DNA from: an uncultured bacterium
GTDB lineage: Bacteria; Planctomycetota; Phycisphaerae; Phycisphaerales; SM1A02
Direction of reading: 5' to 3'
Assembly (NCBI GenBank): GCA_903831295.1
Contig: CAIKXA010000031.1
Span: forward strand, 1 to 64,000
DNA length: 64,000 nucleotides
The notes beneath the pieces are model-generated. The model saw only the letters and a list, made by a program, of their open reading frames with translations. It searched no databases and was not told the origin of the DNA. The position numbers and the translations under genes are program-made. Positions 1 to 64,000 of the stretch are shown here, piece after piece; the stretch's first letter is position 1; the number at the start of each line of letters is the position of its first letter.

Positions 1-788
1 AGGCGCAGACGCGCTTTCAAATTTCCGAGCAAAGCATGGACGCACAGACCGCGGGCGACAGCAAAGTAATGCTTGGCGATTTAATGGTGCACCAAAAGCG
101 TTACGGTGACGCGGCGAATTATTACGACGCGGCCGCGGACAAACTTTCAGGCAACTCTTCTCGGCGAGCCAAGGAATTGGCCGCGGCATCAAGGGATCCG
201 TCGCGTGCGGCAAATGTGTTGACCATGGCGGAGCCCTCCATGAGTTTGAATGGAAATAATCTAGCCACGCCAATCATTCCCGCGCCGACAAACAGCGCCA
301 CCATCGCGGCCAAATCCGACACGACATCCAATGGATTTGAAAAAGATTCCAGCCCACCGCCAGCGACCAAGCCCGCCGCGAAACCAGCCAAGCCCGCGAA
401 GCCTGCCGGCGATAAACCCGCGGCGAAACCCGCCAAGCCCGCAAAGCCTGCTGACGACAAACCCGCGGCAAAACCCGCCAAGCCCGCAAAGCCTACTGAC
501 GATAAACCCGCCGCCAAAAAAGTAGACAAAAAGGCGGATTCCGACGCGTTCGTGATTCAAGCTGGAAGTTTTATTTTAGAAACCAGCGCCAGGAATCGCG
601 CCAAAGAACTCACCAAGCCCGCATCCAGAAATGGGATTGAAGTTCCCAAGGTGGTGGCGTCAAAAACAAAGAGCGGACAAAGAGTGTGGATTGTGTATTT
701 GGGCGAGTTCGCATCGCGCGCAGAGGCGGAAAAGGCCATGAAAAAACTTGGCCGCAAAGACCTCGTAGTGGTGGAAAATCCAAATTGA
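1..788 (+). CDS. SPOR-domain protein, 5' partial
   Basis: The reading frame is open from base 3, so the gene starts before the window; the ATG at 36 is internal. The visible N-terminal part (KRYGDAANYYDAAADKL) looks like a tetratricopeptide-type helix pair. A Ser/Thr-rich linker follows, then three 15-residue Lys/Pro/Ala repeats (bases 369-503) and a C-terminal SPOR domain of about 80 residues, roughly bases 540-785. SPOR domains bind septal peptidoglycan stripped of stem peptides, so a periplasmic or envelope role is likely. The KPA repeat probably acts as an extended cationic spacer. SPOR and the repeat are clear; the cellular role is inferred, and any signal peptide lies outside the window. 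Confidence 0.8.
   Translation, partial: AQTRFQISEQSMDAQTAGDSKVMLGDLMVHQKRYGDAANYYDAAADKLSGNSSRRAKELAAASRDPSRAANVLTMAEPSMSLNGNNLATPIIPAPTNSATIAAKSDTTSNGFEKDSSPPPATKPAAKPAKPAKPAGDKPAAKPAKPAKPADDKPAAKPAKPAKPTDDKPAAKKVDKKADSDAFVIQAGSFILETSARNRAKELTKPASRNGIEVPKVVASKTKSGQRVWIVYLGEFASRAEAEKAMKKLGRKDLVVVENPN
369..503 (+). repeat. 45-bp tandem repeat encoding KPAAKPAKPAKPAxD
   Basis: Three near-identical 45-bp units run head to tail inside the SPOR gene, followed by a partial fourth. Each encodes a 15-residue Lys/Pro/Ala unit ending in Gly-Asp or Asp-Asp. The units differ by a few mostly silent changes and stay in frame, so copy number could vary without breaking the protein. Confidence 0.85.
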
Positions 789-914
789 ATATGAACCCAA
801 TGATTTGTTTGAAATCATCAAACGCCTCTCAAGTTTGAACGAGCGCCCAAAGGCAATCGCGCGCTCGCGAGTGCGCCACTCTTGAAAATCTTATTCGCCG
901 CAACCCCAAGCGAG

Positions 915-1355
915 TTACGGTTTGTTCATCATGAACGTCGCGGTGCGCTCAAAGTACGCCATCATGAGCGCGACAATGGGCTCGGGAATTGCCGCGTCAA
1001 TCAATGCGCCGCGCATGCAATCCACCCAATCATTGCGCATAGTTAAATCAATTGGAAACGGCGCATGGCGCATGCGCAAGCGCGGATGACCTTTGCGATC
1101 GCTGTACGTTTGCGGGCCGCCAAAATATTGAATGAGAAACTCCGCTTGATTGCGGATGGGTTCTTGCAAATCCTCGGGAAAAATCGGTCGGAGACGCTCA
1201 TGCTTATCCACGCGCGCGTAAAAAGCGCGTGCGATCTGCCAGAACTTTTCCGCGCCAAGTTGCAAGTAAATACTTTGCTCCGCCGCGCGTTCGGCGGCGG
1301 GATCAACTGCTGCGATCGGCAGCGCGACATCGTTGGGCTTCTTGGGTTCTTGCAT
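915..1355 (-). CDS. Group II truncated haemoglobin (trHbO-like)
   Basis: A 146-residue 2-on-2 globin. Landmark residues are visible: Tyr46 in FYARV (B10 position), the GGPQTY turn, GHPRLRMRHAPF with proximal His97 (F8), and Trp110 in RNDWVDCM (G8, typical of group II). Such proteins bind O2 or NO and are linked to redox or nitrosative chemistry. I start at ATG 1355, which has an AGGA eight bases upstream; a GTG two codons earlier is the alternative. It lies 24 bp after the stop of the same-strand aminotransferase, so the two probably share a transcript. Family confident; substrate unknown. Confidence 0.88.
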   Translation of the reverse strand: MQEPKKPNDVALPIAAVDPAAERAAEQSIYLQLGAEKFWQIARAFYARVDKHERLRPIFPEDLQEPIRNQAEFLIQYFGGPQTYSDRKGHPRLRMRHAPFPIDLTMRNDWVDCMRGALIDAAIPEPIVALMMAYFERTATFMMNKP

Positions 1356-1385
1356 GGGCACAATCCTAGACGCGAAAAATTTCCT

Positions 1386-2564
1386 CTACGCCAAATATTT
1401 TTTGAGCGCCACAACCAGGCGTTCATACTGCGCAGGTTCATTATGAATGGCGGCGCTGAGACGCAAAAGCCACTGTTGATTCCAATCAAAGACGGGGATT
1501 TCAATCTGGTCAACATCCAGAAGTTGTTTCTGAAATGCCTCGGGCTTTTCAAACTTGCTCCGCAGCGCGTTGGGCAAGCGAACGCTGGCCATGCAACTCA
1601 GCATGGAGCCGTCGAGCGGCGAAATCGGCTCACAAGACAATTCCGCGCACAACAATTGATGCGCCCACGCGGCCAATTGATGGTTGTGGAGCAACACTCG
1701 ATCCGCGCCAAGATCTTCAAACCACGACAGCGCGGCGGAAATTGAATTCCACGCGCTGAGATCGCGCGTTCCCTGCCAATCAAATTCAGCGGCAAAACCA
1801 TTGGCAAATTCATGGCTGATCACGCAAGGATGAATGTCTTTCTGAAATTGTGGCGCGACCCACACGAACGCGCTGCCTCGCGGAGCCATGGTCCACTTGT
1901 GCAAATTGGCGGAGTAGAAATCCGCGCCGAGCGCGTCAAGCGATAGATCCAGCGCGCCTGGCGCGTGCGCGCCATCTACTAAAACTTGCACACGTGTTCC
2001 TTTCACGGCGTCGATAATTTTTCTCACATCAAAGCGCAACGCGGTTGGACTTGTAATGTGATCAATCACGATCAAGCGCGTGCGCGGCGTGATTGCGTTC
2101 AAGATGCAATTCATGGCGTGATCTTGATCGCGCACCGGCAACGCGATTGGAACTTCAACCACACGCGCGCCAGTTTCTTGCGCGCGAAATTTCATGGCTT
2201 GCCGAACCGCGTTATAGACATGATCGCACGTGAGCAATTCATCGCCCACTTCAAACCGCAGCGAGCGCAACACCGCGTTCACACCCTCGGTCGCATTGGT
2301 GACAAATCCAAGATCATTCGGCTGACATCCCACAAAGCGCGCCAAAGGTTTTTTCACCCCCGCCAATGTTTCAATATTGCGCCGACCAATCCACTCGATT
2401 GGATTGGATTCAATCCTCAAGCGCCACGCCTCTTGAGCTTGCCGAACAACCAGCGGAAGCGCCCCAAATGAACCATGGTTTAGGAAGGTTAATTTGGGGT
2501 CCAAGGCAAATTGAGCTCGAATTTCAGGTCCAAATGGCGGCGGAGGCTGAATGGAAATGGACAT
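1386..2564 (-). CDS. Class V aminotransferase, isopenicillin-N epimerase-like
   Basis: A 392-residue fold-type I PLP enzyme. Visible landmarks are FLNHGSFGALP near residue 28, TNATEGVN near 89, the PLP-ring Asp197 in VDGAHAPG, and the Schiff-base Lys223 in SANLHKW. The FLNHG opening and SANLHKW motif place it with the CefD-like/cysteine-desulfurase-like branch rather than with serine-pyruvate aminotransferases. It lacks the C-terminal Cys loop of NifS enzymes. The reaction (epimerisation, lyase or transamination) cannot be read from sequence. It leads a two-gene unit with the globin. The ATG is unambiguous and the length is typical. Confidence 0.85.
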   Translation of the reverse strand: MSISIQPPPPFGPEIRAQFALDPKLTFLNHGSFGALPLVVRQAQEAWRLRIESNPIEWIGRRNIETLAGVKKPLARFVGCQPNDLGFVTNATEGVNAVLRSLRFEVGDELLTCDHVYNAVRQAMKFRAQETGARVVEVPIALPVRDQDHAMNCILNAITPRTRLIVIDHITSPTALRFDVRKIIDAVKGTRVQVLVDGAHAPGALDLSLDALGADFYSANLHKWTMAPRGSAFVWVAPQFQKDIHPCVISHEFANGFAAEFDWQGTRDLSAWNSISAALSWFEDLGADRVLLHNHQLAAWAHQLLCAELSCEPISPLDGSMLSCMASVRLPNALRSKFEKPEAFQKQLLDVDQIEIPVFDWNQQWLLRLSAAIHNEPAQYERLVVALKKYLA

Positions 2565-2620
2565 TTTGCAACTTTAACAGACTTTTTGAAAGAATTTAGG
2601 CCTTTTTTATCCGATCGTAT

Positions 2621-2669
2621 TTTGTTTGGCTAACATGTGCCTAACAAATGTACAGAACAAATACCGAAC
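2621..2669 (+). promoter_or_regulatory. Putative SOS/LexA operator region
   Basis: Two structures adjoin. An imperfect inverted repeat has arms TTTGTTTGGC (2621-2630) and GCCTAACAAA (2639-2648), 9 of 10 positions paired, with an 8-base spacer. Just after it is GAAC-N7-GAAC (2655-2669), the direct-repeat layout of alphaproteobacterial LexA boxes. CCTAACAAA followed by AGAACAAA recurs upstream of recA. Position before lexA and similarity to the recA region suggest a LexA operator; this is inference. Confidence 0.5.
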
Positions 2670-2717
2670 CTGCCGATGCATCTCCAACTGTTCCGTTCAA
2701 CACATTGGAGTACCAAA

Positions 2718-3494
2718 ATGAATCCATTACACGCAACAACAATTTCAGTCGCTCGCCTTGCTGCATTTGGCGGCCTCGCACGCTTATTTCAAGGCGTCGA
2801 ATCCATCAACAGAGCATTTGCCCAGGCCAACAAATCAACGCGCCAAACACCTTCACAAGCGCAATCAACTGTGGAGCAAGAACCACTGCTGCGATTTGGT
2901 CCAGGCGGATCATTCGTGACCAATTACCACTCCTTTCGCGGCGGACTTATGGCGGTTGCCGGTCAGCCACCACAAGGACATCGATCGCTGGTTCGCGAAG
3001 TTTCAGATTGGATGGAACGCATGATTGGAATCCGTCGATGGCGCTGGCTAGAACACGGCGCGCCAACATCCGCGCCAATCAATCACTCGGTACAAGAACC
3101 AGTGGAGCAAATCACTCCGACAAAAATCATCGCGCCGCATTTCACTGCGCCCAATTCAACTTCTGCCAATTTCAATTCGCCCAATTTCACATCGTCTGGC
3201 AACGCTGGTCCATCGCCTTGGAGGCATGGTCGCTGGTCTGCCCAACTCTCCATTTCAAACACACTCGCAAGGACTTTGCAACATGTCAATGAGCCTCACC
3301 CCGCAACAAATTCGCATATTCCGCTTTGTACGCGACTACCGCAACAGCAAGGGCTATTCCCCGACGATGCAGGAGATCGCAAACGAGCTCGGCGTGAGCA
3401 AGGTCACGGTATTCGAACACGTAGAGGCGTTGATCGAAAAGGGCGCCCTGATACGCACGCCCAACAAGGCTCGCTCTTTGGAGATTGCGACTGA
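2718..3494 (+). CDS. Uncharacterised ORF between SOS-like box and lexA
   Basis: An open frame of 258 codons starts 48 bp after the putative SOS operator. I do not recognise a family. It encodes a mildly hydrophobic N-terminus, a basic Trp-rich helix (SDWMERMIGIRRWRWLEHG) and an Asn/Thr/Phe-rich stretch (APNSTSANFNSPNFTSS). Codon choice up to about base 3280 looks like real coding, while the other two frames give Arg/Thr-rich shadow-like peptides. The last 70 codons overlap lexA in another frame, which is unusual and may mean a frameshift near 3280 or a false 3' end. SOS-induced division inhibitors often sit beside lexA, so that role is possible, but there is no direct evidence. Confidence 0.4.
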   Translation: MNPLHATTISVARLAAFGGLARLFQGVESINRAFAQANKSTRQTPSQAQSTVEQEPLLRFGPGGSFVTNYHSFRGGLMAVAGQPPQGHRSLVREVSDWMERMIGIRRWRWLEHGAPTSAPINHSVQEPVEQITPTKIIAPHFTAPNSTSANFNSPNFTSSGNAGPSPWRHGRWSAQLSISNTLARTLQHVNEPHPATNSHIPLCTRLPQQQGLFPDDAGDRKRARREQGHGIRTRRGVDRKGRPDTHAQQGSLFGDCD

Positions 3495-3918
3495 CGCGGA
3501 ACTTCCCGACGAGCGCGCCAACGAACATGAGTTGCCGTTAATTGGCCGTATTGCCGCGGGACATCCAGTTGAGAAGTACGAGCAATCGGAAACGCTTCGA
3601 TTGGACACTATTTTTGGCACGCGCCTGGGACAACGGGGCAATTTATTCGCATTGCAAGTTGACGGCATGAGCATGCGCGACGAGGGAATTTTGGACGGCG
3701 ACTATGTGATTGTTGAGCAACGCAATGTGGCGCGCAATGGCGAGCGCGTGGTGGCGCTTTTGCCTGGCGGCGAAACAACTTTGAAAACTTTTTTCAAGGA
3801 ACGCGATGGAACATTCCGCTTGCAGCCGGCCAATCCGGAGTTCGAGCCAATCATTGTGAAAGAGTGCGTGATTCAGGGCGTTGTTGTGGGCGTATTGCGA
3901 CGCTATCAACGCAACTAG
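3283..3918 (+). CDS. lexA: LexA SOS repressor / self-cleaving protease
   Basis: A 211-residue LexA. The N-terminal winged helix (LTPQQIRIFRFVRDY, then YSPTMQEIANELGVSKVTVF) binds operators. The RecA-stimulated self-cleavage site is the Ala-Gly bond in GRIAAGHPV. The S24 peptidase domain shows the nucleophile Ser in DGMSMRDEGI and the catalytic Lys in ETTLKTFF. I start at ATG 3283 because AAGGA lies nine bases upstream and the domain begins there; ATG 3289 is possible. The in-frame extension to 3226 has no LexA-like sequence. It ends 3 bp from convergent trpA. Probably autoregulated through the upstream box. Confidence 0.95.
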   Translation: MSMSLTPQQIRIFRFVRDYRNSKGYSPTMQEIANELGVSKVTVFEHVEALIEKGALIRTPNKARSLEIATDAELPDERANEHELPLIGRIAAGHPVEKYEQSETLRLDTIFGTRLGQRGNLFALQVDGMSMRDEGILDGDYVIVEQRNVARNGERVVALLPGGETTLKTFFKERDGTFRLQPANPEFEPIIVKECVIQGVVVGVLRRYQRN

Positions 3919-3921
3919 AAA

Positions 3922-4707
3922 TCAAAGAGCAGCGACTAATTCTTGCGTTAGTTTTTCAGCGCGAACAACGGCTTCTTCGGCGTCGCCATTTCCCATGAGT
4001 TTCACAAGCGCGCTTCCAACAATAGCGGCGTCGGCATGGCGCACAACGGCTCGAACATGCTCGGGCGTTGAAATACCAAACCCAACCGCAAGTGGCAAGT
4101 TGGTTTGAGCGCGAACGCGTTTCACAAATTCCGCAACGTCGGGCGCGCCAGTTTGCTCGCCAGTAATGCCCGCTCTGGAAAGTAAATAAATAAAGCCGCG
4201 GCACAGCGCGATGATTTTTGTGATGCGCTCGGGCGGAGTCAGCGGCGAGATCAACATGGACATGGACATGCCGCGCTCTTTGGCGGCGGCGAATAAAGGC
4301 GCGGCGCAATCAAGATCCAAGTCGGGAATAATAATTCCATCAAAGCCGGCATCAGCAAGCGCGTGGACAAATTTTTCATTGCCCTGACGCTGCACAATGG
4401 AAACACTCACCATGGCCACAATTCCAATGGTGAGTTTGGAGCGAACTGCAGCCACCTCTTGCAAAATGGCGGCGGGCGTAGCTCCCTGGCGTAGGGCTTT
4501 GTCCATGGCCTGTGAAATTACAGGTCCATCCGCGATTGGATCGGAAAATGGAATGCCAATTTCCACAATGGAACTACCCGCTTTTTGCAGGCTTTCCAGG
4601 GTTGCGCCCAATGTGTGCGGAGACGGAAACCCAGCCACAACAAAGGGCATGAGCGCCTTGCGTTGGCCCGCACGAAGATCCGCGAAAATGGTGTCGATAC
4701 GATTCAC
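3922..4707 (-). CDS. trpA: Tryptophan synthase alpha chain
   Basis: A 261-residue TIM barrel that cleaves indole-3-glycerol phosphate to indole and glyceraldehyde 3-phosphate, passing indole to TrpB. The catalytic pair is intact at canonical positions: Glu49 in VEIGIPFSDP and Asp60 in DPIADGP. The phosphate-binding end (GFGISTPEHV, IVGSALVK) is also present. The start is GTG at 4707. It stands alone here, without trpB or other trp genes, so the pathway genes appear to be dispersed. It converges on lexA. Confidence 0.95.
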   Translation of the reverse strand: MNRIDTIFADLRAGQRKALMPFVVAGFPSPHTLGATLESLQKAGSSIVEIGIPFSDPIADGPVISQAMDKALRQGATPAAILQEVAAVRSKLTIGIVAMVSVSIVQRQGNEKFVHALADAGFDGIIIPDLDLDCAAPLFAAAKERGMSMSMLISPLTPPERITKIIALCRGFIYLLSRAGITGEQTGAPDVAEFVKRVRAQTNLPLAVGFGISTPEHVRAVVRHADAAIVGSALVKLMGNGDAEEAVVRAEKLTQELVAAL

Positions 4708-4732
4708 ACTTTGGATGCTACCTTCCCTGCAC

Positions 4733-4806
4733 GGCCTAGTAGCTCAGTGGCCCAGAGCTCCTGACTCATAATCGGAAAGACCTCGGTTCGAATCCGAGCT
4801 AGGCTA
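4733..4806 (+). tRNA. tRNA with CAT anticodon (Met, or Ile2)
   Basis: A full cloverleaf: acceptor GGCCTAG/CTAGGCT (first pair G-U), D stem GCTC/GAGC, anticodon loop CTCATAA, and T arm CTCGG-TTCGAAT-CCGAG with discriminator A. The paired G1-U72 end and lack of the GGG/CCC anticodon-stem run argue against the initiator. Elongator Met versus lysidine-modified Ile2 cannot be settled by eye. The anticodon stem has a C27-A43 mismatch and a U-G pair. CCA is not encoded. Confidence 0.85.
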
Positions 4807-4811
4807 TTTTT

Positions 4812-5240
4812 GTGAGCGACACCACCCAAACCCATTTCACGCGCCCATGGATGAGGTGGTGGTTGCTTGCGGCAGGCTTGTACAACATTGTCTGGGGAAG
4901 CGTGGTTGTGATCGCGCCCGACTTGCCAATGTCACTCGCCAATATGCCTCCACTTGCGCAACCAGGTCGCGCGATTTGGCAATGTTTAGGAATGGTGTTG
5001 GCAGCGTATGGACTTGGATATATCGCGGCGTCGCGTGCGCCACTTCGTCATTGGCCAATCGTATTCGTGGGACTATTTGGAAAAGTCATGGGTCCAATCG
5101 GTTTTGTGTGGACCGCATGGCAAGGAACAATTGCGTGGAAATTTGGCGCAAACATTCTCACCAACGATTTGATGTGGTGGATTCCATTTGGATTGATGCT
5201 GCTCGCGGCGCGGCGCGCTTGGCTTGCGTCTGTGCGTTGA
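4812..5240 (+). CDS. Small four-helix membrane protein, function unknown
   Basis: A 142-residue protein with a GTG start five bases after the tRNA. It has four likely membrane helices: about 14-34 (WWLLAAGLYNIVWGSVVVI), 54-72 (AIWQCLGMVLAAYGLGYIA), 79-102 (WPIVFVGLFGKVMGPIGFVWTAW) and 115-135 (DLMWWIPFGLMLLAARRA). Trp and Gly are frequent in the helices. I recognise it only as a conserved hypothetical inner-membrane protein. No operon partner is evident, although the M48 peptidase follows about 90 bp downstream on the same strand. Confidence 0.7.
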   Translation: MSDTTQTHFTRPWMRWWLLAAGLYNIVWGSVVVIAPDLPMSLANMPPLAQPGRAIWQCLGMVLAAYGLGYIAASRAPLRHWPIVFVGLFGKVMGPIGFVWTAWQGTIAWKFGANILTNDLMWWIPFGLMLLAARRAWLASVR

Positions 5241-5329
5241 GTTGACGTAATGCATGGCTTTGAATTGCCACGATTTCCGCAACATTCATGCGCGCGCTAG
5301 AGATATTTCAGTCGGATATTCTTTGTCGC

Positions 5330-6187
5330 ATGACCATCCAAGACACACATTGGTTTTTTTGCACGGCGAAAACTTTTTGCATCGTCACGGTTTTTGGTCT
5401 GTGCACCGCTTGTACCACTGTTTCAGGCACGGGCAGAAAGCAATTCAATGTGTATTCAACCAGTCAAGAAAATGCGATGGGCGCGCAGGCGTATCAAGCG
5501 GAAATAAAGGACGCCAAGATCATCGGCAGCGGACCGGTGTACGAGCGCGTGCAAAAAATTGGCGCGCGAATTGCCACAGCCGCCAAGCAGCGCCATCCGG
5601 AAATCGCCAACACCATGGTGTGGGAGTGGACCGTGATTGACGATCCCAAAATGGTCAACGCATGGATGCTTCCCGGCGGCTACGGCGCCGTGTACACAGG
5701 TCTTGTGAATTTTGTCCAGACGGATGATGAACTTGCTGTTGTGATGGGTCACGAAGCCGCGCACGCCATCGCGCGCCATGGTGGCGAACGCATGACGCAG
5801 GGTGCGGCCGCGCAACTTGGAGCCAATGCCGCTGGCGTTGCAACCAACAGCGAGGCCGTTGCGCAAGGCGCCGCCATTGGTTTGCAAGCCGGCCTACTTC
5901 TTCCGTATAGCCGCAAGCATGAGAGCGAGGCGGATGAACTTGGTTTGTATATCGCCGCGCAAGCAGGCTATGACCCACGTTCGGCCATCCAATTGTGGCG
6001 ACGCATGCAATCGCAAGGCGGAGCAAAGATAGAGTTTCTTTCAACTCATCCAAGCGAGGACACGCGCATTGAATTGTTGCAACAACAAATGCCGCAGGCC
6101 TACGCCATTTATAAGCGCACACGCGTTGATGGAACCGCCACCGACGCCAAGGAATTTGCAAACACAAAGTCGCCGGCCAGCAAATAA
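5330..6187 (+). CDS. M48-family zinc metallopeptidase, probable lipoprotein
   Basis: A 285-residue periplasmic peptidase of the LoiP/YcaL/Oma1-like group. The zinc site is HEAAH (about residues 141-145), with the third ligand Glu in HESEADELG about 58 residues later; LPGGYGAVYTGL precedes it, as usual. I start at ATG 5330 because a hydrophobic stretch ending LCTACTT follows, reading as a lipoprotein-like signal; the upstream ATG at 5288 gives a poor N-terminus. Family members degrade misfolded envelope proteins. Stand-alone gene. Confidence 0.88.
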   Translation: MTIQDTHWFFCTAKTFCIVTVFGLCTACTTVSGTGRKQFNVYSTSQENAMGAQAYQAEIKDAKIIGSGPVYERVQKIGARIATAAKQRHPEIANTMVWEWTVIDDPKMVNAWMLPGGYGAVYTGLVNFVQTDDELAVVMGHEAAHAIARHGGERMTQGAAAQLGANAAGVATNSEAVAQGAAIGLQAGLLLPYSRKHESEADELGLYIAAQAGYDPRSAIQLWRRMQSQGGAKIEFLSTHPSEDTRIELLQQQMPQAYAIYKRTRVDGTATDAKEFANTKSPASK

Positions 6188-6254
6188 ACCGTGCGAATAT
6201 GGATGTGCTTGAACTGCATGGCAATAATGTTTTTAGCGCTCTGCATGCGTTGAT

Positions 6255-8540
6255 TCATGAAGAGCGCGCCGCGCGCAGGCGCGCTCGCTTCAGCGACCAC
6301 TTCAACCGCGCTGCATTTCCCACCACGCTGATATCGCTACACGCCATTGCAGCAGCGGCGATTGCCGGACCATACGTGCCCAACAATGCGAAGGCCGCAA
6401 GTGGAATGGCGACCACGTTGTAGACAAACGCCAGAAATAAATTTTGCCGCATGCAGCGCAGCGTGGCTTTGGAAATATCAATCAACGCCGGAAGCGCCGA
6501 CAACGTGCCGCCCACCAACACAATCGACGCGCTCTCGCTGGCGATGCTTGTACCGCCGCCCATCGCCACGCCTAATCCAGCCGCCGCGAGCGCCGCTGAA
6601 TCATTCACACCATCCCCCACCATCATGGCGCTTTCGCCGTGGCGGCGAATCACTTCCAGTTTGCTTTCTGGCGTGGCATCCGCGGTGATCATGTCTTGAT
6701 CAATGCCAGATTCTTGCGCAATGCGTAGCGCCTCGGCGTGACGATCGCCAGTGATCAAACCCATCTTCATGCCACCGCCTCGCAGCGCTTGAATCACCTT
6801 GGGCGCCTCGGCGCGCAACGAGTCGGCCAATGTGAAGCGAGCCACCACGACGTTATCGATAAGCAACACGCACGAGGCACTCGCGTCACGTCGCATCTCA
6901 ACGCTTTGGCCATTCACTTGCGCCCGTACGCCAAGACCTGGCGTTGATTCAAAGCGGATCGCCGCAGGAACCGCAACATTTTCTTGCGCCGCGCGCCGCG
7001 TAATGGCGCGCGCGATTGGGTGCTCGCTTGAACTTTCCACCGCTGCGGCAAGTGCAAGCGCTTGCTGCAAAGAAATTGCGTGGCTCGAAGTCGGCCTCGT
7101 TTGACTGTCGGCTTGCGGATCGATTGACGCCTGACTTGGCGCAAACTTTGTAAAAGCATTTGCAGAAACATTCTCCAACAACTCAATGTTGGTCACCACG
7201 GGCTCGCCTTTCGTCAGCGTTCCAGTCTTGTCAAAAAGAATTGTGTCAATGCGGCCCGCTCTTTCAAGCGCGGCGGCGTCCTTGATCAAGATGCCGCGCA
7301 AACTTGCCTCACCAGTTCCCACCATGACCGCCATGGGTCCCGCCAATCCAAGCGCGCACGGGCACGAAATAATCAATACAGCGGTGGCCGCAGCAATTCC
7401 AGTTGGCCATGAACCCGCCATGCTCCACCCGATGGCGGTGACCGCCGCGATAAGAAGCACCATCGGAACAAACACCGACGCCACACGATCGGCCATGCGC
7501 TGAATGGGCGGCCGACTTGTCTGCGCGTGTTGCACAAGACGCGCGATGCGACTGAGCGAAGTTTCGCGCCCCGTTGTCGCGGCACGCACATGCAACATTC
7601 CGCTGAAGCACATTGTTCCCGCGCTCACGCGTTCACCAAATGTTCTTCGCACCGGAAGCGGCTCGCCCGTCATCACCGACTCGTCCAAATCCGCCTCGCC
7701 AACTTCGATCACGCCATCAACGGGAACGCGTCCACCTGGTCTGACCATGATCAAATCCGCGGCGCGAATGTCCTGTGATTGAATGAACTCGCTCGCACCC
7801 GCCGCGTTGATTCGCTCGGCTTTTTCCGGCTGCAATTCCAGCAACTCGCGCACCGCCGCGCCCGCGCTCTTAGTGGCCTTGGCTTCAAACCAATGCCCCA
7901 GCGAAATAATCGCAAGCAGCGCCGCGGCCTCGCTAAACCAAGTGGACTGTCCCTGCAACTGCCCCATGAGTTGCGCGATAAAAATCACAAGGCTGGCCAC
8001 ATACGCCGTTGTGGCGCCCAACGCGATCAACACATCCATGTTGGTGCGCCACACGCGAAGCACGCTCCACGCACTGCGCCAAAATCCGCTGCCAACCAAC
8101 AGCATCGACAACGTGCTGCCAACAAGCAGCGCGATATCAACCGCGCTGTTGTGAATGTGTTGCGTCATTGCGATCCAGTGAAGCGACTCCATTGGCAGCC
8201 ACAGCGCGAAGCCAATCTGACTTCTGCGACGCCATAAAAACTCCGCGCGCGACTGCGCATGTTCGGCTTGCGCCTGCATGAGCACTGGATCAACAATCTC
8301 ATCCATGCGCTGCGCTTGATAGCCACTGCCAACAACCACATCGACTAGTTTTTCATCCGTCACAAACGATTCAGTTTCCACCGTGGCCATTCCAGATAGG
8401 TGATCCACGATTGCATTGCGCACGCCCGCTAACGATTGCAATTCTTGTGTGACGGCCGCGCTGCAACCCGCGCAATGCATTCCATCAATGCGCAGAACAT
8501 GGGTGTGCGCCGCGGATTTAATGGCTAATTTTGGTGTCAT
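6255..8540 (-). CDS. copA: Copper-exporting P1B-type ATPase
   Basis: A 761-residue CopA/CopB-class pump. An N-terminal heavy-metal domain carries GMHCAGC (Cys23, Cys26). Eight membrane helices are expected, with the ion-path motif SCPCALGL, the phosphorylated Asp in DKTGTLTKGE, the actuator loop MTGEPLPV, SSEHPIARA in the nucleotide domain, and GDGVNDSAAL. CPC plus a single CxxC domain fits Cu(I) export. ATG 8540 is preferred over a TTG two codons earlier. It is divergent from a small Cys-rich exported protein, which suggests a shared metal-responsive promoter, although I see no recognisable operator. Confidence 0.93.
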   Translation of the reverse strand: MTPKLAIKSAAHTHVLRIDGMHCAGCSAAVTQELQSLAGVRNAIVDHLSGMATVETESFVTDEKLVDVVVGSGYQAQRMDEIVDPVLMQAQAEHAQSRAEFLWRRRSQIGFALWLPMESLHWIAMTQHIHNSAVDIALLVGSTLSMLLVGSGFWRSAWSVLRVWRTNMDVLIALGATTAYVASLVIFIAQLMGQLQGQSTWFSEAAALLAIISLGHWFEAKATKSAGAAVRELLELQPEKAERINAAGASEFIQSQDIRAADLIMVRPGGRVPVDGVIEVGEADLDESVMTGEPLPVRRTFGERVSAGTMCFSGMLHVRAATTGRETSLSRIARLVQHAQTSRPPIQRMADRVASVFVPMVLLIAAVTAIGWSMAGSWPTGIAAATAVLIISCPCALGLAGPMAVMVGTGEASLRGILIKDAAALERAGRIDTILFDKTGTLTKGEPVVTNIELLENVSANAFTKFAPSQASIDPQADSQTRPTSSHAISLQQALALAAAVESSSEHPIARAITRRAAQENVAVPAAIRFESTPGLGVRAQVNGQSVEMRRDASASCVLLIDNVVVARFTLADSLRAEAPKVIQALRGGGMKMGLITGDRHAEALRIAQESGIDQDMITADATPESKLEVIRRHGESAMMVGDGVNDSAALAAAGLGVAMGGGTSIASESASIVLVGGTLSALPALIDISKATLRCMRQNLFLAFVYNVVAIPLAAFALLGTYGPAIAAAAMACSDISVVGNAARLKWSLKRARLRAARSS

Positions 8541-8659
8541 ATGCAAGTTAAGCCTAGGGTCATTGTGGAGGCGATAATGTTGGTCTGCATGGGCAAATCA
8601 TAGAACTAATTCCATATTTCACTTGCCTATACAGCCATTCGCTCCCATAATGAATTGCC

Positions 8660-8962
8660 GTGTTCGCCAAGCGCTCAACAGTTCACATTCGACCCGCCGC
8701 AATTGTGGCAGTGATGTTCTTAAGCGCAATGGCCGTGACCGTGCTCGCTGGCTCAGGCATGGGAACAGTGCACGCAAATTGCTCCATGTGCTCCTACACA
8801 TGCTTTGAACAAGCGCCCGCCAACGCCAAATGCGCGTTTGCGCCGCAGGCACAAAAAAATACCAATCAAATTGCCATCGCTTCTTGCGATTCAACTTGCG
8901 TAGAAATTCCATGCGCGGCAGCCGCATGGAAAGTTCTTGATCTACCTCCGCCAACGCGTTGA
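8660..8962 (+). CDS. Small Cys-rich exported protein, divergent from copA
   Basis: A 100-residue ORF with a GTG start. A basic N-terminus and hydrophobic segment (about 12-31) form a signal peptide, with probable cleavage after VHA at 39. The mature part has seven Cys (41, 44, 48, 58, 76, 80, 85), including CxxCxxxC. I recognise no family. The Cys content, export signal and divergent position 119 bp from a copper ATPase suggest periplasmic metal binding or transfer; this is inference from context. A shorter overlapping frame at 8623 lacks such structure. Confidence 0.55.
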   Translation: MFAKRSTVHIRPAAIVAVMFLSAMAVTVLAGSGMGTVHANCSMCSYTCFEQAPANAKCAFAPQAQKNTNQIAIASCDSTCVEIPCAAAAWKVLDLPPPTR

Positions 8963-9130
8963 ACTGGATTGGCTTGAAGCCAACCGAGTTCCCCACGCAA
9001 GCGTTGAAGTTGTTTTTGAATTTATTCTTCTATTCTCATCTCAAATTTTTTGGCGCGTCACAATCTGTGAAGCGCCCTATTTCGACAATATTTTCGCAAT
9101 CTTTCACCAATATTTCTAGGAGTCATCACA

Positions 9131-12100
9131 ATGGGCGTACCTATTTTCGGAGCACTTGCTCGCAAACTTTTTGGCACTCGCAATCAACGCATGGTGAATC
9201 GCTACCTGCGGGTGGTCAGCGCCGTGAATAAACTTGAGCCATCTATTCGCACCCTTACCGACGCGCAATTGCTGGCGCGCACCGCCGAGTTTCGCCAGCG
9301 CATCAGCGGCGGCGAGCAGCCCATCGCTCTCATGCCCGACATGTTGGCCACCGCGCGCGAGGCCATGGACCGCGCCGTTGGCATTCGCAATATTTTCAAT
9401 CCCGCGACTGGATTTGATCCATCGTGCCTTCCACCCGACGCGCAGAATTTATTCCATCAGACAAAGGCGCTCATGGACGCCACGCCAGCCGAGCCGCCAC
9501 AAGGCTTGTTTTTAGGCGGCAAGGAGCCCATTCCCAGCTGGATCTTTATTGATATTCCAAACGCGCTCTACGACGCGGTGCGCGCGGTGTATTCACAAAG
9601 CAAGCCGCCATTTCGCGCCCGTCCTTTCGACGTGCAAATCATTGGCGGCGTTGTACTAAGCGAGGGACAGATTGCTGAAATGAAAACCGGCGAGGGCAAG
9701 ACCATCGTTGGTCCGTTGGCTTGCTATCTCAATTCATGCGAGAGCAAACAAGTGCACGTGGTTACCGTGAACGATTACCTAGTGCAGCGCGATCGCGACT
9801 GGACATTTCCGTTTTTCCGCGCGCTTGGGCTCACCGTGGGTGCGATCCATCCGCAACATATGCAAACTCAGGATGAGAAAGGCGCCGCGTACCGCTGCGA
9901 TGTTCTCTACGGCACCACGGCGGAATTTGGTTTTGATTATTTGCGCGACAACATGAAGACCCGCGCCGAGGATCAAGTGCAGCGATCGCACGACTTCGCC
10001 ATCGTGGACGAGGTGGACAGCATTCTGATTGACGAGGCGCGCACACCGTTGATCATCAGTGGCATGGCGGATCGGCAACGTCCTCGCTACGAGTTGGCCA
10101 ACACCATCGCCATGAAATTGGCGGAGGCGCAGAAACCCTGGACGGCCGCCGACGAAAAAGTGCAAGCATGCCGAGTTGAAATGAGCTCGCTCGAGGGCGA
10201 TATTCGCAACGCCCGTGATAAGACCAGTATTCCGCAAATGCGCAAAGCCATGCAAGAGGCGCGCGCGCGATTGCCGCAACTTGAAGCCAAGCGCGATCAA
10301 TTTAAGCAATTCTTCGAAGTGGAACTAGACAAGAAGAAGGCTGTGCTGACGCATGACGGCATTGGCGAGGCGCAGCGCATCGCCAATATTGGAAGTTTTT
10401 ATGTTGGCGAAAATATGGACATGCCCCACTTGCTTGAGCAATCCTTGCGCGCGCACGTGGTGTATCAACTTGACCGCGACTATGTGGTGGCGCCAGATGG
10501 TGATGGCGACATGGGCGTGGTGATTGTCGATCAAAATACCGGGCGCAAGATGGTTGGTCGTCAATGGTCTGACGGTCTGCATCAAGCCGTCGAAGCCAAA
10601 GAAGGCGTGAAGGTGAAAGAAGAAACGCAGACCATGGCCACCGTCACTATTCAGAATTATTTCAAGTTGTACAAGCGTCTCGCCGGCATGACCGGCACCG
10701 CCGACACCGAGGCCACCGAGTTCCACGAAATTTATCACTTGGACGTTGTGAGTATTCCCACCAATGTTCCCGCGTGCAGAACCGACCGCCATGACCTGGT
10801 GTTCCTTGGTGAAAAAGACAAATGGAAGGCGATCATTGATGAGATCGCGCGCATGCATGACATTGGCCGGCCTGTTCTTGTGGGAACAACCAGCGTGGAT
10901 AAGAGCGAAAAACTAAGCGCCATGTTGAGCAAGGGCCCTGGCATCAAGCATGAGGTCCTCAACGCAAAGCAGCATGAGCGCGAGGCCGACATTGTGAGCA
11001 ACGCTGGACAACTCGCGGCGGTCATGGTGGCCACAAACATGGCGGGTCGCGGAACCGACATCAAGTTGGGCAAGATCGATCGCGCCGCCTTGATCGAGCA
11101 TTGGAAAAAGCGCGACATGGCGCCACGCGAAGTGGACGCGACATGGACCGACGCGAAAATTCTTTCGGCGATTGAAAGACATTTGCTAGTGCGCCGCGCC
11201 AAGATGGAGCGCGCCGCGGTGGCGGCGATGGATGATTCATCCGCGCACTTGGCCTTGTTGCGACACTGGGTGGTTGAACTTCGCGGCGTCAGCGAGAAAC
11301 GCGCCCAAGCGGGAACCGAGGCGGAATTATTGAAGGAGCTTGACGCGCTTGGAAGTTTCCAATTGCATCGGTTGCAACTGTGGACCAGCGTTGAGGCAAT
11401 GGGCGGTCTGCACATCATTGGAACAGAACGCCATGAAAGTCGCCGCATTGACAATCAATTGCGCGGCCGATCAGGTCGTCAAGGCGACCGTGGAAGCAGT
11501 CGTTTCTTCCTCAGCCTTGAGGATGATTTAATGAAGATTTTCGCTGGAAAAGCAACGCTTTCACTTCTGTCCCGTTTGGGAATGAAGGAGGGAGATTCCA
11601 TCGAGGCCCCCATGCTCAACCGCGCCGTGGAGAAAGCGCAGCGCAAGGTGGAGGAACGCAACTTCCAAATGCGCAAGCAAATTTTGGATTACGACGAGCC
11701 AATGGAATATCAACGCAGGAATTTCTACGGATTGCGTCAACCCATTTTGGAAGGCGTTGATATTCGCGCATCGGCGTGGCGATTTTTGGAACCAGCCATT
11801 CATGAGGCGGCTGGTCTTTATCTTGGATCCCTGCACGTGCCGAATTGCGTGAGCGAATGGGCGCGTGAAAAAATGAACATGCAGATTGAGCCTTCTCGCC
11901 TGCGTGGCAAGGACCGCGAGCAAATCCACAAGATGTTGGTGGTGGACGCGCTTGAAGAGGCGCAACACAACATTGAGTTGGTGGTTGCGGAAACTATGCC
12001 GCAAGAAATGAGCATCGAGGAGTTCGACATTGCAGGCTTACAAAAGTGGACGCTGGAAAAATTCGGCACAAACATTGAAACTGACTTCATCAAGTCGGGC

Positions 12101-13189
12101 GATCGTTCCGCTGTTCGGAAATTTTTGGAGGCGGCTTCGCACAAACATATTGAATCCATTGATTTGACTCCATTGGATTCACTTTTGGTGCAGGATTACA
12201 GCGCCAAGGAATTATGCAATTGGGCGCAACGCTATTTGTCAGTGCAAATAGATCCCAGCGAATTTGTGAACGCCGATGACGAGCAAGTGGCGGCCGCGAA
12301 CTTGGTGCGCCGGGCACGCGAGGCCTATGCGGAACGTGAACGGACATATCCAATTGATTTCGCCATCAAGTACACCACTGCTCGCTTGCAGGCCGACGCT
12401 CAAGCGGCCATCACGTCGTTTTGTTCATGGGCCAACACGCGATTTCAAATGGGTTGGAACCCACAGGAGTTGCCAAGTTCAAACCCAGTGGAGTTGCGCG
12501 AGTTGCTTCTGGCGCAGGCGCGCAAATTTGACGACGCGCGGATTCAAGCGCGCGCGGATGAATGCCTCGCGGCCGGCCGCGAAATGGACGCGGTCGACAA
12601 TTGGCTGAAACAGGAATACCAAACCCCACTCACCAACCACGACCGCAAATCATTCGCCGGCGATCCCAGAGCAATTGTCACATCAAGAATTCGCGAAGTA
12701 TTACGAAGCGAACTATCCCAATTCGAGCGCTGGATCATGTTGCAGACCATCGACAATGCTTGGAAAGATCATTTACGCAGCATGGATCAAATCCGTGACG
12801 CCATTGGGTTCCGCGCCTTCAGTCAAAAAGATCCGCGCATTGAGTTCAAGAAGGAATCTTCGCGGCTCTACATTGAGATGATGGAAAGCGTGCAAAATCG
12901 TCTGAGTGAAGTTCTACTGAAAGGCGAACTTATGCCTCAAATGCCGCAATCACAAGCACCCGCGCCGCAATCACCAGCGCTGCAAGACTCGGCAACTGCC
13001 AATGCGTCAGCCGTCAATCAAGCACCTGTGGTTGTCACGCAAGTCGCCTCTAAACGTGCGGCAAGCGCTAGTTCTGACATGTCCGCGGTTGTGGGACGAA
13101 ATGAATTGTGCCCTTGCGGAAGCGGTAAAAAATTCAAACATTGTCACGGCGCCAAAGATATCGCCGCCGCACAGGAGCAATCTTTGTAG
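9131..13189 (+). CDS. secA: SecA preprotein translocase ATPase, enlarged form
   Basis: The Sec motor ATPase, 1,352 residues against about 900 in E. coli. Nucleotide domain 1 has MKTGEGKT (about 184-191) and DEVDSILIDEARTPLIISG (about 293). Nucleotide domain 2 has ATNMAGRGTDIKL and GLHIIGTERHESRRIDNQLRGRSGRQGD. These two motifs, normally close, are separated by a charged insertion of about 110 residues. A coiled-coil-like insertion also lies in the preprotein cross-linking region (about 340-395). The scaffold and wing region is enlarged too. The C-terminus is a Gln/Pro/Ala linker and a zinc SEC-C motif, CPCGSGKKFKHCHG. AGGAG eight bases before the ATG fixes the start. Confidence 0.97.
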   Translation: MGVPIFGALARKLFGTRNQRMVNRYLRVVSAVNKLEPSIRTLTDAQLLARTAEFRQRISGGEQPIALMPDMLATAREAMDRAVGIRNIFNPATGFDPSCLPPDAQNLFHQTKALMDATPAEPPQGLFLGGKEPIPSWIFIDIPNALYDAVRAVYSQSKPPFRARPFDVQIIGGVVLSEGQIAEMKTGEGKTIVGPLACYLNSCESKQVHVVTVNDYLVQRDRDWTFPFFRALGLTVGAIHPQHMQTQDEKGAAYRCDVLYGTTAEFGFDYLRDNMKTRAEDQVQRSHDFAIVDEVDSILIDEARTPLIISGMADRQRPRYELANTIAMKLAEAQKPWTAADEKVQACRVEMSSLEGDIRNARDKTSIPQMRKAMQEARARLPQLEAKRDQFKQFFEVELDKKKAVLTHDGIGEAQRIANIGSFYVGENMDMPHLLEQSLRAHVVYQLDRDYVVAPDGDGDMGVVIVDQNTGRKMVGRQWSDGLHQAVEAKEGVKVKEETQTMATVTIQNYFKLYKRLAGMTGTADTEATEFHEIYHLDVVSIPTNVPACRTDRHDLVFLGEKDKWKAIIDEIARMHDIGRPVLVGTTSVDKSEKLSAMLSKGPGIKHEVLNAKQHEREADIVSNAGQLAAVMVATNMAGRGTDIKLGKIDRAALIEHWKKRDMAPREVDATWTDAKILSAIERHLLVRRAKMERAAVAAMDDSSAHLALLRHWVVELRGVSEKRAQAGTEAELLKELDALGSFQLHRLQLWTSVEAMGGLHIIGTERHESRRIDNQLRGRSGRQGDRGSSRFFLSLEDDLMKIFAGKATLSLLSRLGMKEGDSIEAPMLNRAVEKAQRKVEERNFQMRKQILDYDEPMEYQRRNFYGLRQPILEGVDIRASAWRFLEPAIHEAAGLYLGSLHVPNCVSEWAREKMNMQIEPSRLRGKDREQIHKMLVVDALEEAQHNIELVVAETMPQEMSIEEFDIAGLQKWTLEKFGTNIETDFIKSGDRSAVRKFLEAASHKHIESIDLTPLDSLLVQDYSAKELCNWAQRYLSVQIDPSEFVNADDEQVAAANLVRRAREAYAERERTYPIDFAIKYTTARLQADAQAAITSFCSWANTRFQMGWNPQELPSSNPVELRELLLAQARKFDDARIQARADECLAAGREMDAVDNWLKQEYQTPLTNHDRKSFAGDPRAIVTSRIREVLRSELSQFERWIMLQTIDNAWKDHLRSMDQIRDAIGFRAFSQKDPRIEFKKESSRLYIEMMESVQNRLSEVLLKGELMPQMPQSQAPAPQSPALQDSATANASAVNQAPVVVTQVASKRAASASSDMSAVVGRNELCPCGSGKKFKHCHGAKDIAAAQEQSL

Positions 13190-13235
13190 TGATCACCTTG
13201 CCGAGTGGTTCATGCTTGGTTACGCTTCTCCCTTC

Positions 13236-13308
<73 letters not shown>

Positions 13309-13335
13309 TTGCACTCTTGCTCCGAAGTTTCGGAG

Positions 13336-13617
13336 TCACCACCATCGCAACCACGCGATGAATGGCAAGAGCAATGCGAATAAAAGCAACGCGATGATGA
13401 GAGTGGTGCGGTTTTTTTTCGCGCGCTCTTTCCACGGATGCTTGCGCAAGCGCGTGCCACTGACAAAGCAAAAACACTTGGGACAAATATCCGCGCTGGG
13501 GTGCATCTCCGCCGCGCAATCAGGGCAATACACCACCGCATCCTCGGCGTCTGGAGCGTTTACTCCATAGCGGCGCAAATCTTCGGCACTTGGTCCTTCA
13601 TCGCGATACTTGGACAT
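13336..13617 (-). CDS. Zinc-ribbon protein with C-terminal membrane helix
   Basis: A 93-residue protein starting at ATG 13617 (MSKYRDEGPS). A zinc ribbon is formed by CPDC and CPKC separated by about 11 residues, followed by a basic stretch (RLRKHPWKERAKKNR) and one membrane helix (TTLIIALLLFALLLPFIAWL) at the C-terminus. The ribbon should face the cytoplasm. It resembles small zinc-ribbon-plus-helix proteins common in planctomycetes with no known role. The in-frame extension to 13695 overlaps the start of the divergent thioredoxin-like gene and is unlikely to be translated. Confidence 0.7.
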   Translation of the reverse strand: MSKYRDEGPSAEDLRRYGVNAPDAEDAVVYCPDCAAEMHPSADICPKCFCFVSGTRLRKHPWKERAKKNRTTLIIALLLFALLLPFIAWLRWW

Positions 13618-13674
13618 GCAAAAAAGTCTACGATTGAATGCTCTGCTTCGCACACCTTTTACGGAGACACATAA

Positions 13675-14235
13675 ATGGCCGCACTTGAAAGCCAAATGAT
13701 CGCGCTTGATTCACGCATGCCCCGCTTTGATTTGCCCGACATGATGACAGGGAACATGATTCGAAGCAATGATTTCGCCAACCGTCCGGTTCTTGTGATG
13801 TTCATTTGCAATCACTGTCCCTATGTGGTGAATGTGCGCGGCGAACTGGCAAAATTAGGTTTGGATTATCAATAATCCAATCTTGCAATCGTGGCAATCT
13901 CCAGCAACGACACGCTGACGCATCCGCAAGATGGTCCAGAGCACATGAAGCGGGCGGCTATTGAAGCTGGCTATGTGTTTCCATATTGCTTTGATGAAAC
14001 GCAAGCGGTCGCGCGCGACTTTCACGCGGCGTGCACACCGGATTTTTTCCTGTACAACGCGTCGCACACGCTCGCCTACCGTGGACAACTTGACGCCAGC
14101 CGACCAAGGAACGCGCTGCCTGTGGACGGCAAGGATTTACGCGCGGCCATTGACGCCGTACTCAGCGGCGCCAAACCTAGCCCCGATCAACGGCCCAGCA
14201 TTGGTTGCAACATCAAGTGGCGCGCCACGATGTGA
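13675..14235 (+). pseudogene. Thioredoxin-fold (AhpC/TSA-like) gene with in-frame stop
   Basis: Two ORFs in one frame together make a normal 186-codon member of the thioredoxin-like family that has MFICNHCPYV, AISSND, ACTPDFF and a C-terminal IGCNIKW. The first part ends in LGLDYQ then TAA at 13873-13875; the second resumes at once with SNLAIVAISSND. No frame change is involved, so one base change (for example CAA to TAA) explains the break. The CxxC active-site-like motif is in the first part and the ACTPDFF substrate loop in the second, so neither fragment should work alone. The alternatives are a sequencing error or a very recent mutation. The 3' end overlaps the convergent methyltransferase by 49 bp. 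Confidence 0.8.
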
Positions 14236-14885
14236 AAAACATGCCAATGTTTTGGCTGTTGATTGGGAGGAATCCCAACAACTCCATCGCGCTCCTCTTC
14301 TGTAATTGAAATCAGTTCAAACCCGGATAAAAGTTTCAAAACTTCATCATGCGTATGGGCGTTCATGGATCCCACGGGACTTTGCGTGAGAAATGAATCG
14401 TGATGCCCAAACAATTGCCCCGCGAAGATGCCGTCTGGCTTTAATGCAGCGCATATTTTTTTCCAAACTCCGGCAAAATCCGCCGCAGCGACAAATGGCA
14501 ATGAGAAACCCGCGTGGATCAAGTCCAAACTTTGCGCAGGCGCGGACCACCGCGCAATTGGAGCATGCACGCAACACAAGCGCGCCGATGTTTCTTGCGC
14601 CCCCACCGCTTCAATCGCGACGGCCTGCGTGGCTTGCAACATGTGCGCGTACGCATCCACGGCTTCCACACGCCAACCTCGCCGCAACAACTCCGCAACT
14701 TCCTTGCCTGGACCGCAACCAAGATCACTTGCCACTCCGGTCTGTGGCAACTGCTCAAGCGCGCTCAACAACGTGTCGCGAATCGGCAATGTCAACGCGC
14801 GGTACAAATACCTTTCCAAACGCTCGCTGGGAAACCCGGGCACGCAATCGGTCCGAGCATCGTCTTGGTCGTCGCGCTCAGGCAT
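14187..14885 (-). CDS. Class I SAM-dependent methyltransferase
   Basis: A 232-residue Rossmann methyltransferase. Motif I is ASDLGCGPGKEVAELL, with the acidic ribose ligand in VEAVDAY at the end of strand 2. Motif IV-like SLDLIHAGFSLPF follows, and the C-terminal NQQPKHWHVFHIVAR is seen in TehB-like and type 11 methyltransferases. The substrate is unknown. ATG 14885 is preferred to TTG codons upstream. It begins 9 bp after the stop of the DUF1080 lipoprotein gene, suggesting a common transcript. Confidence 0.8.
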   Translation of the reverse strand: MPERDDQDDARTDCVPGFPSERLERYLYRALTLPIRDTLLSALEQLPQTGVASDLGCGPGKEVAELLRRGWRVEAVDAYAHMLQATQAVAIEAVGAQETSARLCCVHAPIARWSAPAQSLDLIHAGFSLPFVAAADFAGVWKKICAALKPDGIFAGQLFGHHDSFLTQSPVGSMNAHTHDEVLKLLSGFELISITEEERDGVVGIPPNQQPKHWHVFHIVARHLMLQPMLGR

Positions 14886-14894
14886 GGTCAACAA

Positions 14895-15686
14895 TTATGG
14901 CAGCGGCTTGATGCGAATATTTCGAAACGCAACTTCATCGCCATGATCTTGCAGCGCGATATGTCCGGTGGATTTGGTGGCGTACAAAGGAAATTTGGAG
15001 AATTTACTGGCAAGCAATCGCGCTTTCCAATCAGCGCTACCCGCATCGAACGAGCAAATTTGCACGCCGTTCATGTATTGCTCAACATGGTTTCCATTGC
15101 ACAATATACGAATAGAGTTCCACTGGCCCACAGGCTTCACAATACCTTTGGGCGCGGGATACAAAGCGTAATTCGCGCCCGCGCATGTCAGGCGATCCTT
15201 GCCGTCGTTGTGCGCGTCGTCGTCCAAAATTTGCATCTCTGGTCCAGTGTCGTACGTGTTGTTGGCGTCCTCACTCACGTGATACATGATGCCGGAGTTG
15301 CCACCTTTGACAATTTTCCAATCCAAGGTGAGATCAAAATTCTGAAATTGCTCACGCGTGATCAAGTCGCCCCCAGGACCAGTTCGCACCAAGCAACCAT
15401 CGCGCACGGTCCAACCAGTTGGAAAAGAATCTTTCTTGAAACCGCGGAAATATTTCGCGGGGTCGCCACCATCAAAGAGGGTGATCCAGCCATCGTTTGA
15501 TGCCGTGGCCGTTGGCGCTGTGGACGACACAACTGATGAAGTGGCTGTTTTTGAATTCGCCTCAGTCGTTGAAACTGGCGCAGCAACCAGCGTCGATGGA
15601 TTGCCTTGGCCAACACAGGCGCTCAAGAGAATTCCTAAGCCACCGACCAATAGTGCTATTTGATATTTCACTGAGGCGTTGTTCAT
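14895..15686 (-). CDS. DUF1080 / 3-keto-disaccharide hydrolase-type lipoprotein
   Basis: A 263-residue secreted protein. The N-terminus (ALLVGGLGILLSACVG) is a lipoprotein signal with lipobox LSAC. A Ser/Thr/Ala linker leads to a concanavalin-like DUF1080 domain beginning GWITLFDGGDPAKYFRGF. Typical features follow: GDLITREQFQNFDLTLDWKI, GNSGIMYHVSED, GPEMQILDDD, KPVGQWNSIRI and IALQDHGDEVAFRNIRIKPL. The family includes enzymes cleaving 3-keto-glycosides and is greatly expanded in planctomycetes, where it serves polysaccharide use. ATG 15686 places the signal correctly. Confidence 0.88.
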   Translation of the reverse strand: MNNASVKYQIALLVGGLGILLSACVGQGNPSTLVAAPVSTTEANSKTATSSVVSSTAPTATASNDGWITLFDGGDPAKYFRGFKKDSFPTGWTVRDGCLVRTGPGGDLITREQFQNFDLTLDWKIVKGGNSGIMYHVSEDANNTYDTGPEMQILDDDAHNDGKDRLTCAGANYALYPAPKGIVKPVGQWNSIRILCNGNHVEQYMNGVQICSFDAGSADWKARLLASKFSKFPLYATKSTGHIALQDHGDEVAFRNIRIKPLP

Positions 15687-15728
15687 CGACTCATAGTGAC
15701 CTGCCACTGAGCATCCCGCAATAGGTTT

Positions 15729-16304
15729 TTAAGACCGATCCGTAAAAACTTTCACTTCTTTTTTAACAGCGGTGACCGACCTCAAAAGCAACCATCCAAC
15801 ACTCGCACCCAGGGCCGCCAAGAATAAATACATCGGCCACGTGGGCAGAACGCTCCACTGTCCGCTGGCCACTTTGGCGCTGCTGACCACGATGAATAAA
15901 AACTGCGCCATGACCATAAATTGCAGAACCCGCATCGCGCCAAACACTGGCTTCAAAGTTCGCTGGCGCGCCTGCGAATCAAGCTTCAACCATTGCTCTT
16001 TGCGCGGCATGTTGACCAACTCTGGATGTTTCAGCGCCATCCATTGAATCATTGGAGTTAAAAATGAAAGTCCAACATTCATCACGGTGGCGAACACGGG
16101 CAAAAGAAACCACGCCGCCACGCTCTTGTCCACAAATGAATCCGGCCGTCCGGCGAAATCAAAGTGAATTGGAAATTTTGCGGGAAGCGTTGGCCACGCC
16201 TCAATGGCTGACAACCAAATTCCCACAAGAACAAGCCACGATGCTCCATGCATGAGCCTCATGTGACGGTGAAATTCAATGGGTTTTTTCTGGAGCCAAG
16301 CCAC
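15729..16304 (-). CDS. DUF1648-containing membrane protein
   Basis: A 191-residue protein with four hydrophobic segments. A DUF1648 signature, LPAKFPIHFDFAGRPDSF, lies between the first two helices; this segment is shared with SdpI-type immunity proteins and other membrane proteins. No SdpI partner or toxin is adjacent. The GTG start at 16304 overlaps the HicA-like gene by 29 bp, so the two are probably cotranscribed. Function unknown. Confidence 0.72.
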   Translation of the reverse strand: MAWLQKKPIEFHRHMRLMHGASWLVLVGIWLSAIEAWPTLPAKFPIHFDFAGRPDSFVDKSVAAWFLLPVFATVMNVGLSFLTPMIQWMALKHPELVNMPRKEQWLKLDSQARQRTLKPVFGAMRVLQFMVMAQFLFIVVSSAKVASGQWSVLPTWPMYLFLAALGASVGWLLLRSVTAVKKEVKVFTDRS

Positions 16305-16545
16305 AGTCTTTCACGAAATGGCGAATGGCGCCAATTTCATCATCGCTACTAAGCGCGTGGTTGCCACCCTTGGGAATGGAAAAAGACATTTCCTTGCCAG
16401 CGAGTTTCACCTTCAAATGATCATGCTTAGTTTCATCGCATGTGCCGCCAAGACCCTCGAACATGTGGACAATGTCACGCCAATGGATGTTGTGTGAAGT
16501 TGGGTGCGAGAACAATTGCTTGAGCGTTTGTTGAGCGTGTGACAT
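16276..16545 (-). CDS. Small HicA-like (dsRBD-fold) protein
   Basis: An 89-residue protein opening SHAQQTLKQLFSHPTSHNIHWRDIVHMFEGLGG. Residues 20-80 show the HicA-like pattern of helix, strands bearing a conserved His (TKHDHLKVKLAGKEMSFSIPKGG) and a terminal helix. HicA toxins cleave mRNA, but this protein has no HicB partner beside it and belongs to a longer hypothetical family, so toxicity should not be assumed. AGGA eight bases upstream supports ATG 16545. The end overlaps the DUF1648 gene. Confidence 0.6.
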   Translation of the reverse strand: MSHAQQTLKQLFSHPTSHNIHWRDIVHMFEGLGGTCDETKHDHLKVKLAGKEMSFSIPKGGNHALSSDDEIGAIRHFVKDCGLAPEKTH

Positions 16546-16598
16546 GGGGTCGTTCCTGGAAATTGATGGAAATAAAGAAGTTTTTCAAGCGATCAAAG

Positions 16599-16672
16599 TG
16601 GACTGTACTGGGCTCGAACCAGTGACCTTCTCCGTGTCATGGAGACGCGCTAGCCAACTGCGCCAACAGTCC
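16599..16672 (-). tRNA. tRNA-Val (GAC)
   Basis: Read on the minus strand: acceptor GGACTGT/ACAGTCC fully paired, D stem GCGC/GCGC, anticodon stem TCTCC/GGAGA with loop ATGACAC (anticodon GAC), and T arm ACTGG-TTCGAGC-CCAGT with discriminator A. CCA is not encoded. It is 29 bp downstream of the end of gltX. Confidence 0.93.
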
Positions 16673-16701
16673 GTGAACGAAACAGTATACGCAATTCTTG
16701 A

Positions 16702-18372
16702 TCAAGTTTTTGCCGTGGCGAAGTCTTGCAAACACCGATCAATTCTGCGCAACGAGCTGGACTTTCCAAGAATTGCAAGCGTGTCAAAAATTGGCGGACT
16801 TACAGTGGAGCCAGTCACACCAACGCGCAAAGGTTGCGCGATCTGACCAATTTGTTCGGCAAGCCCCGCTGTGGTGGCCCACTGGCGAATTGATTCCTCA
16901 ATGCCTACGGGAGTCCATGTCGCAACAGCTTCAAGAACTCCACGCAGTTCCTTCAGTCGATCCAGCCCACTTGGAGTTCCAGAAAGCAACGCTTTCTCAA
17001 CTTGCTTGGATTTTTCCCATGTCAACTCCTCATCACCCAAGGCGAGCCAACGATTACCGCGGAATAACTCGTCCAATGTTTTGCTGCGCTCATGGCTTGC
17101 CGCCACGAGCAGATCAAATTGCGCCGCCGTGATTTTTTTCATGAACTGCGGGTGATAGATCTCGCCATGCGCTTTCACCAGTTCGCTAAATGCTTCGCGC
17201 GACAACTTTTGAATGGCATCGAGATTGAATGCCAGAAGTTTGACGCGGTCAAACTTGGCGGCGGTTTTCTGCACGCGGTCCAGAGCAAAGTTGGCGCATA
17301 AGAACGCGTTGTCAAACTTTTCCAAATCGTTGCCTGGTCCCCAACCGTTCAATGCAAGGAAATTGCACATGACTTGCGGCAAATAGCCGGAGCGGCGGAA
17401 ATCGTCCACATTAATTTCCGGCAACTCAACGTTCAACGCCGTGGCCATGGCGGTGGCTTCGGCGAAATCAAGTTGTGAATTCTTGTCGCCCAACCAAGCG
17501 CTGAAACGTGTGGCATCCACGGTGTTGGCCGGCGGAGCGGTCAATTTTTTATCTTGCGCGGTCTTACGCAGCAACTTGTCCTTGTCGCGCTTGCTCATTT
17601 TGCTTCCATCAGGATTGAAGATCAAAGGCAAATGCCCATACGTTGGCCGGCGAAATCCAAGCGCATCTTGCAACACAATATGCTTGGCCGTGTTATTAAA
17701 ATGCTCCTGCGCGCGCAGCACGGTGGTCACGCCCATCAATTCATCGTCCACCACAACTGCAAAGTGATAGGTCGGAAATCCATCGGCCTTGCGAATAACA
17801 AAGTCGTCAACCTCGCCCGCGGGCAAAGTCGCGTCGCCCAAAATTTCATCATGAATCGTGATGGCGCCCGCAGGCGTTTTAAAGCGAATCACCGCTGGCT
17901 TGCCTTCTTTCAGCCACGCCTGAACTTGCTCGGGTGAAATAGCATCCGCGCGACTTCGGTCATAGCGATAAGCCTCATTGCGCGATTTGGATTCCTTGCG
18001 CGCAACGTCAAGTTCCGCAGCCGTATCGAAGGCGTAATACGCTTTCCCTTGCTGGACAAGTTGGTCCAAAAATTTGTTGTAAATATCCAAGCGCTCGCTT
18101 TGAAAGTAGGAGCCAAAGTCTCCGCCGCCACAGCCTTCAAATTCGGGGCCTTCGTTCCAATCAATGCCGAGCCATTTCAAGTCCTTGAGAAACCCAACAC
18201 TTGCCGCGTCGCTTGATCGCTTTTGATCCGTGTCTTCAATACGAAGGATAAATTTTCCGCCTCGCCCACGCGCGAAGGCCCAATTAAAAAGCGCGGTGCG
18301 GGCACCTCCCACATGAAGATGGCCGCTCGGACTGGGGGCGAAACGTGTTCGAAGCGAAGGCGTGTGAGTCAT
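16702..18372 (-). CDS. gltX: Glutamyl-tRNA synthetase
   Basis: A 556-residue class I synthetase charging tRNA-Glu (and possibly tRNA-Gln if GatCAB is used). The HIGH-type motif is in RFAPSPSGHLHVGGARTALFNW, and the KMSKR motif in NPDGSKMSKRDKDKLL. VGMTTVLRAQEH-like anticipatory residues (LMGVTTVLRAQEHFNNT) and a helical anticodon-binding C-terminal domain are present. It is somewhat longer than the 470-residue E. coli enzyme because of extra residues after KMSKR. ATG 18372 is chosen; the TTG two codons upstream is unlikely. Confidence 0.95.
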   Translation of the reverse strand: MTHTPSLRTRFAPSPSGHLHVGGARTALFNWAFARGRGGKFILRIEDTDQKRSSDAASVGFLKDLKWLGIDWNEGPEFEGCGGGDFGSYFQSERLDIYNKFLDQLVQQGKAYYAFDTAAELDVARKESKSRNEAYRYDRSRADAISPEQVQAWLKEGKPAVIRFKTPAGAITIHDEILGDATLPAGEVDDFVIRKADGFPTYHFAVVVDDELMGVTTVLRAQEHFNNTAKHIVLQDALGFRRPTYGHLPLIFNPDGSKMSKRDKDKLLRKTAQDKKLTAPPANTVDATRFSAWLGDKNSQLDFAEATAMATALNVELPEINVDDFRRSGYLPQVMCNFLALNGWGPGNDLEKFDNAFLCANFALDRVQKTAAKFDRVKLLAFNLDAIQKLSREAFSELVKAHGEIYHPQFMKKITAAQFDLLVAASHERSKTLDELFRGNRWLALGDEELTWEKSKQVEKALLSGTPSGLDRLKELRGVLEAVATWTPVGIEESIRQWATTAGLAEQIGQIAQPLRVGVTGSTVSPPIFDTLAILGKSSSLRRIDRCLQDFATAKT

Positions 18373-18425
18373 TTGCAAATTCTAACCAACTTGCCACGCG
18401 CACGTTTTAACGCCACCATGCATGC

Positions 18426-18908
18426 GTGAAACTTGGCATTCTTTCAGACAGTCATGGGCGCCACGAGCGCACCCACAAAGCAGTGCAATTGCTGCTGGCC
18501 AATGGCGCAGTTGAACTTGCACACTGCGGCGACATTGAAACAGAGCAGGTGATTGATCAACTTGTGGGAATCAAATCACATTTAGTGTTTGGCAATTGCG
18601 ATCCAGATTGGCGCGTTTTAAGCCGCTATGCGCTTGGGCTGGGCGTGATTGTGCAACATCCATTGGCGCGCTTTGAATGTGGCGGACGCACATTTGCCAT
18701 GACACATGGACACGATTCTGATTGCGTCACAGCGGCGCTTTATGAGGGCGTGAATTATTTGCTGCATGGACACACGCATGCTTGCCGCGACGAACGCCAC
18801 GGCGCCACGCGCATCATCAATCCAGGCGCGCTTCACCGCGCCAGTGAGTTCACAGTTGCGCTGCTGGACACCAACAGCGATGAATTGCAATTCTTGGTGG
18901 TAACGTGA
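18426..18908 (+). CDS. YfcE/MJ0936-type metallophosphoesterase
   Basis: A 160-residue calcineurin-like phosphoesterase with all metal motifs: D-x-H in GILSDSHGR, GD in HCGDIETE, GNCD in VFGNCDPDW, then MTHGH and HGHTH. Family members hydrolyse phosphodiesters with Mn or Ni. The start is GTG at 18426. It is divergent from gltX by 53 bp. The physiological substrate is not predictable. Confidence 0.88.
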   Translation: MKLGILSDSHGRHERTHKAVQLLLANGAVELAHCGDIETEQVIDQLVGIKSHLVFGNCDPDWRVLSRYALGLGVIVQHPLARFECGGRTFAMTHGHDSDCVTAALYEGVNYLLHGHTHACRDERHGATRIINPGALHRASEFTVALLDTNSDELQFLVVT

Positions 18909-19061
18909 GGACATTGCGCGCGCAAGGTTGTGTGCGTAGGATTTTGCGTGTCACCGGTTGTAGCGGCGAACACGATCAAGAGTGAACTGCTTTGTCTAGA
19001 CCATGAATTTCTTTCAAATTCATTTCAATCGAAGGCGCATCATTTGACGAACTCCATATTC

Positions 19062-19514
19062 ATGCCGCTACTTCTTGTTCAAGCCGCCGCGTCGCTCTAT
19101 CTCATGGGCCTGATCTGGCTGATTCAAATTGTGCACTATCCGCTCATGGGTCATGTGGGTCGCGAAGCATTCACGCAGTATGAGACGCTGCATGCGCGCT
19201 GGATCACGCCCATTGTGGCGCTTCCCATGCTGATCGAACTCGCGTGTTGCATTCTCTTGGTGGTGAATCGTCCGCCGGCTATTCCCGCCTGGCTCACTTG
19301 GTGCGGGCTGGCCTTCGTGGTGGTGATTTGGTTGAGCACGTTTTTGCTACAAGTGCCCTGCCATACACGTCTTTCACAGGGATTTGATGTGCAAACGCAC
19401 GCGCAACTTGTGTCCACCAATTGGATCCGCACACTTGCCTGGAGCGCGCGCGCCGCGGTGGCTTTGAGCATGGTGTATTTGTTTTGGAAAAATACATCGC
19501 AAGTGATTGAGTGA
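19062..19514 (+). CDS. Four-helix membrane protein, function unknown
   Basis: A 150-residue integral membrane protein with four helices. WLIQIVHYPLM in helix 1 and the loop TRLSQGFDVQTHAQLVSTNWIRTLAWS before helix 4 are conserved-looking, with HYP and NWIR motifs as in small DUF-type membrane families. I start at ATG 19062, where the first helix begins; the in-frame extension to 18930 has no membrane or domain logic. No neighbour suggests a role. Confidence 0.65.
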   Translation: MPLLLVQAAASLYLMGLIWLIQIVHYPLMGHVGREAFTQYETLHARWITPIVALPMLIELACCILLVVNRPPAIPAWLTWCGLAFVVVIWLSTFLLQVPCHTRLSQGFDVQTHAQLVSTNWIRTLAWSARAAVALSMVYLFWKNTSQVIE

Positions 19515-19541
19515 TTTCACCTGCGCAGTTAGCCTAATCGT

Positions 19542-20672
19542 ATGAAGATCTTCTCCAAAAGAAGTGACAACAAATTGGCGATGCCACATCTCAATCTTCC
19601 TCCGGGCACATTGATCATTGATCCCGAATCCCCAAAACCCGTCTTGACAATATTTGGCTACTCACCAGAAAGTTTCGAGGAACGAACACTCACGCACCCA
19701 GATGAAGTAAAAGAGTTCATTCGCAAATGGCCGCTGATCTGGTTGAATGTGGATGGTCTTGGCGACGAGGCGACACTTCGATCAATCGGCGAAATTTTTA
19801 ATATTCATCCACTGGCGCTGGAAGATATTGCCGACACATCGCAACGAGCCAAGGTTGAACAATACGACAACCGTGCGACATTTATTGTTGTGCCCATGCC
19901 GCACCCTGTCGCACACGAACACGAATTCACCACCGAACAATTGTGCTTGTATTTGGGTGAACACTGCGTGGTGAGCTTTCAACAAACCGCTCCTGGGGAT
20001 TGCCTCGAAGTGATTCGCGAGAGAATCCGCCACAAAAAGGGTCGTGTGCGCACCAGTAACGCCGCGTATTTGGCATACGCCTTGGTGGACACGATCATCG
20101 ACGCCTTCTTTCCAATTGTCAGCAAAATGGGTGATTCGCTCGATGCATTGGAGGCGCGCATTATGGAGGACTCCAAAAGCTCTCAGATTTTTGACATACG
20201 CGCTGTGAAAGTAAATTTAATGCGCGTGCGCCGCGCCGTATGGCCCATGCGCGATGCAATTCTGAATATGACAAACATGGATCAAGTCTGGGGCGCCGAT
20301 CTTCGTCCCTACTTGCGCGATGCCGCGGATCATGTCGCACGCTTGATGGATTTAATCGAGACCGACCGCATGATGGCCAGCGACTTGATGGAGCTGTATC
20401 TCAATTCCGCCAGCAATCGACTTGGCGAGGTAAACAAATTTCTCACCGTGGTCGCGACTATTTTTATTCCAGTGGGAGCAATCGCCAGTATTTATGGAAT
20501 GAACTTTGACGTGGAACACAGCGCATGGAACATGCCCGAACTGAAATGGACCTATGGATATCCATTCGCCTTGGGATTGATGTTGACGGTGGCAACGACT
20601 TTCTTATTTGTGTTTTGGCGCCGCGGCTGGCTCGGCAACCAGTTTCAGGGCTCAAAGCGAAAACGCAAATAA
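19542..20672 (+). CDS. corA: CorA-family magnesium/cobalt transporter
   Basis: A 376-residue CorA. A large soluble N-terminal domain (WLNVDGLGDEATL, FNIHPLALEDI) and a long stalk helix precede two C-terminal membrane helices. The selectivity motif GMN is in IYGMNFDVEH between them, and the C-terminus is basic (KRKRK), as usual. It forms a pentameric Mg2+ channel. No magnesium riboswitch is visible upstream. Confidence 0.93.
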   Translation: MKIFSKRSDNKLAMPHLNLPPGTLIIDPESPKPVLTIFGYSPESFEERTLTHPDEVKEFIRKWPLIWLNVDGLGDEATLRSIGEIFNIHPLALEDIADTSQRAKVEQYDNRATFIVVPMPHPVAHEHEFTTEQLCLYLGEHCVVSFQQTAPGDCLEVIRERIRHKKGRVRTSNAAYLAYALVDTIIDAFFPIVSKMGDSLDALEARIMEDSKSSQIFDIRAVKVNLMRVRRAVWPMRDAILNMTNMDQVWGADLRPYLRDAADHVARLMDLIETDRMMASDLMELYLNSASNRLGEVNKFLTVVATIFIPVGAIASIYGMNFDVEHSAWNMPELKWTYGYPFALGLMLTVATTFLFVFWRRGWLGNQFQGSKRKRK

Positions 20673-20806
20673 CACCGTGTTTCCCTCTATATTTTGTACA
20701 GCCTTCAACCGATATGCGCGCCTAGGATAAAAACAAATCGTCCATTGACGCATTGAATTTTATCTTTCGAACATCAACCCAAGCACACCACCAAAGCACA
20801 CCACCA

Positions 20807-22252
20807 ATGACACCCGCCACCACCGTTGCCACAGTTCCCGTAAAAGATCTTCCCCGAACACTTTCAGCGTTGTTGAAATCCGGTTGGCGCAGCCGCACCG
20901 TGAAGGAAGAATTGCGCGAGAACATGACGCGCATGTTGGCGGCCAAAGAAAATCTTTTTCCAGGCATTGTGGGCTATGAAGACACCGTGCTCCCGGAAAT
21001 TGTCAACGCCATGATCGCAGGTCACGACATGCTGTTTCTTGGCGAGAAGGGTCAAGGCAAAAGTCGACTCATGCGATCATTGATCCGATTTCTTGACGCT
21101 GAACTTCCTTACATGGATATTCCAGGTTGCCCCGTCCACGAGGATCCCACCAAACCCATCACGCAAATGGGCCGCGCGATGTTGGCCAACACTCCCGCAG
21201 AAATGATTCCAATCGCATGGTGGAAACGCGAGGACCGCTACGCAGAGCGCCTGGCTCCAGGAACAAAGTTCGCCGACGTGGTGGGTGAAATTGATCCCGC
21301 CAAGATGGCATTTGGCGCGGGCATGGGCAGCGAAGACGCGCTTCATTTTGGCTTGATTCCCCGTACCCATCGCGGCATTTTTGCCATGAACGAATTGCCT
21401 GACTTGGATGAATTGGTGCAAGTTGGTTTGTTCAATGTGCTTGAAGAGCGAGACGTGCAAATTCGCGGATACCCGATTCGATTTGATCTGGATGTCTTGG
21501 TGTTGTTCTCAGCCAATCCAAGCACATACAACCGCTCGGGAAAAGTGATTCCGCAATTGAAGGACAGAATTGGAAGCGTGATTCAGACTCACTACCCGCG
21601 TGAGCGCGCGCTTGGAATTCAAATCACGCGTCAAGAGGCGGATATTGATTTGGGCGGCGCGTATCCAGTGGTTGTGCCGCCATTCATGGATGAAATCATT
21701 GAGCAAATTTCCATTCAAGCCAGAGCCAGTCGTTTCATTGACTCTTCCAGCGGGGTGAGCGCGCGATTCTCCAGCAGCAATTGGCGCACCATGGTTGCCA
21801 ACGCGCGTCGGCGCGCCATTCAACTTGGCGAAACGCCCGCGGTCCCGCGCATCAGCGACCTTGCGCATCTCTATGCAAGTTCAGCGGGCAAACTTGAACT
21901 TGATCTCATGGGCAGCCACCAAATGAACGAGAAGCAAGTGCTCGACTCCATCATTGCTGAGGCGGTTGGGGTTGTTTTTCAGGAATATGTCGACGAGCAC
22001 GGATTAGGAGAAATCGCCGAGATTTTCGCCAAAGGCGTGAAGATTGAAGTGGGCGATTTAATTCCAAGCGCCTCCTACGCCGAGCGCCTGCAACGGGTGC
22101 CGCCAGCGTGGGACAAAGCATTTGAAGTGAACGCCTCCAAGGACCCGGCGGTGCGAGCAAGTTGCGTTGAGTTTGTGCTTGCGGGCTTGCACGCCACCGA
22201 TCGTATTTCGCGTTCACAAAAACATGGGCGGACTTCATACGAGGTGAAATAA
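20807..22252 (+). CDS. AAA+ ATPase of the magnesium-chelatase/MoxR class
   Basis: A 481-residue AAA+ protein. Walker A is GEKGQGKSR. The Walker B position reads [11 protein letters not shown], with Asn instead of the usual Asp before Glu, and [18 protein letters not shown] and [23 protein letters not shown] follow, as in magnesium-chelatase BchI-like proteins. ATG 20807 is preferred; an upstream ATG (20753) adds a nondescript leader. It is 2 bp before the VWA gene, and together they form a MoxR/VWA-like pair that probably remodels or inserts metals into a client protein. No client gene is adjacent. Confidence 0.82.
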
Positions 22253-22254
22253 AC

Positions 22255-24015
22255 GTGCCCGCCAAAAAGTTTCCCACTGAATTTGGCAGCAAAGACGTGG
22301 ATGCGGTCAAGCCTCTTGGCGGCGTGCTGCACACCTATTTAAAGTTTGATCCGATTCAATTTCCTCCGCCGCGATCAGAAGCGCCCGATGCCGTAGGCGC
22401 GGCGTTCAATCACATGATGATGTACGGATCCATGCGCCGCTTTACGCCAGAGGAACTCGCCGATGCGATCGAAATTGATCCCGCAAGCATCAACGGTCTT
22501 GGTCCAAGTTTGGAATCGCTGCGGCGCATGCTGCAAGAGCGCAAAGAAAAAATCCTAGCCACCTATCAGACGGAATCCGTGCGCGAAGATGCCGCGAAAA
22601 TTTTTCAAGATCTTGCCGCGAAAATTCAACCGCCCGATGAACTTGAAAAGAAATTTCGCTCACTCGTGAAAGAAGAGCAACTGCGCGACCTAGAAAAGCT
22701 GTGGTACCGCGTGGAAGAAAAGAGCTTGTTTGCCCGGCGTTTATTGCAACTGATCGAACGTCTTGGAGAGCGCTACCAAGTGGAATCACTGGCCTCCAAG
22801 TATGCGTTCACGGGCGCAACCAAAATGGATGTGGAGAAAGCTCTCGCCGTGAAGGAAGAGTTGGAGACCATCGATCGCTTGCTGGCGCAAATTGAAGAAG
22901 CCATGAAGAACGCCAAGGTGGCCAAGATTGACATGGAGGCTCTGAGTCGTTTCGCGCAGGAACAAGACGTGAGCGATTTGCGCGAAATTGCCAAACGCAT
23001 TCAAGAGCAAGCCAAATTGCTCGCCGAGCAACAAGGCTTGGAACAAGATGGCAAAGGCTTCAAACTTTCTCCCAAAGCCATGCGCATCTATCAAAGCCGC
23101 CTGCTGAAAACAATTTTTTCTTCACTGCAAGCCGCGCGCTCGGGACGGCACGAAGGTGTGCTGACCAATGATGGCGCGGTTGAGCTTCCATCCACTCGCG
23201 CCTATGAATTTGGCGACTCCCCCGCCGCAATGGATGTGCCGCAAACGTTCATCAACGCTCTGCTGCGTGAGCGCTCCAATCAAACTGGTCCGCGTGAGCC
23301 TGGACCGCTGCGTATTCGCAGCGAAGATATTGAAGTGCATCGCACTCGCCGCGCTCCCAAGGCCGCGACCGCCGTGTTGATGGATATGTCGGGATCCATG
23401 CGTTATGGCGGGCAATACGTGGCCTGTAAGAAAATGGCGCTGGCTTTGGACGGACTCATCCGCAGCGAATATCCCGGGGACTTTCTGCAACTCATAGAGA
23501 TGTATTCGCTTGCCAAAGCGGTCGCCATTTCCGATGTGCCCGCACTCATGCCAAAGGTTGTCTCAATCAATAGTTCAGTGGTCAGGCTCAAGGCCGATCT
23601 ATCCGATCCCCGCGTGACGGAATCGGATCTTCCGCTTCACTTCACAAACATTCAGCGCGCCATGCAATTGGGTCGTCAATTTCTCAGCGCGCAAGCCACG
23701 CCCAACAAGCAAATCATTCTCATCACCGATGGACTTCCAACCGCGCATTTTGAAGGCAGCACATTGTTCCTTCTCTATCCGCCGGACCCACGCACGGAGA
23801 AAGCCACAATGCGTGAAGCCATGCTGTGCCAGCGCGAGGGAATCACCATCAATATTATTTTGTTGCCCTCATGGAGCCAAACAGAAGAAGATGTCTCCTT
23901 TGCGCAACGCATGGCGCAAACCACCGGCGGCCGCGTGATGTTCGCCGGCGGCGAGGACCTGGACCGATTCGTGGTGTGGGACTATGTCAATCGCCGCCGC
24001 AGCATTTTGGGGTAA
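22255..24015 (+). CDS. VWA-domain partner of AAA+ ATPase
   Basis: A 586-residue protein with a GTG start 2 bp after the ATPase stop. The N-terminal two-thirds is helical and charged, with long coiled-coil segments (about residues 80-260). The C-terminal von Willebrand A domain has the metal-ion-dependent adhesion site DMSGSM, a downstream Thr/Asp set (ITDGLPTAHF) and an intact central fold. Pairing with the AAA+ protein matches BchI/BchD and MoxR/CoxE-like systems, where the VWA protein delivers substrate to the ATPase ring. Substrate unknown. Confidence 0.83.
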   Translation: MPAKKFPTEFGSKDVDAVKPLGGVLHTYLKFDPIQFPPPRSEAPDAVGAAFNHMMMYGSMRRFTPEELADAIEIDPASINGLGPSLESLRRMLQERKEKILATYQTESVREDAAKIFQDLAAKIQPPDELEKKFRSLVKEEQLRDLEKLWYRVEEKSLFARRLLQLIERLGERYQVESLASKYAFTGATKMDVEKALAVKEELETIDRLLAQIEEAMKNAKVAKIDMEALSRFAQEQDVSDLREIAKRIQEQAKLLAEQQGLEQDGKGFKLSPKAMRIYQSRLLKTIFSSLQAARSGRHEGVLTNDGAVELPSTRAYEFGDSPAAMDVPQTFINALLRERSNQTGPREPGPLRIRSEDIEVHRTRRAPKAATAVLMDMSGSMRYGGQYVACKKMALALDGLIRSEYPGDFLQLIEMYSLAKAVAISDVPALMPKVVSINSSVVRLKADLSDPRVTESDLPLHFTNIQRAMQLGRQFLSAQATPNKQIILITDGLPTAHFEGSTLFLLYPPDPRTEKATMREAMLCQREGITINIILLPSWSQTEEDVSFAQRMAQTTGGRVMFAGGEDLDRFVVWDYVNRRRSILG

Positions 24016-24195
24016 ACCCATTCACCTCGGCGCAAGCAACCCGGCAAATTGCTGCATGCACAGCAACCGCCGTAAATTGCACGGTTTTTATTAACCAAAC
24101 CACTTGCCAACATTGCTATTCTTTGAGTCCATGTGGTCACCACTTTGATGGCCAAGTTGGATCGCAACGCACATCAACACAAATTAGGAAATGAA

Positions 24196-26358
24196 ATGTC
24201 CCAAATGCGCACGTCGAATCACAATTCTGCCATGATCAACAATGTTCGCGCCAGCGATGTGTTTGGAACGCTGACATTTTGCGGCGACACCATGCTCAAG
24301 CGTCTACCCAGCGACGTATACGCCAGCATTCAAAGAACCATACATGATGGCCGCTCACTTGATCCCGCCGTTGCCAACACCGTGGCCGTGGCCATGAAAG
24401 ACTGGGCCGTAGAAAATGGCGCCACTCATTATTGCCATTGGTTTCAACCACTCACCGGCATGACTGCCGAGAAGCATGACGCGTTCCTTTCCATTCTTGG
24501 AGATGGCACCGCGATTGAAAAACTTTCTGGCGAACAATTGATCCAAGGCGAGCCCGACGCCAGCAGTTTTCCATCCGGTGGAATTCGCGACACCTATGAA
24601 GCCCGCGGCTACACCGCGTGGGACGCCACAAGTCCAGCCTTTTTGCTGCGAAATCCAAGCGGCGTCACCACGCTGTGCATTCCAACCGCGTTCGTGAGTT
24701 GGACCGGGGAAGCGCTCGACAAAAAGACTCCGCTCCTGCGCTCCATCCGCGCGGTGAATAACCAGGCGCTTCGCATACTGAAATTCTTTGGCACCGACAC
24801 TGGAGTGACGCAAGTCATCACCACGCTTGGTTGCGAACAAGAATATTTCCTGGTCGACCGCGATCTGTTCAACGAACGTCTTGACTTGGTCATCACCGGC
24901 CGCACGCTTATTGGCGCGCCCGCGCCAAAGGGTCATCAACTCGATGACCACTACTTTGGAGCCATCCCCGATCGTGTGATTAGTTTCATGACCGATGCGG
25001 AAACGCGCCTATTTGAACTTGGCATTCCAGTGAAGACGCGCCACAACGAAGTGGCGCCTGGTCAATATGAAATCGCGCCCACTTACGAGAACGCCAACAT
25101 TGCCGCCGACCATCAAATGTTGTGCATGCACATTCTGCGCATGACCGCGCGCGAGCACGGTTTTGAATGCTTGATTCATGAAAAGCCGTTCGCCGGCGTG
25201 AACGGCAGCGGCAAGCACAACAACTGGAGCTTGTCCACCAATACCGGCGTCAATTTGCTTGATCCGCGCGAGGAAACTCACAATAATTTGCAATTCCTCA
25301 CCTTCCTATGCGCTGTGATCCGCGCCATCGATACGCACGCCGATCTGCTTCGCGCCAGCATTGCAACGGCCGCCAATGACCACAGATTGGGCGCCAATGA
25401 AGCGCCGCCAGCGATCATGAGTATTTACCTGGGATCAATGCTCACGGACATTTTGGACCAACTTGATTCTGGCGCGCCCAAGAAAACAATTCGCGGCGGC
25501 AACCTTGATCTTGGCGAGAAAACTTTGCCTCTGCTTCCGCGCGCGGCCAGTGATCGCAATCGAACCAGTCCATTTGCATTCACCGGAAACAAGTTTGAGT
25601 TCCGCGCCGTGGGCAGCAGTCAAAGCGTGGCGTGGCCAAATACTGTTCTCAACACCATGATCGCTGAGAGTTTGGATTTTGTCGCCACTGAACTGGAAAA
25701 GAAAGCCGGCAAAAATCCATCCGAAGCCAAAATGGAAAGCACCGTGCGCACAGTGTTGAAAGAAATTGTGAAGAAGCACCGCCGCGTGTGCTTTGACGGC
25801 GACGGCTATTCAGAGGCTTGGCACAAAGAGGCCGCCAAGCGCGGCTTGCCCAACATGCAAAGCACCGCGGAATCGCTTCCGTGTTTCGACACCAAACAGG
25901 CGCGTGATTTGTTCGCCAAGTACCACGTGCTTTCCGCGGTTGAATTGCACGCCCGCTTTGAAGTGTTGATGGAAACCTATGTCAAGGTTGTGCGCATCGA
26001 AGCGCGCACGCTGATCACCATGGTGAAGAAGAGCGTGCTTCCAATCGCAAGCCAATGGCAAGCAACGTTGGCCGACATTGTTGGCGCATGCCATGCCGCC
26101 GGCGTGGAATGCCCCGAAGATGAGACGGCTCTGAAGTCATGGATGAAAAATGTTTCCAATTTGCGCGCCGCGCTGGCCACGTTGGAGCAAGCCGAAAGCA
26201 AACACATCGCCGACTATGCCAAGCACATGCGACAAGTGCGCGACGAAGTTGTTCCGGCTATGGCGCAAACCCGAGCGGCATGCGACGCCATTGAACCTTG
26301 GGTTCCAAATGAAATTTGGACCCTTCCAACCTACGCCGAGATGTTGTTGAATCGCTAA
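24196..26358 (+). CDS. glnN: Type III glutamine synthetase
   Basis: A 720-residue GSIII that condenses ammonia and glutamate with ATP and acts as a large dodecamer. Diagnostic segments are present: [43 protein letters not shown] and [23 protein letters not shown]. Length matches the GlnN family (about 700-730), not GlnA (about 470). I choose ATG 24196 because AGGAA lies five bases upstream and MSQMRTSNH fits family N-termini; ATG 24133 is the alternative. A strong terminator follows. Confidence 0.95.
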
Positions 26359-26414
26359 ACCCGATTTATTTTGCGCTGATTTGAAGTTTTTCAGCACATT
26401 CCGTGAATTCTTAC

Positions 26415-26446
26415 ACGAACCCGCCCCTCAAGACGGGTTCGTTTTC
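26415..26446 (+). terminator. Intrinsic terminator after glnN
   Basis: A 9-bp hairpin, ACGAACCCG and CGGGTTCGT around a 10-base loop, is followed by TTTT. It lies 56 bp after the glnN stop and 54 bp before tig. Confidence 0.82.
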
Positions 26447-26461
26447 ATATACTTGCCAACC

Positions 26462-26479
26462 CTCAAACCTTTGTTTGAG
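26462..26479 (+). promoter_or_regulatory. Hairpin in the tig leader
   Basis: A perfect 7-bp inverted repeat, CTCAAAC and GTTTGAG, flanks CTTT and ends 20 bp before the tig start. No T-run follows, so it is not a terminator. It could be an operator or a 5' mRNA stabiliser; there is no direct evidence for either. Confidence 0.4.
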
Positions 26480-26499
26480 TTCATCAAAGAGAGAAATCA

Positions 26500-27981
26500 A
26501 TGAGCACATCAACCGCAACCGTCGAATCCAACCAAGTCAAAATTGAAGACGTGGGTCCAGCCCGCAAGAAAATCACAGTGACGGTTCCTGCCGCCGCCGT
26601 GAAGGCCCGCCTTGAAACCGGTTTCGGCTCGCTGAAAACTGAAACCGTGATTCCCGGTTTCCGCAAGGGTCGTGCGCCGCGTGAACTTTTGCAGCGCCGC
26701 TTTGGCGACGCGCTCTTGAAAGAAACGCGCGATCAAATTCTCTCCGAGGCGTATGGTCAAGCTCTCGAGGCCAACAAATTGCAACCCGTGAGCAATCCAG
26801 AAATCGCTCCCGAGAGCCGCGACGTGTCCCTTGAAGTTGGCAAGCCGTTCACCTTCAGTATTGAAGTTGAAGTCGCCCCCGAGTTCACGCTTCCAAATAC
26901 CGACGGCATCGAAGTCAAGCGCCCGATCTTTGAAATTAAAGATGAGCATGTCGATCTAGAAATTCGCCGCCAAGGCTATCGCTTTGGAAACGCGACACGC
27001 ATCACTGGTCCATTCCAACCACTTGACCGCATGTTGTGCGACGTGAAGGCGTTCAAAAACGATGAAGCCGAACCGTTCTTCAACAATGATCGCGCCATGG
27101 TTGTTGTTCCCGATTCCGCCGACGAAGGCAAGGGACAACTGCTTGGTCTTTTGATTGAGAATCTCAGCTCCCTGGTGGAAGGTAAAAAAGTCGGCGATGA
27201 GATCACCGTGAAGACCACCGGGCCAGATCAACACGAGCGCGAGGATTTGCGTGGAGCAAAAATTCGCATGGAGCTTGTGGTGAAGGATGCGGATCGAATT
27301 GAACCGCTCAACGAGCAAGCCTTGGCTGAAAAACTTTCGCTTGACACCGTGGACAACCTAAAAGGTCAAGTCCGTTTGGCCTTGGAGCGCCAACGTGATT
27401 CCGAGCAAAAAGCCGCCGAACGCGAGCAGGTTTACAACTTCTTGTCCGAAGCCGTCGACTTCCCGCTTCCGGAAAAAATGAGCCAGGCGCAAAGCACCCG
27501 CAATGTGGAGATGGCGCGCATGGATATGTTGCAACGCGGCGTGGATCCAAACGAAGTTGAGACCAAACTCGCGGAGATCCGCGGCGAGAGCGAAGTCAAC
27601 ACGCGCAAACGCTTGAAGTTGTTCTTCATTCTTGCGCGCCTGGCCGACGAGATGAAGATTGACGTGACCGAGTCGGAGATGAACGGCCGCATCGCGGGCA
27701 TCGCCATGCAACGTGGCACGCGTCCAGAACAACTTCGCAATGAAATCGAAAAGGCCGGCAAGCTTGTGGAGCTCGCACATTCCATCCGCGAACACAAGAC
27801 CGCGGATCGAATTCTTGAGAAGGCGAAGTTTGTTGATGTTCCCGCCGAGCAGTGGAACGAGCAACAGAACAAGCAAGTGTCCGCAAAGCGCTCTGGAGCA
27901 AAGAGTGAGTCCAAGGGCGCAGCCGCCAAGACCGATGCTTCCGATGACAAGCCAGTGAAATCAGCGAAAGCCAAGAAATAA
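26500..27981 (+). CDS. tig: Trigger factor chaperone / prolyl isomerase
   Basis: A 493-residue trigger factor. The ribosome-binding signature appears as GFRKGRAPRELLQRRFGD at about residues 50-68. The FKBP-like isomerase region follows (about 165-260) but matches FKBP only weakly, and the helical C-terminal chaperone arms end in a Lys/Ala/Ser-rich tail (SAKRSGAKSESKGAAAK). It binds nascent chains at the exit tunnel. Position upstream of clpX is a common arrangement, although a small membrane protein intervenes here. Confidence 0.9.
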   Translation: MSTSTATVESNQVKIEDVGPARKKITVTVPAAAVKARLETGFGSLKTETVIPGFRKGRAPRELLQRRFGDALLKETRDQILSEAYGQALEANKLQPVSNPEIAPESRDVSLEVGKPFTFSIEVEVAPEFTLPNTDGIEVKRPIFEIKDEHVDLEIRRQGYRFGNATRITGPFQPLDRMLCDVKAFKNDEAEPFFNNDRAMVVVPDSADEGKGQLLGLLIENLSSLVEGKKVGDEITVKTTGPDQHEREDLRGAKIRMELVVKDADRIEPLNEQALAEKLSLDTVDNLKGQVRLALERQRDSEQKAAEREQVYNFLSEAVDFPLPEKMSQAQSTRNVEMARMDMLQRGVDPNEVETKLAEIRGESEVNTRKRLKLFFILARLADEMKIDVTESEMNGRIAGIAMQRGTRPEQLRNEIEKAGKLVELAHSIREHKTADRILEKAKFVDVPAEQWNEQQNKQVSAKRSGAKSESKGAAAKTDASDDKPVKSAKAKK

Positions 27982-27998
27982 TTCAAAGCAAACATAGC

Positions 27999-28313
27999 GT
28001 GCGCATCACACTCGCCACTAGCGATTTGTTTATTCAACTTGCGCCTTGGCTTGGGGGCTTGGTGGTGGTGGCTGTGATCGGTGGCGTGATCATGCTTGCG
28101 GCGCGTAACTATCTCACCAACAATTCCTCCGACAAAACCTCATTGGGATTCACGTTGGCGGATCTTCGTGAACTGAAGAAGAGCGGCGAAATTGACCAGG
28201 CTGAATATGAACGCCTTAAATCCGCGTTGATGAATTCGCCGGAAATGACGGGACCGATTTCCAGCACTTCGGCGGCTCAATCCAATAACAAGAAGGCCAA
28301 GCCGCCCGTTTGA
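27999..28313 (+). CDS. Small membrane protein with SHOCT-like C-terminus
   Basis: A 104-residue protein with a GTG start 17 bp after tig. One membrane helix (about 14-34, LAPWLGGLVVVAVIGGVIML) is followed by a short amphipathic motif, FTLADLRELKKSGEIDQAEYERLKSAL, matching the SHOCT pattern of short C-terminal oligomerisation motifs. It is probably cotranscribed with tig. Function unknown. Confidence 0.68.
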   Translation: MRITLATSDLFIQLAPWLGGLVVVAVIGGVIMLAARNYLTNNSSDKTSLGFTLADLRELKKSGEIDQAEYERLKSALMNSPEMTGPISSTSAAQSNNKKAKPPV

Positions 28314-28340
28314 TAATGACCGATCTTTCACCGCTCCAAT

Positions 28341-28433
28341 CAGAGCGCTCTGTTGCGATCATTCCGATCATTCCGCCTTTGAATTTTATTCATCAACAAG
28401 TTTCATTGACCAAGTAGAATCCCGTGGCATAAT
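28341..28433 (+). promoter_or_regulatory. clpX promoter region with palindrome
   Basis: A sigma-70-type promoter is visible: TTGACC (28406-28411), a 16-base spacer and CATAAT (28428-28433), 30 bp before clpX. About 55 bp upstream is a perfect 12-bp palindrome, CAGAGCGCTCTG (28341-28352), followed by two direct copies of GATCATTCC. The palindrome could bind a dimeric regulator; no known box matches by eye. Confidence 0.6.
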
Positions 28434-28462
28434 GCAATCACGCCTTCGAAACAAATAAAAAT

Positions 28463-29932
28463 ATGAATTCCAAATCACAACCGCAATCTTCTCGCTCGCA
28501 ACTTGCACCACAGAACGCCGGCGGTTCTGGTCGCAACAAAAGAGAAGGCATGGACTTGACATCCGGATCGGGCTCTGGCGGCAACTCCGGCGGCGGTACT
28601 GGAGGCAACTCTGGCGGTGGGTCTGGTGGCGGTTCTGGCGGAGGTTCTGGCGGCCCAACTGGCGGAGATGGAACCGGCTTCAAAGGTCGCAAGGTCACCA
28701 CGTGCAGTTTCTGCGGCAAGACTAGCCGCGAAGTGGGTCCCATGGTTGAAGGGCCAAGCGATGTTTATATTTGCTCCAACTGCACGGACCTGTGCCAAAA
28801 TATTTTCAAACAAGAAACGCGCCGCGTGCGTGGATCGCGTCCGCAGTTTGGACAAATTCCAACGCCACGAACCATCAAAGAATTCCTGGATCAATATGTC
28901 ATCGGACAAGATCTCGCAAAGCGATCGTTGGCCGTTGCCGTGCACAATCATTACAAGCGCCTCACGCAAATTGACGCCGAGAATGCCACGGTGGAATTGG
29001 ACAAGAGCAACGTGATGTTGGTTGGCCCAACCGGCACCGGAAAAACGCTTCTCGCCCGCACTCTTGCGCGAATTTTGAATGTTCCATTCGCCATTGGCGA
29101 CGCCACAACATTGACCGAAGCGGGATACGTGGGCGAGGATGTGGAAAATCTTCTGCTGAAATTGCTGCAAGCCGCCGACTTTGATTTGGAAAGCGCCCAG
29201 CGTGGCATTATTTATATTGATGAGATCGACAAAATTGGAAAGACCAATCAAAATGTTTCCATCACCCGCGACGTCAGCGGTGAGGGCGTGCAACAAAGCT
29301 TGCTGAAGATGCTCGAAGGCACCGTGGCCAATGTTCCTCCGCAAGGCGGGCGCAAACATCCAGAGCAACAGTACATACAAATGGACACCACGCACATTCT
29401 GTTTATTTGCGGTGGTAGTTTCAATGGCATTGAAAACATCGTTAAGAAGCGAATCGGCCAACGCCGAATTGGTTTCTCAAATGATGTCGCAAGCACAAAT
29501 CACGAAGTTGAGGTTGCCGCACTGCTCGCTCAACTCACGCCCGACGACATCCTGGAATATGGAATGATTCCAGAACTTGTTGGACGCCTGCCAATTCTTT
29601 GCCCACTCATGCCACTTGATCGCAAGGCCATGATTAATATCTTGACCGAGCCAAAGAATGCGCTGATCAAGCAATTTCAGCACTTTTTTAGGCTCGAGGG
29701 TGCGGACCTTGTGTTCACGCAAGACGCGCTTGAACTCATTTCCGATCGCGCGTTGCAGAGAAAAACCGGAGCGCGCGCCCTTCGCGCCGTGTTGGATGAA
29801 ATCCTGCTTGAACTGATGTACCACCTGCCAGAGATGGACAATGTGAACGCCGTCTACACCGTCACCGCCAAGGCAATCTTGGAAAAGGCTTCGCTGAAAG
29901 CGATTCGGCATTTGTCAAAAGAAACCGCCTGA
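28463..29932 (+). CDS. clpX: ClpX unfoldase subunit, Gly-rich N-terminal insert
   Basis: A 489-residue ClpX. Residues 1-70 are low complexity, with a long Gly/Ser run (about 33-70) before the C4 zinc domain ([14 protein letters not shown] ... [10 protein letters not shown]). The AAA+ core has Walker A GPTGTGKT, Walker [10 protein letters not shown], the pore loop GYVGEDVE, and RKTGARALR in the sensor 2 region. It unfolds tagged substrates for ClpP; clpP is not in the window. The zinc and AAA modules look intact, so the Gly insert is an added tether. ATG 28463 is the only sensible start. Confidence 0.95.
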
Positions 29933-29934
29933 GC

Positions 29935-30465
29935 ATGTTGTCGCCAACACGTCCGTGGAAAGAAATCCACGCGCAAATTCAAGAGCAGATTCAGGACGAA
30001 ATTCAAGCGCAGATTCCAAAGGAATTTGTTGACGTGATCGATCCTGAACAAGAGCGCCAGATTTTAATGCAGGTATTCATCGCGGCTGCATGGCCGCGTC
30101 TGAAAGATCATGGCGTGAGTTGGATTGGTTTTTACCAAGCCGATCTGCCTCTGCCCCACACCACAAGCATGTTGCTTGCCGCTCGTGAACCAAAGGCCGC
30201 TTGCAGTCCAATTGGGTTGCATGGCGCGTGCGGAACTTGCCTCACCTCTGGCAAGTTCATGGTGGTGCATGATGTCGCTCAACTTGGCGACAACTACATC
30301 GCCTGTGACCCGCGTGACAAAAGCGAACTAGTTGTGCCCTGCCTTGATCGCACTGGAAACCCCTGGGGCGTCATTGACCTAGACAGCTTTGAAGTTGGTA
30401 GTTTTGACTCCACGGACGCCCTGAACGTGCAAAACCTGCTCAAAGTTGCCCGACTGAGCAAGTAA
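29935..30465 (+). CDS. Free methionine-(R)-sulfoxide reductase (GAF type)
   Basis: A 176-residue GAF-domain protein starting 2 bp after clpX. It matches the fRMsr/YebR family: WIGFYQ, SPIGLHGACGTC, YIACDPRDKSELVVP and WGVIDLDSFEVGSFD. The three family Cys appear conserved as Cys90, Cys99 and Cys124, the last in the ACD context of the catalytic residue; Cys102 is extra. The enzyme reduces free Met-R-sulfoxide, using thioredoxin. It differs in having an N-terminal Gln/Glu-rich helix (about 8-45). The assignment is recognised by motif, not searched. Confidence 0.82.
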   Translation: MLSPTRPWKEIHAQIQEQIQDEIQAQIPKEFVDVIDPEQERQILMQVFIAAAWPRLKDHGVSWIGFYQADLPLPHTTSMLLAAREPKAACSPIGLHGACGTCLTSGKFMVVHDVAQLGDNYIACDPRDKSELVVPCLDRTGNPWGVIDLDSFEVGSFDSTDALNVQNLLKVARLSK

Positions 30466-30499
30466 ATTTGCAATGTTCGGCGCAAATAGCGCCTTCCCC

Positions 30500-30528
30500 T
30501 TGCGCAAAACAGCCTTTATTTGTATACT
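30500..30528 (+). promoter_or_regulatory. Promoter of rpmB
   Basis: TTGCGC (30500-30505), a 17-base spacer and TATACT (30523-30528) form a good sigma-70-type promoter. A GAGGAG ribosome-binding site at 30542-30547 sits eight bases before the rpmB ATG, giving a leader of about 20 nt. Confidence 0.7.
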
Positions 30529-30555
30529 CATCCACCCAACTGAGGAGATTGAATC

Positions 30556-30834
30556 ATGCCACGCGTCTGCTATTTCACCGGATCAAAAACAACTTCTGGA
30601 AATGTTCTCAAGCGACGCGGCAAAGCCAAATATCTTGGCGGAGTTGGCATCAAGACAACCAGCGTAAAAAAGCGCACTTTTAAGCCTAATTTGCAAAATG
30701 TCACGGCTGTCATTGATGGCAAACCAATGCGCATCAAGGCCAGTGTTCGCGCCATTCGATCAGGTCTTGTTGAGAAGCCACTGCGCCGCAAGTTTGTGTA
30801 CACACGTCCACGAAAAGCCGCAGCAGCTAGTTAA
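30556..30834 (+). CDS. rpmB: 50S ribosomal protein bL28
   Basis: A 92-residue bL28: MPRVCYFTGSKTTSGN, then KRTFKPNLQNVTAVIDGK and basic KASVRAIRSGLVEK. The length is slightly over the usual 62-80 through an Ala-rich C-terminal tail. A strong Shine-Dalgarno and its own promoter support independent expression. Downstream, an AT-rich stretch holds a 7-bp hairpin (30844-30860) without an adjacent T-run. Confidence 0.93.
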   Translation: MPRVCYFTGSKTTSGNVLKRRGKAKYLGGVGIKTTSVKKRTFKPNLQNVTAVIDGKPMRIKASVRAIRSGLVEKPLRRKFVYTRPRKAAAAS

Positions 30835-30943
30835 GTTTCTAAATTCAATCGCTGATTGAAGCGAAAATCACGGTCAATAACCCCGTTCTTTTTGCATTTT
30901 TGATATTTATCAATGTTTTTCAGCATTTTTTACCAATTATCAA

Positions 30944-30971
30944 TTGACTTCCGGGAAATTTGGCGTAACTT
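30944..30971 (+). promoter_or_regulatory. Putative promoter of the small RNA
   Basis: TTGACT (30944-30949), a 16-base spacer and TAACTT (30966-30971). The -35 is good and the -10 weak (T, A and final T conserved). It would start transcription near 30978. The surrounding region is AT-rich, in contrast to the GC-rich stretch beginning about 30975. Confidence 0.45.
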
Positions 30972-30977
30972 TCCTCG

Positions 30978-31139
30978 TCCCTCGGCGCTATAAGGCTTCG
31001 TTGAATACGCAGGATCAAGGTTGATCCACGAACGCGTTTCACAAGCAAACCTGCCTGCCGAGAGAATTGTGGGCCCAAGTTGAAGGTCCGTTTGGTCCGG
31101 TGGTTTTAAGTCCTGAATGCGTGCATTCATGATTTTTTT
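30978..31139 (+). ncRNA. Candidate structured small RNA (6S-like?)
   Basis: This part of the 444-base rpmB-dnaG gap looks like an independent transcript of about 160 nt. CTCGGCG (30981-30987) pairs with TGCCGAG (31056-31062), enclosing TTCGT/ACGAA (30997-31001 with 31028-31032) and a GGATCA-AGGT-TGATCC hairpin (31012-31027). It ends in a TGAATG-CGTG-CATTCA hairpin and seven T (31133-31139). No ORF fits. The long irregular stem and size recall 6S RNA, but I cannot confirm this; an attenuating leader for dnaG is the alternative. The remaining 139 bp before dnaG show nothing recognisable. Confidence 0.5.
31114..31139 (+). terminator. Intrinsic terminator of the small RNA
   Basis: The hairpin TGAATG-CGTG-CATTCA (six pairs) is followed after three bases by TTTTTTT. 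It lies 139 bp before dnaG, so dnaG needs read-through or its own start. Confidence 0.65.
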
Positions 31140-31278
31140 CCACAGGAAAGCGCCGCATGATGATTGTCATCTGCGGAAGTTTTGCAAGGTCGCGGCCTTT
31201 CAAAACCCTCGGTGGTTCCGCGGCAAATCCCATGGATGGGCTTTGCGTTGCAGGTCGTTCTTTCACTGAAAGCAAACA

Positions 31279-33204
31279 ATGGTTTTATCGCAACAAAGCG
31301 ATCGTGATCGCATTTTGGACGCAACTGACCTTGTGTCCCTTGTTGGCGAACACGTTTCTCTCAAGCCTCGCGGCCGAGAGCACGTGGGGCTTTGCCCATT
31401 CCATGAAGACAAGTCGCCAAGCATGGCGGTTGTAACGCACAAGGGCAACGCTTTTTATAATTGTTTCGCCTGCGGGGCAGCTGGAAACGCGATCGACTTT
31501 GTGATGAATTTCCACAAGATGGAATTCCGCGAGGCGTTGAAATATTTGGGACAGCGATGCGGAATTGAATTGCGCTCGACGCGCGACGAGGGTCCAAAGG
31601 ATCCAGCCACAAGCAAAGAGTCTTTGCGCAAAGCCATGGCTTCGGCAGCTAAATTTTATCAGCGCTGCCTGCAAGAGGAAAAACTTGGCGCCACCGCGCG
31701 CGCACACTTGGATGAGCGCATGCTCAACGCGCAAACCCGCGATGATTTTCAACTGGGTGTTGCGCCCGAAGGCTGGGACCATCTCGCTCGTCACATTGAG
31801 AAGTTGATTCAACACAGCGCAAATTCCGCCGACAAAGTTGCGCGCGAAAGTTTCGAGGCGCTTGGATTGATTCGCAGCGGCCAACGCGGTCCGATTGACG
31901 GCTTCCGCAATCGCCTGCTGTTTCCTATTCATGACGAGTTGGGAAATGTGATCGCATTTGGCGCGCGCCGGCTTGATCCAAACGACGAGCCAAAGTACCT
32001 CAATAGCCCGGATTCCCCGCTGTTTTCCAAGGGGCGAACGCTGTACGGACTTCACCGCGCGCGGCGATCCATTATTGATTCAAAGCATGCGATCGTGGTT
32101 GAGGGCTATGTGGATGCCGTGGCTTTGCATCAAGCGGGCGTGACCAACGTGATTGCCACGCTAGGCACCGCGCTCACAAAAGATCACGCCAAGGCGCTGC
32201 AAAGAATGGCCGAGCGCATCACCGTGGTGTTTGATCCCGACAACGCTGGTGAACGCGCCGCCGACCGCGCCGTGGAAACTTTCTTGTCGGTTCCTGTTGA
32301 TGTGCGCATTGCCACCCTACCCGATGGTCTTGACGCCGACGAATTGTTGCAGCGCCCAAATGGCTTGAATGATTTCAACGCCGCGCTTGATGGTGGCGAG
32401 GAAGCACTTTCATGGATGGTGCGACGCTTTAAAGCCAACTTGGAATCCGTGGAAGGCATGTCTGGAAAACAACAGCGCCTGCAAGAGTTGTTGCGCAAAC
32501 TTGGGGAGCTTGGCTTCCGTGGCATTGAGCCAATCCGAAAAAGTTTTGTGCTCACCGCTCTGTCAAAATTAACCGGCGTTCCAGTGCGAACCCTTGAACA
32601 ATCAATGCCGCAAGCGCGCGTGGAATTAAAAATAAACGAACCCACTCCCGCTCCTGTTGTGCAAGAGCCAGCAAAAAGTCCGCGTCAAAAAGCCCGCCGA
32701 ATGGCTGAGGAAAATTTATTGGCGGCAATTATGGCCGATCCCAACTCCGCCCAGGTGCGCGTGGCGGTTGGCAAAGATGGGTTATTGCCCATTTCTGAAG
32801 CTTTTTCACCTGAACACTTCCAACGAACCGATCTTCGTCAAATATGGAGCCTGCTTGTCATGCGACTTGAATCTGGAAATTCATTTCATGTTCAAGATGT
32901 TCAAGCCGAGTGCCAAGAGCCGTCGCTCAAAGCGCTGTGCGGCGAGTTGTTTCATATTGGAAGTCAACGCAACGAACACATTGATCCGTCTGAAGCTGTG
33001 AGAAATGCGGCCGCTGATTTTGACAAATTTCTGCACGACGCAATCGCCACTACGGACATGCCAACTGTCATGAATCCCATGGACGCGAATGCGCGCTTGG
33101 AGCAACTACGCCAAGGGGGCCATAACCCCTCCGCAATTGCGCGATTTAAACGAAATAAACCCCGAACTGAAACCGCAACACCAACGTCTGCGGATCACTT
33201 TTGA
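31279..33204 (+). CDS. dnaG: DNA primase
   Basis: A 641-residue primase. The CHC2 zinc module has Cys39, His42, Cys62 and Cys65 (CPFHEDKSPSM ... NCFACG). The TOPRIM catalytic core shows VVEGYVDAVALHQAG and VVFDPDNAGERAA. The C-terminal part (from about residue 470) is the DnaB-binding helical domain. It makes RNA primers for replication. It is followed 36 bp later by rpoD, the classic dnaG-rpoD macromolecular-synthesis pairing without rpsU. No clear ribosome-binding site precedes the ATG. Confidence 0.94.
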   Translation: MVLSQQSDRDRILDATDLVSLVGEHVSLKPRGREHVGLCPFHEDKSPSMAVVTHKGNAFYNCFACGAAGNAIDFVMNFHKMEFREALKYLGQRCGIELRSTRDEGPKDPATSKESLRKAMASAAKFYQRCLQEEKLGATARAHLDERMLNAQTRDDFQLGVAPEGWDHLARHIEKLIQHSANSADKVARESFEALGLIRSGQRGPIDGFRNRLLFPIHDELGNVIAFGARRLDPNDEPKYLNSPDSPLFSKGRTLYGLHRARRSIIDSKHAIVVEGYVDAVALHQAGVTNVIATLGTALTKDHAKALQRMAERITVVFDPDNAGERAADRAVETFLSVPVDVRIATLPDGLDADELLQRPNGLNDFNAALDGGEEALSWMVRRFKANLESVEGMSGKQQRLQELLRKLGELGFRGIEPIRKSFVLTALSKLTGVPVRTLEQSMPQARVELKINEPTPAPVVQEPAKSPRQKARRMAEENLLAAIMADPNSAQVRVAVGKDGLLPISEAFSPEHFQRTDLRQIWSLLVMRLESGNSFHVQDVQAECQEPSLKALCGELFHIGSQRNEHIDPSEAVRNAAADFDKFLHDAIATTDMPTVMNPMDANARLEQLRQGGHNPSAIARFKRNKPRTETATPTSADHF

Positions 33205-33240
33205 ATGTTTTTATCCCTTTTAAAGAATTGGAGTTGAACC

Positions 33241-35184
33241 GTGAGTCTTGCCATTAAAGATCTGAAAGCCACTCTTCGCCGCCTTGTAGAAACAGGTCGT
33301 CAACGTAAGTGGATTAGCTACGAGGAACTCAACACCTGCTTGCCAGATGAGTTTGTCAACGCCGATCGAATTGATGAGCTCTTTGTTCTGCTCAGTGAAA
33401 ATGGAATTGACATGATGGACGAGATTGAAGTGCAGCGAAACAAGCTCACTCCAATGGACGCTCCACTTCAAACCAACCTGAAGTTTCACCGCGACAATCC
33501 AAAGCACCGCAAAGACGCGTGCTCGGTTCCAGCGGCGATTCAAGGTCCACCACCAGCGCCAATCTTGAGCGCGGGCGCGCAACCCAAACTTCCAAAGCAA
33601 GTGAAGGATGATGTTGTTGAAATTCCTTCAACAAAGGCCGGTCCAGACGCGGCCGAATTGGACGATGAGATTTTGGATGACGAGGAAGCCATGGCGATCG
33701 TGGCCCAGGCTTTGGCCGAACAAGGCAGCAAGCGAATCGATGATCCAATTCGCATGTACCTGACGCAGATGGGAACAATTCCGCTTTTAACTCGCGAACA
33801 AGAAATTCGCTTGGCAAAGAAAATTGAAACCACCCGCATGATCTTCCGTCGCAAATCTCTTGAGAGTGATTACGTGGCGCGATTGGCTACGGAAACTCTA
33901 AAGCAAGTTCGCGACGGCAAGTTGCCATTTGATCGGACCATGCGTATTTCCACCGCTGAAGAAGATGCCAAGGGCAAAATCGCCGCGCGCATTCCATTCA
34001 ACGTTGAAACCATCGCGAAGTTGATCGATATGAATGAGCATCAATGGAATCAACTAGAGGATTCCGAAGTCTCAGCGGAACGTAAATTGGTGATCAAGGA
34101 AGAACTGCGTCTGCGCCGCCGAAAAGTGGCCACTCTGCTTGAGGAGTGCTGCTTGCGTACGGGTCGCATTCAACCGTTGATGCGTCGCCTGCAATCCATT
34201 CATCGCAAGATGCGGGATTTAAAGCGCCAATTGCTCAAGGCGGAAAAATTTCCTGAACGGTTTGATCCAGAAGATCAAATTGTGATGAATGAGGAATTGA
34301 CTGGACTTCGATCGATTGTGTTTGAATATCCAGAGGAACTGGAAGCGCGTATGAAGGCCATTGAGCGGGTGTTTGGCGAGTATGAACAAGCCAAGCGCGA
34401 TCTCTCTGGTGGAAATCTTCGCTTGGTGGTCAGCATCGCCAAGAAATATCGCAACCGCGGTCTGCCATTCCTGGACATTATTCAGGAAGGCAACACTGGC
34501 TTGATGCGCGCCGTGGATAAGTACGAGTATCAACGCGGATACAAGTTCAGCACCTATGCGACATGGTGGATTCGCCAAGCGATCACGCGAGCGATCGCTG
34601 ATCACGCGCGAACAATTCGTGTGCCTGTGCACATGATTGAAACCATGAGCAAGTTGCGCAACATCCAGAAGCATTTGCTTCAGGAGTTGGGTCGTGAACC
34701 AACTGGCGAGGAGATCGCGGCGAAAGCCAAGATGCCCGCCGAGGAAGTTCGCCGCGTGATGAAGATCAGCCGTCATCCAATTTCGCTTGATCGGCCTGTG
34801 GGCGAGAGCGAAGACAGCCACTTTGGCGACTTCATCGAGGACGAGCGCCAGTCAAGCCCGTCCGAAGCCGCCAGCAATGAGTTGCTTCGTCAACGCATCA
34901 ATGATGTGTTGAAGACGCTCACCTACCGAGAGCGCGAGATTTTGAAACTGCGCTACGGCATTGGCGATGGTTACACATACACCCTTGAGGAAGTCGGTCG
35001 AATCTTCAAGGTCACTCGCGAGCGTGTGCGCCAAGTTGAAAGCAAGGCGTTGAAGAAGTTGCAGCATCCAGTGCGAAGCCAGCGCTTGTCCAGTTTCTTG
35101 GTGTCACAAGATGACGCAGATGACGCTGGCGATAGCGAAGTGCTTGACATTGGAACGGATATCACTGATGACGCCGAGGATTGA
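33241..35184 (+). CDS. rpoD: Primary sigma factor sigma-70
   Basis: A 647-residue housekeeping sigma factor. Region 1.1-like N-terminus ([28 protein letters not shown] family), region 1.2 ([22 protein letters not shown]), an acidic linker, region 2 ([30 protein letters not shown]), region 3 and region 4.2 ([28 protein letters not shown]) are all present. GTG start with GGAG eight bases upstream. A strong terminator follows at 35205-35237. It directs most promoters seen here, such as those of clpX and rpmB. Confidence 0.96.
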
Positions 35185-35204
35185 TTGAGAAATGTTTGAA
35201 TTGA

Positions 35205-35237
35205 AACGGGGTGGTCATACGGCCACCCCGTTTTTTT
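35205..35237 (+). terminator. Intrinsic terminator after rpoD
   Basis: A GC-rich hairpin, AACGGGGTGG and CCACCCCGTT around TCATACGG, is followed by a run of seven T. It begins about 20 bp after the rpoD stop. Confidence 0.92.
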
Positions 35238-35289
35238 ATGTCCAGTGAAAATGCAAGGCGCAATGCGGCGAAGTACACTCCACGCCCTT

Positions 35290-35373
35290 GCGGATGTGGC
35301 GAAATTGGCAGACGCGCAAGATTCAGGTTCTTGTGGGGTCACACCCATGGAGGTTCGATTCCTCTCATCCGCA
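35290..35373 (+). tRNA. tRNA-Leu (CAG)
   Basis: A class II tRNA of 84 nt: acceptor GCGGATG/CATCCGC, anticodon stem CAAGA/TCTTG with loop TTCAGGT (anticodon CAG), a long variable arm around TGGGGTCACACCCA, and T arm GGAGG-TTCGATT-CCTCT with discriminator A. CCA is not encoded. A terminator follows at 35383. Confidence 0.95.
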
Positions 35374-35382
35374 TTCAAGAAG

Positions 35383-35407
35383 TCCGATCCAAATGGTCGG
35401 ATTTTTT
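35383..35407 (+). terminator. Intrinsic terminator of tRNA-Leu
   Basis: Hairpin T-CCGATC ... GGTCGG-A (one U-G pair) around a short A-rich loop, followed by TTTTTT at 35402-35407. It is placed nine bases after the mature tRNA end. Confidence 0.75.
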
Positions 35408-35495
35408 GCTTTTTGGGTTCGCATTCGCAATGCGATGCGAATCGGTCCAATGTTCATTCATTGGCGGCGGGCGCACTCCGCCCTACTCTTGTGAT

Positions 35496-36671
35496 GTGAT
35501 CTATCTGGACAACAACGCCACCACCAAGCCACTTGCGGAAGTTGTGGAATCCGTGCGCGAATCACTCGAGAACAATTGGGGTAATCCCAGCAGTATTCAC
35601 CGGCTTGGCCAAGCGGCGCGCGCTCAAGTGGAAAGCGCGAGAGAGAGCGTGGCGCGTCTTGCGGGTTGTTCCCCGCGTGAAATTATTTTTTGCTCCAGCG
35701 GAACGGAGTCGGCGTCGCTGGCATTGCGCGGCGTTTTGGATGCGTATCCCAAACGGAGAGTGATTGTCACCAGCAAATTGGAACACGCGGCCGTACGCAC
35801 CTTGGCGCAACACCTTGAAGCCGCGGGCCGATGCGAAGTGGTTTGGGCTGAGCATGCGCCGAGCGGAGAAATACATCTTGATCACTTGCGAACGGCGTTA
35901 AAAAAACGCGCCGATGAAATTGCGTTGGTGTCGCTGATGTCGGTGAACAATGAGACCGGCGTGATGCTTCCCACGAAAGTCGTTGGTGAATTATGCAAGG
36001 AGAATGACGTTCTATTTCACACCGACGCCACGCAGTCCATGGGTCGCCACCCCTTTGATGTGGCGAATACCCCAATTGATTTTGCTACCTTCTCCGCGCA
36101 TAAATTGCATGGCCCCAAAGGTGTAGCGGCATTATTCGCGCGCCGAGGCGTTGGCATTTCAGCGCAACTTGTGGGCGGACCTCAAGAGCGTGACCGCCGT
36201 GCTGGAACGGAAAACGTCCCCGGGATTGTTGGCTTTGGCGTGGCTGCCCAAGCAGCGCGCACATGGTTGGACACTGCCGATATGAAGCACGTCGCGGAAC
36301 TCAGGAATCAATTGGAAACTCGGATTCAATCCGAAATTCCAGACGTGGTGATGAATGGATTTGCCACAACAAGAATATGGAACACAACCAATATCGCCTT
36401 TGCGCATTTGGAGGCGGAAGCCATTTTGCTTGCGCTTTCCAATGAAGGTCTTTGCGTCAGCGCGGGTGCGGCATGCAGTTCCGGCTCGCTTGATCCGACG
36501 CCAGTGCTTTTAGCCATGGGGGTTCCACCTATTCTGGCACACGGAAGCGTGCGCTTTAGCTTGTCTCGCTTCACAACGCTTGAAGAAATTGCGCAAGCCG
36601 CCACAATTGTGTGCGATTGCGTGCGCAAACTTCGCGCGCGCACGTGTGCGGCGATTACAAGTGTGAAGTAA
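35496..36671 (+). CDS. Cysteine desulfurase (NifS/IscS type)
   Basis: A 391-residue PLP enzyme releasing sulfur from cysteine for Fe-S clusters or tRNA thiolation. It opens IYLDNNATTKP, has the Schiff-base Lys in FSAHKLHGPKG, and the persulfide-bearing Cys in AGAACSSGSLDPTP, the longer loop of group I enzymes. I start at GTG 35496 immediately before IYLDNNAT; upstream frame is filler past the tRNA. No iscU or suf genes adjoin. The 3' end overlaps the convergent FtsK-like gene by 17 bp. Confidence 0.92.
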   Translation: MIYLDNNATTKPLAEVVESVRESLENNWGNPSSIHRLGQAARAQVESARESVARLAGCSPREIIFCSSGTESASLALRGVLDAYPKRRVIVTSKLEHAAVRTLAQHLEAAGRCEVVWAEHAPSGEIHLDHLRTALKKRADEIALVSLMSVNNETGVMLPTKVVGELCKENDVLFHTDATQSMGRHPFDVANTPIDFATFSAHKLHGPKGVAALFARRGVGISAQLVGGPQERDRRAGTENVPGIVGFGVAAQAARTWLDTADMKHVAELRNQLETRIQSEIPDVVMNGFATTRIWNTTNIAFAHLEAEAILLALSNEGLCVSAGAACSSGSLDPTPVLLAMGVPPILAHGSVRFSLSRFTTLEEIAQAATIVCDCVRKLRARTCAAITSVK

Positions 36672-39600
36672 ACAACTTTCCAAGCACTTGCGCCGATGCG
36701 ATTTCAAAAGGACGAAAGCGTTCGGTCGCGCCTTTTTCCTCGCTGAAGATCAACGCGCGGTCCGCTCCCAAGCGCGAGGCTGTTGGCGTGTCCATTAAAT
36801 AACTGGAATCATTGGCGCTCATCTGCATAAGCACGCGGAAGTCAAATTCACGCAGCGCGTTGCGATCAATGCAACGCTGCAAACTTGGAGCCGTGTCAGC
36901 CCATGCGAATACATGCACACCGACGCCAGGACCGTCGCGAAGAATGGCGCCCAGCACCTTGTCAGGTTTCGGTGGGCCGTCGCTGGACATGGAGAAATCG
37001 TCCTCGTCTTTGCGCAACGTGCGGAAGCGTTGCAGGCCATGGATCATGAGCAATATTGGTGGTTGATCTTGCCGGCCTTCGGCGATGCGCCGCGCCACTT
37101 CCTCGCCCAACTGCAGAACCGCCGCGTCACTGTCGCGATAATTTGGAACATCGGCGTTGAGTTTGAGATTTTCAATAGTGGTCTGCAACACTCCAGCCGT
37201 GAGCGAATCCGGCGTGGTGCCGTCCAGTAAAACCACGCGGCCAGAAATCTTGCGCGTGACAGCGGCGAAACTCACAAGAGCCGCCACGCTTAGACCCGCG
37301 GCAACCTCCTCGCGCTGGCCAATCACAATGATGTTCGCGCCCGACTGACGACGCAGCGTGATCACGCTGGCGTTGCGGATGGCGACTGGATCCCCGACAA
37401 ATATTTGCAGGGCGGGAACGCCAGACGCGGGCGGATTGGCAATCAACTCTTGCAGAGGCTCGCAACGCTCAATGCGAGCGGCCGCGGTTCCGTCAAAGAC
37501 AATCATCTTGCGATCGGCAACGCCCTTGGCGCGCGCGGACTCAGCGAGCGATCGAACACGTTCGTCACGCTGCGCGTCCGTGAGCCAGACAACTTGAAAT
37601 GGACTGTTGCCCTCGATCAAACCGCCGGCGTCGTTGTAGATCGCCTCGCCCGGACGCGACAGCAACCGCGCCGCGGTGTTGTCGTCGGACAAGATCATGG
37701 CGGCGTCGGCCTCGTTGCATTGCAGCGCGATGCGAATTCCCATTTGTCCCATGGTGGTGCGCGGAAGCGCATACGTTCCACCCAAAGTTTGCGAACCCAG
37801 AATTACATGCATGCCGAATGCGCGGCCTTGGCGCACCAATCGATCAAGCAACAGCGATGAATCCTGCGCGACCTTGTCCTCTTCCACGAACAATTCTTGA
37901 AACTCGTCCACGATCAAGAGCGTGCGCGGCATGGATTCTTTCTTGCCCAGCAATCGCCACGCGGCCAAATCTTGCACGCCGGCCAAGCGAAACAAATCGC
38001 CGCGACGCTTCAACTCCGCGTCGAGTCCCTGCAACACGCTCAGACCAAATTCGCGGTCGCTCTCCACCGCAACCGCGCGAGCATGGGGAAGTCCGTGGGT
38101 CGCGTACGCCTTAAACTCAACGCCCTTCTTGAAATCGATCAGCCACAACTCAACTTCATTGGGCGAATACCAAAGCGAAACATTGGTGATCAACGCGTGC
38201 AGCAAAGTGCTTTTACCCGAGCCGGTTTTGCCGGCAAGCAACACGTGCTGGCGGGTTCCCTCGCCAATTTCAATGGATTGCAATTTGTTGGCGCCGCTGC
38301 GTCCAACAGGCACGCGCAAAATCTTGGCGCTTGAACTGGTCCAGCGTTGCTCAGGCTTGGGCTCGATGGCTTGGAATGGCACCTCCACTTTGGAGCCAGC
38401 CTTGGCCTCGCGTCCAATTTTTTTCAACATGGTTTGCAACATCGTCGCCGTTGGCATCTGCACGGGCGTGAATGGAACATCGTCTAGACCGAGGGCGTCG
38501 ACGACAAATCGATCTTCCCGCCAACGCACTCGCGCGCATCGCTGGAGCAATTCTTCTTCCTTGATTAATCCAGGAAGCGGCTGCGATGGATCGCGTAACA
38601 ACAAAAAGTGAACTCCACATCGGGCGCCTGATTGAAGCAAACTCGCGAAACGTTTGCTGCCCGCCTCCGTGAGTCCCGCTGGAAAATCGGCGAACACGAT
38701 CACACGCAGTGGCTCCGCCAACTCGCCCGCTTGCTGATTAAATTGCGCGATCGTGGCGAATTCATCGCGCAGAAATTTCTGAATGACCGTCTCGACATAT
38801 TCCGTGAGATCCGTCAACTTTTGCTCAATGTGGCGCGGCTCGCTCCAGATGCGCTCACTGACAAGCGACTCCATTTCATCGGCGAGATGCATGAAGCCCG
38901 CGAAACTTTGACCAAGGCCAACAGGATCAAAGAAATAGAAACGTACCTTGCCTGGCGGAATCTGCGTGAGCAATCGAAGCGTGGCGCTTTGAAGAAGTTC
39001 GATGGCTTTTTCGCGGCCTTGCAATGGCGCTTCCACCAACAGCGATGGAAGATTTGGTAATGGACGCAACGCGGGAATATTCCACGCAGGCGCAGTCTTG
39101 CTGGAATCCGCCCATTGGCATTGCGGCTCGGTTGGCATTCCATTGGCGATGGTGGACACATCAAGTTTGAACCAGCCAAACGCCATGGCTTGCGACATGA
39201 TTTGCAGAGACGGCGCATCCATGGCCGCTTGCCACTCGGGCATCAACACATTCGCGCTTTGCTGCATGGCATTAGCCCATGTGGAAAATTCATCGCGCGC
39301 ACTCAGCCATGCATTGCACCGAGTAACGGCGCGCGACTTCTCCATTGCGTCGCACTTTGAGCGATTTTCATTGGACTGTTTTTTTTCCTGATCGAGCTGA
39401 GTTTCCATTTCCAGGAGCAACTTCTTACGGGTTGCTTTCGCGGACTTGGTTGCTTGCTCAAGTATTTTATTTTTACTTTCCTCTACCGCGGCGAGTTTTT
39501 TCTTGCGCTCCTGCTTGATCTCCTCTATCAGCGCGCGACTTGTCCCCTGCATATTTTCAATGATGGGAGTCCATTTTTCCTTGGCGGATTTCACTTCGCG

Positions 39601-40536
39601 GTCACGGGTGTTCACCGCTGAGGCTGCGGCCGCAATTCGATGCTCATGCGCCAACTTCATAGCCATTTCAAAAGCGGCCGCCCCCACTTGCCGCGCATTG
39701 GCAATAGAAATCCATGCGTGGTGAACTTGCTTACGCGCCATAAACCACAGCACGCATATTCCAACTGCGCTCACAAATACTCCAACGGCGGCGGATACGG
39801 CCAATACCATTCCGCGCCCGCCCGCAAGCGCGGTGGCGAGAGCGAATGTGCCCGTGATTAAAATTGATGGCACCAACAGAATTGGACCGCGAAACAAACC
39901 AGGCAGTTTCAACTTGCGAAATCGCTCTAGTGCGTCCATCGCTATGGCGGCTTGTGTCGCCAATATTCCCTCGCAGGATTTGGGAACAAGATTGGCATTC
40001 ATGGGTGGAGCGGGCGGTTCCGACTGGCGATAGCGCTTGAGTTGAAACACCGCCGCGGCGATAGACTGGTTCAGCGTGGCTTGAAAGTGAACGAGCCGGC
40101 TGTGGGTTTCCTCAAATTCCAATTTGGGCGCGGCCTCGCCTGTCTCCAAAACACTTTCCGCAAGCCAAATGGCCTCCTCCAAGTGCTGCTTGTTGGCGTG
40201 CAGATCGTCCTTGAATTTATTTTGAATCTCCTCGGCTTCCACACGCGCGTGATCTTTGATGTTCTTCAGATCAAGCGCCGCCGCGCTTTCGGTGGCGTTG
40301 GATTGCTGTTGATAAGCGTGATCGCATTGACTTAAACTTTTTTGGTATTGCTCGTCAATCTGATTCACCCGAAGTTGATGGCGAGACATTTCCGCCTGCC
40401 GCAACGCTAAGATTTCTTTTACAGCGGCGTCAAGCTCCTCCTCATGCGCTTGACACGCCTGGCTGAACGCTTTCCAACGCTGCGCGCACTGCGCAAGTGG
40501 ATCAAGATTTTCAAAGTCCGTGGGCAAGTTGGTCAC
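36655..40536 (-). CDS. FtsK/SpoIIIE-type ATPase of a WXG (Esx-like) locus
   Basis: A 1,293-residue protein with a GTG start. Residues 1-170 are charged coiled coil; two membrane helices lie at about 217-239 and 242-267; 275-400 is again coiled coil. Three ATPase-like modules follow: about 500-690 lacks Walker A but keeps RVIVFADFP; about 735-1000 is intact, with GKTGSGKST (769-777) and TLLIVDEFQ (872-880); about 1040-1290 has GQREEVAAG in the P-loop position and ILLMIHGLQRF as Walker B. Multiple FtsK modules plus two N-terminal helices recall EccC/EssC, which drive type VII secretion. The upstream WXG-like genes support that role. DNA translocation cannot be excluded, but there is no gamma domain. 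Confidence 0.85.
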   Translation of the reverse strand: MTNLPTDFENLDPLAQCAQRWKAFSQACQAHEEELDAAVKEILALRQAEMSRHQLRVNQIDEQYQKSLSQCDHAYQQQSNATESAAALDLKNIKDHARVEAEEIQNKFKDDLHANKQHLEEAIWLAESVLETGEAAPKLEFEETHSRLVHFQATLNQSIAAAVFQLKRYRQSEPPAPPMNANLVPKSCEGILATQAAIAMDALERFRKLKLPGLFRGPILLVPSILITGTFALATALAGGRGMVLAVSAAVGVFVSAVGICVLWFMARKQVHHAWISIANARQVGAAAFEMAMKLAHEHRIAAAASAVNTRDREVKSAKEKWTPIIENMQGTSRALIEEIKQERKKKLAAVEESKNKILEQATKSAKATRKKLLLEMETQLDQEKKQSNENRSKCDAMEKSRAVTRCNAWLSARDEFSTWANAMQQSANVLMPEWQAAMDAPSLQIMSQAMAFGWFKLDVSTIANGMPTEPQCQWADSSKTAPAWNIPALRPLPNLPSLLVEAPLQGREKAIELLQSATLRLLTQIPPGKVRFYFFDPVGLGQSFAGFMHLADEMESLVSERIWSEPRHIEQKLTDLTEYVETVIQKFLRDEFATIAQFNQQAGELAEPLRVIVFADFPAGLTEAGSKRFASLLQSGARCGVHFLLLRDPSQPLPGLIKEEELLQRCARVRWREDRFVVDALGLDDVPFTPVQMPTATMLQTMLKKIGREAKAGSKVEVPFQAIEPKPEQRWTSSSAKILRVPVGRSGANKLQSIEIGEGTRQHVLLAGKTGSGKSTLLHALITNVSLWYSPNEVELWLIDFKKGVEFKAYATHGLPHARAVAVESDREFGLSVLQGLDAELKRRGDLFRLAGVQDLAAWRLLGKKESMPRTLLIVDEFQELFVEEDKVAQDSSLLLDRLVRQGRAFGMHVILGSQTLGGTYALPRTTMGQMGIRIALQCNEADAAMILSDDNTAARLLSRPGEAIYNDAGGLIEGNSPFQVVWLTDAQRDERVRSLAESARAKGVADRKMIVFDGTAAARIERCEPLQELIANPPASGVPALQIFVGDPVAIRNASVITLRRQSGANIIVIGQREEVAAGLSVAALVSFAAVTRKISGRVVLLDGTTPDSLTAGVLQTTIENLKLNADVPNYRDSDAAVLQLGEEVARRIAEGRQDQPPILLMIHGLQRFRTLRKDEDDFSMSSDGPPKPDKVLGAILRDGPGVGVHVFAWADTAPSLQRCIDRNALREFDFRVLMQMSANDSSYLMDTPTASRLGADRALIFSEEKGATERFRPFEIASAQVLGKLFTSHL

Positions 40537-40581
40537 TGCGATCTATCGTACAAGTGGAATGGTTTGAGTTTGCGAATGTGG

Positions 40582-40812
40582 TCACTGAATGGAATTTGGA
40601 TCATTGCACTCGCTACGAATTCGAGCGATCAAATCGCGCATGGCTTCCATGGCTTGAATCGCGGCCTTGCCACCATCTTCAAGTGGCTGAACATACTTTT
40701 TGGCCAGCATTTGGGAAGCGGGATCTTTCCATTGGCTCTCGGATTCAGCCCATTTCATGCGGAATTCCTTCAGCGCTCCGTACAGTCGTTGACGACCACC
40801 TTCAACACTCAT
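40582..40812 (-). CDS. Small WXG-like helical protein
   Basis: A 76-residue, wholly helical protein whose ATG overlaps the preceding stop (ATGA). It has QWKD at 27-30, with the turn followed by L-x3-Y-x3-L spacing, resembling the centre and second helix of the WXG100-like protein encoded two genes upstream (TWRDQ then F-x3-F-x3-M). No signal peptide, in keeping with Esx-type substrates. I read it as a short second Esx-like partner; this rests on by-eye comparison. It is 45 bp before the ATPase gene. Confidence 0.65.
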   Translation of the reverse strand: MSVEGGRQRLYGALKEFRMKWAESESQWKDPASQMLAKKYVQPLEDGGKAAIQAMEAMRDLIARIRSECNDPNSIQ

Positions 40813-41438
40813 GGCAGCGGCTCCTGCTTGCTTTGAGCGGACAAATCTTGACTGGAATCATCCGAAGGCGCGCTGTCAACGGCGCGCTTCATGTTTGCGC
40901 CTTGCGTGGCCGCGGCAAGTTCCACTTCAAACATCTTGGAGACATCCACGGGCTCGTCGCGGACATACCGCTCTATGGCCACAACCATTCTTCCAAGCGC
41001 CACGATTGCCGCGGGAAGTTCACGCTCATGCATGGATGCGATCATTGCGGTGGCGCCCTTGAACAACGCCTGCTCGCGCGGAAAATGTTGCGCCCATGAT
41101 TTTGTACGCGCGGCCCGTCGCTCCGCGTCCTCCAGCATTGCCTTCACCCGCGCCAATGTCTTGCGCTCATCAACAGTGCTGGGCTTTGAATCCTTGCTGC
41201 TGGTCACCGTCTCTTTGCGAAACAGCGCGCTGCGGGCGTTGTTCAAGTCTTCGCGAAGACGGTTGATGCGCCCGCGCCAATACATCACTCGATCGTTTTG
41301 CAGCCACATCACAAGTCGGTCAACTTCGCTATCGGCTTCGGCCACGGCAAGACCCAACTCCTCGCGACAGCGAATAAATGCGGCGCGCGTTCGCTCCAGT
41401 ACCTCGACTGATTGAATATTGACTTGCTGCGGATCCAT
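40809..41438 (-). CDS. Helical protein of the FtsK/WXG operon
   Basis: A 209-residue, almost entirely helical protein with no signal peptide. An N-terminal helical hairpin has Trp-rich centre VMWLQNDRVMYWRGRINR, a Ser/Lys linker follows (TVTSSKDSKPSTVDE), then further helices and a Ser/Asp/Gln-rich tail. I do not recognise a family. I chose ATG 41438 (MDPQQVN); an ATG at 41462, coupled by TGATG to the previous stop, would add eight residues. It overlaps the next gene by 4 bp. Position between two WXG-like genes suggests a chaperone or third substrate of the system. Confidence 0.68.
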   Translation of the reverse strand: MDPQQVNIQSVEVLERTRAAFIRCREELGLAVAEADSEVDRLVMWLQNDRVMYWRGRINRLREDLNNARSALFRKETVTSSKDSKPSTVDERKTLARVKAMLEDAERRAARTKSWAQHFPREQALFKGATAMIASMHERELPAAIVALGRMVVAIERYVRDEPVDVSKMFEVELAAATQGANMKRAVDSAPSDDSSQDLSAQSKQEPLP

Positions 41439-41461
41439 AATGTGGTTGCACCAGCAACGCA

Positions 41462-41734
41462 TCAACGCTGGTTGAGATATTCCTCGATGCGCTCGGCCTT
41501 GCGGACAAGAAATGGAATGTGCGTGTCACAGGCTTTGACAAATTTCTGCAACGCACGCATGGTTTGCTCAAACTCCTCCGAGAATTTCACCTGCTCTTGG
41601 TCGCGCCAAGTTTGCTGCAAGCCTCCAAGAGATGCGCCAACGCGCGTCATTTGGGTTTGCACGTCATTGTTAAATTTCTTCAAGTCAGCGGCGAATCGGC
41701 GGAGTTCATTGGGATCAACAATTGCTTTGGCCAT
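41462..41734 (-). CDS. WXG100/ESAT-6-like protein
   Basis: A 90-residue helix-turn-helix protein. Residues 8-38 form helix 1, the turn carries Trp43-Arg-Asp (the W-x-G position, with Asp for Gly), and helix 2 runs FSEEFEQTMRALQKFVKACDTHIPFLVRKAERIEEYL. Length, helical hairpin and central Trp match WXG100 proteins, which are secreted as dimers by FtsK-type ATPases. It has no signal peptide. AGAGG six bases before ATG 41734 marks the first gene of the operon, divergent from an aldehyde dehydrogenase. Confidence 0.78.
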   Translation of the reverse strand: MAKAIVDPNELRRFAADLKKFNNDVQTQMTRVGASLGGLQQTWRDQEQVKFSEEFEQTMRALQKFVKACDTHIPFLVRKAERIEEYLNQR

Positions 41735-41770
41735 GGTGTACCTCTTTCATAAGTGTACGCTTTGGGGACA

Positions 41771-43213
41771 ATGCAAACACGCAATTTGATCGCTGGTCGA
41801 TGGACGAATATTGGTTCTGGCGGCGCAATTGAAGTGGCCGATCCAGCGAGCGGCGAGGTGATCGCGCGCGTGCCCATGTGCGGCGCAAGCGAGGCTTTGA
41901 GCGCGCTGAACTGCGCATTTGAATTTCAACCCGAGTGGGAAGCCACGCCAATCACGCAACGCGCCGATGTGTTGCGGGCGACCGCCGCGATGGTTGTTGC
42001 AAGAAAAGATTCGCTCGCGCGCATCATCACGCAAGAGTGTGGCAAGCCACTTGCGGAGGCCGCCAGCGAGGTGCAGTACAGCGCGGATTATTTTTCCAGC
42101 GCCGCGCAAGAAATTCAATCGCTGAATGAGATGGATGTTGCCCTTGAACGACCAGGCGTGCGCGGCGTTGTCAGGCACCGAGCCGTTGGCGTATGCGCGG
42201 CAATCACCCCGTGGAATTTTCCGCTCGCTATGTTGGCGCGCAAGGTGGCGCCGGCGCTTGCCGCGGGTTGCGCGCAACTTGCAAAGCCTGCGGAAGAGAC
42301 TCCGCTTTCGGCTTTCGCGCTTGCGGAAATTCTTTTGGAGTGCGGTCTGCCGCCCAAGTGTTTGCATGTGTTAAGCGGCGACGCGAAGGTAATCGCAACA
42401 ACTTGGCTTATGGATGGCCGCGTGCGCAAACTCAGCTTCACTGGAAGCACGGAGACCGGCCGCTTGCTTTTGCGCCAATGTGCGCAGGAAATCGTGCGCT
42501 GTTCCATGGAGCTTGGGGGACACGCCGCGTTTATTGTTCTACAAGACGCGGATATTGAATTGGCGGTCAAAGGCGCGTTGCAATCCAAGTTTCGCAACGC
42601 CGGGCAAACTTGCATTTGCCCCAATCGATTTCTTGTGCATGAATCCATCGCCAGCGAATTTGCCGCGCGCGTGGCTATTGCTGCGGCGCAGTTGAAGATT
42701 GCGCCGGGAATGGAGTCGGGCTGCCAAATTGGTCCGCTGATCCACGACGAGGCGGTTGAAAAAGTACGCGCGCATGTTGCCGACGCGCTTAAACGCGGCG
42801 GACAATTGGTGTGCGGCGGACGGACTAAAATTATTCCAAACCGTCCCGACCGTTTCTTTGAGCCCACTGTGATTGCCAATTGCGATCCAAGCATGTTGTG
42901 CTTCACGCAGGAGACATTTGGTCCGGTGATTCCAATCATGAGCGTGACTTCCGCGAAGGAAGCAATAGAAGTTGCAAATTCAAGTCCGTTTGGATTGGCC
43001 GGCTATGTGTTTGGCGGATCGGATGCAGTTACACGCAGTGTGGCCCAACAATTGCAGTGCGGCGTGATTGGGGTGAATGAAGCAGCGCCAAGCAACGCAC
43101 GCGCGCCCTTTGGCGGCGTGAAATTCAGCGGATATGGACGCGAAGGCGGCGCTTGGGGCTTGATGGAATATGTGACCACGCAATATCTGGCGTTGCGATC
43201 GCTGGAAAAATAA
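41771..43213 (+). CDS. NAD(P)-dependent aldehyde dehydrogenase, SSADH-like
   Basis: A 480-residue ALDH. It shows the cofactor site (TPWNFPLAMLARKVAPALAAGC), the general base in MELGGHAAFIVL, and catalytic Cys in FRNAGQTCICPNR; the CIC-PNR context and KFRNAGQTC follow succinate-semialdehyde dehydrogenases. EEFAPVIP is replaced by QETFGPVIP, the normal variant. ATG 41771 has GGGG four bases upstream; GTG 41753 is the alternative. It would oxidise a C4-C5 semialdehyde; no GABA gene is nearby, so the substrate is inferred. Confidence 0.88.
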   Translation: MQTRNLIAGRWTNIGSGGAIEVADPASGEVIARVPMCGASEALSALNCAFEFQPEWEATPITQRADVLRATAAMVVARKDSLARIITQECGKPLAEAASEVQYSADYFSSAAQEIQSLNEMDVALERPGVRGVVRHRAVGVCAAITPWNFPLAMLARKVAPALAAGCAQLAKPAEETPLSAFALAEILLECGLPPKCLHVLSGDAKVIATTWLMDGRVRKLSFTGSTETGRLLLRQCAQEIVRCSMELGGHAAFIVLQDADIELAVKGALQSKFRNAGQTCICPNRFLVHESIASEFAARVAIAAAQLKIAPGMESGCQIGPLIHDEAVEKVRAHVADALKRGGQLVCGGRTKIIPNRPDRFFEPTVIANCDPSMLCFTQETFGPVIPIMSVTSAKEAIEVANSSPFGLAGYVFGGSDAVTRSVAQQLQCGVIGVNEAAPSNARAPFGGVKFSGYGREGGAWGLMEYVTTQYLALRSLEK

Positions 43214-43265
43214 ATCCAACCATGGCGCTCCCCACCGCTCTCGATTTCTGCCGGCTCTGGCACAA

Positions 43266-43295
43266 AAAATAAAAAGTCCGACCCATGTCGGACTT
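43266..43295 (-). terminator. Intrinsic terminator of recA
   Basis: Read on the minus strand: hairpin AAGTCCGAC/GTCGGACTT with a 4-base loop, followed by TTTTT-A-TTTTTT. It lies 88 bp after the recA stop. Confidence 0.85.
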
Positions 43296-43382
43296 CATTG
43301 AACTTCTTGGTGTTGAAAGAAGTTTTCCGAGTTGAGCGGCTCCGTCGAGAACCGCCCAACACGGGAATCTTTCTTTCAGAAC

Positions 43383-44720
43383 TTACTCGTCGTCGGACTC
43401 ATCCTTGAGCTTGGTTGGAATTCCATTTGGATTGGCCAAACGCTTCACCATGACCGCCTTGCGAATCTCATCGAGCAACGCCGGATTCTGGCGCAAGAAC
43501 AGCTTGGCGCCTTCACGGCCTTGGCCGAGTCGCGTGGCTCCGTAACTGAACCAAGAACCGCTCTTATCCACCACTTCATCCGCGGTGGCCATGTCCAGGA
43601 CATCGCCCGATGTTGAAATTCCCTCATCGAACATGATGTCGAATTCCGCCTCGCGGAACGGCGGTGCGATCTTGTTCTTGACCACTTTGGTCTTGATGCG
43701 ATTGCCCACAATTCGGTCGCCCTCTTTAATTTGACCAATGCGGCGAATATCAATGCGAACCGTGGCGTAGAACTTCAGCGCTCGACCGCCAGTGGTTGTT
43801 TCTGGGCTACCAAACATAACGCCGATTTTCTCACGCAACTGATTGATAAACACCACAACGCAATCGCTCTTGGCAATGGCGCCAGTCAACTTGCGCAATG
43901 CCTGGCTCATAAGGCGCGCCTGCAAACCCATGTGGCTGTCGCCCATTTCACCTTCGATTTCAGCGCGCGGAATTAACGCAGCCACCGAATCGATGACCAC
44001 CATGTTGACGGCGTTGGATCGAACCAACATCTCGCAAATTTCAAGCGCCTGCTCACCAGTGTCAGGTTGCGAAACTAAAATTTCGTCCAGGTTCACGCCT
44101 AAACGCTTAGCCCAAGATGGATCGAGCGCGTGCTCCGCATCGATGAACGCGGCCACGCCGCCTTCACGCTGCGTGTTGGCGATTGCAGTGAGCGCCAACG
44201 TTGTTTTACCGCTTGATTCCGGACCAAAGATTTCAACCACGCGACCGCGCGGCAAACCACGACCACCCAGCGCAAGATCCAAACTCAGCGCGCCAGTGGA
44301 AATGCCTTGAATTGGTTCCGGCAAATCGCCATCAAGACGCATGATGCTGCCCTTGCCGTAGGCTTTCTCAATTTGTCCCATGGCTTGCTCGATGGCTTTC
44401 AATTTCGATTTTTGCTCCACGGATTCTTTGGCAGATTCCTTGGCGGTTGGCGCCTTGTCTGACTTGATGTCGGATTTAATTTCTGGCTTGGACATGCTGG
44501 ACCTTTCAGTTGCGTTTGTTGCGCCAGACGCCGTCGCTGGTTTCGCCACTGATTGATTTGTAGCTGACACAGCGCCCGTTGCCACTGCGGAAGTTGAACT
44601 TCCTAATGAAATTCTGGAATTTCCAGAAGTTGGAGTTGCCCGCGCATCACCTTTAACATCTTTGCTTGCGTTTACGGCTCCGTTGACTACGCCACCTTTT
44701 GAATCTGTTGCTGCGACCAT
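43383..44720 (-). CDS. recA: RecA recombinase with long N-terminal extension
   Basis: A 445-residue RecA. The core begins near residue 103 ([25 protein letters not shown]) and has Walker [10 protein letters not shown], Walker [13 protein letters not shown], and loops L1/L2 ([44 protein letters not shown]). It promotes strand exchange and LexA cleavage. About 100 residues of Ser/Thr/Ala/Lys-rich sequence precede the core, without parallel in E. coli RecA. ATG 44720 has AGGAAGG ten bases upstream; Met76 (ATG 44495) also has AAAGG six bases upstream, so two forms could exist. Confidence 0.95.
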
Positions 44721-44822
44721 TTGTAAGTAACCTTCCTTGGTTGTTGTTTCTTATAGAAACAGGCTTGAAACTGTCCGAACTTTGTTTTTCCTTGCATTTG
44801 ACTTGGCTCCAATGCCAAATCA

Positions 44823-44983
44823 TTTGTTCGGTATCTGATAGGTATCCGATTTCAATCGGCTAGTCAACCCTTTGTTCGGTAATTTTTAGGGTTGAATTCT
44901 TGTATGAACTCTACCCTTGATTTGCCGCATTCCAGGAAACACTGCCTTTTTTCTTCGGTCCCACCTAACAAACGCAGAACAAA
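44823..44983 (-). promoter_or_regulatory. Putative SOS control region of recA
   Basis: In the recA orientation, TACCGAACAAA occurs twice (plus-strand 44823-44833 and 44871-44881 as TTTGTTCGGTA). The plus strand also has GGTATCTGATA-GGTATCCGATT, an 11-bp tandem repeat, at 44830-44851, and CCTAACAAA-CGC-AGAACAAA at 44964-44983. The lexA upstream region has CCTAACAAA-N5-AGAACAAA and TACCGAAC. The 328-bp gap between recA and the next gene holds nothing else recognisable. Confidence 0.5.
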
Positions 44984-45048
44984 ATGGAATGTGACAGCAT
45001 TTTATGCCGTCCATTTAGTTTTTTCACAAACTGCTCTGAAATCGTAAT

Positions 45049-46026
45049 TTACGATACAAAATTTGGCGTTGGCGGGCGGTAATCCGTCAAATCGATGGTG
45101 CGGAACCAGTCAATGGTTCGTTGCAAACCTTCGTCCAAAGAAACTTTGGGCTCCCAACCAAGCGCTTTTTTGGCCAAGGAAATGTCCGGCTGCCGCCGAG
45201 TTGGATCATCTTGAGGAAGCGGCCGACCAGTGACCACTTTGGATTTTGTGCCAGCGAGCGCGACAATTTTTTCCGCCAACTGCTTCACGGTGAATTCGTT
45301 TGTGTTTCCCAAATTAATCGGACCCGTGCACTCGTCAGGCGCGGCCATCAACTTCATCAAGCCGTCGACCAAATCATCCACGTAGCAAAAACTGCGGCTC
45401 TGACTGCCATCGCCAAACAAAGTGATGTCCTGCCCCGCAACGGCTTGACGAATAAAATTACTCACAACGCGGCCATCAAATGGATGGATGCGCGGACCAT
45501 ATGTGTTGAAGATTCGAGCCACACGAATGGAAACGTTGTTCACGCGGTTATAATCAAAAAATAATGTCTCGGCGGCGCGCTTGCCCTCGTCGTAACAGGC
45601 GCGCGGACCAATTGGATTCACATTGCCCCAGTAACTTTCAACTTGCGGATGTACCGAGGGATCTCCATACACTTCGCTGGTGCTGGCCTGCAACACGCGC
45701 GCACGCACGCGGCGCGCAAGACCGAGCACATTCATCGCGCCCATGACGCTGGTCTTGAGGGTTTTGATTGGGTTGTATTGATAGTGGCCTGGCGCGGCCG
45801 GGCACGCCAAATTATAAATTTGATCCACCTCAAATTGCACTGGATTTGTCACGTCGGCGCGCACCAATTCAAAGTTGGTTTTACCCAGCAAATGTTCGAT
45901 GTTTCCGCGGTGGCTGGTGAAGAAATTATCCAGGCAAATCACCTCGTGACCGGCCTCAACCAAGCGATCGCACAGGTGGGAACCAAGAAAACCAGCACCG
46001 CCTGTGACCAGAATTCGTTTTCGCAT
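45049..46026 (-). CDS. UDP-glucuronate decarboxylase-type NAD epimerase
   Basis: A 325-residue extended SDR. The NAD site is [16 protein letters not shown], the catalytic triad includes STSEVYGDP and YDEGK, and [22 protein letters not shown] is the signature of UDP-xylose synthase / UDP-glucuronate decarboxylases. It makes UDP-xylose from UDP-glucuronate for surface polysaccharide. I start at ATG 46026, where the Rossmann fold begins; the frame to 46107 is a basic leader overlapping the promoter region of divergent anmK. Arginine motifs specific to the decarboxylase are plausible ([11 protein letters not shown]). Confidence 0.88.
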
Positions 46027-46094
46027 GGGGTAAATGTAGCGAAAGCGTTGAAAAACTGCTCGACGGCAAGGTCGCTTGCGGGGAAGATGCGCCC

Positions 46095-47282
46095 GTGGAA
46101 CTTTCATCCATCAATTCAAAGTCCAACACGGCGCGACCAAATCGACGCGTTGCTTTGGGCGCGATGACGGGCACAAGTTTGGACGCGCTCGACATGGCGC
46201 TGGTGGAAATCACCGAGCGCGGCCTGCATTCATACGCCACGCTGTTGCGTCACCAAACATTTGATCTGGGCGCGCTGCGACCTCGCTTGCGCGCGGCTTC
46301 GCAAGGCAAAGCTTTTTCCGCCGGAGACTTCGCGCGCCTGGCGCTTGACTTTGGAAATTTCCACGCCGCAAGCGCACTTGCAATGTTGAAGGCGCACAAC
46401 AACGGCGGTCAAACAAATCTCGCGATTGATGTGGCCGGCATTCATGGACAAACTATTTTCCACGCGCCCCCGCTGTCGTGGCAAATCATCAATCCATTTC
46501 CAATCGCGCGCGCGCTGCGATGTCCGGTGGGCAGCGATTTGCGCGGCGCGGATTTGGCCGCGGGCGGTCAAGGCGCGCCAATCACTCCGCTTGCGGATTG
46601 GATTTTATTCCGTGGCCACCGACCGCGCGCCATTGTGAATTTGGGCGGCTTCTGCAACATCACGTGGTTGCCTTCAAGCGTAGACGACGCCGCAAAAATA
46701 CATGGCCGCGATGTGTGCGCGTGCAACCACATTCTGGATCACGCGGCGAAGTTGGCGCTGGATATGGATTTTGATCCCGAGGGCAGCAACGCCGCCAAAG
46801 GTTCGGTGCATCCACTTGCGGAGGCCGCGTTGACGCAGGCGTTAAAAAATACGGCGGCGCAAAATCGCTCGCTCGGTAGCGGCGACGAGGGCTTGGATTG
46901 GGTCAATCAATGGACGCCTCAACTGACTTCATGCGACCTGCTTGCAACCGCGGTATTTGCCGTGGCAAAGAGTATTTCGCAAGCCATTCTCAACAGCGAA
47001 AGTCCTTCGCACGAGGTGCTTTTGGCCGGCGGCGGCGCGATGAACGCAACGCTGTGCAAACGCATTGAGGAGTTGGTTCAACGCCCCGTGTTCAACACGG
47101 ATGTCGCAAGCAAAGTTCACATTTCGGCGCGTGAATCCGTGGCCATGGCGGTGCTGGCAACCATGGCTTGGGATGGGTTTGCGATCACGCTGACCAATGT
47201 CACAAAGCGTGCCGCGGCACATAATCGAGACGGGCTTTGGTGTTTGCCTGCCCCCGACTCCACCGAAGAAACACAATCTTAA
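46095..47282 (+). CDS. anmK: Anhydro-N-acetylmuramic acid kinase
   Basis: A 395-residue sugar kinase of the AnmK family. It opens [18 protein letters not shown] (usual G-M-S/T-G-T-S-x-D), has [69 protein letters not shown] and a catalytic Asp in [13 protein letters not shown]. It phosphorylates anhydroMurNAc released from peptidoglycan during recycling. GTG start at 46095. Ends 10 bp before phoB. Confidence 0.9.
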
Positions 47283-47292
47283 CGCAACCGTA

Positions 47293-48042
47293 ATGAGCAG
47301 CAACACATTGCAGATCAAACTTGACCGCATGGAAAAATACTCCGTGCTTATCGTTGAAGATGAAAAAGAAATCGCCGAGTTGGTTGAGTTGCATCTCAAG
47401 CGAGCCGGCATTGAAACAACCATTGCACGCTCCGGCCGCGCGGCTTTGGAGTTGATCAAGAAATCCGTTCCCGACGCCGTAGTGCTTGACTTGATGTTGC
47501 CAGATGTGGACGGCCTTGAAGTATGCCGACGCATTCGGCAGACGCATGATCAGCGCACCATGCCAATCATCATGGTCACTGCCAAAGGCGATGAGAGCGA
47601 TATTGTGGCGGGCATTGAATTGGGCGCGGACGATTACATCACAAAGCCATTCAGTCCTCGCGTGCTGGTGGCTCGCGTGCAAAGCGCCTTGCGCAGAACC
47701 GGCCAAGCGCCGCCAGTTGAAAGCGATCGCATGAGCATGTTTGATGGACAACTTGTGATTGATTCAGGCCGCCATATTGTGCTGCTTGACAACAAGCCCG
47801 TGGACTTGACGTTGACGGAGTATGGAATCCTGCAATTTCTGGCTAAACGCCCGGGATTTGTGCGAACGCGCGACCAAATCATTGCGGCGGTGCATGGCCG
47901 GGACATTGTGCTTTCGAGCCGCACCGTTGATGTGCATATCACCGCACTGCGTCGCAAACTAGGCGCCGTTGGCGACTTAATCGAAACAGTGCGCGGAGTC
48001 GGGTATCGTTTTAGCGAGAGCCGAGAAGCTCTCGCTGAATGA
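47293..48042 (+). CDS. phoB: PhoB-type response regulator
   Basis: A 249-residue OmpR/PhoB regulator: receiver domain (VLIVEDEKEIAELVE; phospho-Asp in DAVVLDLMLPDVDG; MVTAKGDE; DDYITKPFSPRVLVARV) and winged-helix domain (LTLTEYGILQFLAKRPGFVRTRDQII, SSRTVDVHITALRRKLG, VRGVGYRF). ATG 47293 gives the normal N-terminus with a short leader. The stop overlaps the kinase start (ATGA). With pst genes downstream it is assigned PhoB. Confidence 0.92.
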   Translation: MSSNTLQIKLDRMEKYSVLIVEDEKEIAELVELHLKRAGIETTIARSGRAALELIKKSVPDAVVLDLMLPDVDGLEVCRRIRQTHDQRTMPIIMVTAKGDESDIVAGIELGADDYITKPFSPRVLVARVQSALRRTGQAPPVESDRMSMFDGQLVIDSGRHIVLLDNKPVDLTLTEYGILQFLAKRPGFVRTRDQIIAAVHGRDIVLSSRTVDVHITALRRKLGAVGDLIETVRGVGYRFSESREALAE

Positions 48043-49427
48043 AACCTATTTTCTCAACCGCTTTGGTATGGATTGTGGCTGCGCTGATTTCCATCGGCGC
48101 ATGGATCGCGTTCACAAGTGAAACCGCCGCCGTGATCGCTATTGGAACCGTGCTCTTGGCGGCCATTCATCAAGCGCGCATTGCCATTGATGTGGCACGC
48201 CTAAACGCGGCGCTGCAAAAATCTTTGACAAGCGACAGCCCCACTAGCTTTCCAATTTTTCGCCGACCATTGCTGGCGCAACTTTCTCGCCAGTGCGCGA
48301 CCATCACGGAGCAGCACGCGCGCACACGCAACGAGATTCACAGCGAACATTTGCAGCGCCAACTGTTCGAGCAATCCATGCGTGATGGCTTGGTGGTGCT
48401 TGACGCGCATCAACATGTGTTGTCGGCTAACGCCGCGGCCGCGCGTCTTCTAGGCTTTGATCCAACCGCCGCGCGCGGACGGTTGTTTCAAGAACTCAGT
48501 CGTATCCCAGAAGTAAATGCAATGTTGGAGGCCAGCTATAAAGATGGTCAACGCCGCCACGGATTGCTGGAGCCACCAACCGCGCCGGGCTCCATTGTGG
48601 ACGCCGCCATTGAAACGCTGCGCGATGATTCCAATCAGGCAATCGGAGCGCTGTTGCTGATCGCGGATGTCACCAGCGAGCAAAGGCTGGAGCGCATGCG
48701 CAGCGATTTTGTGGCTAATGTCAGCCACGAATTACGCACGCCCATCACCAATATCAAGGGCTACATAGAAACGATTCAACAGATTGGCTTGGCCGACCCA
48801 GGACAAGTGAATCGTTTCTTGGAAATTGTGGAGCGCAACGCGTCGCGCCTAGGCGCGCTGGTGGAAGATTTGCTTTCCATATCGTTTTTAGAATCAACCA
48901 ACTCAAAAGAGCGCGTGACAATGGGAAGTACGCCCATGAATACGTTGATTGATTGGGTGGACGCCGAACTTGGTCCCGCCGCCGAGGCGCGCGGCGTGAA
49001 ATTAACGCGAGACATTGAGAGCGACTTGCAATTGCACGCCAATCCGTTGTTGATCGAACAAGCGATTGGAAATTTGGTGAGCAACGCCATTCGCTATGCG
49101 CCGCGCGGAAGCGCAATTGAAATTTCAGCGCGAACGAGCGAATCTCCTGTCAACACTTTCAACAACACTGCCAACCCATCTGGAACACGCATGGCGTTGA
49201 TCACGGTGGCGGATCATGGACCCGGCATTCCTGAAAAACATTTGCCGCGATTATTTGAGCGCTTCTACCGCGTGGACACCGCGCGCAGTCGCGAAGACGG
49301 TGGCACAGGCTTGGGACTGGCCATTGTGAAGCACATCGCAATGGTGCACGGCGGAACAGTGACGGTTGAAAGCGCCGTGGGCAACGGCAGCCGATTTTGC
49401 TTGGCTATTCCTTTGGCAAAGCCATAA
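48039..49427 (+). CDS. phoR: PhoR-type sensor histidine kinase
   Basis: A 462-residue kinase. Two N-terminal hydrophobic segments (about 1-45), a PAS domain (about 110-180, MRDGLVVLDAHQHVLSANAAAARLLG), HisKA with the phosphorylated His in FVANVSHELRTPITNIKGYIETI, and HATPase with IGNLVSNAIRYAP, DHGPGIPEKHLPRLFERFYRVD and GGTGLGLAIVKHI. It senses phosphate through the Pst complex and PhoU and controls PhoB. The gene overlaps phoB by 4 bp. Confidence 0.92.
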   Translation: MKPIFSTALVWIVAALISIGAWIAFTSETAAVIAIGTVLLAAIHQARIAIDVARLNAALQKSLTSDSPTSFPIFRRPLLAQLSRQCATITEQHARTRNEIHSEHLQRQLFEQSMRDGLVVLDAHQHVLSANAAAARLLGFDPTAARGRLFQELSRIPEVNAMLEASYKDGQRRHGLLEPPTAPGSIVDAAIETLRDDSNQAIGALLLIADVTSEQRLERMRSDFVANVSHELRTPITNIKGYIETIQQIGLADPGQVNRFLEIVERNASRLGALVEDLLSISFLESTNSKERVTMGSTPMNTLIDWVDAELGPAAEARGVKLTRDIESDLQLHANPLLIEQAIGNLVSNAIRYAPRGSAIEISARTSESPVNTFNNTANPSGTRMALITVADHGPGIPEKHLPRLFERFYRVDTARSREDGGTGLGLAIVKHIAMVHGGTVTVESAVGNGSRFCLAIPLAKP

Positions 49428-49493
49428 AAAATAGTTGCACAAGGCATTGCGCTTGCAGGAGTACAAGCAAATTTCCAATTGATATTGCAGCAA

Positions 49494-49523
49494 TCTAACA
49501 AGTTTCTTAACACAATCTAAACA
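49494..49523 (+). promoter_or_regulatory. Pho-box-like direct repeats before pstS
   Basis: Three copies of a CT(T/A)AACA-like element (TCTAACA, TCTTAACA, TCTAAACA) have their AACA parts at 49497, 49509 and 49520, spaced 12 and 11 bp. They lie 55-80 bp before pstS, as PhoB/PhoP sites do, and resemble the TTAACA repeats of Bacillus Pho boxes. Binding by the adjacent PhoB is inferred. Confidence 0.6.
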
Positions 49524-49577
49524 TGTCGCGGCAATTCTACTGAAGCAGTTGTCCAGCCAATAATCCACAGGAACATT

Positions 49578-50576
49578 ATGAACATTACCGCCTCACTCGC
49601 ACTCGCATTGTTCGCGCTTCCAATCGCGCTTGCAGCTTCCATGCAAACCAGCGACGCCGATCTGAGCAAGTTGACGGGGCAAATTAAAGTGGACGGCTCA
49701 TCCACTGTCTATCCAATCACGGAGGCTGTTGCGGAAGATTTTCAAGCGCAAGCTCCTAGGACGCGGCCAACCGTTGGCATTAGCGGAACGGGCGGCGGCT
49801 TTAAAAGATTTTGCTCTGGCGAGACGGATATTTCAAATGCAAGCCGTCCAATCACCAAGACCGAATTAGAAATGGCCAAGTCCAACAAAATTGAATTTGT
49901 TGAAATCCCAATCGCGTTTGATGGAATAGCGGTTGTGGTGAATCCCACCAACACGTGGGTGACGCAATTAAATGTTGAGCAACTCAAAAAGATTTTTACC
50001 GCTGATTCACCAGCCAAGAAATGGTCTGATTTGAACCCCTCGTGGCCCGGCGACACCATCAAGGTGTTCAGCCCCGGAACCGACAGCGGAACTTTTGATT
50101 ACTTCAAGGAGGTCACTGTTAGCACAAGCGGAAAAATTCGCTCCGACCTTTCCGTCAGTGAGGACGACAATGTGTTGGTGACTGGCGTGGCCGGCGACAA
50201 GAACGCCATTGGCTATTTTGGTTTTGCGTATTACATTGAGAATGCAAGCAAATTAAAGCTCATTCCGATTGATGGCGGCAAGGGCGCCATCGCGCCAAGC
50301 GACAAGACCATCATGGATGGAACATACTCGCCCTTGAGCCGACCCTTGTTTATTTATGTGAACGCCAAGAGCGCGGCGCGCCCAGAAGTTGCGGCCTTTG
50401 TGGATTATTTTGTCTTGAACACCGCGGCCCTTTCCAAAGAGGTTGGCTACACGGCGCTACCCGCGTTGATACAAGAACGGGTCGCGGCGAATTGGAAGGC
50501 TAAGAAAATTGGCACGCAATATCTAGACGCGTCTGGAAACAAAGTGCAAGGCTCGATCGCCACCGTTTATAAATAA
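49578..50576 (+). CDS. pstS: Phosphate ABC transporter substrate-binding protein
   Basis: A 332-residue PstS. Signal peptide (TASLALALFALPIALAAS), then VDGSSTVYPITEAVAEDFQ, ISGTGGGFKRFCSGETDISNASRPI and SPGTDSGTFDYF, the phosphate-binding loops. It captures phosphate in the periplasm for PstCAB. AGGAA before ATG 49578. Three Pho-box-like repeats precede it. Confidence 0.93.
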   Translation: MNITASLALALFALPIALAASMQTSDADLSKLTGQIKVDGSSTVYPITEAVAEDFQAQAPRTRPTVGISGTGGGFKRFCSGETDISNASRPITKTELEMAKSNKIEFVEIPIAFDGIAVVVNPTNTWVTQLNVEQLKKIFTADSPAKKWSDLNPSWPGDTIKVFSPGTDSGTFDYFKEVTVSTSGKIRSDLSVSEDDNVLVTGVAGDKNAIGYFGFAYYIENASKLKLIPIDGGKGAIAPSDKTIMDGTYSPLSRPLFIYVNAKSAARPEVAAFVDYFVLNTAALSKEVGYTALPALIQERVAANWKAKKIGTQYLDASGNKVQGSIATVYK

Positions 50577-50704
50577 GCGACGCATCAAAAAATCCACGCA
50601 AGCACCAGAACAATGAATTTGATACGCCGCACATTGAGAATTGAAATGACTGCGGATTATTTTTTCAATCTTCATTGCGGACATGCATTGACAAGGCAAT
50701 CACA

Positions 50705-51685
50705 ATGAGCGCCCTTTCAGCCAAGGCCGCTTCAAGCGCGGTTGAGTTGGCTCGCAAAGGCGTGGCGCGCTCACGCCATGTACGTGACGGATGGGAATTT
50801 GCGATCCGCGGCTTGCTTGGCTGCACCGCGCTGATCAGTATCGCCATCACGGTTGGAATTATTGCAATTCTGCTGCGTGAAACCGTAGCGTTCATTCAAC
50901 TGCCCGAGATTGAACTTACGGATTTTTTATTCGGCACCACATGGAGCCCGCTGCTTGGCGCCGAAAAACATTTCGGCATTTGGCCGCTGATTTGCGGGAC
51001 TTTTCTGGTGTCCGTGGTTGCCGCCATCACCGCAATTCCGCTGGGTTTAATCACCGCGATTTACATGAGCGAATACGCCACCGCGCGCAAGCGAGCAATC
51101 TTGAAACCAATCATTGAAATTCTGGCGGGCGTGCCCACGGTGGTCTATGGATTTTTCGCGCTATTGGTGATCACACCCGCGCTGCAAGGCGCGTGCAACT
51201 TTCTTTTTGGTGCGCCGATATTTTCTGGCTACAACGCTGGCGCAGCCGGCATTGCCGTTGGCATTATGATTCTTCCAATCGTGGCGTCGCTGAGCGAGGA
51301 CGCGATGCAATCCGTGCCGCGCTCCTTGCGCGAAGGCGCGTACGCGCTGGGCAGCACCAAATTTGATGTCAGCGTGAAGGTGGTCACGCCCGCGGCGTTG
51401 AGCGGAATTATGGCCAGTTGCTTTCTTGCCATCACTCGCGCCATTGGCGAGACCATGGTGGTGGCGCTTGCCGCCGGCGGTTTGGCGCACATGACGCTCA
51501 ACCCAGCCGACCAAGTTCAAACCATGACGGCGTACATGGTGCAAATCTTTCTAGGTGACGCGCCCGCCTTCGGCGTGGAAAATCTTTCCAGTTACGCCGT
51601 GGCCATGGTGCTGTTTCTAGTCACGCTGTTGCTTTCGATCATTGGAAACATTCTTCTGAATCGATTTCGCGAGGTGTACGAATGA
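50705..51685 (+). CDS. pstC: Phosphate ABC transporter permease PstC
   Basis: A 326-residue inner-membrane permease with six helices. FGIWPLICGTFLVSVVAAITAIPLGLITAIYMSEYA and the coupling loop EDAMQSVPRSLREGAYALGSTK (EAA-type) are typical. ATG 50705 is chosen; the longer frame from 50675 adds a short leader. Its stop overlaps the pstA start (ATGA), consistent with coupled translation. Confidence 0.92.
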   Translation: MSALSAKAASSAVELARKGVARSRHVRDGWEFAIRGLLGCTALISIAITVGIIAILLRETVAFIQLPEIELTDFLFGTTWSPLLGAEKHFGIWPLICGTFLVSVVAAITAIPLGLITAIYMSEYATARKRAILKPIIEILAGVPTVVYGFFALLVITPALQGACNFLFGAPIFSGYNAGAAGIAVGIMILPIVASLSEDAMQSVPRSLREGAYALGSTKFDVSVKVVTPAALSGIMASCFLAITRAIGETMVVALAAGGLAHMTLNPADQVQTMTAYMVQIFLGDAPAFGVENLSSYAVAMVLFLVTLLLSIIGNILLNRFREVYE

Positions 51686-52683
51686 GCGGTATTTCCCTGC
51701 GAGCCAAGCGAATTGTGAAAAACCGCGCGTTTCTTGCGCTGTGCCTGCTCAGCACCAGCGCCACCATTCTTATTTTGGCGCTGTTGATTGCTTCCATCAT
51801 GGCGCAAGGATCGCACTTCTTGTTCAACAGCGACGCGCTTGGCGCGGTATTCGCCCACGGTGAACTTTCGCAGTTGACAAAAATTATCCGCTGGGATTTT
51901 CTAACAAATTTCGCCAGCCGCTTTCCAGAGAAGGCTGGCATTTATGCCGCGGTGATTGGATCGATGTGGGTGTGCGCCATTTGCGCGTTGCTGGCGTTGC
52001 CGCTTGGAATCGGAACGGCGATTTATTTGGAGGAGTTCGCCCCTAAGAATCGTTGGACCGCGTTGATTGATTTCAATATTCGCAACTTGGCCGGCGTTCC
52101 CAGCATTGTGTACGGCATTCTTGGACTGACCGCGTTCACTCGCATGTTTGGACTTTTTGGAAGCGACAAAAACAGCGCGCTTTCTTTTGGTCCAGACAAT
52201 GCATGGTGGCACATTCAATTTCCATTTGGACAAGGATTGCTCGCGGGCGGATTAACCTTGATGTTGGTGGTGCTACCGATTGTGATTATTTCCAGCCGTG
52301 AAGCGTTGCGCGCCGTGCCTTCCAGTTTGCGCCAAGCCAGCCTTGCCATTGGCGCGACCCAGTGGCAGACCGCTTCAAAAATCACTTTGCCGGCGGCAAT
52401 TCCCAGCATTCTTACTGGCGCCATTCTGGCTATGAGCCGCGCCATGGGCGAGGCCGCGCCCCTGCTTGTGCTTGGCATTCCGGTGTTCATCGCCAACACG
52501 CCGGACAATCTCAACGACAATTTCACCGTGCTGCCATTTCAAATTTTCAATTGGGCGGGACGTCCGCAAGAATCATTCCACCAACTGGCGGCGTCGGCCA
52601 TTGTGGTGTTGCTCATTGTGCTGATCTGCTTCAACGGCGTTGCCGTGTATCTTCGACAAAAGTTGCGCAAGCCATTGGCATGA
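51682..52683 (+). CDS. pstA: Phosphate ABC transporter permease PstA
   Basis: A 333-residue permease with six helices: [39 protein letters not shown], and the EAA loop [26 protein letters not shown]. It begins inside the pstC stop and ends inside the first codon of pstB (ATGA), so the three are tightly coupled. Confidence 0.92.
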
Positions 52684-53579
52684 CCGAACAAGCTTCAAAG
52701 TTTCATCCTAAATCAAATTCTGTTTTATATAAAGCAACCAGCACCATGCCCGACACTCAACCCAATCTTGCAAAGCCCGCGCCCGCATCCGCGCCAATAA
52801 CGACCACGTCTTTGCCAGGCAGCGAACACATCACTCTTCGCGTGAAAGATTTTAACGCGTGGTATGGCGCGTTCCAGGCACTGCACAACATCACGCTGAA
52901 TATTCCATCGCAGCGGGTGACTTCACTCATTGGTCCATCGGGTTGCGGTAAGAGCACGTTCCTGCGCTGGATCAATCGCATGAACGACTTGGTTGCCAAC
53001 GCGCGCGCGCAAGGCGTTATGCAACTGGACAAAGACGATGTGCTTGACCGCAACTTTGACGTGGTGGAACTGCGCCGACGCGTGGGAATGGTGTTTCAAA
53101 AACCAAATCCCTTTCCCAAGAGCATCTATGAAAATATCGCGTTTGGACCGCGGCTTCATAAGCATTTTCACCGCAGCGATCTGGACGCCCTTGTGGAGCA
53201 AAGCCTGCGCGCCGCAGCCATTTGGGACGAAGTGAAGGACCGCCTACACAACAGCGCGCTTGGACTTTCCGGCGGCCAGCAGCAACGCCTTTGCATTGCG
53301 CGCGCCATCGCAGTTGGTCCAGAAGTTTTGCTTATGGACGAGCCATGCTCCGCGCTTGATCCGCGCAGCACAGCCAGCGTTGAAGCGTTGATTCGCGAGT
53401 TGCGTCAAACATTTACAATTGTGGTGGTCACGCACAACATGCAACAAGCCGCGCGTGTGAGCGATCTCACCGCGTTTTTCTTTGAAGGCAAACTGATTGA
53501 AGCTGGCCCGACTGACGGAATGTTCACCAACCCCAAGAACAAACAAACGGAGGATTATGTCACCGGCCGATTTGGATAA
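52680..53579 (+). CDS. pstB: Phosphate ABC transporter ATPase PstB
   Basis: A 299-residue PstB. Walker [10 protein letters not shown], the Q-loop [18 protein letters not shown], signature [16 protein letters not shown], Walker [14 protein letters not shown], and [13 protein letters not shown]. It powers import. I start at ATG 52680 because it overlaps the pstA stop; ATG 52746 would remove 22 non-homologous residues and is equally possible. Ends 27 bp before phoU. Confidence 0.93.
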
Positions 53580-53606
53580 TCCAACGCGCCCACGCATAAA
53601 AATAAA

Positions 53607-54266
53607 ATGGCAGTAGACCTACGAAATGAAATGGTGGATTTGCGTCGCAACTTGTTGGCCATGGGCGCCATGGTGGAGCAACGCGTGACGCGCGTGATTG
53701 AAGTGATGATTGATGGCGACTTGCAATTGGCGGAGGTTGTGCGCGCCGGCGACGCCGAAGTGGATCAAATGGAACTTGACCTTGAAGCCACCTGCATGCG
53801 CCTGCTTGCGCTGGCGCAACCCGTGGCTGGTGATTTGCGGCTGATTCTTGCTGTGATTCGCATTAGCAACGAGCTGGAGCGCATCGCGGATTTGGCGCGC
53901 GGCATTGCAAAAAAACTAATCAAGCTGGGCGCAGCCGATGGCCCGCCACTTCCGCCAGCCATGATTGATCTTGCATTTGCAAGCCGCACCATGCTCAGCG
54001 ATGTTTTAGCCGCCATGAGCAACGAGGACGCGTCGCTGTGCCGCCAAGTGCGCCGCGCCGATCAGCGTGTGGACGATTTGCACAAGGAAGTTCTGCAGTG
54101 GGCGCGCCAAGAAATCCCACGCGACGTGGCCACATCGGGCCAGACCATTGAGATGCTCACCATTGCGCAACGCTTTGAACGCATCGCCGATATGACCACA
54201 AACATCGCGGAGGACGTGATCTTTTTGGTTGAGGGCCGCATTGTGCGCCACGCGCCGGATGCTTGA
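53607..54266 (+). CDS. phoU: Phosphate-signalling regulator PhoU
   Basis: A 219-residue protein of two three-helix bundles. Duplicated E/DxxxD metal-binding motifs are seen in AGDAEVDQMELDLE with RISNELERIADLARG and RRADQRVDDLHKE with FERIADMTTNIAEDVIFL. It restrains PhoR through PstB when phosphate is sufficient. Completes the phoBR-pstSCAB-phoU cluster. Converges on a TIM-barrel gene 6 bp away. Confidence 0.93.
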   Translation: MAVDLRNEMVDLRRNLLAMGAMVEQRVTRVIEVMIDGDLQLAEVVRAGDAEVDQMELDLEATCMRLLALAQPVAGDLRLILAVIRISNELERIADLARGIAKKLIKLGAADGPPLPPAMIDLAFASRTMLSDVLAAMSNEDASLCRQVRRADQRVDDLHKEVLQWARQEIPRDVATSGQTIEMLTIAQRFERIADMTTNIAEDVIFLVEGRIVRHAPDA

Positions 54267-54272
54267 TAACGC

Positions 54273-55265
54273 TCACACCCACCACGGCTTCGCGGCCTTC
54301 TCGTGAATAACACAATCGTGCAGGAAATTGGCCGCTTTTACGAAGCCTTCTTCGGTGCTCATCAGCGCGTCCTCATGCTCAATGCTTAACACGTGGTCGT
54401 AGCCGTAGCGGCGCAACATGGACACAAACGGTTTCCAAAATTCGTGGCCGTGACCCTCGCCACAGGCGCGAAAATTCCACGCGCGCTCGTTTAAATGGCC
54501 ATACGGACGCGTGTCCAAGTAGCCATTGCGCGGACCTTCATGCGGATCAAGTTGCGTGTCCTTGGCGTGCACATGAAAAAGCAAGCCAGCCTCGCCAAGA
54601 TCGCGCGCGGCAAGAACGGGATCAATGCCCTGCCAAAATAAATGCGACGGATCCAAGTTCACACCCAAGCGGCACTTGCCCTTCACGCCCGAGGCCTTCA
54701 TGGCGGCGCGCGAAAGCTTGATCATGGTGTGCGAGTTGTACACGCAGAAACCTGGATGCGGCTCGAGCGCGGTGCGAACATCAAACTTGGCGCAATACTT
54801 TATTGCGCGCGCCCAATACGGCACAAGAACTTTGTTCCATTGATAATCCAGAATCTGTAGAAAGTCGCTGGGCCACGGACACGTCACCCAATTTGGAGTG
54901 GTGTCGCGCGCGCTGCCGCCGGGGCAACCGCTGAACGTGATCACAATGTCGGTGCCAAGTTTGGGCGCAAGTTGCACGGCGGTTTCCCAGGCGCCGTGAT
55001 GGTCGCGTGCAATTTTCTTATCTGGGTGAATGGGATTTCCATGAACTGAAAGCGCGCTCAGTGTGAGGCCGAACTCGCGCAAAATTCCTTTGATGCGGTC
55101 TTGTTCTTTGGCGCTAGCCAGAACTTTCTTGGCGTCAAAAAAACCTTTGCCTGGATAGGCGCCCGCGGGCAACTCGATTGCATCAAGCCCGTGCTCCGCA
55201 AGAAATTGACAGACTTTTTCAAGTGGCCGGCCGGTGAACAACGCGCTCATAACTCCTAATTTCAT
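54273..55265 (-). CDS. Sugar phosphate isomerase/epimerase (xylose isomerase-like TIM barrel)
   Basis: A 330-residue AP-endonuclease-2-type barrel. It starts MKLGVMSALFTGRPLEKV, has GLDAIELPAGAYPG, VITFSGCPGG, ALEPHPGFCVYN, LGVNLDPSHLFWQG, LFHVHAKDTQ and VLSIEHEDALMS, which supply the metal-binding Glu/Asp/His/Glu set. Such enzymes isomerise or epimerise free sugars or inositols and are abundant in planctomycetes. AGGAG seven bases before ATG 55265 sets the start. Substrate unknown. Confidence 0.87.
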   Translation of the reverse strand: MKLGVMSALFTGRPLEKVCQFLAEHGLDAIELPAGAYPGKGFFDAKKVLASAKEQDRIKGILREFGLTLSALSVHGNPIHPDKKIARDHHGAWETAVQLAPKLGTDIVITFSGCPGGSARDTTPNWVTCPWPSDFLQILDYQWNKVLVPYWARAIKYCAKFDVRTALEPHPGFCVYNSHTMIKLSRAAMKASGVKGKCRLGVNLDPSHLFWQGIDPVLAARDLGEAGLLFHVHAKDTQLDPHEGPRNGYLDTRPYGHLNERAWNFRACGEGHGHEFWKPFVSMLRRYGYDHVLSIEHEDALMSTEEGFVKAANFLHDCVIHEKAAKPWWV

Positions 55266-55434
55266 AGTGGTTCTCCTATGCAAACGCTACACGAAATGCG
55301 CCGAGTTGAGCGAGCTGATGCGGCGCTGAAATTTGGATTTGCATTGCGTTGTAGGAGCGATTGAAAGCCCCTTTGATAGCGCGGAGAAAGCGCCATTGAA
55401 ATGGCAGTTGGCATGGGTGCCAATCCATGTCAGA

Positions 55435-56949
55435 ATGCAAACCCACATGTTTGTCTGCATCTATTTATGTTTGATGATGGCGCAAGACGCGCCGAGCGCG
55501 ACCACGCCGCCAGCCGCGTCCGCGCCTGCGAATAGCGCGCCAACAATTCCGCCAACAAATCCGCCAGCCAACCCACCCGCCAAACCCGAAACCAAACCTG
55601 CCATCACCGCGGATTCATCCATGCCCGAATCCAAGCCCGTCGCCGCGCCAGCGCCTAGACAAGTGCGCGTGTTGATTGATCGCTTTAAGGAAAGCGGCGG
55701 CGTGATTGTGCGCGAGGACGACGCGGTGCTTGTGATTCGCACAACCGAAGGCCTGGAAAAATCTTTTGATAAATCGCTGTTGCTTGGAGTGTTTCCATTG
55801 ATCGAAGCGCCCGAAGGAACGCCAGTGATTGTGCAATTTAGAGATGGCCGTCGCGTGGAGGCGGAATTGATTCGCGACGAATTGCATCAGGCGCGCGTTC
55901 GCATTGCGAACATTGAAGTGACGCTTCCGCGAGAAGATTTTTGGGCGTTGGAATTGGCGCCATCATTTGAGGATTCGCTGGCGCAACTTCGATTGAACAT
56001 TCCGGCAACCGCGTGGCCACAACGCGTTCAATTGGCAAAGTGGATGATGTCGCAAAATCAACCGTTGGCGGCCAAAGAGGAATTGATTGAAATCCTGCGC
56101 TCATACGACTCGCAAGAACCGCGGGACTTGTTGGCGCGCGCCGAAACTCTGATTCGCATGCAGACTCGCGACGACTCGGATAAATCCAAATCAAAAACTT
56201 CGAACTCGGGTGCCTCCAAGCGCTCCATGGATCAACCAGGTCTTCCAACGCAGCGACTCAGCCCCGATGATGTGAACATTTTAAAAGTGCTGGAGGTGAA
56301 CTTTGAACGGCCTCCGCAAATGGAGGCCAGCCCCGACTTGGCGAAAAAAATCGTGGCCCGCTACGCCAACAGCGATTTGGTTCCCGCTGATCCCGCGGCG
56401 CGCAAAGCCATGGAGAGTTGGAGCCCTGAGCAACTTTTAAAATTGCTTTTCGCGTTGAAGGCGCGCGAGTTGTATCAAGACATCCAAGTCACCAGCGAGC
56501 CCATCGCGCTTGAAATTTTCCACAGGCGCGTGCACGACAACTGGCTCATTCCAAATTGCGCCACAAGCCGTTGCCACGGCGGCCTGAGCGCGGGAAACTT
56601 TTTTCTATTCTCCACGGACTATCGCAGCGAACGAACGCGCTACACCAACTTGATGATCTTGCTGCGTTCGCCCGCGCTTGAGGGCAAGCCGCCGTTGATT
56701 GATTTCGCGCATCCCGATCAGTCGCTGCTGCTGCAATACGCGCGCCCTCGCATTGACGCCAAGTTTCCGCATCCCGATATTCCTGGATGGAAACCCGTCT
56801 TGATTTCAGGTCGCGAAAGTTTGATGAACGACGCGCTTCTGTGGATTCGCGGCATGCACCAACCCCGCAGCGATTATCCAATTGATTACACGCCGCCCAC
56901 GCTGCAGAATCCCCGTAAAAATGCGGCGGACTCAGGCCCTGATCGGTAG
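55435..56949 (+). CDS. Secreted Pro-rich protein with variant c-type haem motif
   Basis: A 504-residue protein. A short hydrophobic N-terminus (FVCIYLCLMMA) is followed by a Pro/Ala-rich stretch to about 70, then a segment with a small beta fold (RVLIDRFKESGGVIVREDDAVLVIRTTEG). The C-terminal part has NCATSRCHGG, with Cys375, Cys380 and His381: CX4CH rather than CX2CH, then IDFAHPDQSLLLQYARP and LLWIRGM. That layout resembles planctomycete cytochrome C (PSCyt1-type) domains, whose second Cys-His-Gly binds haem. Haem binding is inferred. It precedes the lipoprotein gene by about 50 bp, possibly one transcript. Confidence 0.65.
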   Translation: MQTHMFVCIYLCLMMAQDAPSATTPPAASAPANSAPTIPPTNPPANPPAKPETKPAITADSSMPESKPVAAPAPRQVRVLIDRFKESGGVIVREDDAVLVIRTTEGLEKSFDKSLLLGVFPLIEAPEGTPVIVQFRDGRRVEAELIRDELHQARVRIANIEVTLPREDFWALELAPSFEDSLAQLRLNIPATAWPQRVQLAKWMMSQNQPLAAKEELIEILRSYDSQEPRDLLARAETLIRMQTRDDSDKSKSKTSNSGASKRSMDQPGLPTQRLSPDDVNILKVLEVNFERPPQMEASPDLAKKIVARYANSDLVPADPAARKAMESWSPEQLLKLLFALKARELYQDIQVTSEPIALEIFHRRVHDNWLIPNCATSRCHGGLSAGNFFLFSTDYRSERTRYTNLMILLRSPALEGKPPLIDFAHPDQSLLLQYARPRIDAKFPHPDIPGWKPVLISGRESLMNDALLWIRGMHQPRSDYPIDYTPPTLQNPRKNAADSGPDR

Positions 56950-56997
56950 GACATTCTTGGCTAGACTGACCAAATGCGCTTCTTGACCCATGCACCT

Positions 56998-58833
56998 ATG
57001 AATCATTTCGCTTCCATCACAGTACTTGCGTGTTGCGCCTGCGTTGCTGGGTGCATGGATGATGCGGCCATCGCGCAACGAGCCGGCGCCAATAAAATGA
57101 AGACCACACTTGCCGCCGCGCAGAAAGCGCTCGCTGGAGTTTCTGGAATTGATCCAGAAACGAATCGAAGCAACGCCGAGGCGATTCGTCAAGTTGCGGC
57201 AAGCGCCACGGCTACGCCTGGTTCATCGCCAAGTCAAAAAGCGGCGATGGCGTTGATCGCTTCGCAGTTGCAATTGCAAGCTGCGCAACTTGACGCGGTG
57301 GCGATTGCGCAACTTGAACAAATGCAACGCATGAATGCGGACAACATTCATTTGTGCGCGAGTTTGAATCAACAATTTCAAACATTGTCAAAGAGCGCGG
57401 ACATTGGGTTTCCAGCTGAAGCGCGCGATGTGTTGCAGAAAGATCACGCCCAAAGCACAATGGCTGCGACGGTTTTGTCAGGCGCGGCGGAAAAATTAAA
57501 AGCCCTTGTGGACGAGGCCGAGTTGGCAATATCCAAACACAACAGCAACGCGCTTGAGCTTGAAAAACAAGCTGGCGATTTGAAACAAAAAGCCGTTGCA
57601 GCGGGCGCAATCGCTGGATTGAAATTGACAGTCGATTCTCAGAAAGCGCTGACTGATTCGCGCAAACTGCTCAGTGAAGCTGCGATCATAGAATTGGAGA
57701 CCCAGAAAACCGAACTTGAGCATCGCATGGCCTCCACAACGGCCGACGCATATCAAGCCAGTTTGAATCGCAACAAAGTCAGCATGGGCGCGATCGCGGA
57801 AATTCAATCTCTGCGCGAAACTTCAGTGACTGAACTGAAGGACACGGCGGAAAAATATCGCCTGGCTGGAATTGAATCGGCCACGGCCCTGCGCGCGACT
57901 TCAGAAAAATTGAATGGGTTGTATGACTCAGCGATAGAAAGTCTTGACAAGGCCGTCACATTGGCCCAACAAGCCAAGAGTGGCTCGGGCGAAATGGCAA
58001 AGAGCGCCAAGTCCGCTTTGCTTGCCGCGCAATTGGCATTGGCTTCAACGGCCGAGCGCCGCGAGAGCATCAGCACGATTGAAATTTCCGCATACACCGC
58101 CGCCGCCAAATTGAACGAAGATGGATCCTGGAACAAGGACGCGGCCGCGGCGCAAACCATTCGCAACGCAAGCGTGACCAAGGCCAGCGAAGCTTTGGAA
58201 GCCGCGCTGGCTGAAATCCCTGAAGTCGATGGCGATGCCAACACCAACGCCGCAAAGTTTCGCAAGAGTGTTGAACTTGCCAAGGCGAATTTTTCGGGCC
58301 TGAAAAGTTCTGGCGCGCCTGTCGATTCTCAAACTGATGCGCCATCAGCAAATCCAAGCGAAACAACGAGTGATGACAAGGCCGCGGTGCTTGATGCGCC
58401 TGCTGAGGCGACAGAAAATGTTCCTGCCGAAACAAAGCCTGAAAATGTTCCAGACGCTACGACCATGACCGAGCCTGTCACGGATGTGCCAACATCAACT
58501 CCCGCGACTGAACCAACTGAACCTGCGACTGATCCCGCAACTCCCGCGGCTGAACCAACTGAGCCTGCGACTGATCCCGCAACTCCCGCGGCTGAACCAA
58601 CCGAACCTGCGACTGATCCCGCAACTCCCGCGGCTGAACCAACCGAACCTGCGACTGATCCCGCAACTCCCGCCACTGAACCAACTGAGCCTGCGACTGA
58701 TCCCGCAACTCCCGCGGTTGATCCAACTGCCGATCCAACAGTTCCTTTGAGCGATCCAACGACTGATCCAACTGCTGATCCGACCGCTGATCCAAGCTCA
58801 ACCGATCCCGCGGCGCCACCAAAAAATCTGTGA
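56998..58833 (+). CDS. Coiled-coil lipoprotein with 14-residue tandem repeats
   Basis: A 611-residue protein. Lipoprotein signal ends VAGC with Cys19. Residues about 22-445 are long Ala/Glu/Lys/Gln helices, probably coiled coil. An acidic Pro/Thr/Ala linker leads to five copies of TEPTEPATDPATPA-like 14-mers (residues about 504-573) and a degenerate DPTADPT end. I recognise no enzyme domain; a structural role spanning the envelope is plausible. ATG 56998 puts the signal in order; an upstream ATG at 56974 adds eight residues. Confidence 0.68.
   Translation: MNHFASITVLACCACVAGCMDDAAIAQRAGANKMKTTLAAAQKALAGVSGIDPETNRSNAEAIRQVAASATATPGSSPSQKAAMALIASQLQLQAAQLDAVAIAQLEQMQRMNADNIHLCASLNQQFQTLSKSADIGFPAEARDVLQKDHAQSTMAATVLSGAAEKLKALVDEAELAISKHNSNALELEKQAGDLKQKAVAAGAIAGLKLTVDSQKALTDSRKLLSEAAIIELETQKTELEHRMASTTADAYQASLNRNKVSMGAIAEIQSLRETSVTELKDTAEKYRLAGIESATALRATSEKLNGLYDSAIESLDKAVTLAQQAKSGSGEMAKSAKSALLAAQLALASTAERRESISTIEISAYTAAAKLNEDGSWNKDAAAAQTIRNASVTKASEALEAALAEIPEVDGDANTNAAKFRKSVELAKANFSGLKSSGAPVDSQTDAPSANPSETTSDDKAAVLDAPAEATENVPAETKPENVPDATTMTEPVTDVPTSTPATEPTEPATDPATPAAEPTEPATDPATPAAEPTEPATDPATPAAEPTEPATDPATPATEPTEPATDPATPAVDPTADPTVPLSDPTTDPTADPTADPSSTDPAAPPKNL
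58507..58716 (+). repeat. Five 42-bp tandem repeats
   Basis: Five direct 42-bp units encode T/A-EPTEPATDPATPA in the lipoprotein gene. Copies differ at only a few positions, mostly at the first codon and in third bases. There is no spacer between units, so this is a coding minisatellite, not a CRISPR. Long opposite-strand ORFs here are its shadow. Confidence 0.92.
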
Positions 58834-58889
58834 TTGCCAATACAGTTTCTGCGGCTTGCACACGAATGCTCGTGATTGCTTTCAAATGC

Positions 58890-59984
58890 TCAGGCGCCTG
58901 AACATCGGCGCAATAGTTCGGCTGATTTTTCTCGCAACCAAACATCCCCGCCTTCGTCGCTTGCCAATTGCTTGAGCGCGTTCACAAGTTGATCCGACCA
59001 CGTCGCAGCGTTTGTCCCCGCCACAATCAACAAAGCGTTGCGCTTCCACATGGAAAGTTTGGCGCGCCGCAACGCCTTTGAAAGTTTCATGGACGCGCGC
59101 GACTGCTCGCTCCAAGACAACACATCGGCCAAATCAAAATCCGAGTGACTCGCCTGATATGCAGGATTGGGTTGAACACGCGTCGCGCTCTCGCGCGGTT
59201 GCGAATGAGGACAGGCCTCCACGCACGCGTCGCAACCAAACAGCCAATCATCGGTTCGATTGTGAAACCACTCGGCGGGCGCGCTGCGGTGCTCAATCGT
59301 GAGATACGAAATGCAGCGCTGGGCATGCAACTTCCACGGCTCGATGGCCTGCGTGGGACAGGCGTCAATGCAACGAGTGCACGTTCCACAAGGATCGCCC
59401 GCCACCGGATTGCTGGGCGCCAAGTCGAGGGACGTGACAATTTCGCCAAGCACAATCCAACTGCCCACACTTTTTTCGCCAATCAACAACGTGTGCTTGC
59501 CGATGCGGCCAAGGCCGGCGCGCTGTGCATGCTCGCGCTCCAGAATTGGCGCGGTGTCCACGCACACTCGAAAACGATTTCCAGGAAATCGCCGGCGTAA
59601 ATCATCGGCGATGGGCTCAAGACGATCGCGAATCACGCTGTGATAGTCGCGCCCGCGGGCGTAACGCGCCACACGACCGCGCGGAGAAACAATTGCGCCA
59701 CTTATGTTGCGATCAACATTTCCACCATGAATTTGCTCAGGCGCGCCGTCGGTGTAGCGATCGGCCACGCAAATAATCGAACGTGCCGTGGGCACAAACT
59801 CGCATGGATCCATGCGCTGCTGAATGTGCTCCGCGAGATATGTCATTTCACCGCAACCCACTTGCTCAAGCCACTGCGTGAACTTGGCGCGATGTGAAGT
59901 TTCAGTGGCGCGGCAAATTCCATACAACGCAAATCCCGCTCCCTCAAGCGTGGACAAAATCTCGGCGGTCAACGCGTGATCCAT
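58890..59984 (-). CDS. queG: Epoxyqueuosine reductase
   Basis: A 364-residue QueG, the cobalamin-dependent enzyme completing queuosine in tRNA. Two [4Fe-4S] motifs are visible: DPCGTCTRCIDACPTQAIE and FGCDACVEACPHSQP. N-terminal YLAEHIQQRMDP and GRVARYARGRDYH, with WIVLGEI before the clusters, match the family. ATG 59984 overlaps the hpnE stop by one base (TAATG), so it is the last gene of the rpoN-hpn operon. Confidence 0.93.
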   Translation of the reverse strand: MDHALTAEILSTLEGAGFALYGICRATETSHRAKFTQWLEQVGCGEMTYLAEHIQQRMDPCEFVPTARSIICVADRYTDGAPEQIHGGNVDRNISGAIVSPRGRVARYARGRDYHSVIRDRLEPIADDLRRRFPGNRFRVCVDTAPILEREHAQRAGLGRIGKHTLLIGEKSVGSWIVLGEIVTSLDLAPSNPVAGDPCGTCTRCIDACPTQAIEPWKLHAQRCISYLTIEHRSAPAEWFHNRTDDWLFGCDACVEACPHSQPRESATRVQPNPAYQASHSDFDLADVLSWSEQSRASMKLSKALRRAKLSMWKRNALLIVAGTNAATWSDQLVNALKQLASDEGGDVWLREKSAELLRRCSGA

Positions 59985-61369
59985 TATCCCAAACCCGCCA
60001 CGCGCGCCAGCAGCGCCACCGGTAATTCACTTTGCAATGAATCAAGTTTCGTCAGGGCGTCGGCCGCGGCGTATCCCGAACGCACCGCCCCTTCCATTGT
60101 GGCGGGCCAACCAGTGTCGCACCAATCGCCCGCCAAAATAAGATTGTCCACGCCGCCACTCGCGCGCGGACGCGGACCCGGTCGCAGCGCCTCAAAGCCT
60201 GGAACCGCGGCGAACGTGGCGCGCTTCTCCTTCACGGAGCGAACCTCGACCGGCGCAAGCCCTTGCGCGCGCGGACACGCCCACTCAATATCGGCGCGCA
60301 CACGGCGCGTGATTTCGTTCTCATCCAAATCCATCCACTGGTCCGCGGCGGAAATAACCGCGTGAATATGTTGGCGCCCCGCTTCATCCACGCCCTTGTT
60401 GAACAACCACTGCGTGGCGCGCGCGGGCAACACCAGATGCGGTTGATCCAGAATAATTTTTTCATACACCAAGTGCACGCCAAGAATCGGGCTGGTGGCG
60501 ATGCCGTCAATGCCGCGCAATCGATCGTCGGCGGCTTGCAACGTGGGCGAACACAATTTCAGAAGTCGATCAAATGGAACCGCGGCGATGACGGCGCTCG
60601 CTTGCACCAAACCTTCATCGGTCACCACGCCGGTAACGCGCGCGCCGTCAAACGCGATGGCTTGCGCGCTCACACCCAGCCGCACTTCGCCGCCCGCTTG
60701 GCGAATCATGGCCTCGGCAGGATCGTATAAATCAAGCAGCGCAACCGTGCTCAACACCATTGCGCTGGCGACACGATGGCTGAGAAAACCTTCTTGAAAA
60801 ACCTTCATGGCAAATGGCGCGTCCACCCGAGAGGACGGCAAGTTGCACGCGCTCACCACAACGGGTTCCCAAAATCGCTCAATGGCCCGCTCGGTTTGAC
60901 CGGTGTCGCGCAGAAAATCCAGGAACACGCGCCCGCGCCAATGCTCGCGGCCCGCATAGCCCATACGAATAAGTTTGAACATGGCGAAGGCGATCGCGAC
61001 TTTGTCCTTGAGTGAAATCATGCGCATGCGCAGAAAACTTCCTGTGAATTGCGCTGGCGCGGGAAGCCACCCGGCTCGCATCACGTCGGGAGCGTGCGGC
61101 GGATTGGCCCAGTATGTTTCCTTGTGCCACTGCATTCGATCCAGCACGCCAAGTCGCTGATAAAAGTCGAGCAAATTCACGCAACATCCCATGGCCACGT
61201 GCTGGCAATTGTCCAGCAATTTTCCTGTGCGTGGATCAACAAAGCTGGTGGCGCGCCCGCCCAACTTGCGCCGTGTCTCCAACACGATTGGTTTCATCCC
61301 TGCTTGGGACAAGCGAATGGCCGCGGCGATTCCCGCGATTCCGCCACCCACAATCGCCACCGTTTTCAT
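59984..61369 (-). CDS. hpnE: Hydroxysqualene dehydroxylase HpnE (FAD)
   Basis: A 461-residue flavin amine-oxidase-type enzyme. It opens VAIVGGGIAGIAAAIRLSQAG with LETRRKLGGRATSFVD, and NLILAGDWCDTGWPATMEGAVRSGYAAA closes the FAD fold. With HpnC and HpnD upstream, it should reduce hydroxysqualene to squalene, the third step of the route found in many bacteria. ATG 61369 overlaps the hpnD stop by 4 bp; the long upstream frame is a shadow of hpnD. Confidence 0.9.
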   Translation of the reverse strand: MKTVAIVGGGIAGIAAAIRLSQAGMKPIVLETRRKLGGRATSFVDPRTGKLLDNCQHVAMGCCVNLLDFYQRLGVLDRMQWHKETYWANPPHAPDVMRAGWLPAPAQFTGSFLRMRMISLKDKVAIAFAMFKLIRMGYAGREHWRGRVFLDFLRDTGQTERAIERFWEPVVVSACNLPSSRVDAPFAMKVFQEGFLSHRVASAMVLSTVALLDLYDPAEAMIRQAGGEVRLGVSAQAIAFDGARVTGVVTDEGLVQASAVIAAVPFDRLLKLCSPTLQAADDRLRGIDGIATSPILGVHLVYEKIILDQPHLVLPARATQWLFNKGVDEAGRQHIHAVISAADQWMDLDENEITRRVRADIEWACPRAQGLAPVEVRSVKEKRATFAAVPGFEALRPGPRPRASGGVDNLILAGDWCDTGWPATMEGAVRSGYAAADALTKLDSLQSELPVALLARVAGLG

Positions 61370-62244
61370 CTTGGACTCTCTGCTTTTGGAAGAGCGTGCT
61401 TGGCCCGCAGCGCGATCCACACTTTGCGCAACGTGCTTAGACGCGCGCGACCACGCACCGCGAGTTGCGGGTCGGCCTCGATCTTCGCGAGCACGCCCTT
61501 GTAAATTTCCGTCATGGCCCACAGCGTAGGCAAGCATGCGGCGTCGATCATTGCGTCCAGCGGCGCGCTGCGATCGTAATGCGCGCGGGCCCGCTCGCAT
61601 TGGGCGCGGATAAATTCAGCGCATCGATCGGGCTCGCTCCAAGCGCGCACCATTTCAGGCGTCAACTCCATGGCGCGAAATTCCGCCAACGGCAAGTAGC
61701 AGCGGTCGCTGTCCAAGTCCTCGCGCAAGTCGCGCAGAATATTGGTGAGTTGAAACGCGATTCCCCGCTCCACGGCCAACTTGATGGCTTCCTGCCCGCG
61801 GAAACCCCAGATGCGTATGCACACCAAACCAACCGTGCCCGCAACTTGATAGCAAAATTTACGCAACTCGGGCCATGATTCAAACTTGGCAGGCGTGAGA
61901 TCCCCGACTTGTCCATCCAACATGTCATGAAAATCTCTTTTCTCCAAATGAAATTGCTTGGCGGCCTGGGTGAGCGCGATCAACGCGGGAGTTTGCGTTT
62001 GCAATTGCCCGTCCAGCGCCGCGTCGGTGGCGTCGCGGTACGCCTGCAAACGCTGATTGCGATCTTGCGGATCACGCGCCGGATCGTCCACCAAGTCATC
62101 GGCCTCGCGCATCCACGCGTAGACGGCGTACATGGCCCAGCGTTTTTCAGGCGGCGTGAGACGCAATCCATAATGAAAATTCTTGGCGCGCTCGCGCGTG
62201 ATGGTTTCGCACGCGGCCACGGCTTGTTCAAATGACGGATTCAC
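61366..62244 (-). CDS. hpnD: Presqualene diphosphate synthase HpnD
   Basis: A 292-residue squalene/phytoene synthase-type enzyme. Aspartate motifs are DDLVDD (49-54) and NILRDLREDLDSDRCYLP. It opens NPSFEQAVAACETITRERAKNF. It joins two farnesyl diphosphates to presqualene diphosphate. GTG 62244 overlaps the hpnC stop by 4 bp (GTGA) and gives the usual N-terminus; GTG 62277 is the alternative. Confidence 0.9.
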   Translation of the reverse strand: MNPSFEQAVAACETITRERAKNFHYGLRLTPPEKRWAMYAVYAWMREADDLVDDPARDPQDRNQRLQAYRDATDAALDGQLQTQTPALIALTQAAKQFHLEKRDFHDMLDGQVGDLTPAKFESWPELRKFCYQVAGTVGLVCIRIWGFRGQEAIKLAVERGIAFQLTNILRDLREDLDSDRCYLPLAEFRAMELTPEMVRAWSEPDRCAEFIRAQCERARAHYDRSAPLDAMIDAACLPTLWAMTEIYKGVLAKIEADPQLAVRGRARLSTLRKVWIALRAKHALPKAESPR

Positions 62245-63206
62245 GCGGCGTTCCGATTCATGCGCGAGGAAATCCACGCTTTAGAAACTAGAAAAATTTT
62301 TTCCACTCGACCCATTTTGGGACGGCGAATGCATGTTTCAAAATCCCATTGACGAATGTGGTTCAACACGCCGCGGCCGCCCGCCGAAAAAAGTCCAATC
62401 ACTGGCCGTGATGTTGTGGAAATCTTGGGCAACAAGGCATCGCCTCGGTCAAAGAGTTGCTCGGTGGAATCGCACAACTTGGCCAACATGTCGCGGTAGG
62501 CCGGAAGAAAATCCAAGTCCGCCGCCCAACCACGCTGCGCGGTGAGCAGGAGTCGTTGGTGAAAATCTGGAATATCTTTCCACGCGTCCTTGGGCAAATA
62601 CACGCGGTCGCGCTCCAAAAGATCACGGCGCACATCTTGCCAATGGTTCACCAATTGCAGCGCGGTGCATGTGCAATCTGAAAGTTGCGAAGTGGGTTCG
62701 TCGCGCGGCTCACCAAGTACGGCAAGCACTAAACGACCCACCGGATCCGCGCTCATGGCGCAGTAGCGCGTGAGTTCTTCCAGGGACTCCCATCGATTTT
62801 GCCGATTGTCCCACTCAAATGCCTGGATCAATTTGTCGAACAACGTTTCGGGCAACGCGTGGCGCGCGATCACCGGCGCCAACGCGATCATGATTGGATG
62901 CTTGGGTTGCCCCGCGTAACACGCCTGCAACTCGCCGCGCCACCATGCGAGCAACTGCAACGCTTGCTCGGGGCTTTGCGCCTCGTCGCCCAAGTCATCG
63001 GCCCATCTACAAAATGCGTAGATGGCGCAGAAATCTTGGCGGGATGCGTGAGGCAGCAACGCGCTGAGCACGGAAAAATTTTCGCCATGCGCCCGAGTGA
63101 ATTGCGCGCACCAATGGGATGCATCGGACTGCGTCATGGACACGGGAGAGTCCGGACCCCATCGATGTAAAAGCTCAGTGATGGGTTGCGCCAAAGCGTG
63201 GCTCAC
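62241..63206 (-). CDS. hpnC: Hydroxysqualene synthase HpnC
   Basis: A 321-residue paralogue of HpnD. Aspartate motifs are RWADDLGDEA and QDVRRDLLERDRVYLP, and FTRAHGENFSVLSALLP opens the fold. It converts presqualene diphosphate to hydroxysqualene. GTG 63206 overlaps the rpoN stop by 4 bp. The hpnCDE set supplies squalene, usable for hopanoids or sterols; no cyclase is in the window. Confidence 0.9.
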   Translation of the reverse strand: MSHALAQPITELLHRWGPDSPVSMTQSDASHWCAQFTRAHGENFSVLSALLPHASRQDFCAIYAFCRWADDLGDEAQSPEQALQLLAWWRGELQACYAGQPKHPIMIALAPVIARHALPETLFDKLIQAFEWDNRQNRWESLEELTRYCAMSADPVGRLVLAVLGEPRDEPTSQLSDCTCTALQLVNHWQDVRRDLLERDRVYLPKDAWKDIPDFHQRLLLTAQRGWAADLDFLPAYRDMLAKLCDSTEQLFDRGDALLPKISTTSRPVIGLFSAGGRGVLNHIRQWDFETCIRRPKMGRVEKIFLVSKAWISSRMNRNAA

Positions 63207-64000
63207 GCGTGTTCTCCATCAATGTGGCGCCTACGCCGGCGCGCTGGCTGGATACCCATTTGCTCACGGTACTTCACCACTGTTCGCCGAGCAATGGTGA
63301 TTCCACGCTCGCGCAATTGCGTGGTGATGGCCTCGTCTGAAAGCGGTCGGACTTTGTCTTCGGCGTCAACAATTTCTTGCAGTACGGTTCGCACGGCTTC
63401 CCAGCTCACGCTTTCACCGTCGGCATTTTCGGTGCCGCCGGTGAAGAACTTGCGCAACTCCACAAGGCCGCGCGGAGTTTGCATCCACTTGCCGGCGACG
63501 GCGCGGCTGACAGTGGCCACATGCACGCCAATTCGATCGGCGATATCCATCATGGGAAGCGGCCGAAGATGGCCCGAACCTTCGTCGAACCATTCACGCT
63601 GGCGCTCCAAAACAATTTCAACAACTTTCAGCAGCGTGTTCTTGCGCTGGGTGATGGCGTCGATCAGCCAACTGGCGGAGCGGATTCCATCTTGCACAAA
63701 TTTTTTGGTGGCCGCGTCGGTTGATTCCTGCTCGGCCATGACCGAATAGCGCTGACTCACGCGCAGAGGCGGAACGGAACCGTCGCAAATCGCCGCGACA
63801 TAACGATCCTGCTCCGAATCAAATTCAACCATGACATCTGGAACAATTGGCCGCTCAGTTTCATCGGTCAAGTCGCGGCCAGGAGAAATGGTGAGCCGTC
63901 GCAGGCGCTCCTTCGCGGCCTCGATGCGCTCCACATTCATTCCACTGCGCGAGGCGATTTTTGGCAGGCGATTCTCCAGCAAATCGTCGTAATGCTCCTT
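63203..64000 (-). CDS. rpoN: Sigma-54 (RpoN), 3' part
   Basis: The C-terminal 265 residues of sigma-54; the start lies beyond the window and the frame is open to 64000 (KEHYDDLLENRLPKIA). The core-binding domain and helix-turn-helix (PMMDIADRIGVHVATVSRAVAGK) and the RpoN box (IARRTVVKYREQMGIQPARRRR), which reads the -24 element, are complete. It directs enhancer-dependent promoters. Its stop overlaps hpnC, so sigma-54 and squalene genes are translated as one chain. Confidence 0.94.
   Translation of the reverse strand, partial: KEHYDDLLENRLPKIASRSGMNVERIEAAKERLRRLTISPGRDLTDETERPIVPDVMVEFDSEQDRYVAAICDGSVPPLRVSQRYSVMAEQESTDAATKKFVQDGIRSASWLIDAITQRKNTLLKVVEIVLERQREWFDEGSGHLRPLPMMDIADRIGVHVATVSRAVAGKWMQTPRGLVELRKFFTGGTENADGESVSWEAVRTVLQEIVDAEDKVRPLSDEAITTQLRERGITIARRTVVKYREQMGIQPARRRRRHIDGEHA

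What the first reader, a model, noticed from the sequence alone, without database searches (positions are those of the whole stretch)
36655..41734. Compact Esx-like secretion operon: WXG100-like, helical protein, second WXG-like and a three-module FtsK ATPase
Seen: four tightly packed minus-strand genes, two overlapping by 4 bp. The first and third encode small helical proteins without signal peptides, each with a central W-(R/K)-D. The last encodes a membrane FtsK/SpoIIIE protein with two helices, coiled coils and three ATPase-like modules. Known: Esx/type VII systems pair WXG100 dimers with EccC/EssC ATPases. No EccB/D/E, EssA/B or YukD-like gene is adjacent, so this may be a minimal or different system.
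Basis: partly seen in the sequence, partly recalled or inferred. Interest (0 to 1): 0.85.

Follow-up and report, generated by a model that had tools for sequence, protein, structure and literature searches.

The report
Minimal type VII-like secretion operon, planctomycetes
Four genes in a planctomycete encode a stripped-down relative of the type VII protein exporters of tuberculosis and staphylococcus bacteria (one membrane motor protein, two small WXG100-type helical proteins and a helical-hairpin protein); close relatives of this set have been noted before in Helicobacter and in phage-defence loci, but here it is a stable chromosomal gene set with a membrane-anchored motor, and nobody has tested what it exports.

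Summary
The operon (A 41462-41734, B 40809-41438, C 40582-40812, D 36655-40536, minus strand) is real: all four genes are under purifying selection, and order A-B-C-D holds in 81 of 99 long relative loci. A is a WXG100 protein (best solved match H. pylori HP0062, also 'WRD'). C is a second, diverged WXG100-like protein. B is predicted as a long helical hairpin with a disordered tail carrying a conserved S-M-R-R-type motif. D is a two-TM ATPase whose three modules match EccC/EssC end to end; only the middle keeps a Walker A. A and D co-occur across the phylum (57 genomes both, 7 one only, 328 neither), even megabases apart. Hence a one-membrane-protein, type VII-like translocase; export is untested. 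Relatives are in print: a 2012 planctomycete note, the H. pylori 'minimal T7SS' HP0062/HP0066, and a TM-less version in CoCoNuT defence loci. Added here: TM-anchored motor, vertical inheritance beside dnaG-rpoD and an aldehyde dehydrogenase (not mobile here), and a middle gene position that elsewhere carries a nuclease beside an immunity gene, or an Imm33-like domain. New variant of a known kind.

The parts
41462..41734 (-). Gene A: WXG100 protein (90 aa), W-R-D at the hairpin bend
   Evidence: PF06013 45.7 bits, cut-off 27.3; PDB profile best match HP0062 E 1.1e-10, then EsxB; dN/dS 0.01 or less
40809..41438 (-). Gene B: helical-hairpin protein (209 aa; start ATG 41438) with disordered C-terminal tail; tail motif NMKR, a form of the conserved [ST][MT]RR motif
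   Evidence: AlphaFold mean pLDDT 88, helices 10-76 and 88-159; no database family; tail motif in 56 of 105 homologues, 0.33 expected
40582..40812 (-). Gene C: second, diverged WXG100-like protein (76 aa), W-K-D bend; overlaps B by 4 nt
   Evidence: profile-profile match to A, 91% probability; best PDB profile match T. curvata Esx E 0.005
36655..40536 (-). Gene D: EccC/EssC-like three-module ATPase (1293 aa), GTG start
   Evidence: PF01580 107 bits; EccCa 111 bits, below the equivalog cut-off; EccC best in PDB by sequence and Foldseek
39751..39882 (-). D: transmembrane hairpin (aa 219-262), between two coiled-coil-rich stretches
   Evidence: hydropathy scan; two hydrophobic segments in the N-terminal 520 aa in 80 of 95 homologues, at least one in 91
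38209..38232 (-). D: Walker A GKTGSGKS (aa 769-776), the only one in the protein, middle module
37888..37920 (-). D: Walker B region LLIVDEFQELF (aa 873-883)
   Evidence: invariant D877, E878 in alignment A1

Best explanation
The operon encodes a minimal type VII-like translocase. D would form an ATP-driven ring (hexamer, by analogy with EccC/FtsK) held in the cytoplasmic membrane by its TM hairpin, with coiled-coil arms on either side and one active plus two degenerate ATPase modules in the cytoplasm. A and C, both WXG100-like hairpins, would dimerise (A with itself like HP0062, or A with C like EsxA-EsxB) and, with the long hairpin B, form the complex that D recognises and moves out of the cytoplasm. 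B is the most likely carried protein or cargo adaptor, because its position is where relatives bear C-terminal payload domains. Shown here: family membership of A, D and (at profile level) C; B's predicted fold; operon conservation; co-occurrence of A with D; absence of YukD/EssB homologues. Inferred: hexamerisation, interactions, direction and fact of transport, B's role. Not explained: how anything would cross the outer membrane.
For: A is WXG100; C is a second WXG100-like protein. D is EccC/EssC-like over three modules by sequence profile and fold, distinct from the genome's own FtsK. A-B-C-D order in 81 of 99 loci of 13 kb or more. A and D co-occur in 57 planctomycete genomes, one without the other in 7, neither in 328, also where unlinked (G124: 3.4 Mb apart; G045; G405). 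Purifying selection on all four. B-position payloads in relatives: WHH/colicin-type nuclease next to a SUKH immunity gene on a Helicobacter plasmid; Imm33-like domain on B in planctomycete loci L034/L171, L041, L043, L088 (weak in L161).
Against: No secretion evidence of any kind. EccB/D/E or EssA/B partners, needed in characterised systems, are not seen beside the operon (genome draft, 84% complete; EccB test inconclusive). Host is a diderm and no outer-membrane component is apparent. The window's B has no payload. A lacks the YxxxD/E C-terminal signal of mycobacterial substrates. D's middle module alone matches the FtsK motor slightly better than EccC by Z (31.6 vs 28). The Helicobacter and Caballeronia B-position proteins are equivalent by position, not by a strong sequence match.
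Confidence: 0.6

Rival explanations
1. A conflict or stress-response module rather than an export machine: D remodels or translocates nucleic acid or protein complexes inside the cell, and A, B and C are adaptors, as in the CoCoNuT/TerY-P operons that contain TM-less relatives.
For: Caballeronia plasmid relative lies with VWA, CARF, PP2C and kinase genes; Rhodococcus plasmid relatives with TerD, or Hsp70/GrpE genes; D hits SspH, mad8 and HerA models of defence systems; CoCoNuT paper PMC11090510 describes the cassette.
Against: In the window's family it is single-copy, chromosomal, syntenic with dnaG-rpoD and aldH, without defence neighbours, and D has a TM hairpin that the plasmid relatives lack. 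The PADLOC hits probably reflect the shared FtsK/HerA fold.
Confidence: 0.22
2. A housekeeping envelope or chromosome function peculiar to these bacteria, with D as a second FtsK-like DNA pump and A-C as accessory structural proteins.
For: Core in the window's family (65 of 72 good genomes have a WXG100 match); flanked by dnaG-rpoD; A at least as constrained as recA.
Against: Only 38 of 216 good genomes of the phylum have D; an ordinary FtsK is present; multi-module match is to EccC/EssC, not FtsK.
Confidence: 0.12
3. A mobile or decaying remnant of a type VII system ('mobile versions of T7SS').
For: PMC3482391 note 6 uses that phrase for this class; plasmid relatives exist.
Against: Conserved synteny across genera, no mobile genes adjacent in the window, strong purifying selection.
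Confidence: 0.03

Closest known systems
HP0062-HP0066 'WXG100 secretion system' of Helicobacter pylori (PMC4978471; HP0062 structure 3FX7, PMC3397514)
   Same: WXG100 protein with WRD bend (best PDB match of A) and an FtsK/SpoIIIE gene, HNH-type nuclease nearby; stable chromosomal locus; called a minimal T7SS
   Different: Reported with nuclease and DnaK-like genes; the Helicobacter plasmid relative examined here (L085) has an 823-aa ATPase without the TM hairpin; window locus has no nuclease
Type III-A CoCoNuT-associated EssC/WXG100 cassette (PMC11090510)
   Same: EssC-like ATPase with three modules, only the central one active, N-terminal coiled coil; two WXG100-like proteins, one without the motif; a coiled-coil protein among them
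   Different: CoCoNuT version lacks TM helices, has a nuclease on the coiled-coil protein, and is embedded in VWA/CARF/TerY-P defence operons
'Solo WXG' with distinct YueA-like 3-module ATPase in planctomycetes and others (PMC3482391, Table 1 note 6)
   Same: Same phylum, same ATPase architecture (only middle module active), WXG protein
   Different: One-line note; calls them mobile; B, C, TM hairpin and synteny not described there
Type VII secretion systems T7SSa (ESX) and T7SSb (Ess), and T7SSc-j (PMC11217815)
   Same: WXG100 protein plus EccC/EssC ATPase
   Different: No EssB or YukD in the draft genome, no other T7SS membrane gene adjacent, no FHA domains; only the central module active; diderm host

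Membership tests
WXG100 (PF06013) | A scores above Pfam gathering threshold | tested here: met
   45.7 vs 27.3 bits
WXG100 (PF06013) | Literal W-x-G motif | tested here: not met
   W-x-D in A and C; 140 of 141 A homologues W-x-D; HP0062 likewise (PMC3397514). Pfam does not require the G
WXG100 (PF06013) | C belongs to the superfamily | tested here: inconclusive
   No Pfam hit; profile-profile 91% to A; PDB Esx E 0.005
EccC/EssC ATPase | Three cytoplasmic FtsK-type modules plus N-terminal two-TM anchor | tested here: met
   model aligns to 4nh0 over 741 residues; TM pair
EccC/EssC ATPase | NCBIfam equivalog cut-offs for EccCa, EccCb, EssC | tested here: not met
   111 vs 509, 77 vs 347, 95 vs 778 bits
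EccC/EssC ATPase | Clades with EccC/EssC rather than FtsK in a tree of the active module | tested here: inconclusive
   D plus plasmid cassettes form their own clade (98/98), FtsK/SspH separate (99/99); unrooted, three groups
T7SSa / T7SSb | EssB/YukC and YukD components | tested here: not met
   absent from draft genome, B. subtilis control rings
T7SSa / T7SSb | EccB component | tested here: inconclusive
   no hit, but no control genome rang
T7SSa / T7SSb | EccD, EccE, EssA, EsaA components in the genome | not tested
   only the adjacent genes were inspected
T7SSa / T7SSb | Secretion of WXG100 protein | not testable with these tools
   needs experiment
CoCoNuT-associated EssC/WXG100 cassette | Three modules, only central Walker A/B intact; N-terminal coiled coil | tested here: met
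CoCoNuT-associated EssC/WXG100 cassette | No TM helices; nuclease on coiled-coil protein; TerY-P/CARF neighbours | tested here: not met

The most novel reading that the evidence does not exclude
A self-sufficient, vertically inherited type VII-like translocase of diderm bacteria with a single membrane protein, in which the long-hairpin gene B is the modular cargo carrier: naked with an [ST]-M-R-R tail motif in most planctomycetes, fused to an Imm33-like domain in some, and at the same position a nuclease with immunity gene in plasmid and Helicobacter relatives. This would be an ancestral or domesticated form of toxin-exporting systems.
Probability: 0.3. Interest if true: 0.78.

Novelty: new variant of a known kind. 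Interest (0 to 1): 0.55.

Why it matters
Type VII secretion is usually described as Gram-positive and as needing several membrane partners. A conserved, chromosomal, one-membrane-protein version in diderm planctomycetes would show the smallest working core (motor plus WXG100 hairpins), make the question 'can an EccC/EssC-type motor translocate without its partners?' directly testable, and link a stable core system to the toxin and phage-defence cassettes built from the same parts.

Tried and rejected
Foldseek and VIA-align of the B hairpin against PDB gave only generic coiled coils (Smc arms, VIPP1, PI3K regulatory subunit; Z about 10-12, below the level trusted for long helices), so no fold relative is claimed. 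A tree of the active ATPase module could not say whether D is sister to EccC or to FtsK; some long plasmid branches were left out in the second build. 'D is a defence ATPase' from PADLOC SspH/mad8/HerA hits: not followed, as the shared fold explains them and EccC scores higher. Other substrates in the genome: no second WXG100, B or C homologue found. 'Mobile element': rejected for this family by synteny. In my early scripts the B start was placed one codon too low and its first residue written as M; the searches and the structure job are not affected. The single scan of genome contigs returned only close relatives, so the distribution outside Planctomycetota was not measured.

Full report
What is there. 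On the minus strand, 41734 to 36655, four genes follow each other: A (90 aa), B (209 aa from the conserved ATG at 41438), C (76 aa, overlapping B by 4 nt) and D (1293 aa). Flanks are ordinary: dnaG, rpoD and a NifS-type cysteine desulfurase on one side, an aldehyde dehydrogenase and recA on the other (my naming from the translations). The host is a planctomycete; relatives in public collections are deposited mostly as Phycisphaerales, Phycisphaerae or Planctomycetia MAGs.

The genes are real and constrained. Against close relatives (L126-L130) dN/dS is about 0.01 or less for A, 0.06-0.11 for B, 0.03-0.25 for C (few sites) and 0.11-0.16 for D; A is at least as constrained as recA (0.03-0.04). 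In the window's family 83 of 101 genomes, 65 of 72 good ones, have a WXG100 match, nearly always one. In 99 relative loci of 13 kb or more, 81 have A-B-C-D together in that order; ten have A, B and C without D nearby. dnaG/rpoD and the aldehyde dehydrogenase recur beside the operon (53/62 and 64 loci), so it is inherited vertically here.

A and C. A is a WXG100 protein by Pfam. Its profile's best solved structures are H. pylori HP0062 and EsxB/EsxA. Its motif is W-R-D, as in HP0062 (PMC3397514). C has no family hit, but its profile aligns to A's over the W-x-D bend (hhalign 91%), hits the WXG100 proteins of plasmid relatives (E 1.5e-7 for Caballeronia) and best matches an Esx protein of T. curvata in PDB (4lws, E 0.005; the organism of that entry is from my own knowledge). 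I count C as a probable, not proven, member.

B. AlphaFold predicts two helices of about 70 residues folded as a hairpin (10-76, 88-159, block pLDDT up to 98), a short third helix and a disordered tail. No fold relative could be named. The tail, otherwise very variable, holds [ST][MT]RR or NMKR in 56 of 105 homologues (0.33 expected from shuffled tails; 73 with a looser pattern); shared ancestry contributes, but conservation amid variable sequence suggests a docking signal. Some B proteins add an Imm33-like domain (L034/L171, L041, L043, L088 above the Pfam cut-off; L161 weak; L090 looks alike but was not scanned).

D. Two hydrophobic segments at 219-262 sit between coiled-coil-rich stretches. 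Three modules follow; only the middle has a Walker A and B. The closest NCBIfam models are EccCa (111 bits) and EssC (95), far below their equivalog cut-offs. The profile scores EccC 132 bits against FtsK 39. The model of aa 430-1293 has EccC as best Foldseek match (4e-32; FtsK 2.5e-16), and VIA-align shows long multi-module alignments with EccC/EssC (741, 501, 490, 464 residues), although the single middle module matches FtsK motors at slightly higher Z (31.6 vs 28). The structural alignment places the active middle module on EccC/EssC ATPase 2, while sequence puts it nearer ATPase 1 (67 vs 49 bits); I leave this open. In a tree, D and the plasmid cassettes form a clade (98/98) apart from FtsK/SspH and from EccC; without a root, the sister group is undecided.

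Functional link. Among 392 genomes drawn from the phylum, A and D are both found in 57, A alone in 4 (three incomplete assemblies and one weak hit), D alone in 3, neither in 328 (Fisher p about 1e-59; related genomes are not independent). The link holds where the genes are far apart (G124, G405, G045). This indicates that A and D work together.

Relatives. On plasmids: Caballeronia has VWA-WXG100-436 aa-113 aa-76 aa-ATPase-CARF-VWA-PP2C-kinase, the CoCoNuT/TerY-P setting (PMC11090510). Helicobacter NHP19-012 has WXG100-[helical + WHH nuclease]-SUKH-77 aa-ATPase: a toxin with its immunity gene at B's position. Rhodococcus AH-ZY2 has a B homologue (E 3e-13) with an extra C-terminal region that looks ParB-like to me (no Pfam hit). 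These ATPases lack the TM pair. N-terminal homology to B is significant only for Rhodococcus, marginal for Caballeronia (0.003), and not found for Helicobacter, so the cargo-carrier idea rests partly on position.

Mechanism. Most likely an inner-membrane, ATP-driven translocase for helical-hairpin proteins, with B as carrier or substrate. Shown: parts, conservation, co-occurrence. Inferred: ring, docking, transport. A conflict-system or housekeeping role cannot be excluded.

Novelty. Already in print: the planctomycete note (PMC3482391), the H. pylori minimal T7SS (PMC4978471) and the CoCoNuT cassette (PMC11090510). Not found in the papers I could search: the four-gene set, the TM-anchored variant, its stability in this family, B's hairpin and tail motif, the Imm33-like fusions, and the equivalence of B's position with toxin genes. 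T7SSc-j (PMC11217815) cover Gram-positives only. A subscription review or the 2012 TerY-P paper, which I could not read, may hold more.

Noticed in passing
41734-41753: Gene A and the aldehyde dehydrogenase gene are divergent with only about 18 bp between the listed start codons (the true aldH start may lie further in); an aldehyde dehydrogenase gene recurs in 64 relative loci.
   Followed up: partly
L085:9677-11088: Helicobacter plasmid: WHH/colicin-type nuclease gene followed by a SUKH immunity gene inside a WXG100-ATPase cassette.
   Followed up: partly
L082:10630-14979: The Rhodococcus plasmid ATPase open frame has an N-terminal stretch that looks like a TerD domain (by eye), next to separate TerD genes.
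   Followed up: no
window 40809-40900: Conserved [ST][MT]RR / NMKR motif in the disordered tail of B (56 of 105 homologues).
   Followed up: partly
L036, L166, L172-L175, L177, L178, L183, L186, L188: Sub-lineage with order B-C-A and no D nearby; in G045 D lies about 185 kb away on the same contig.
   Followed up: partly
L034 8211-9230, L041, L043, L088: B fused to an Imm33-like (PF24719) domain, normally an immunity-protein domain.
   Followed up: partly
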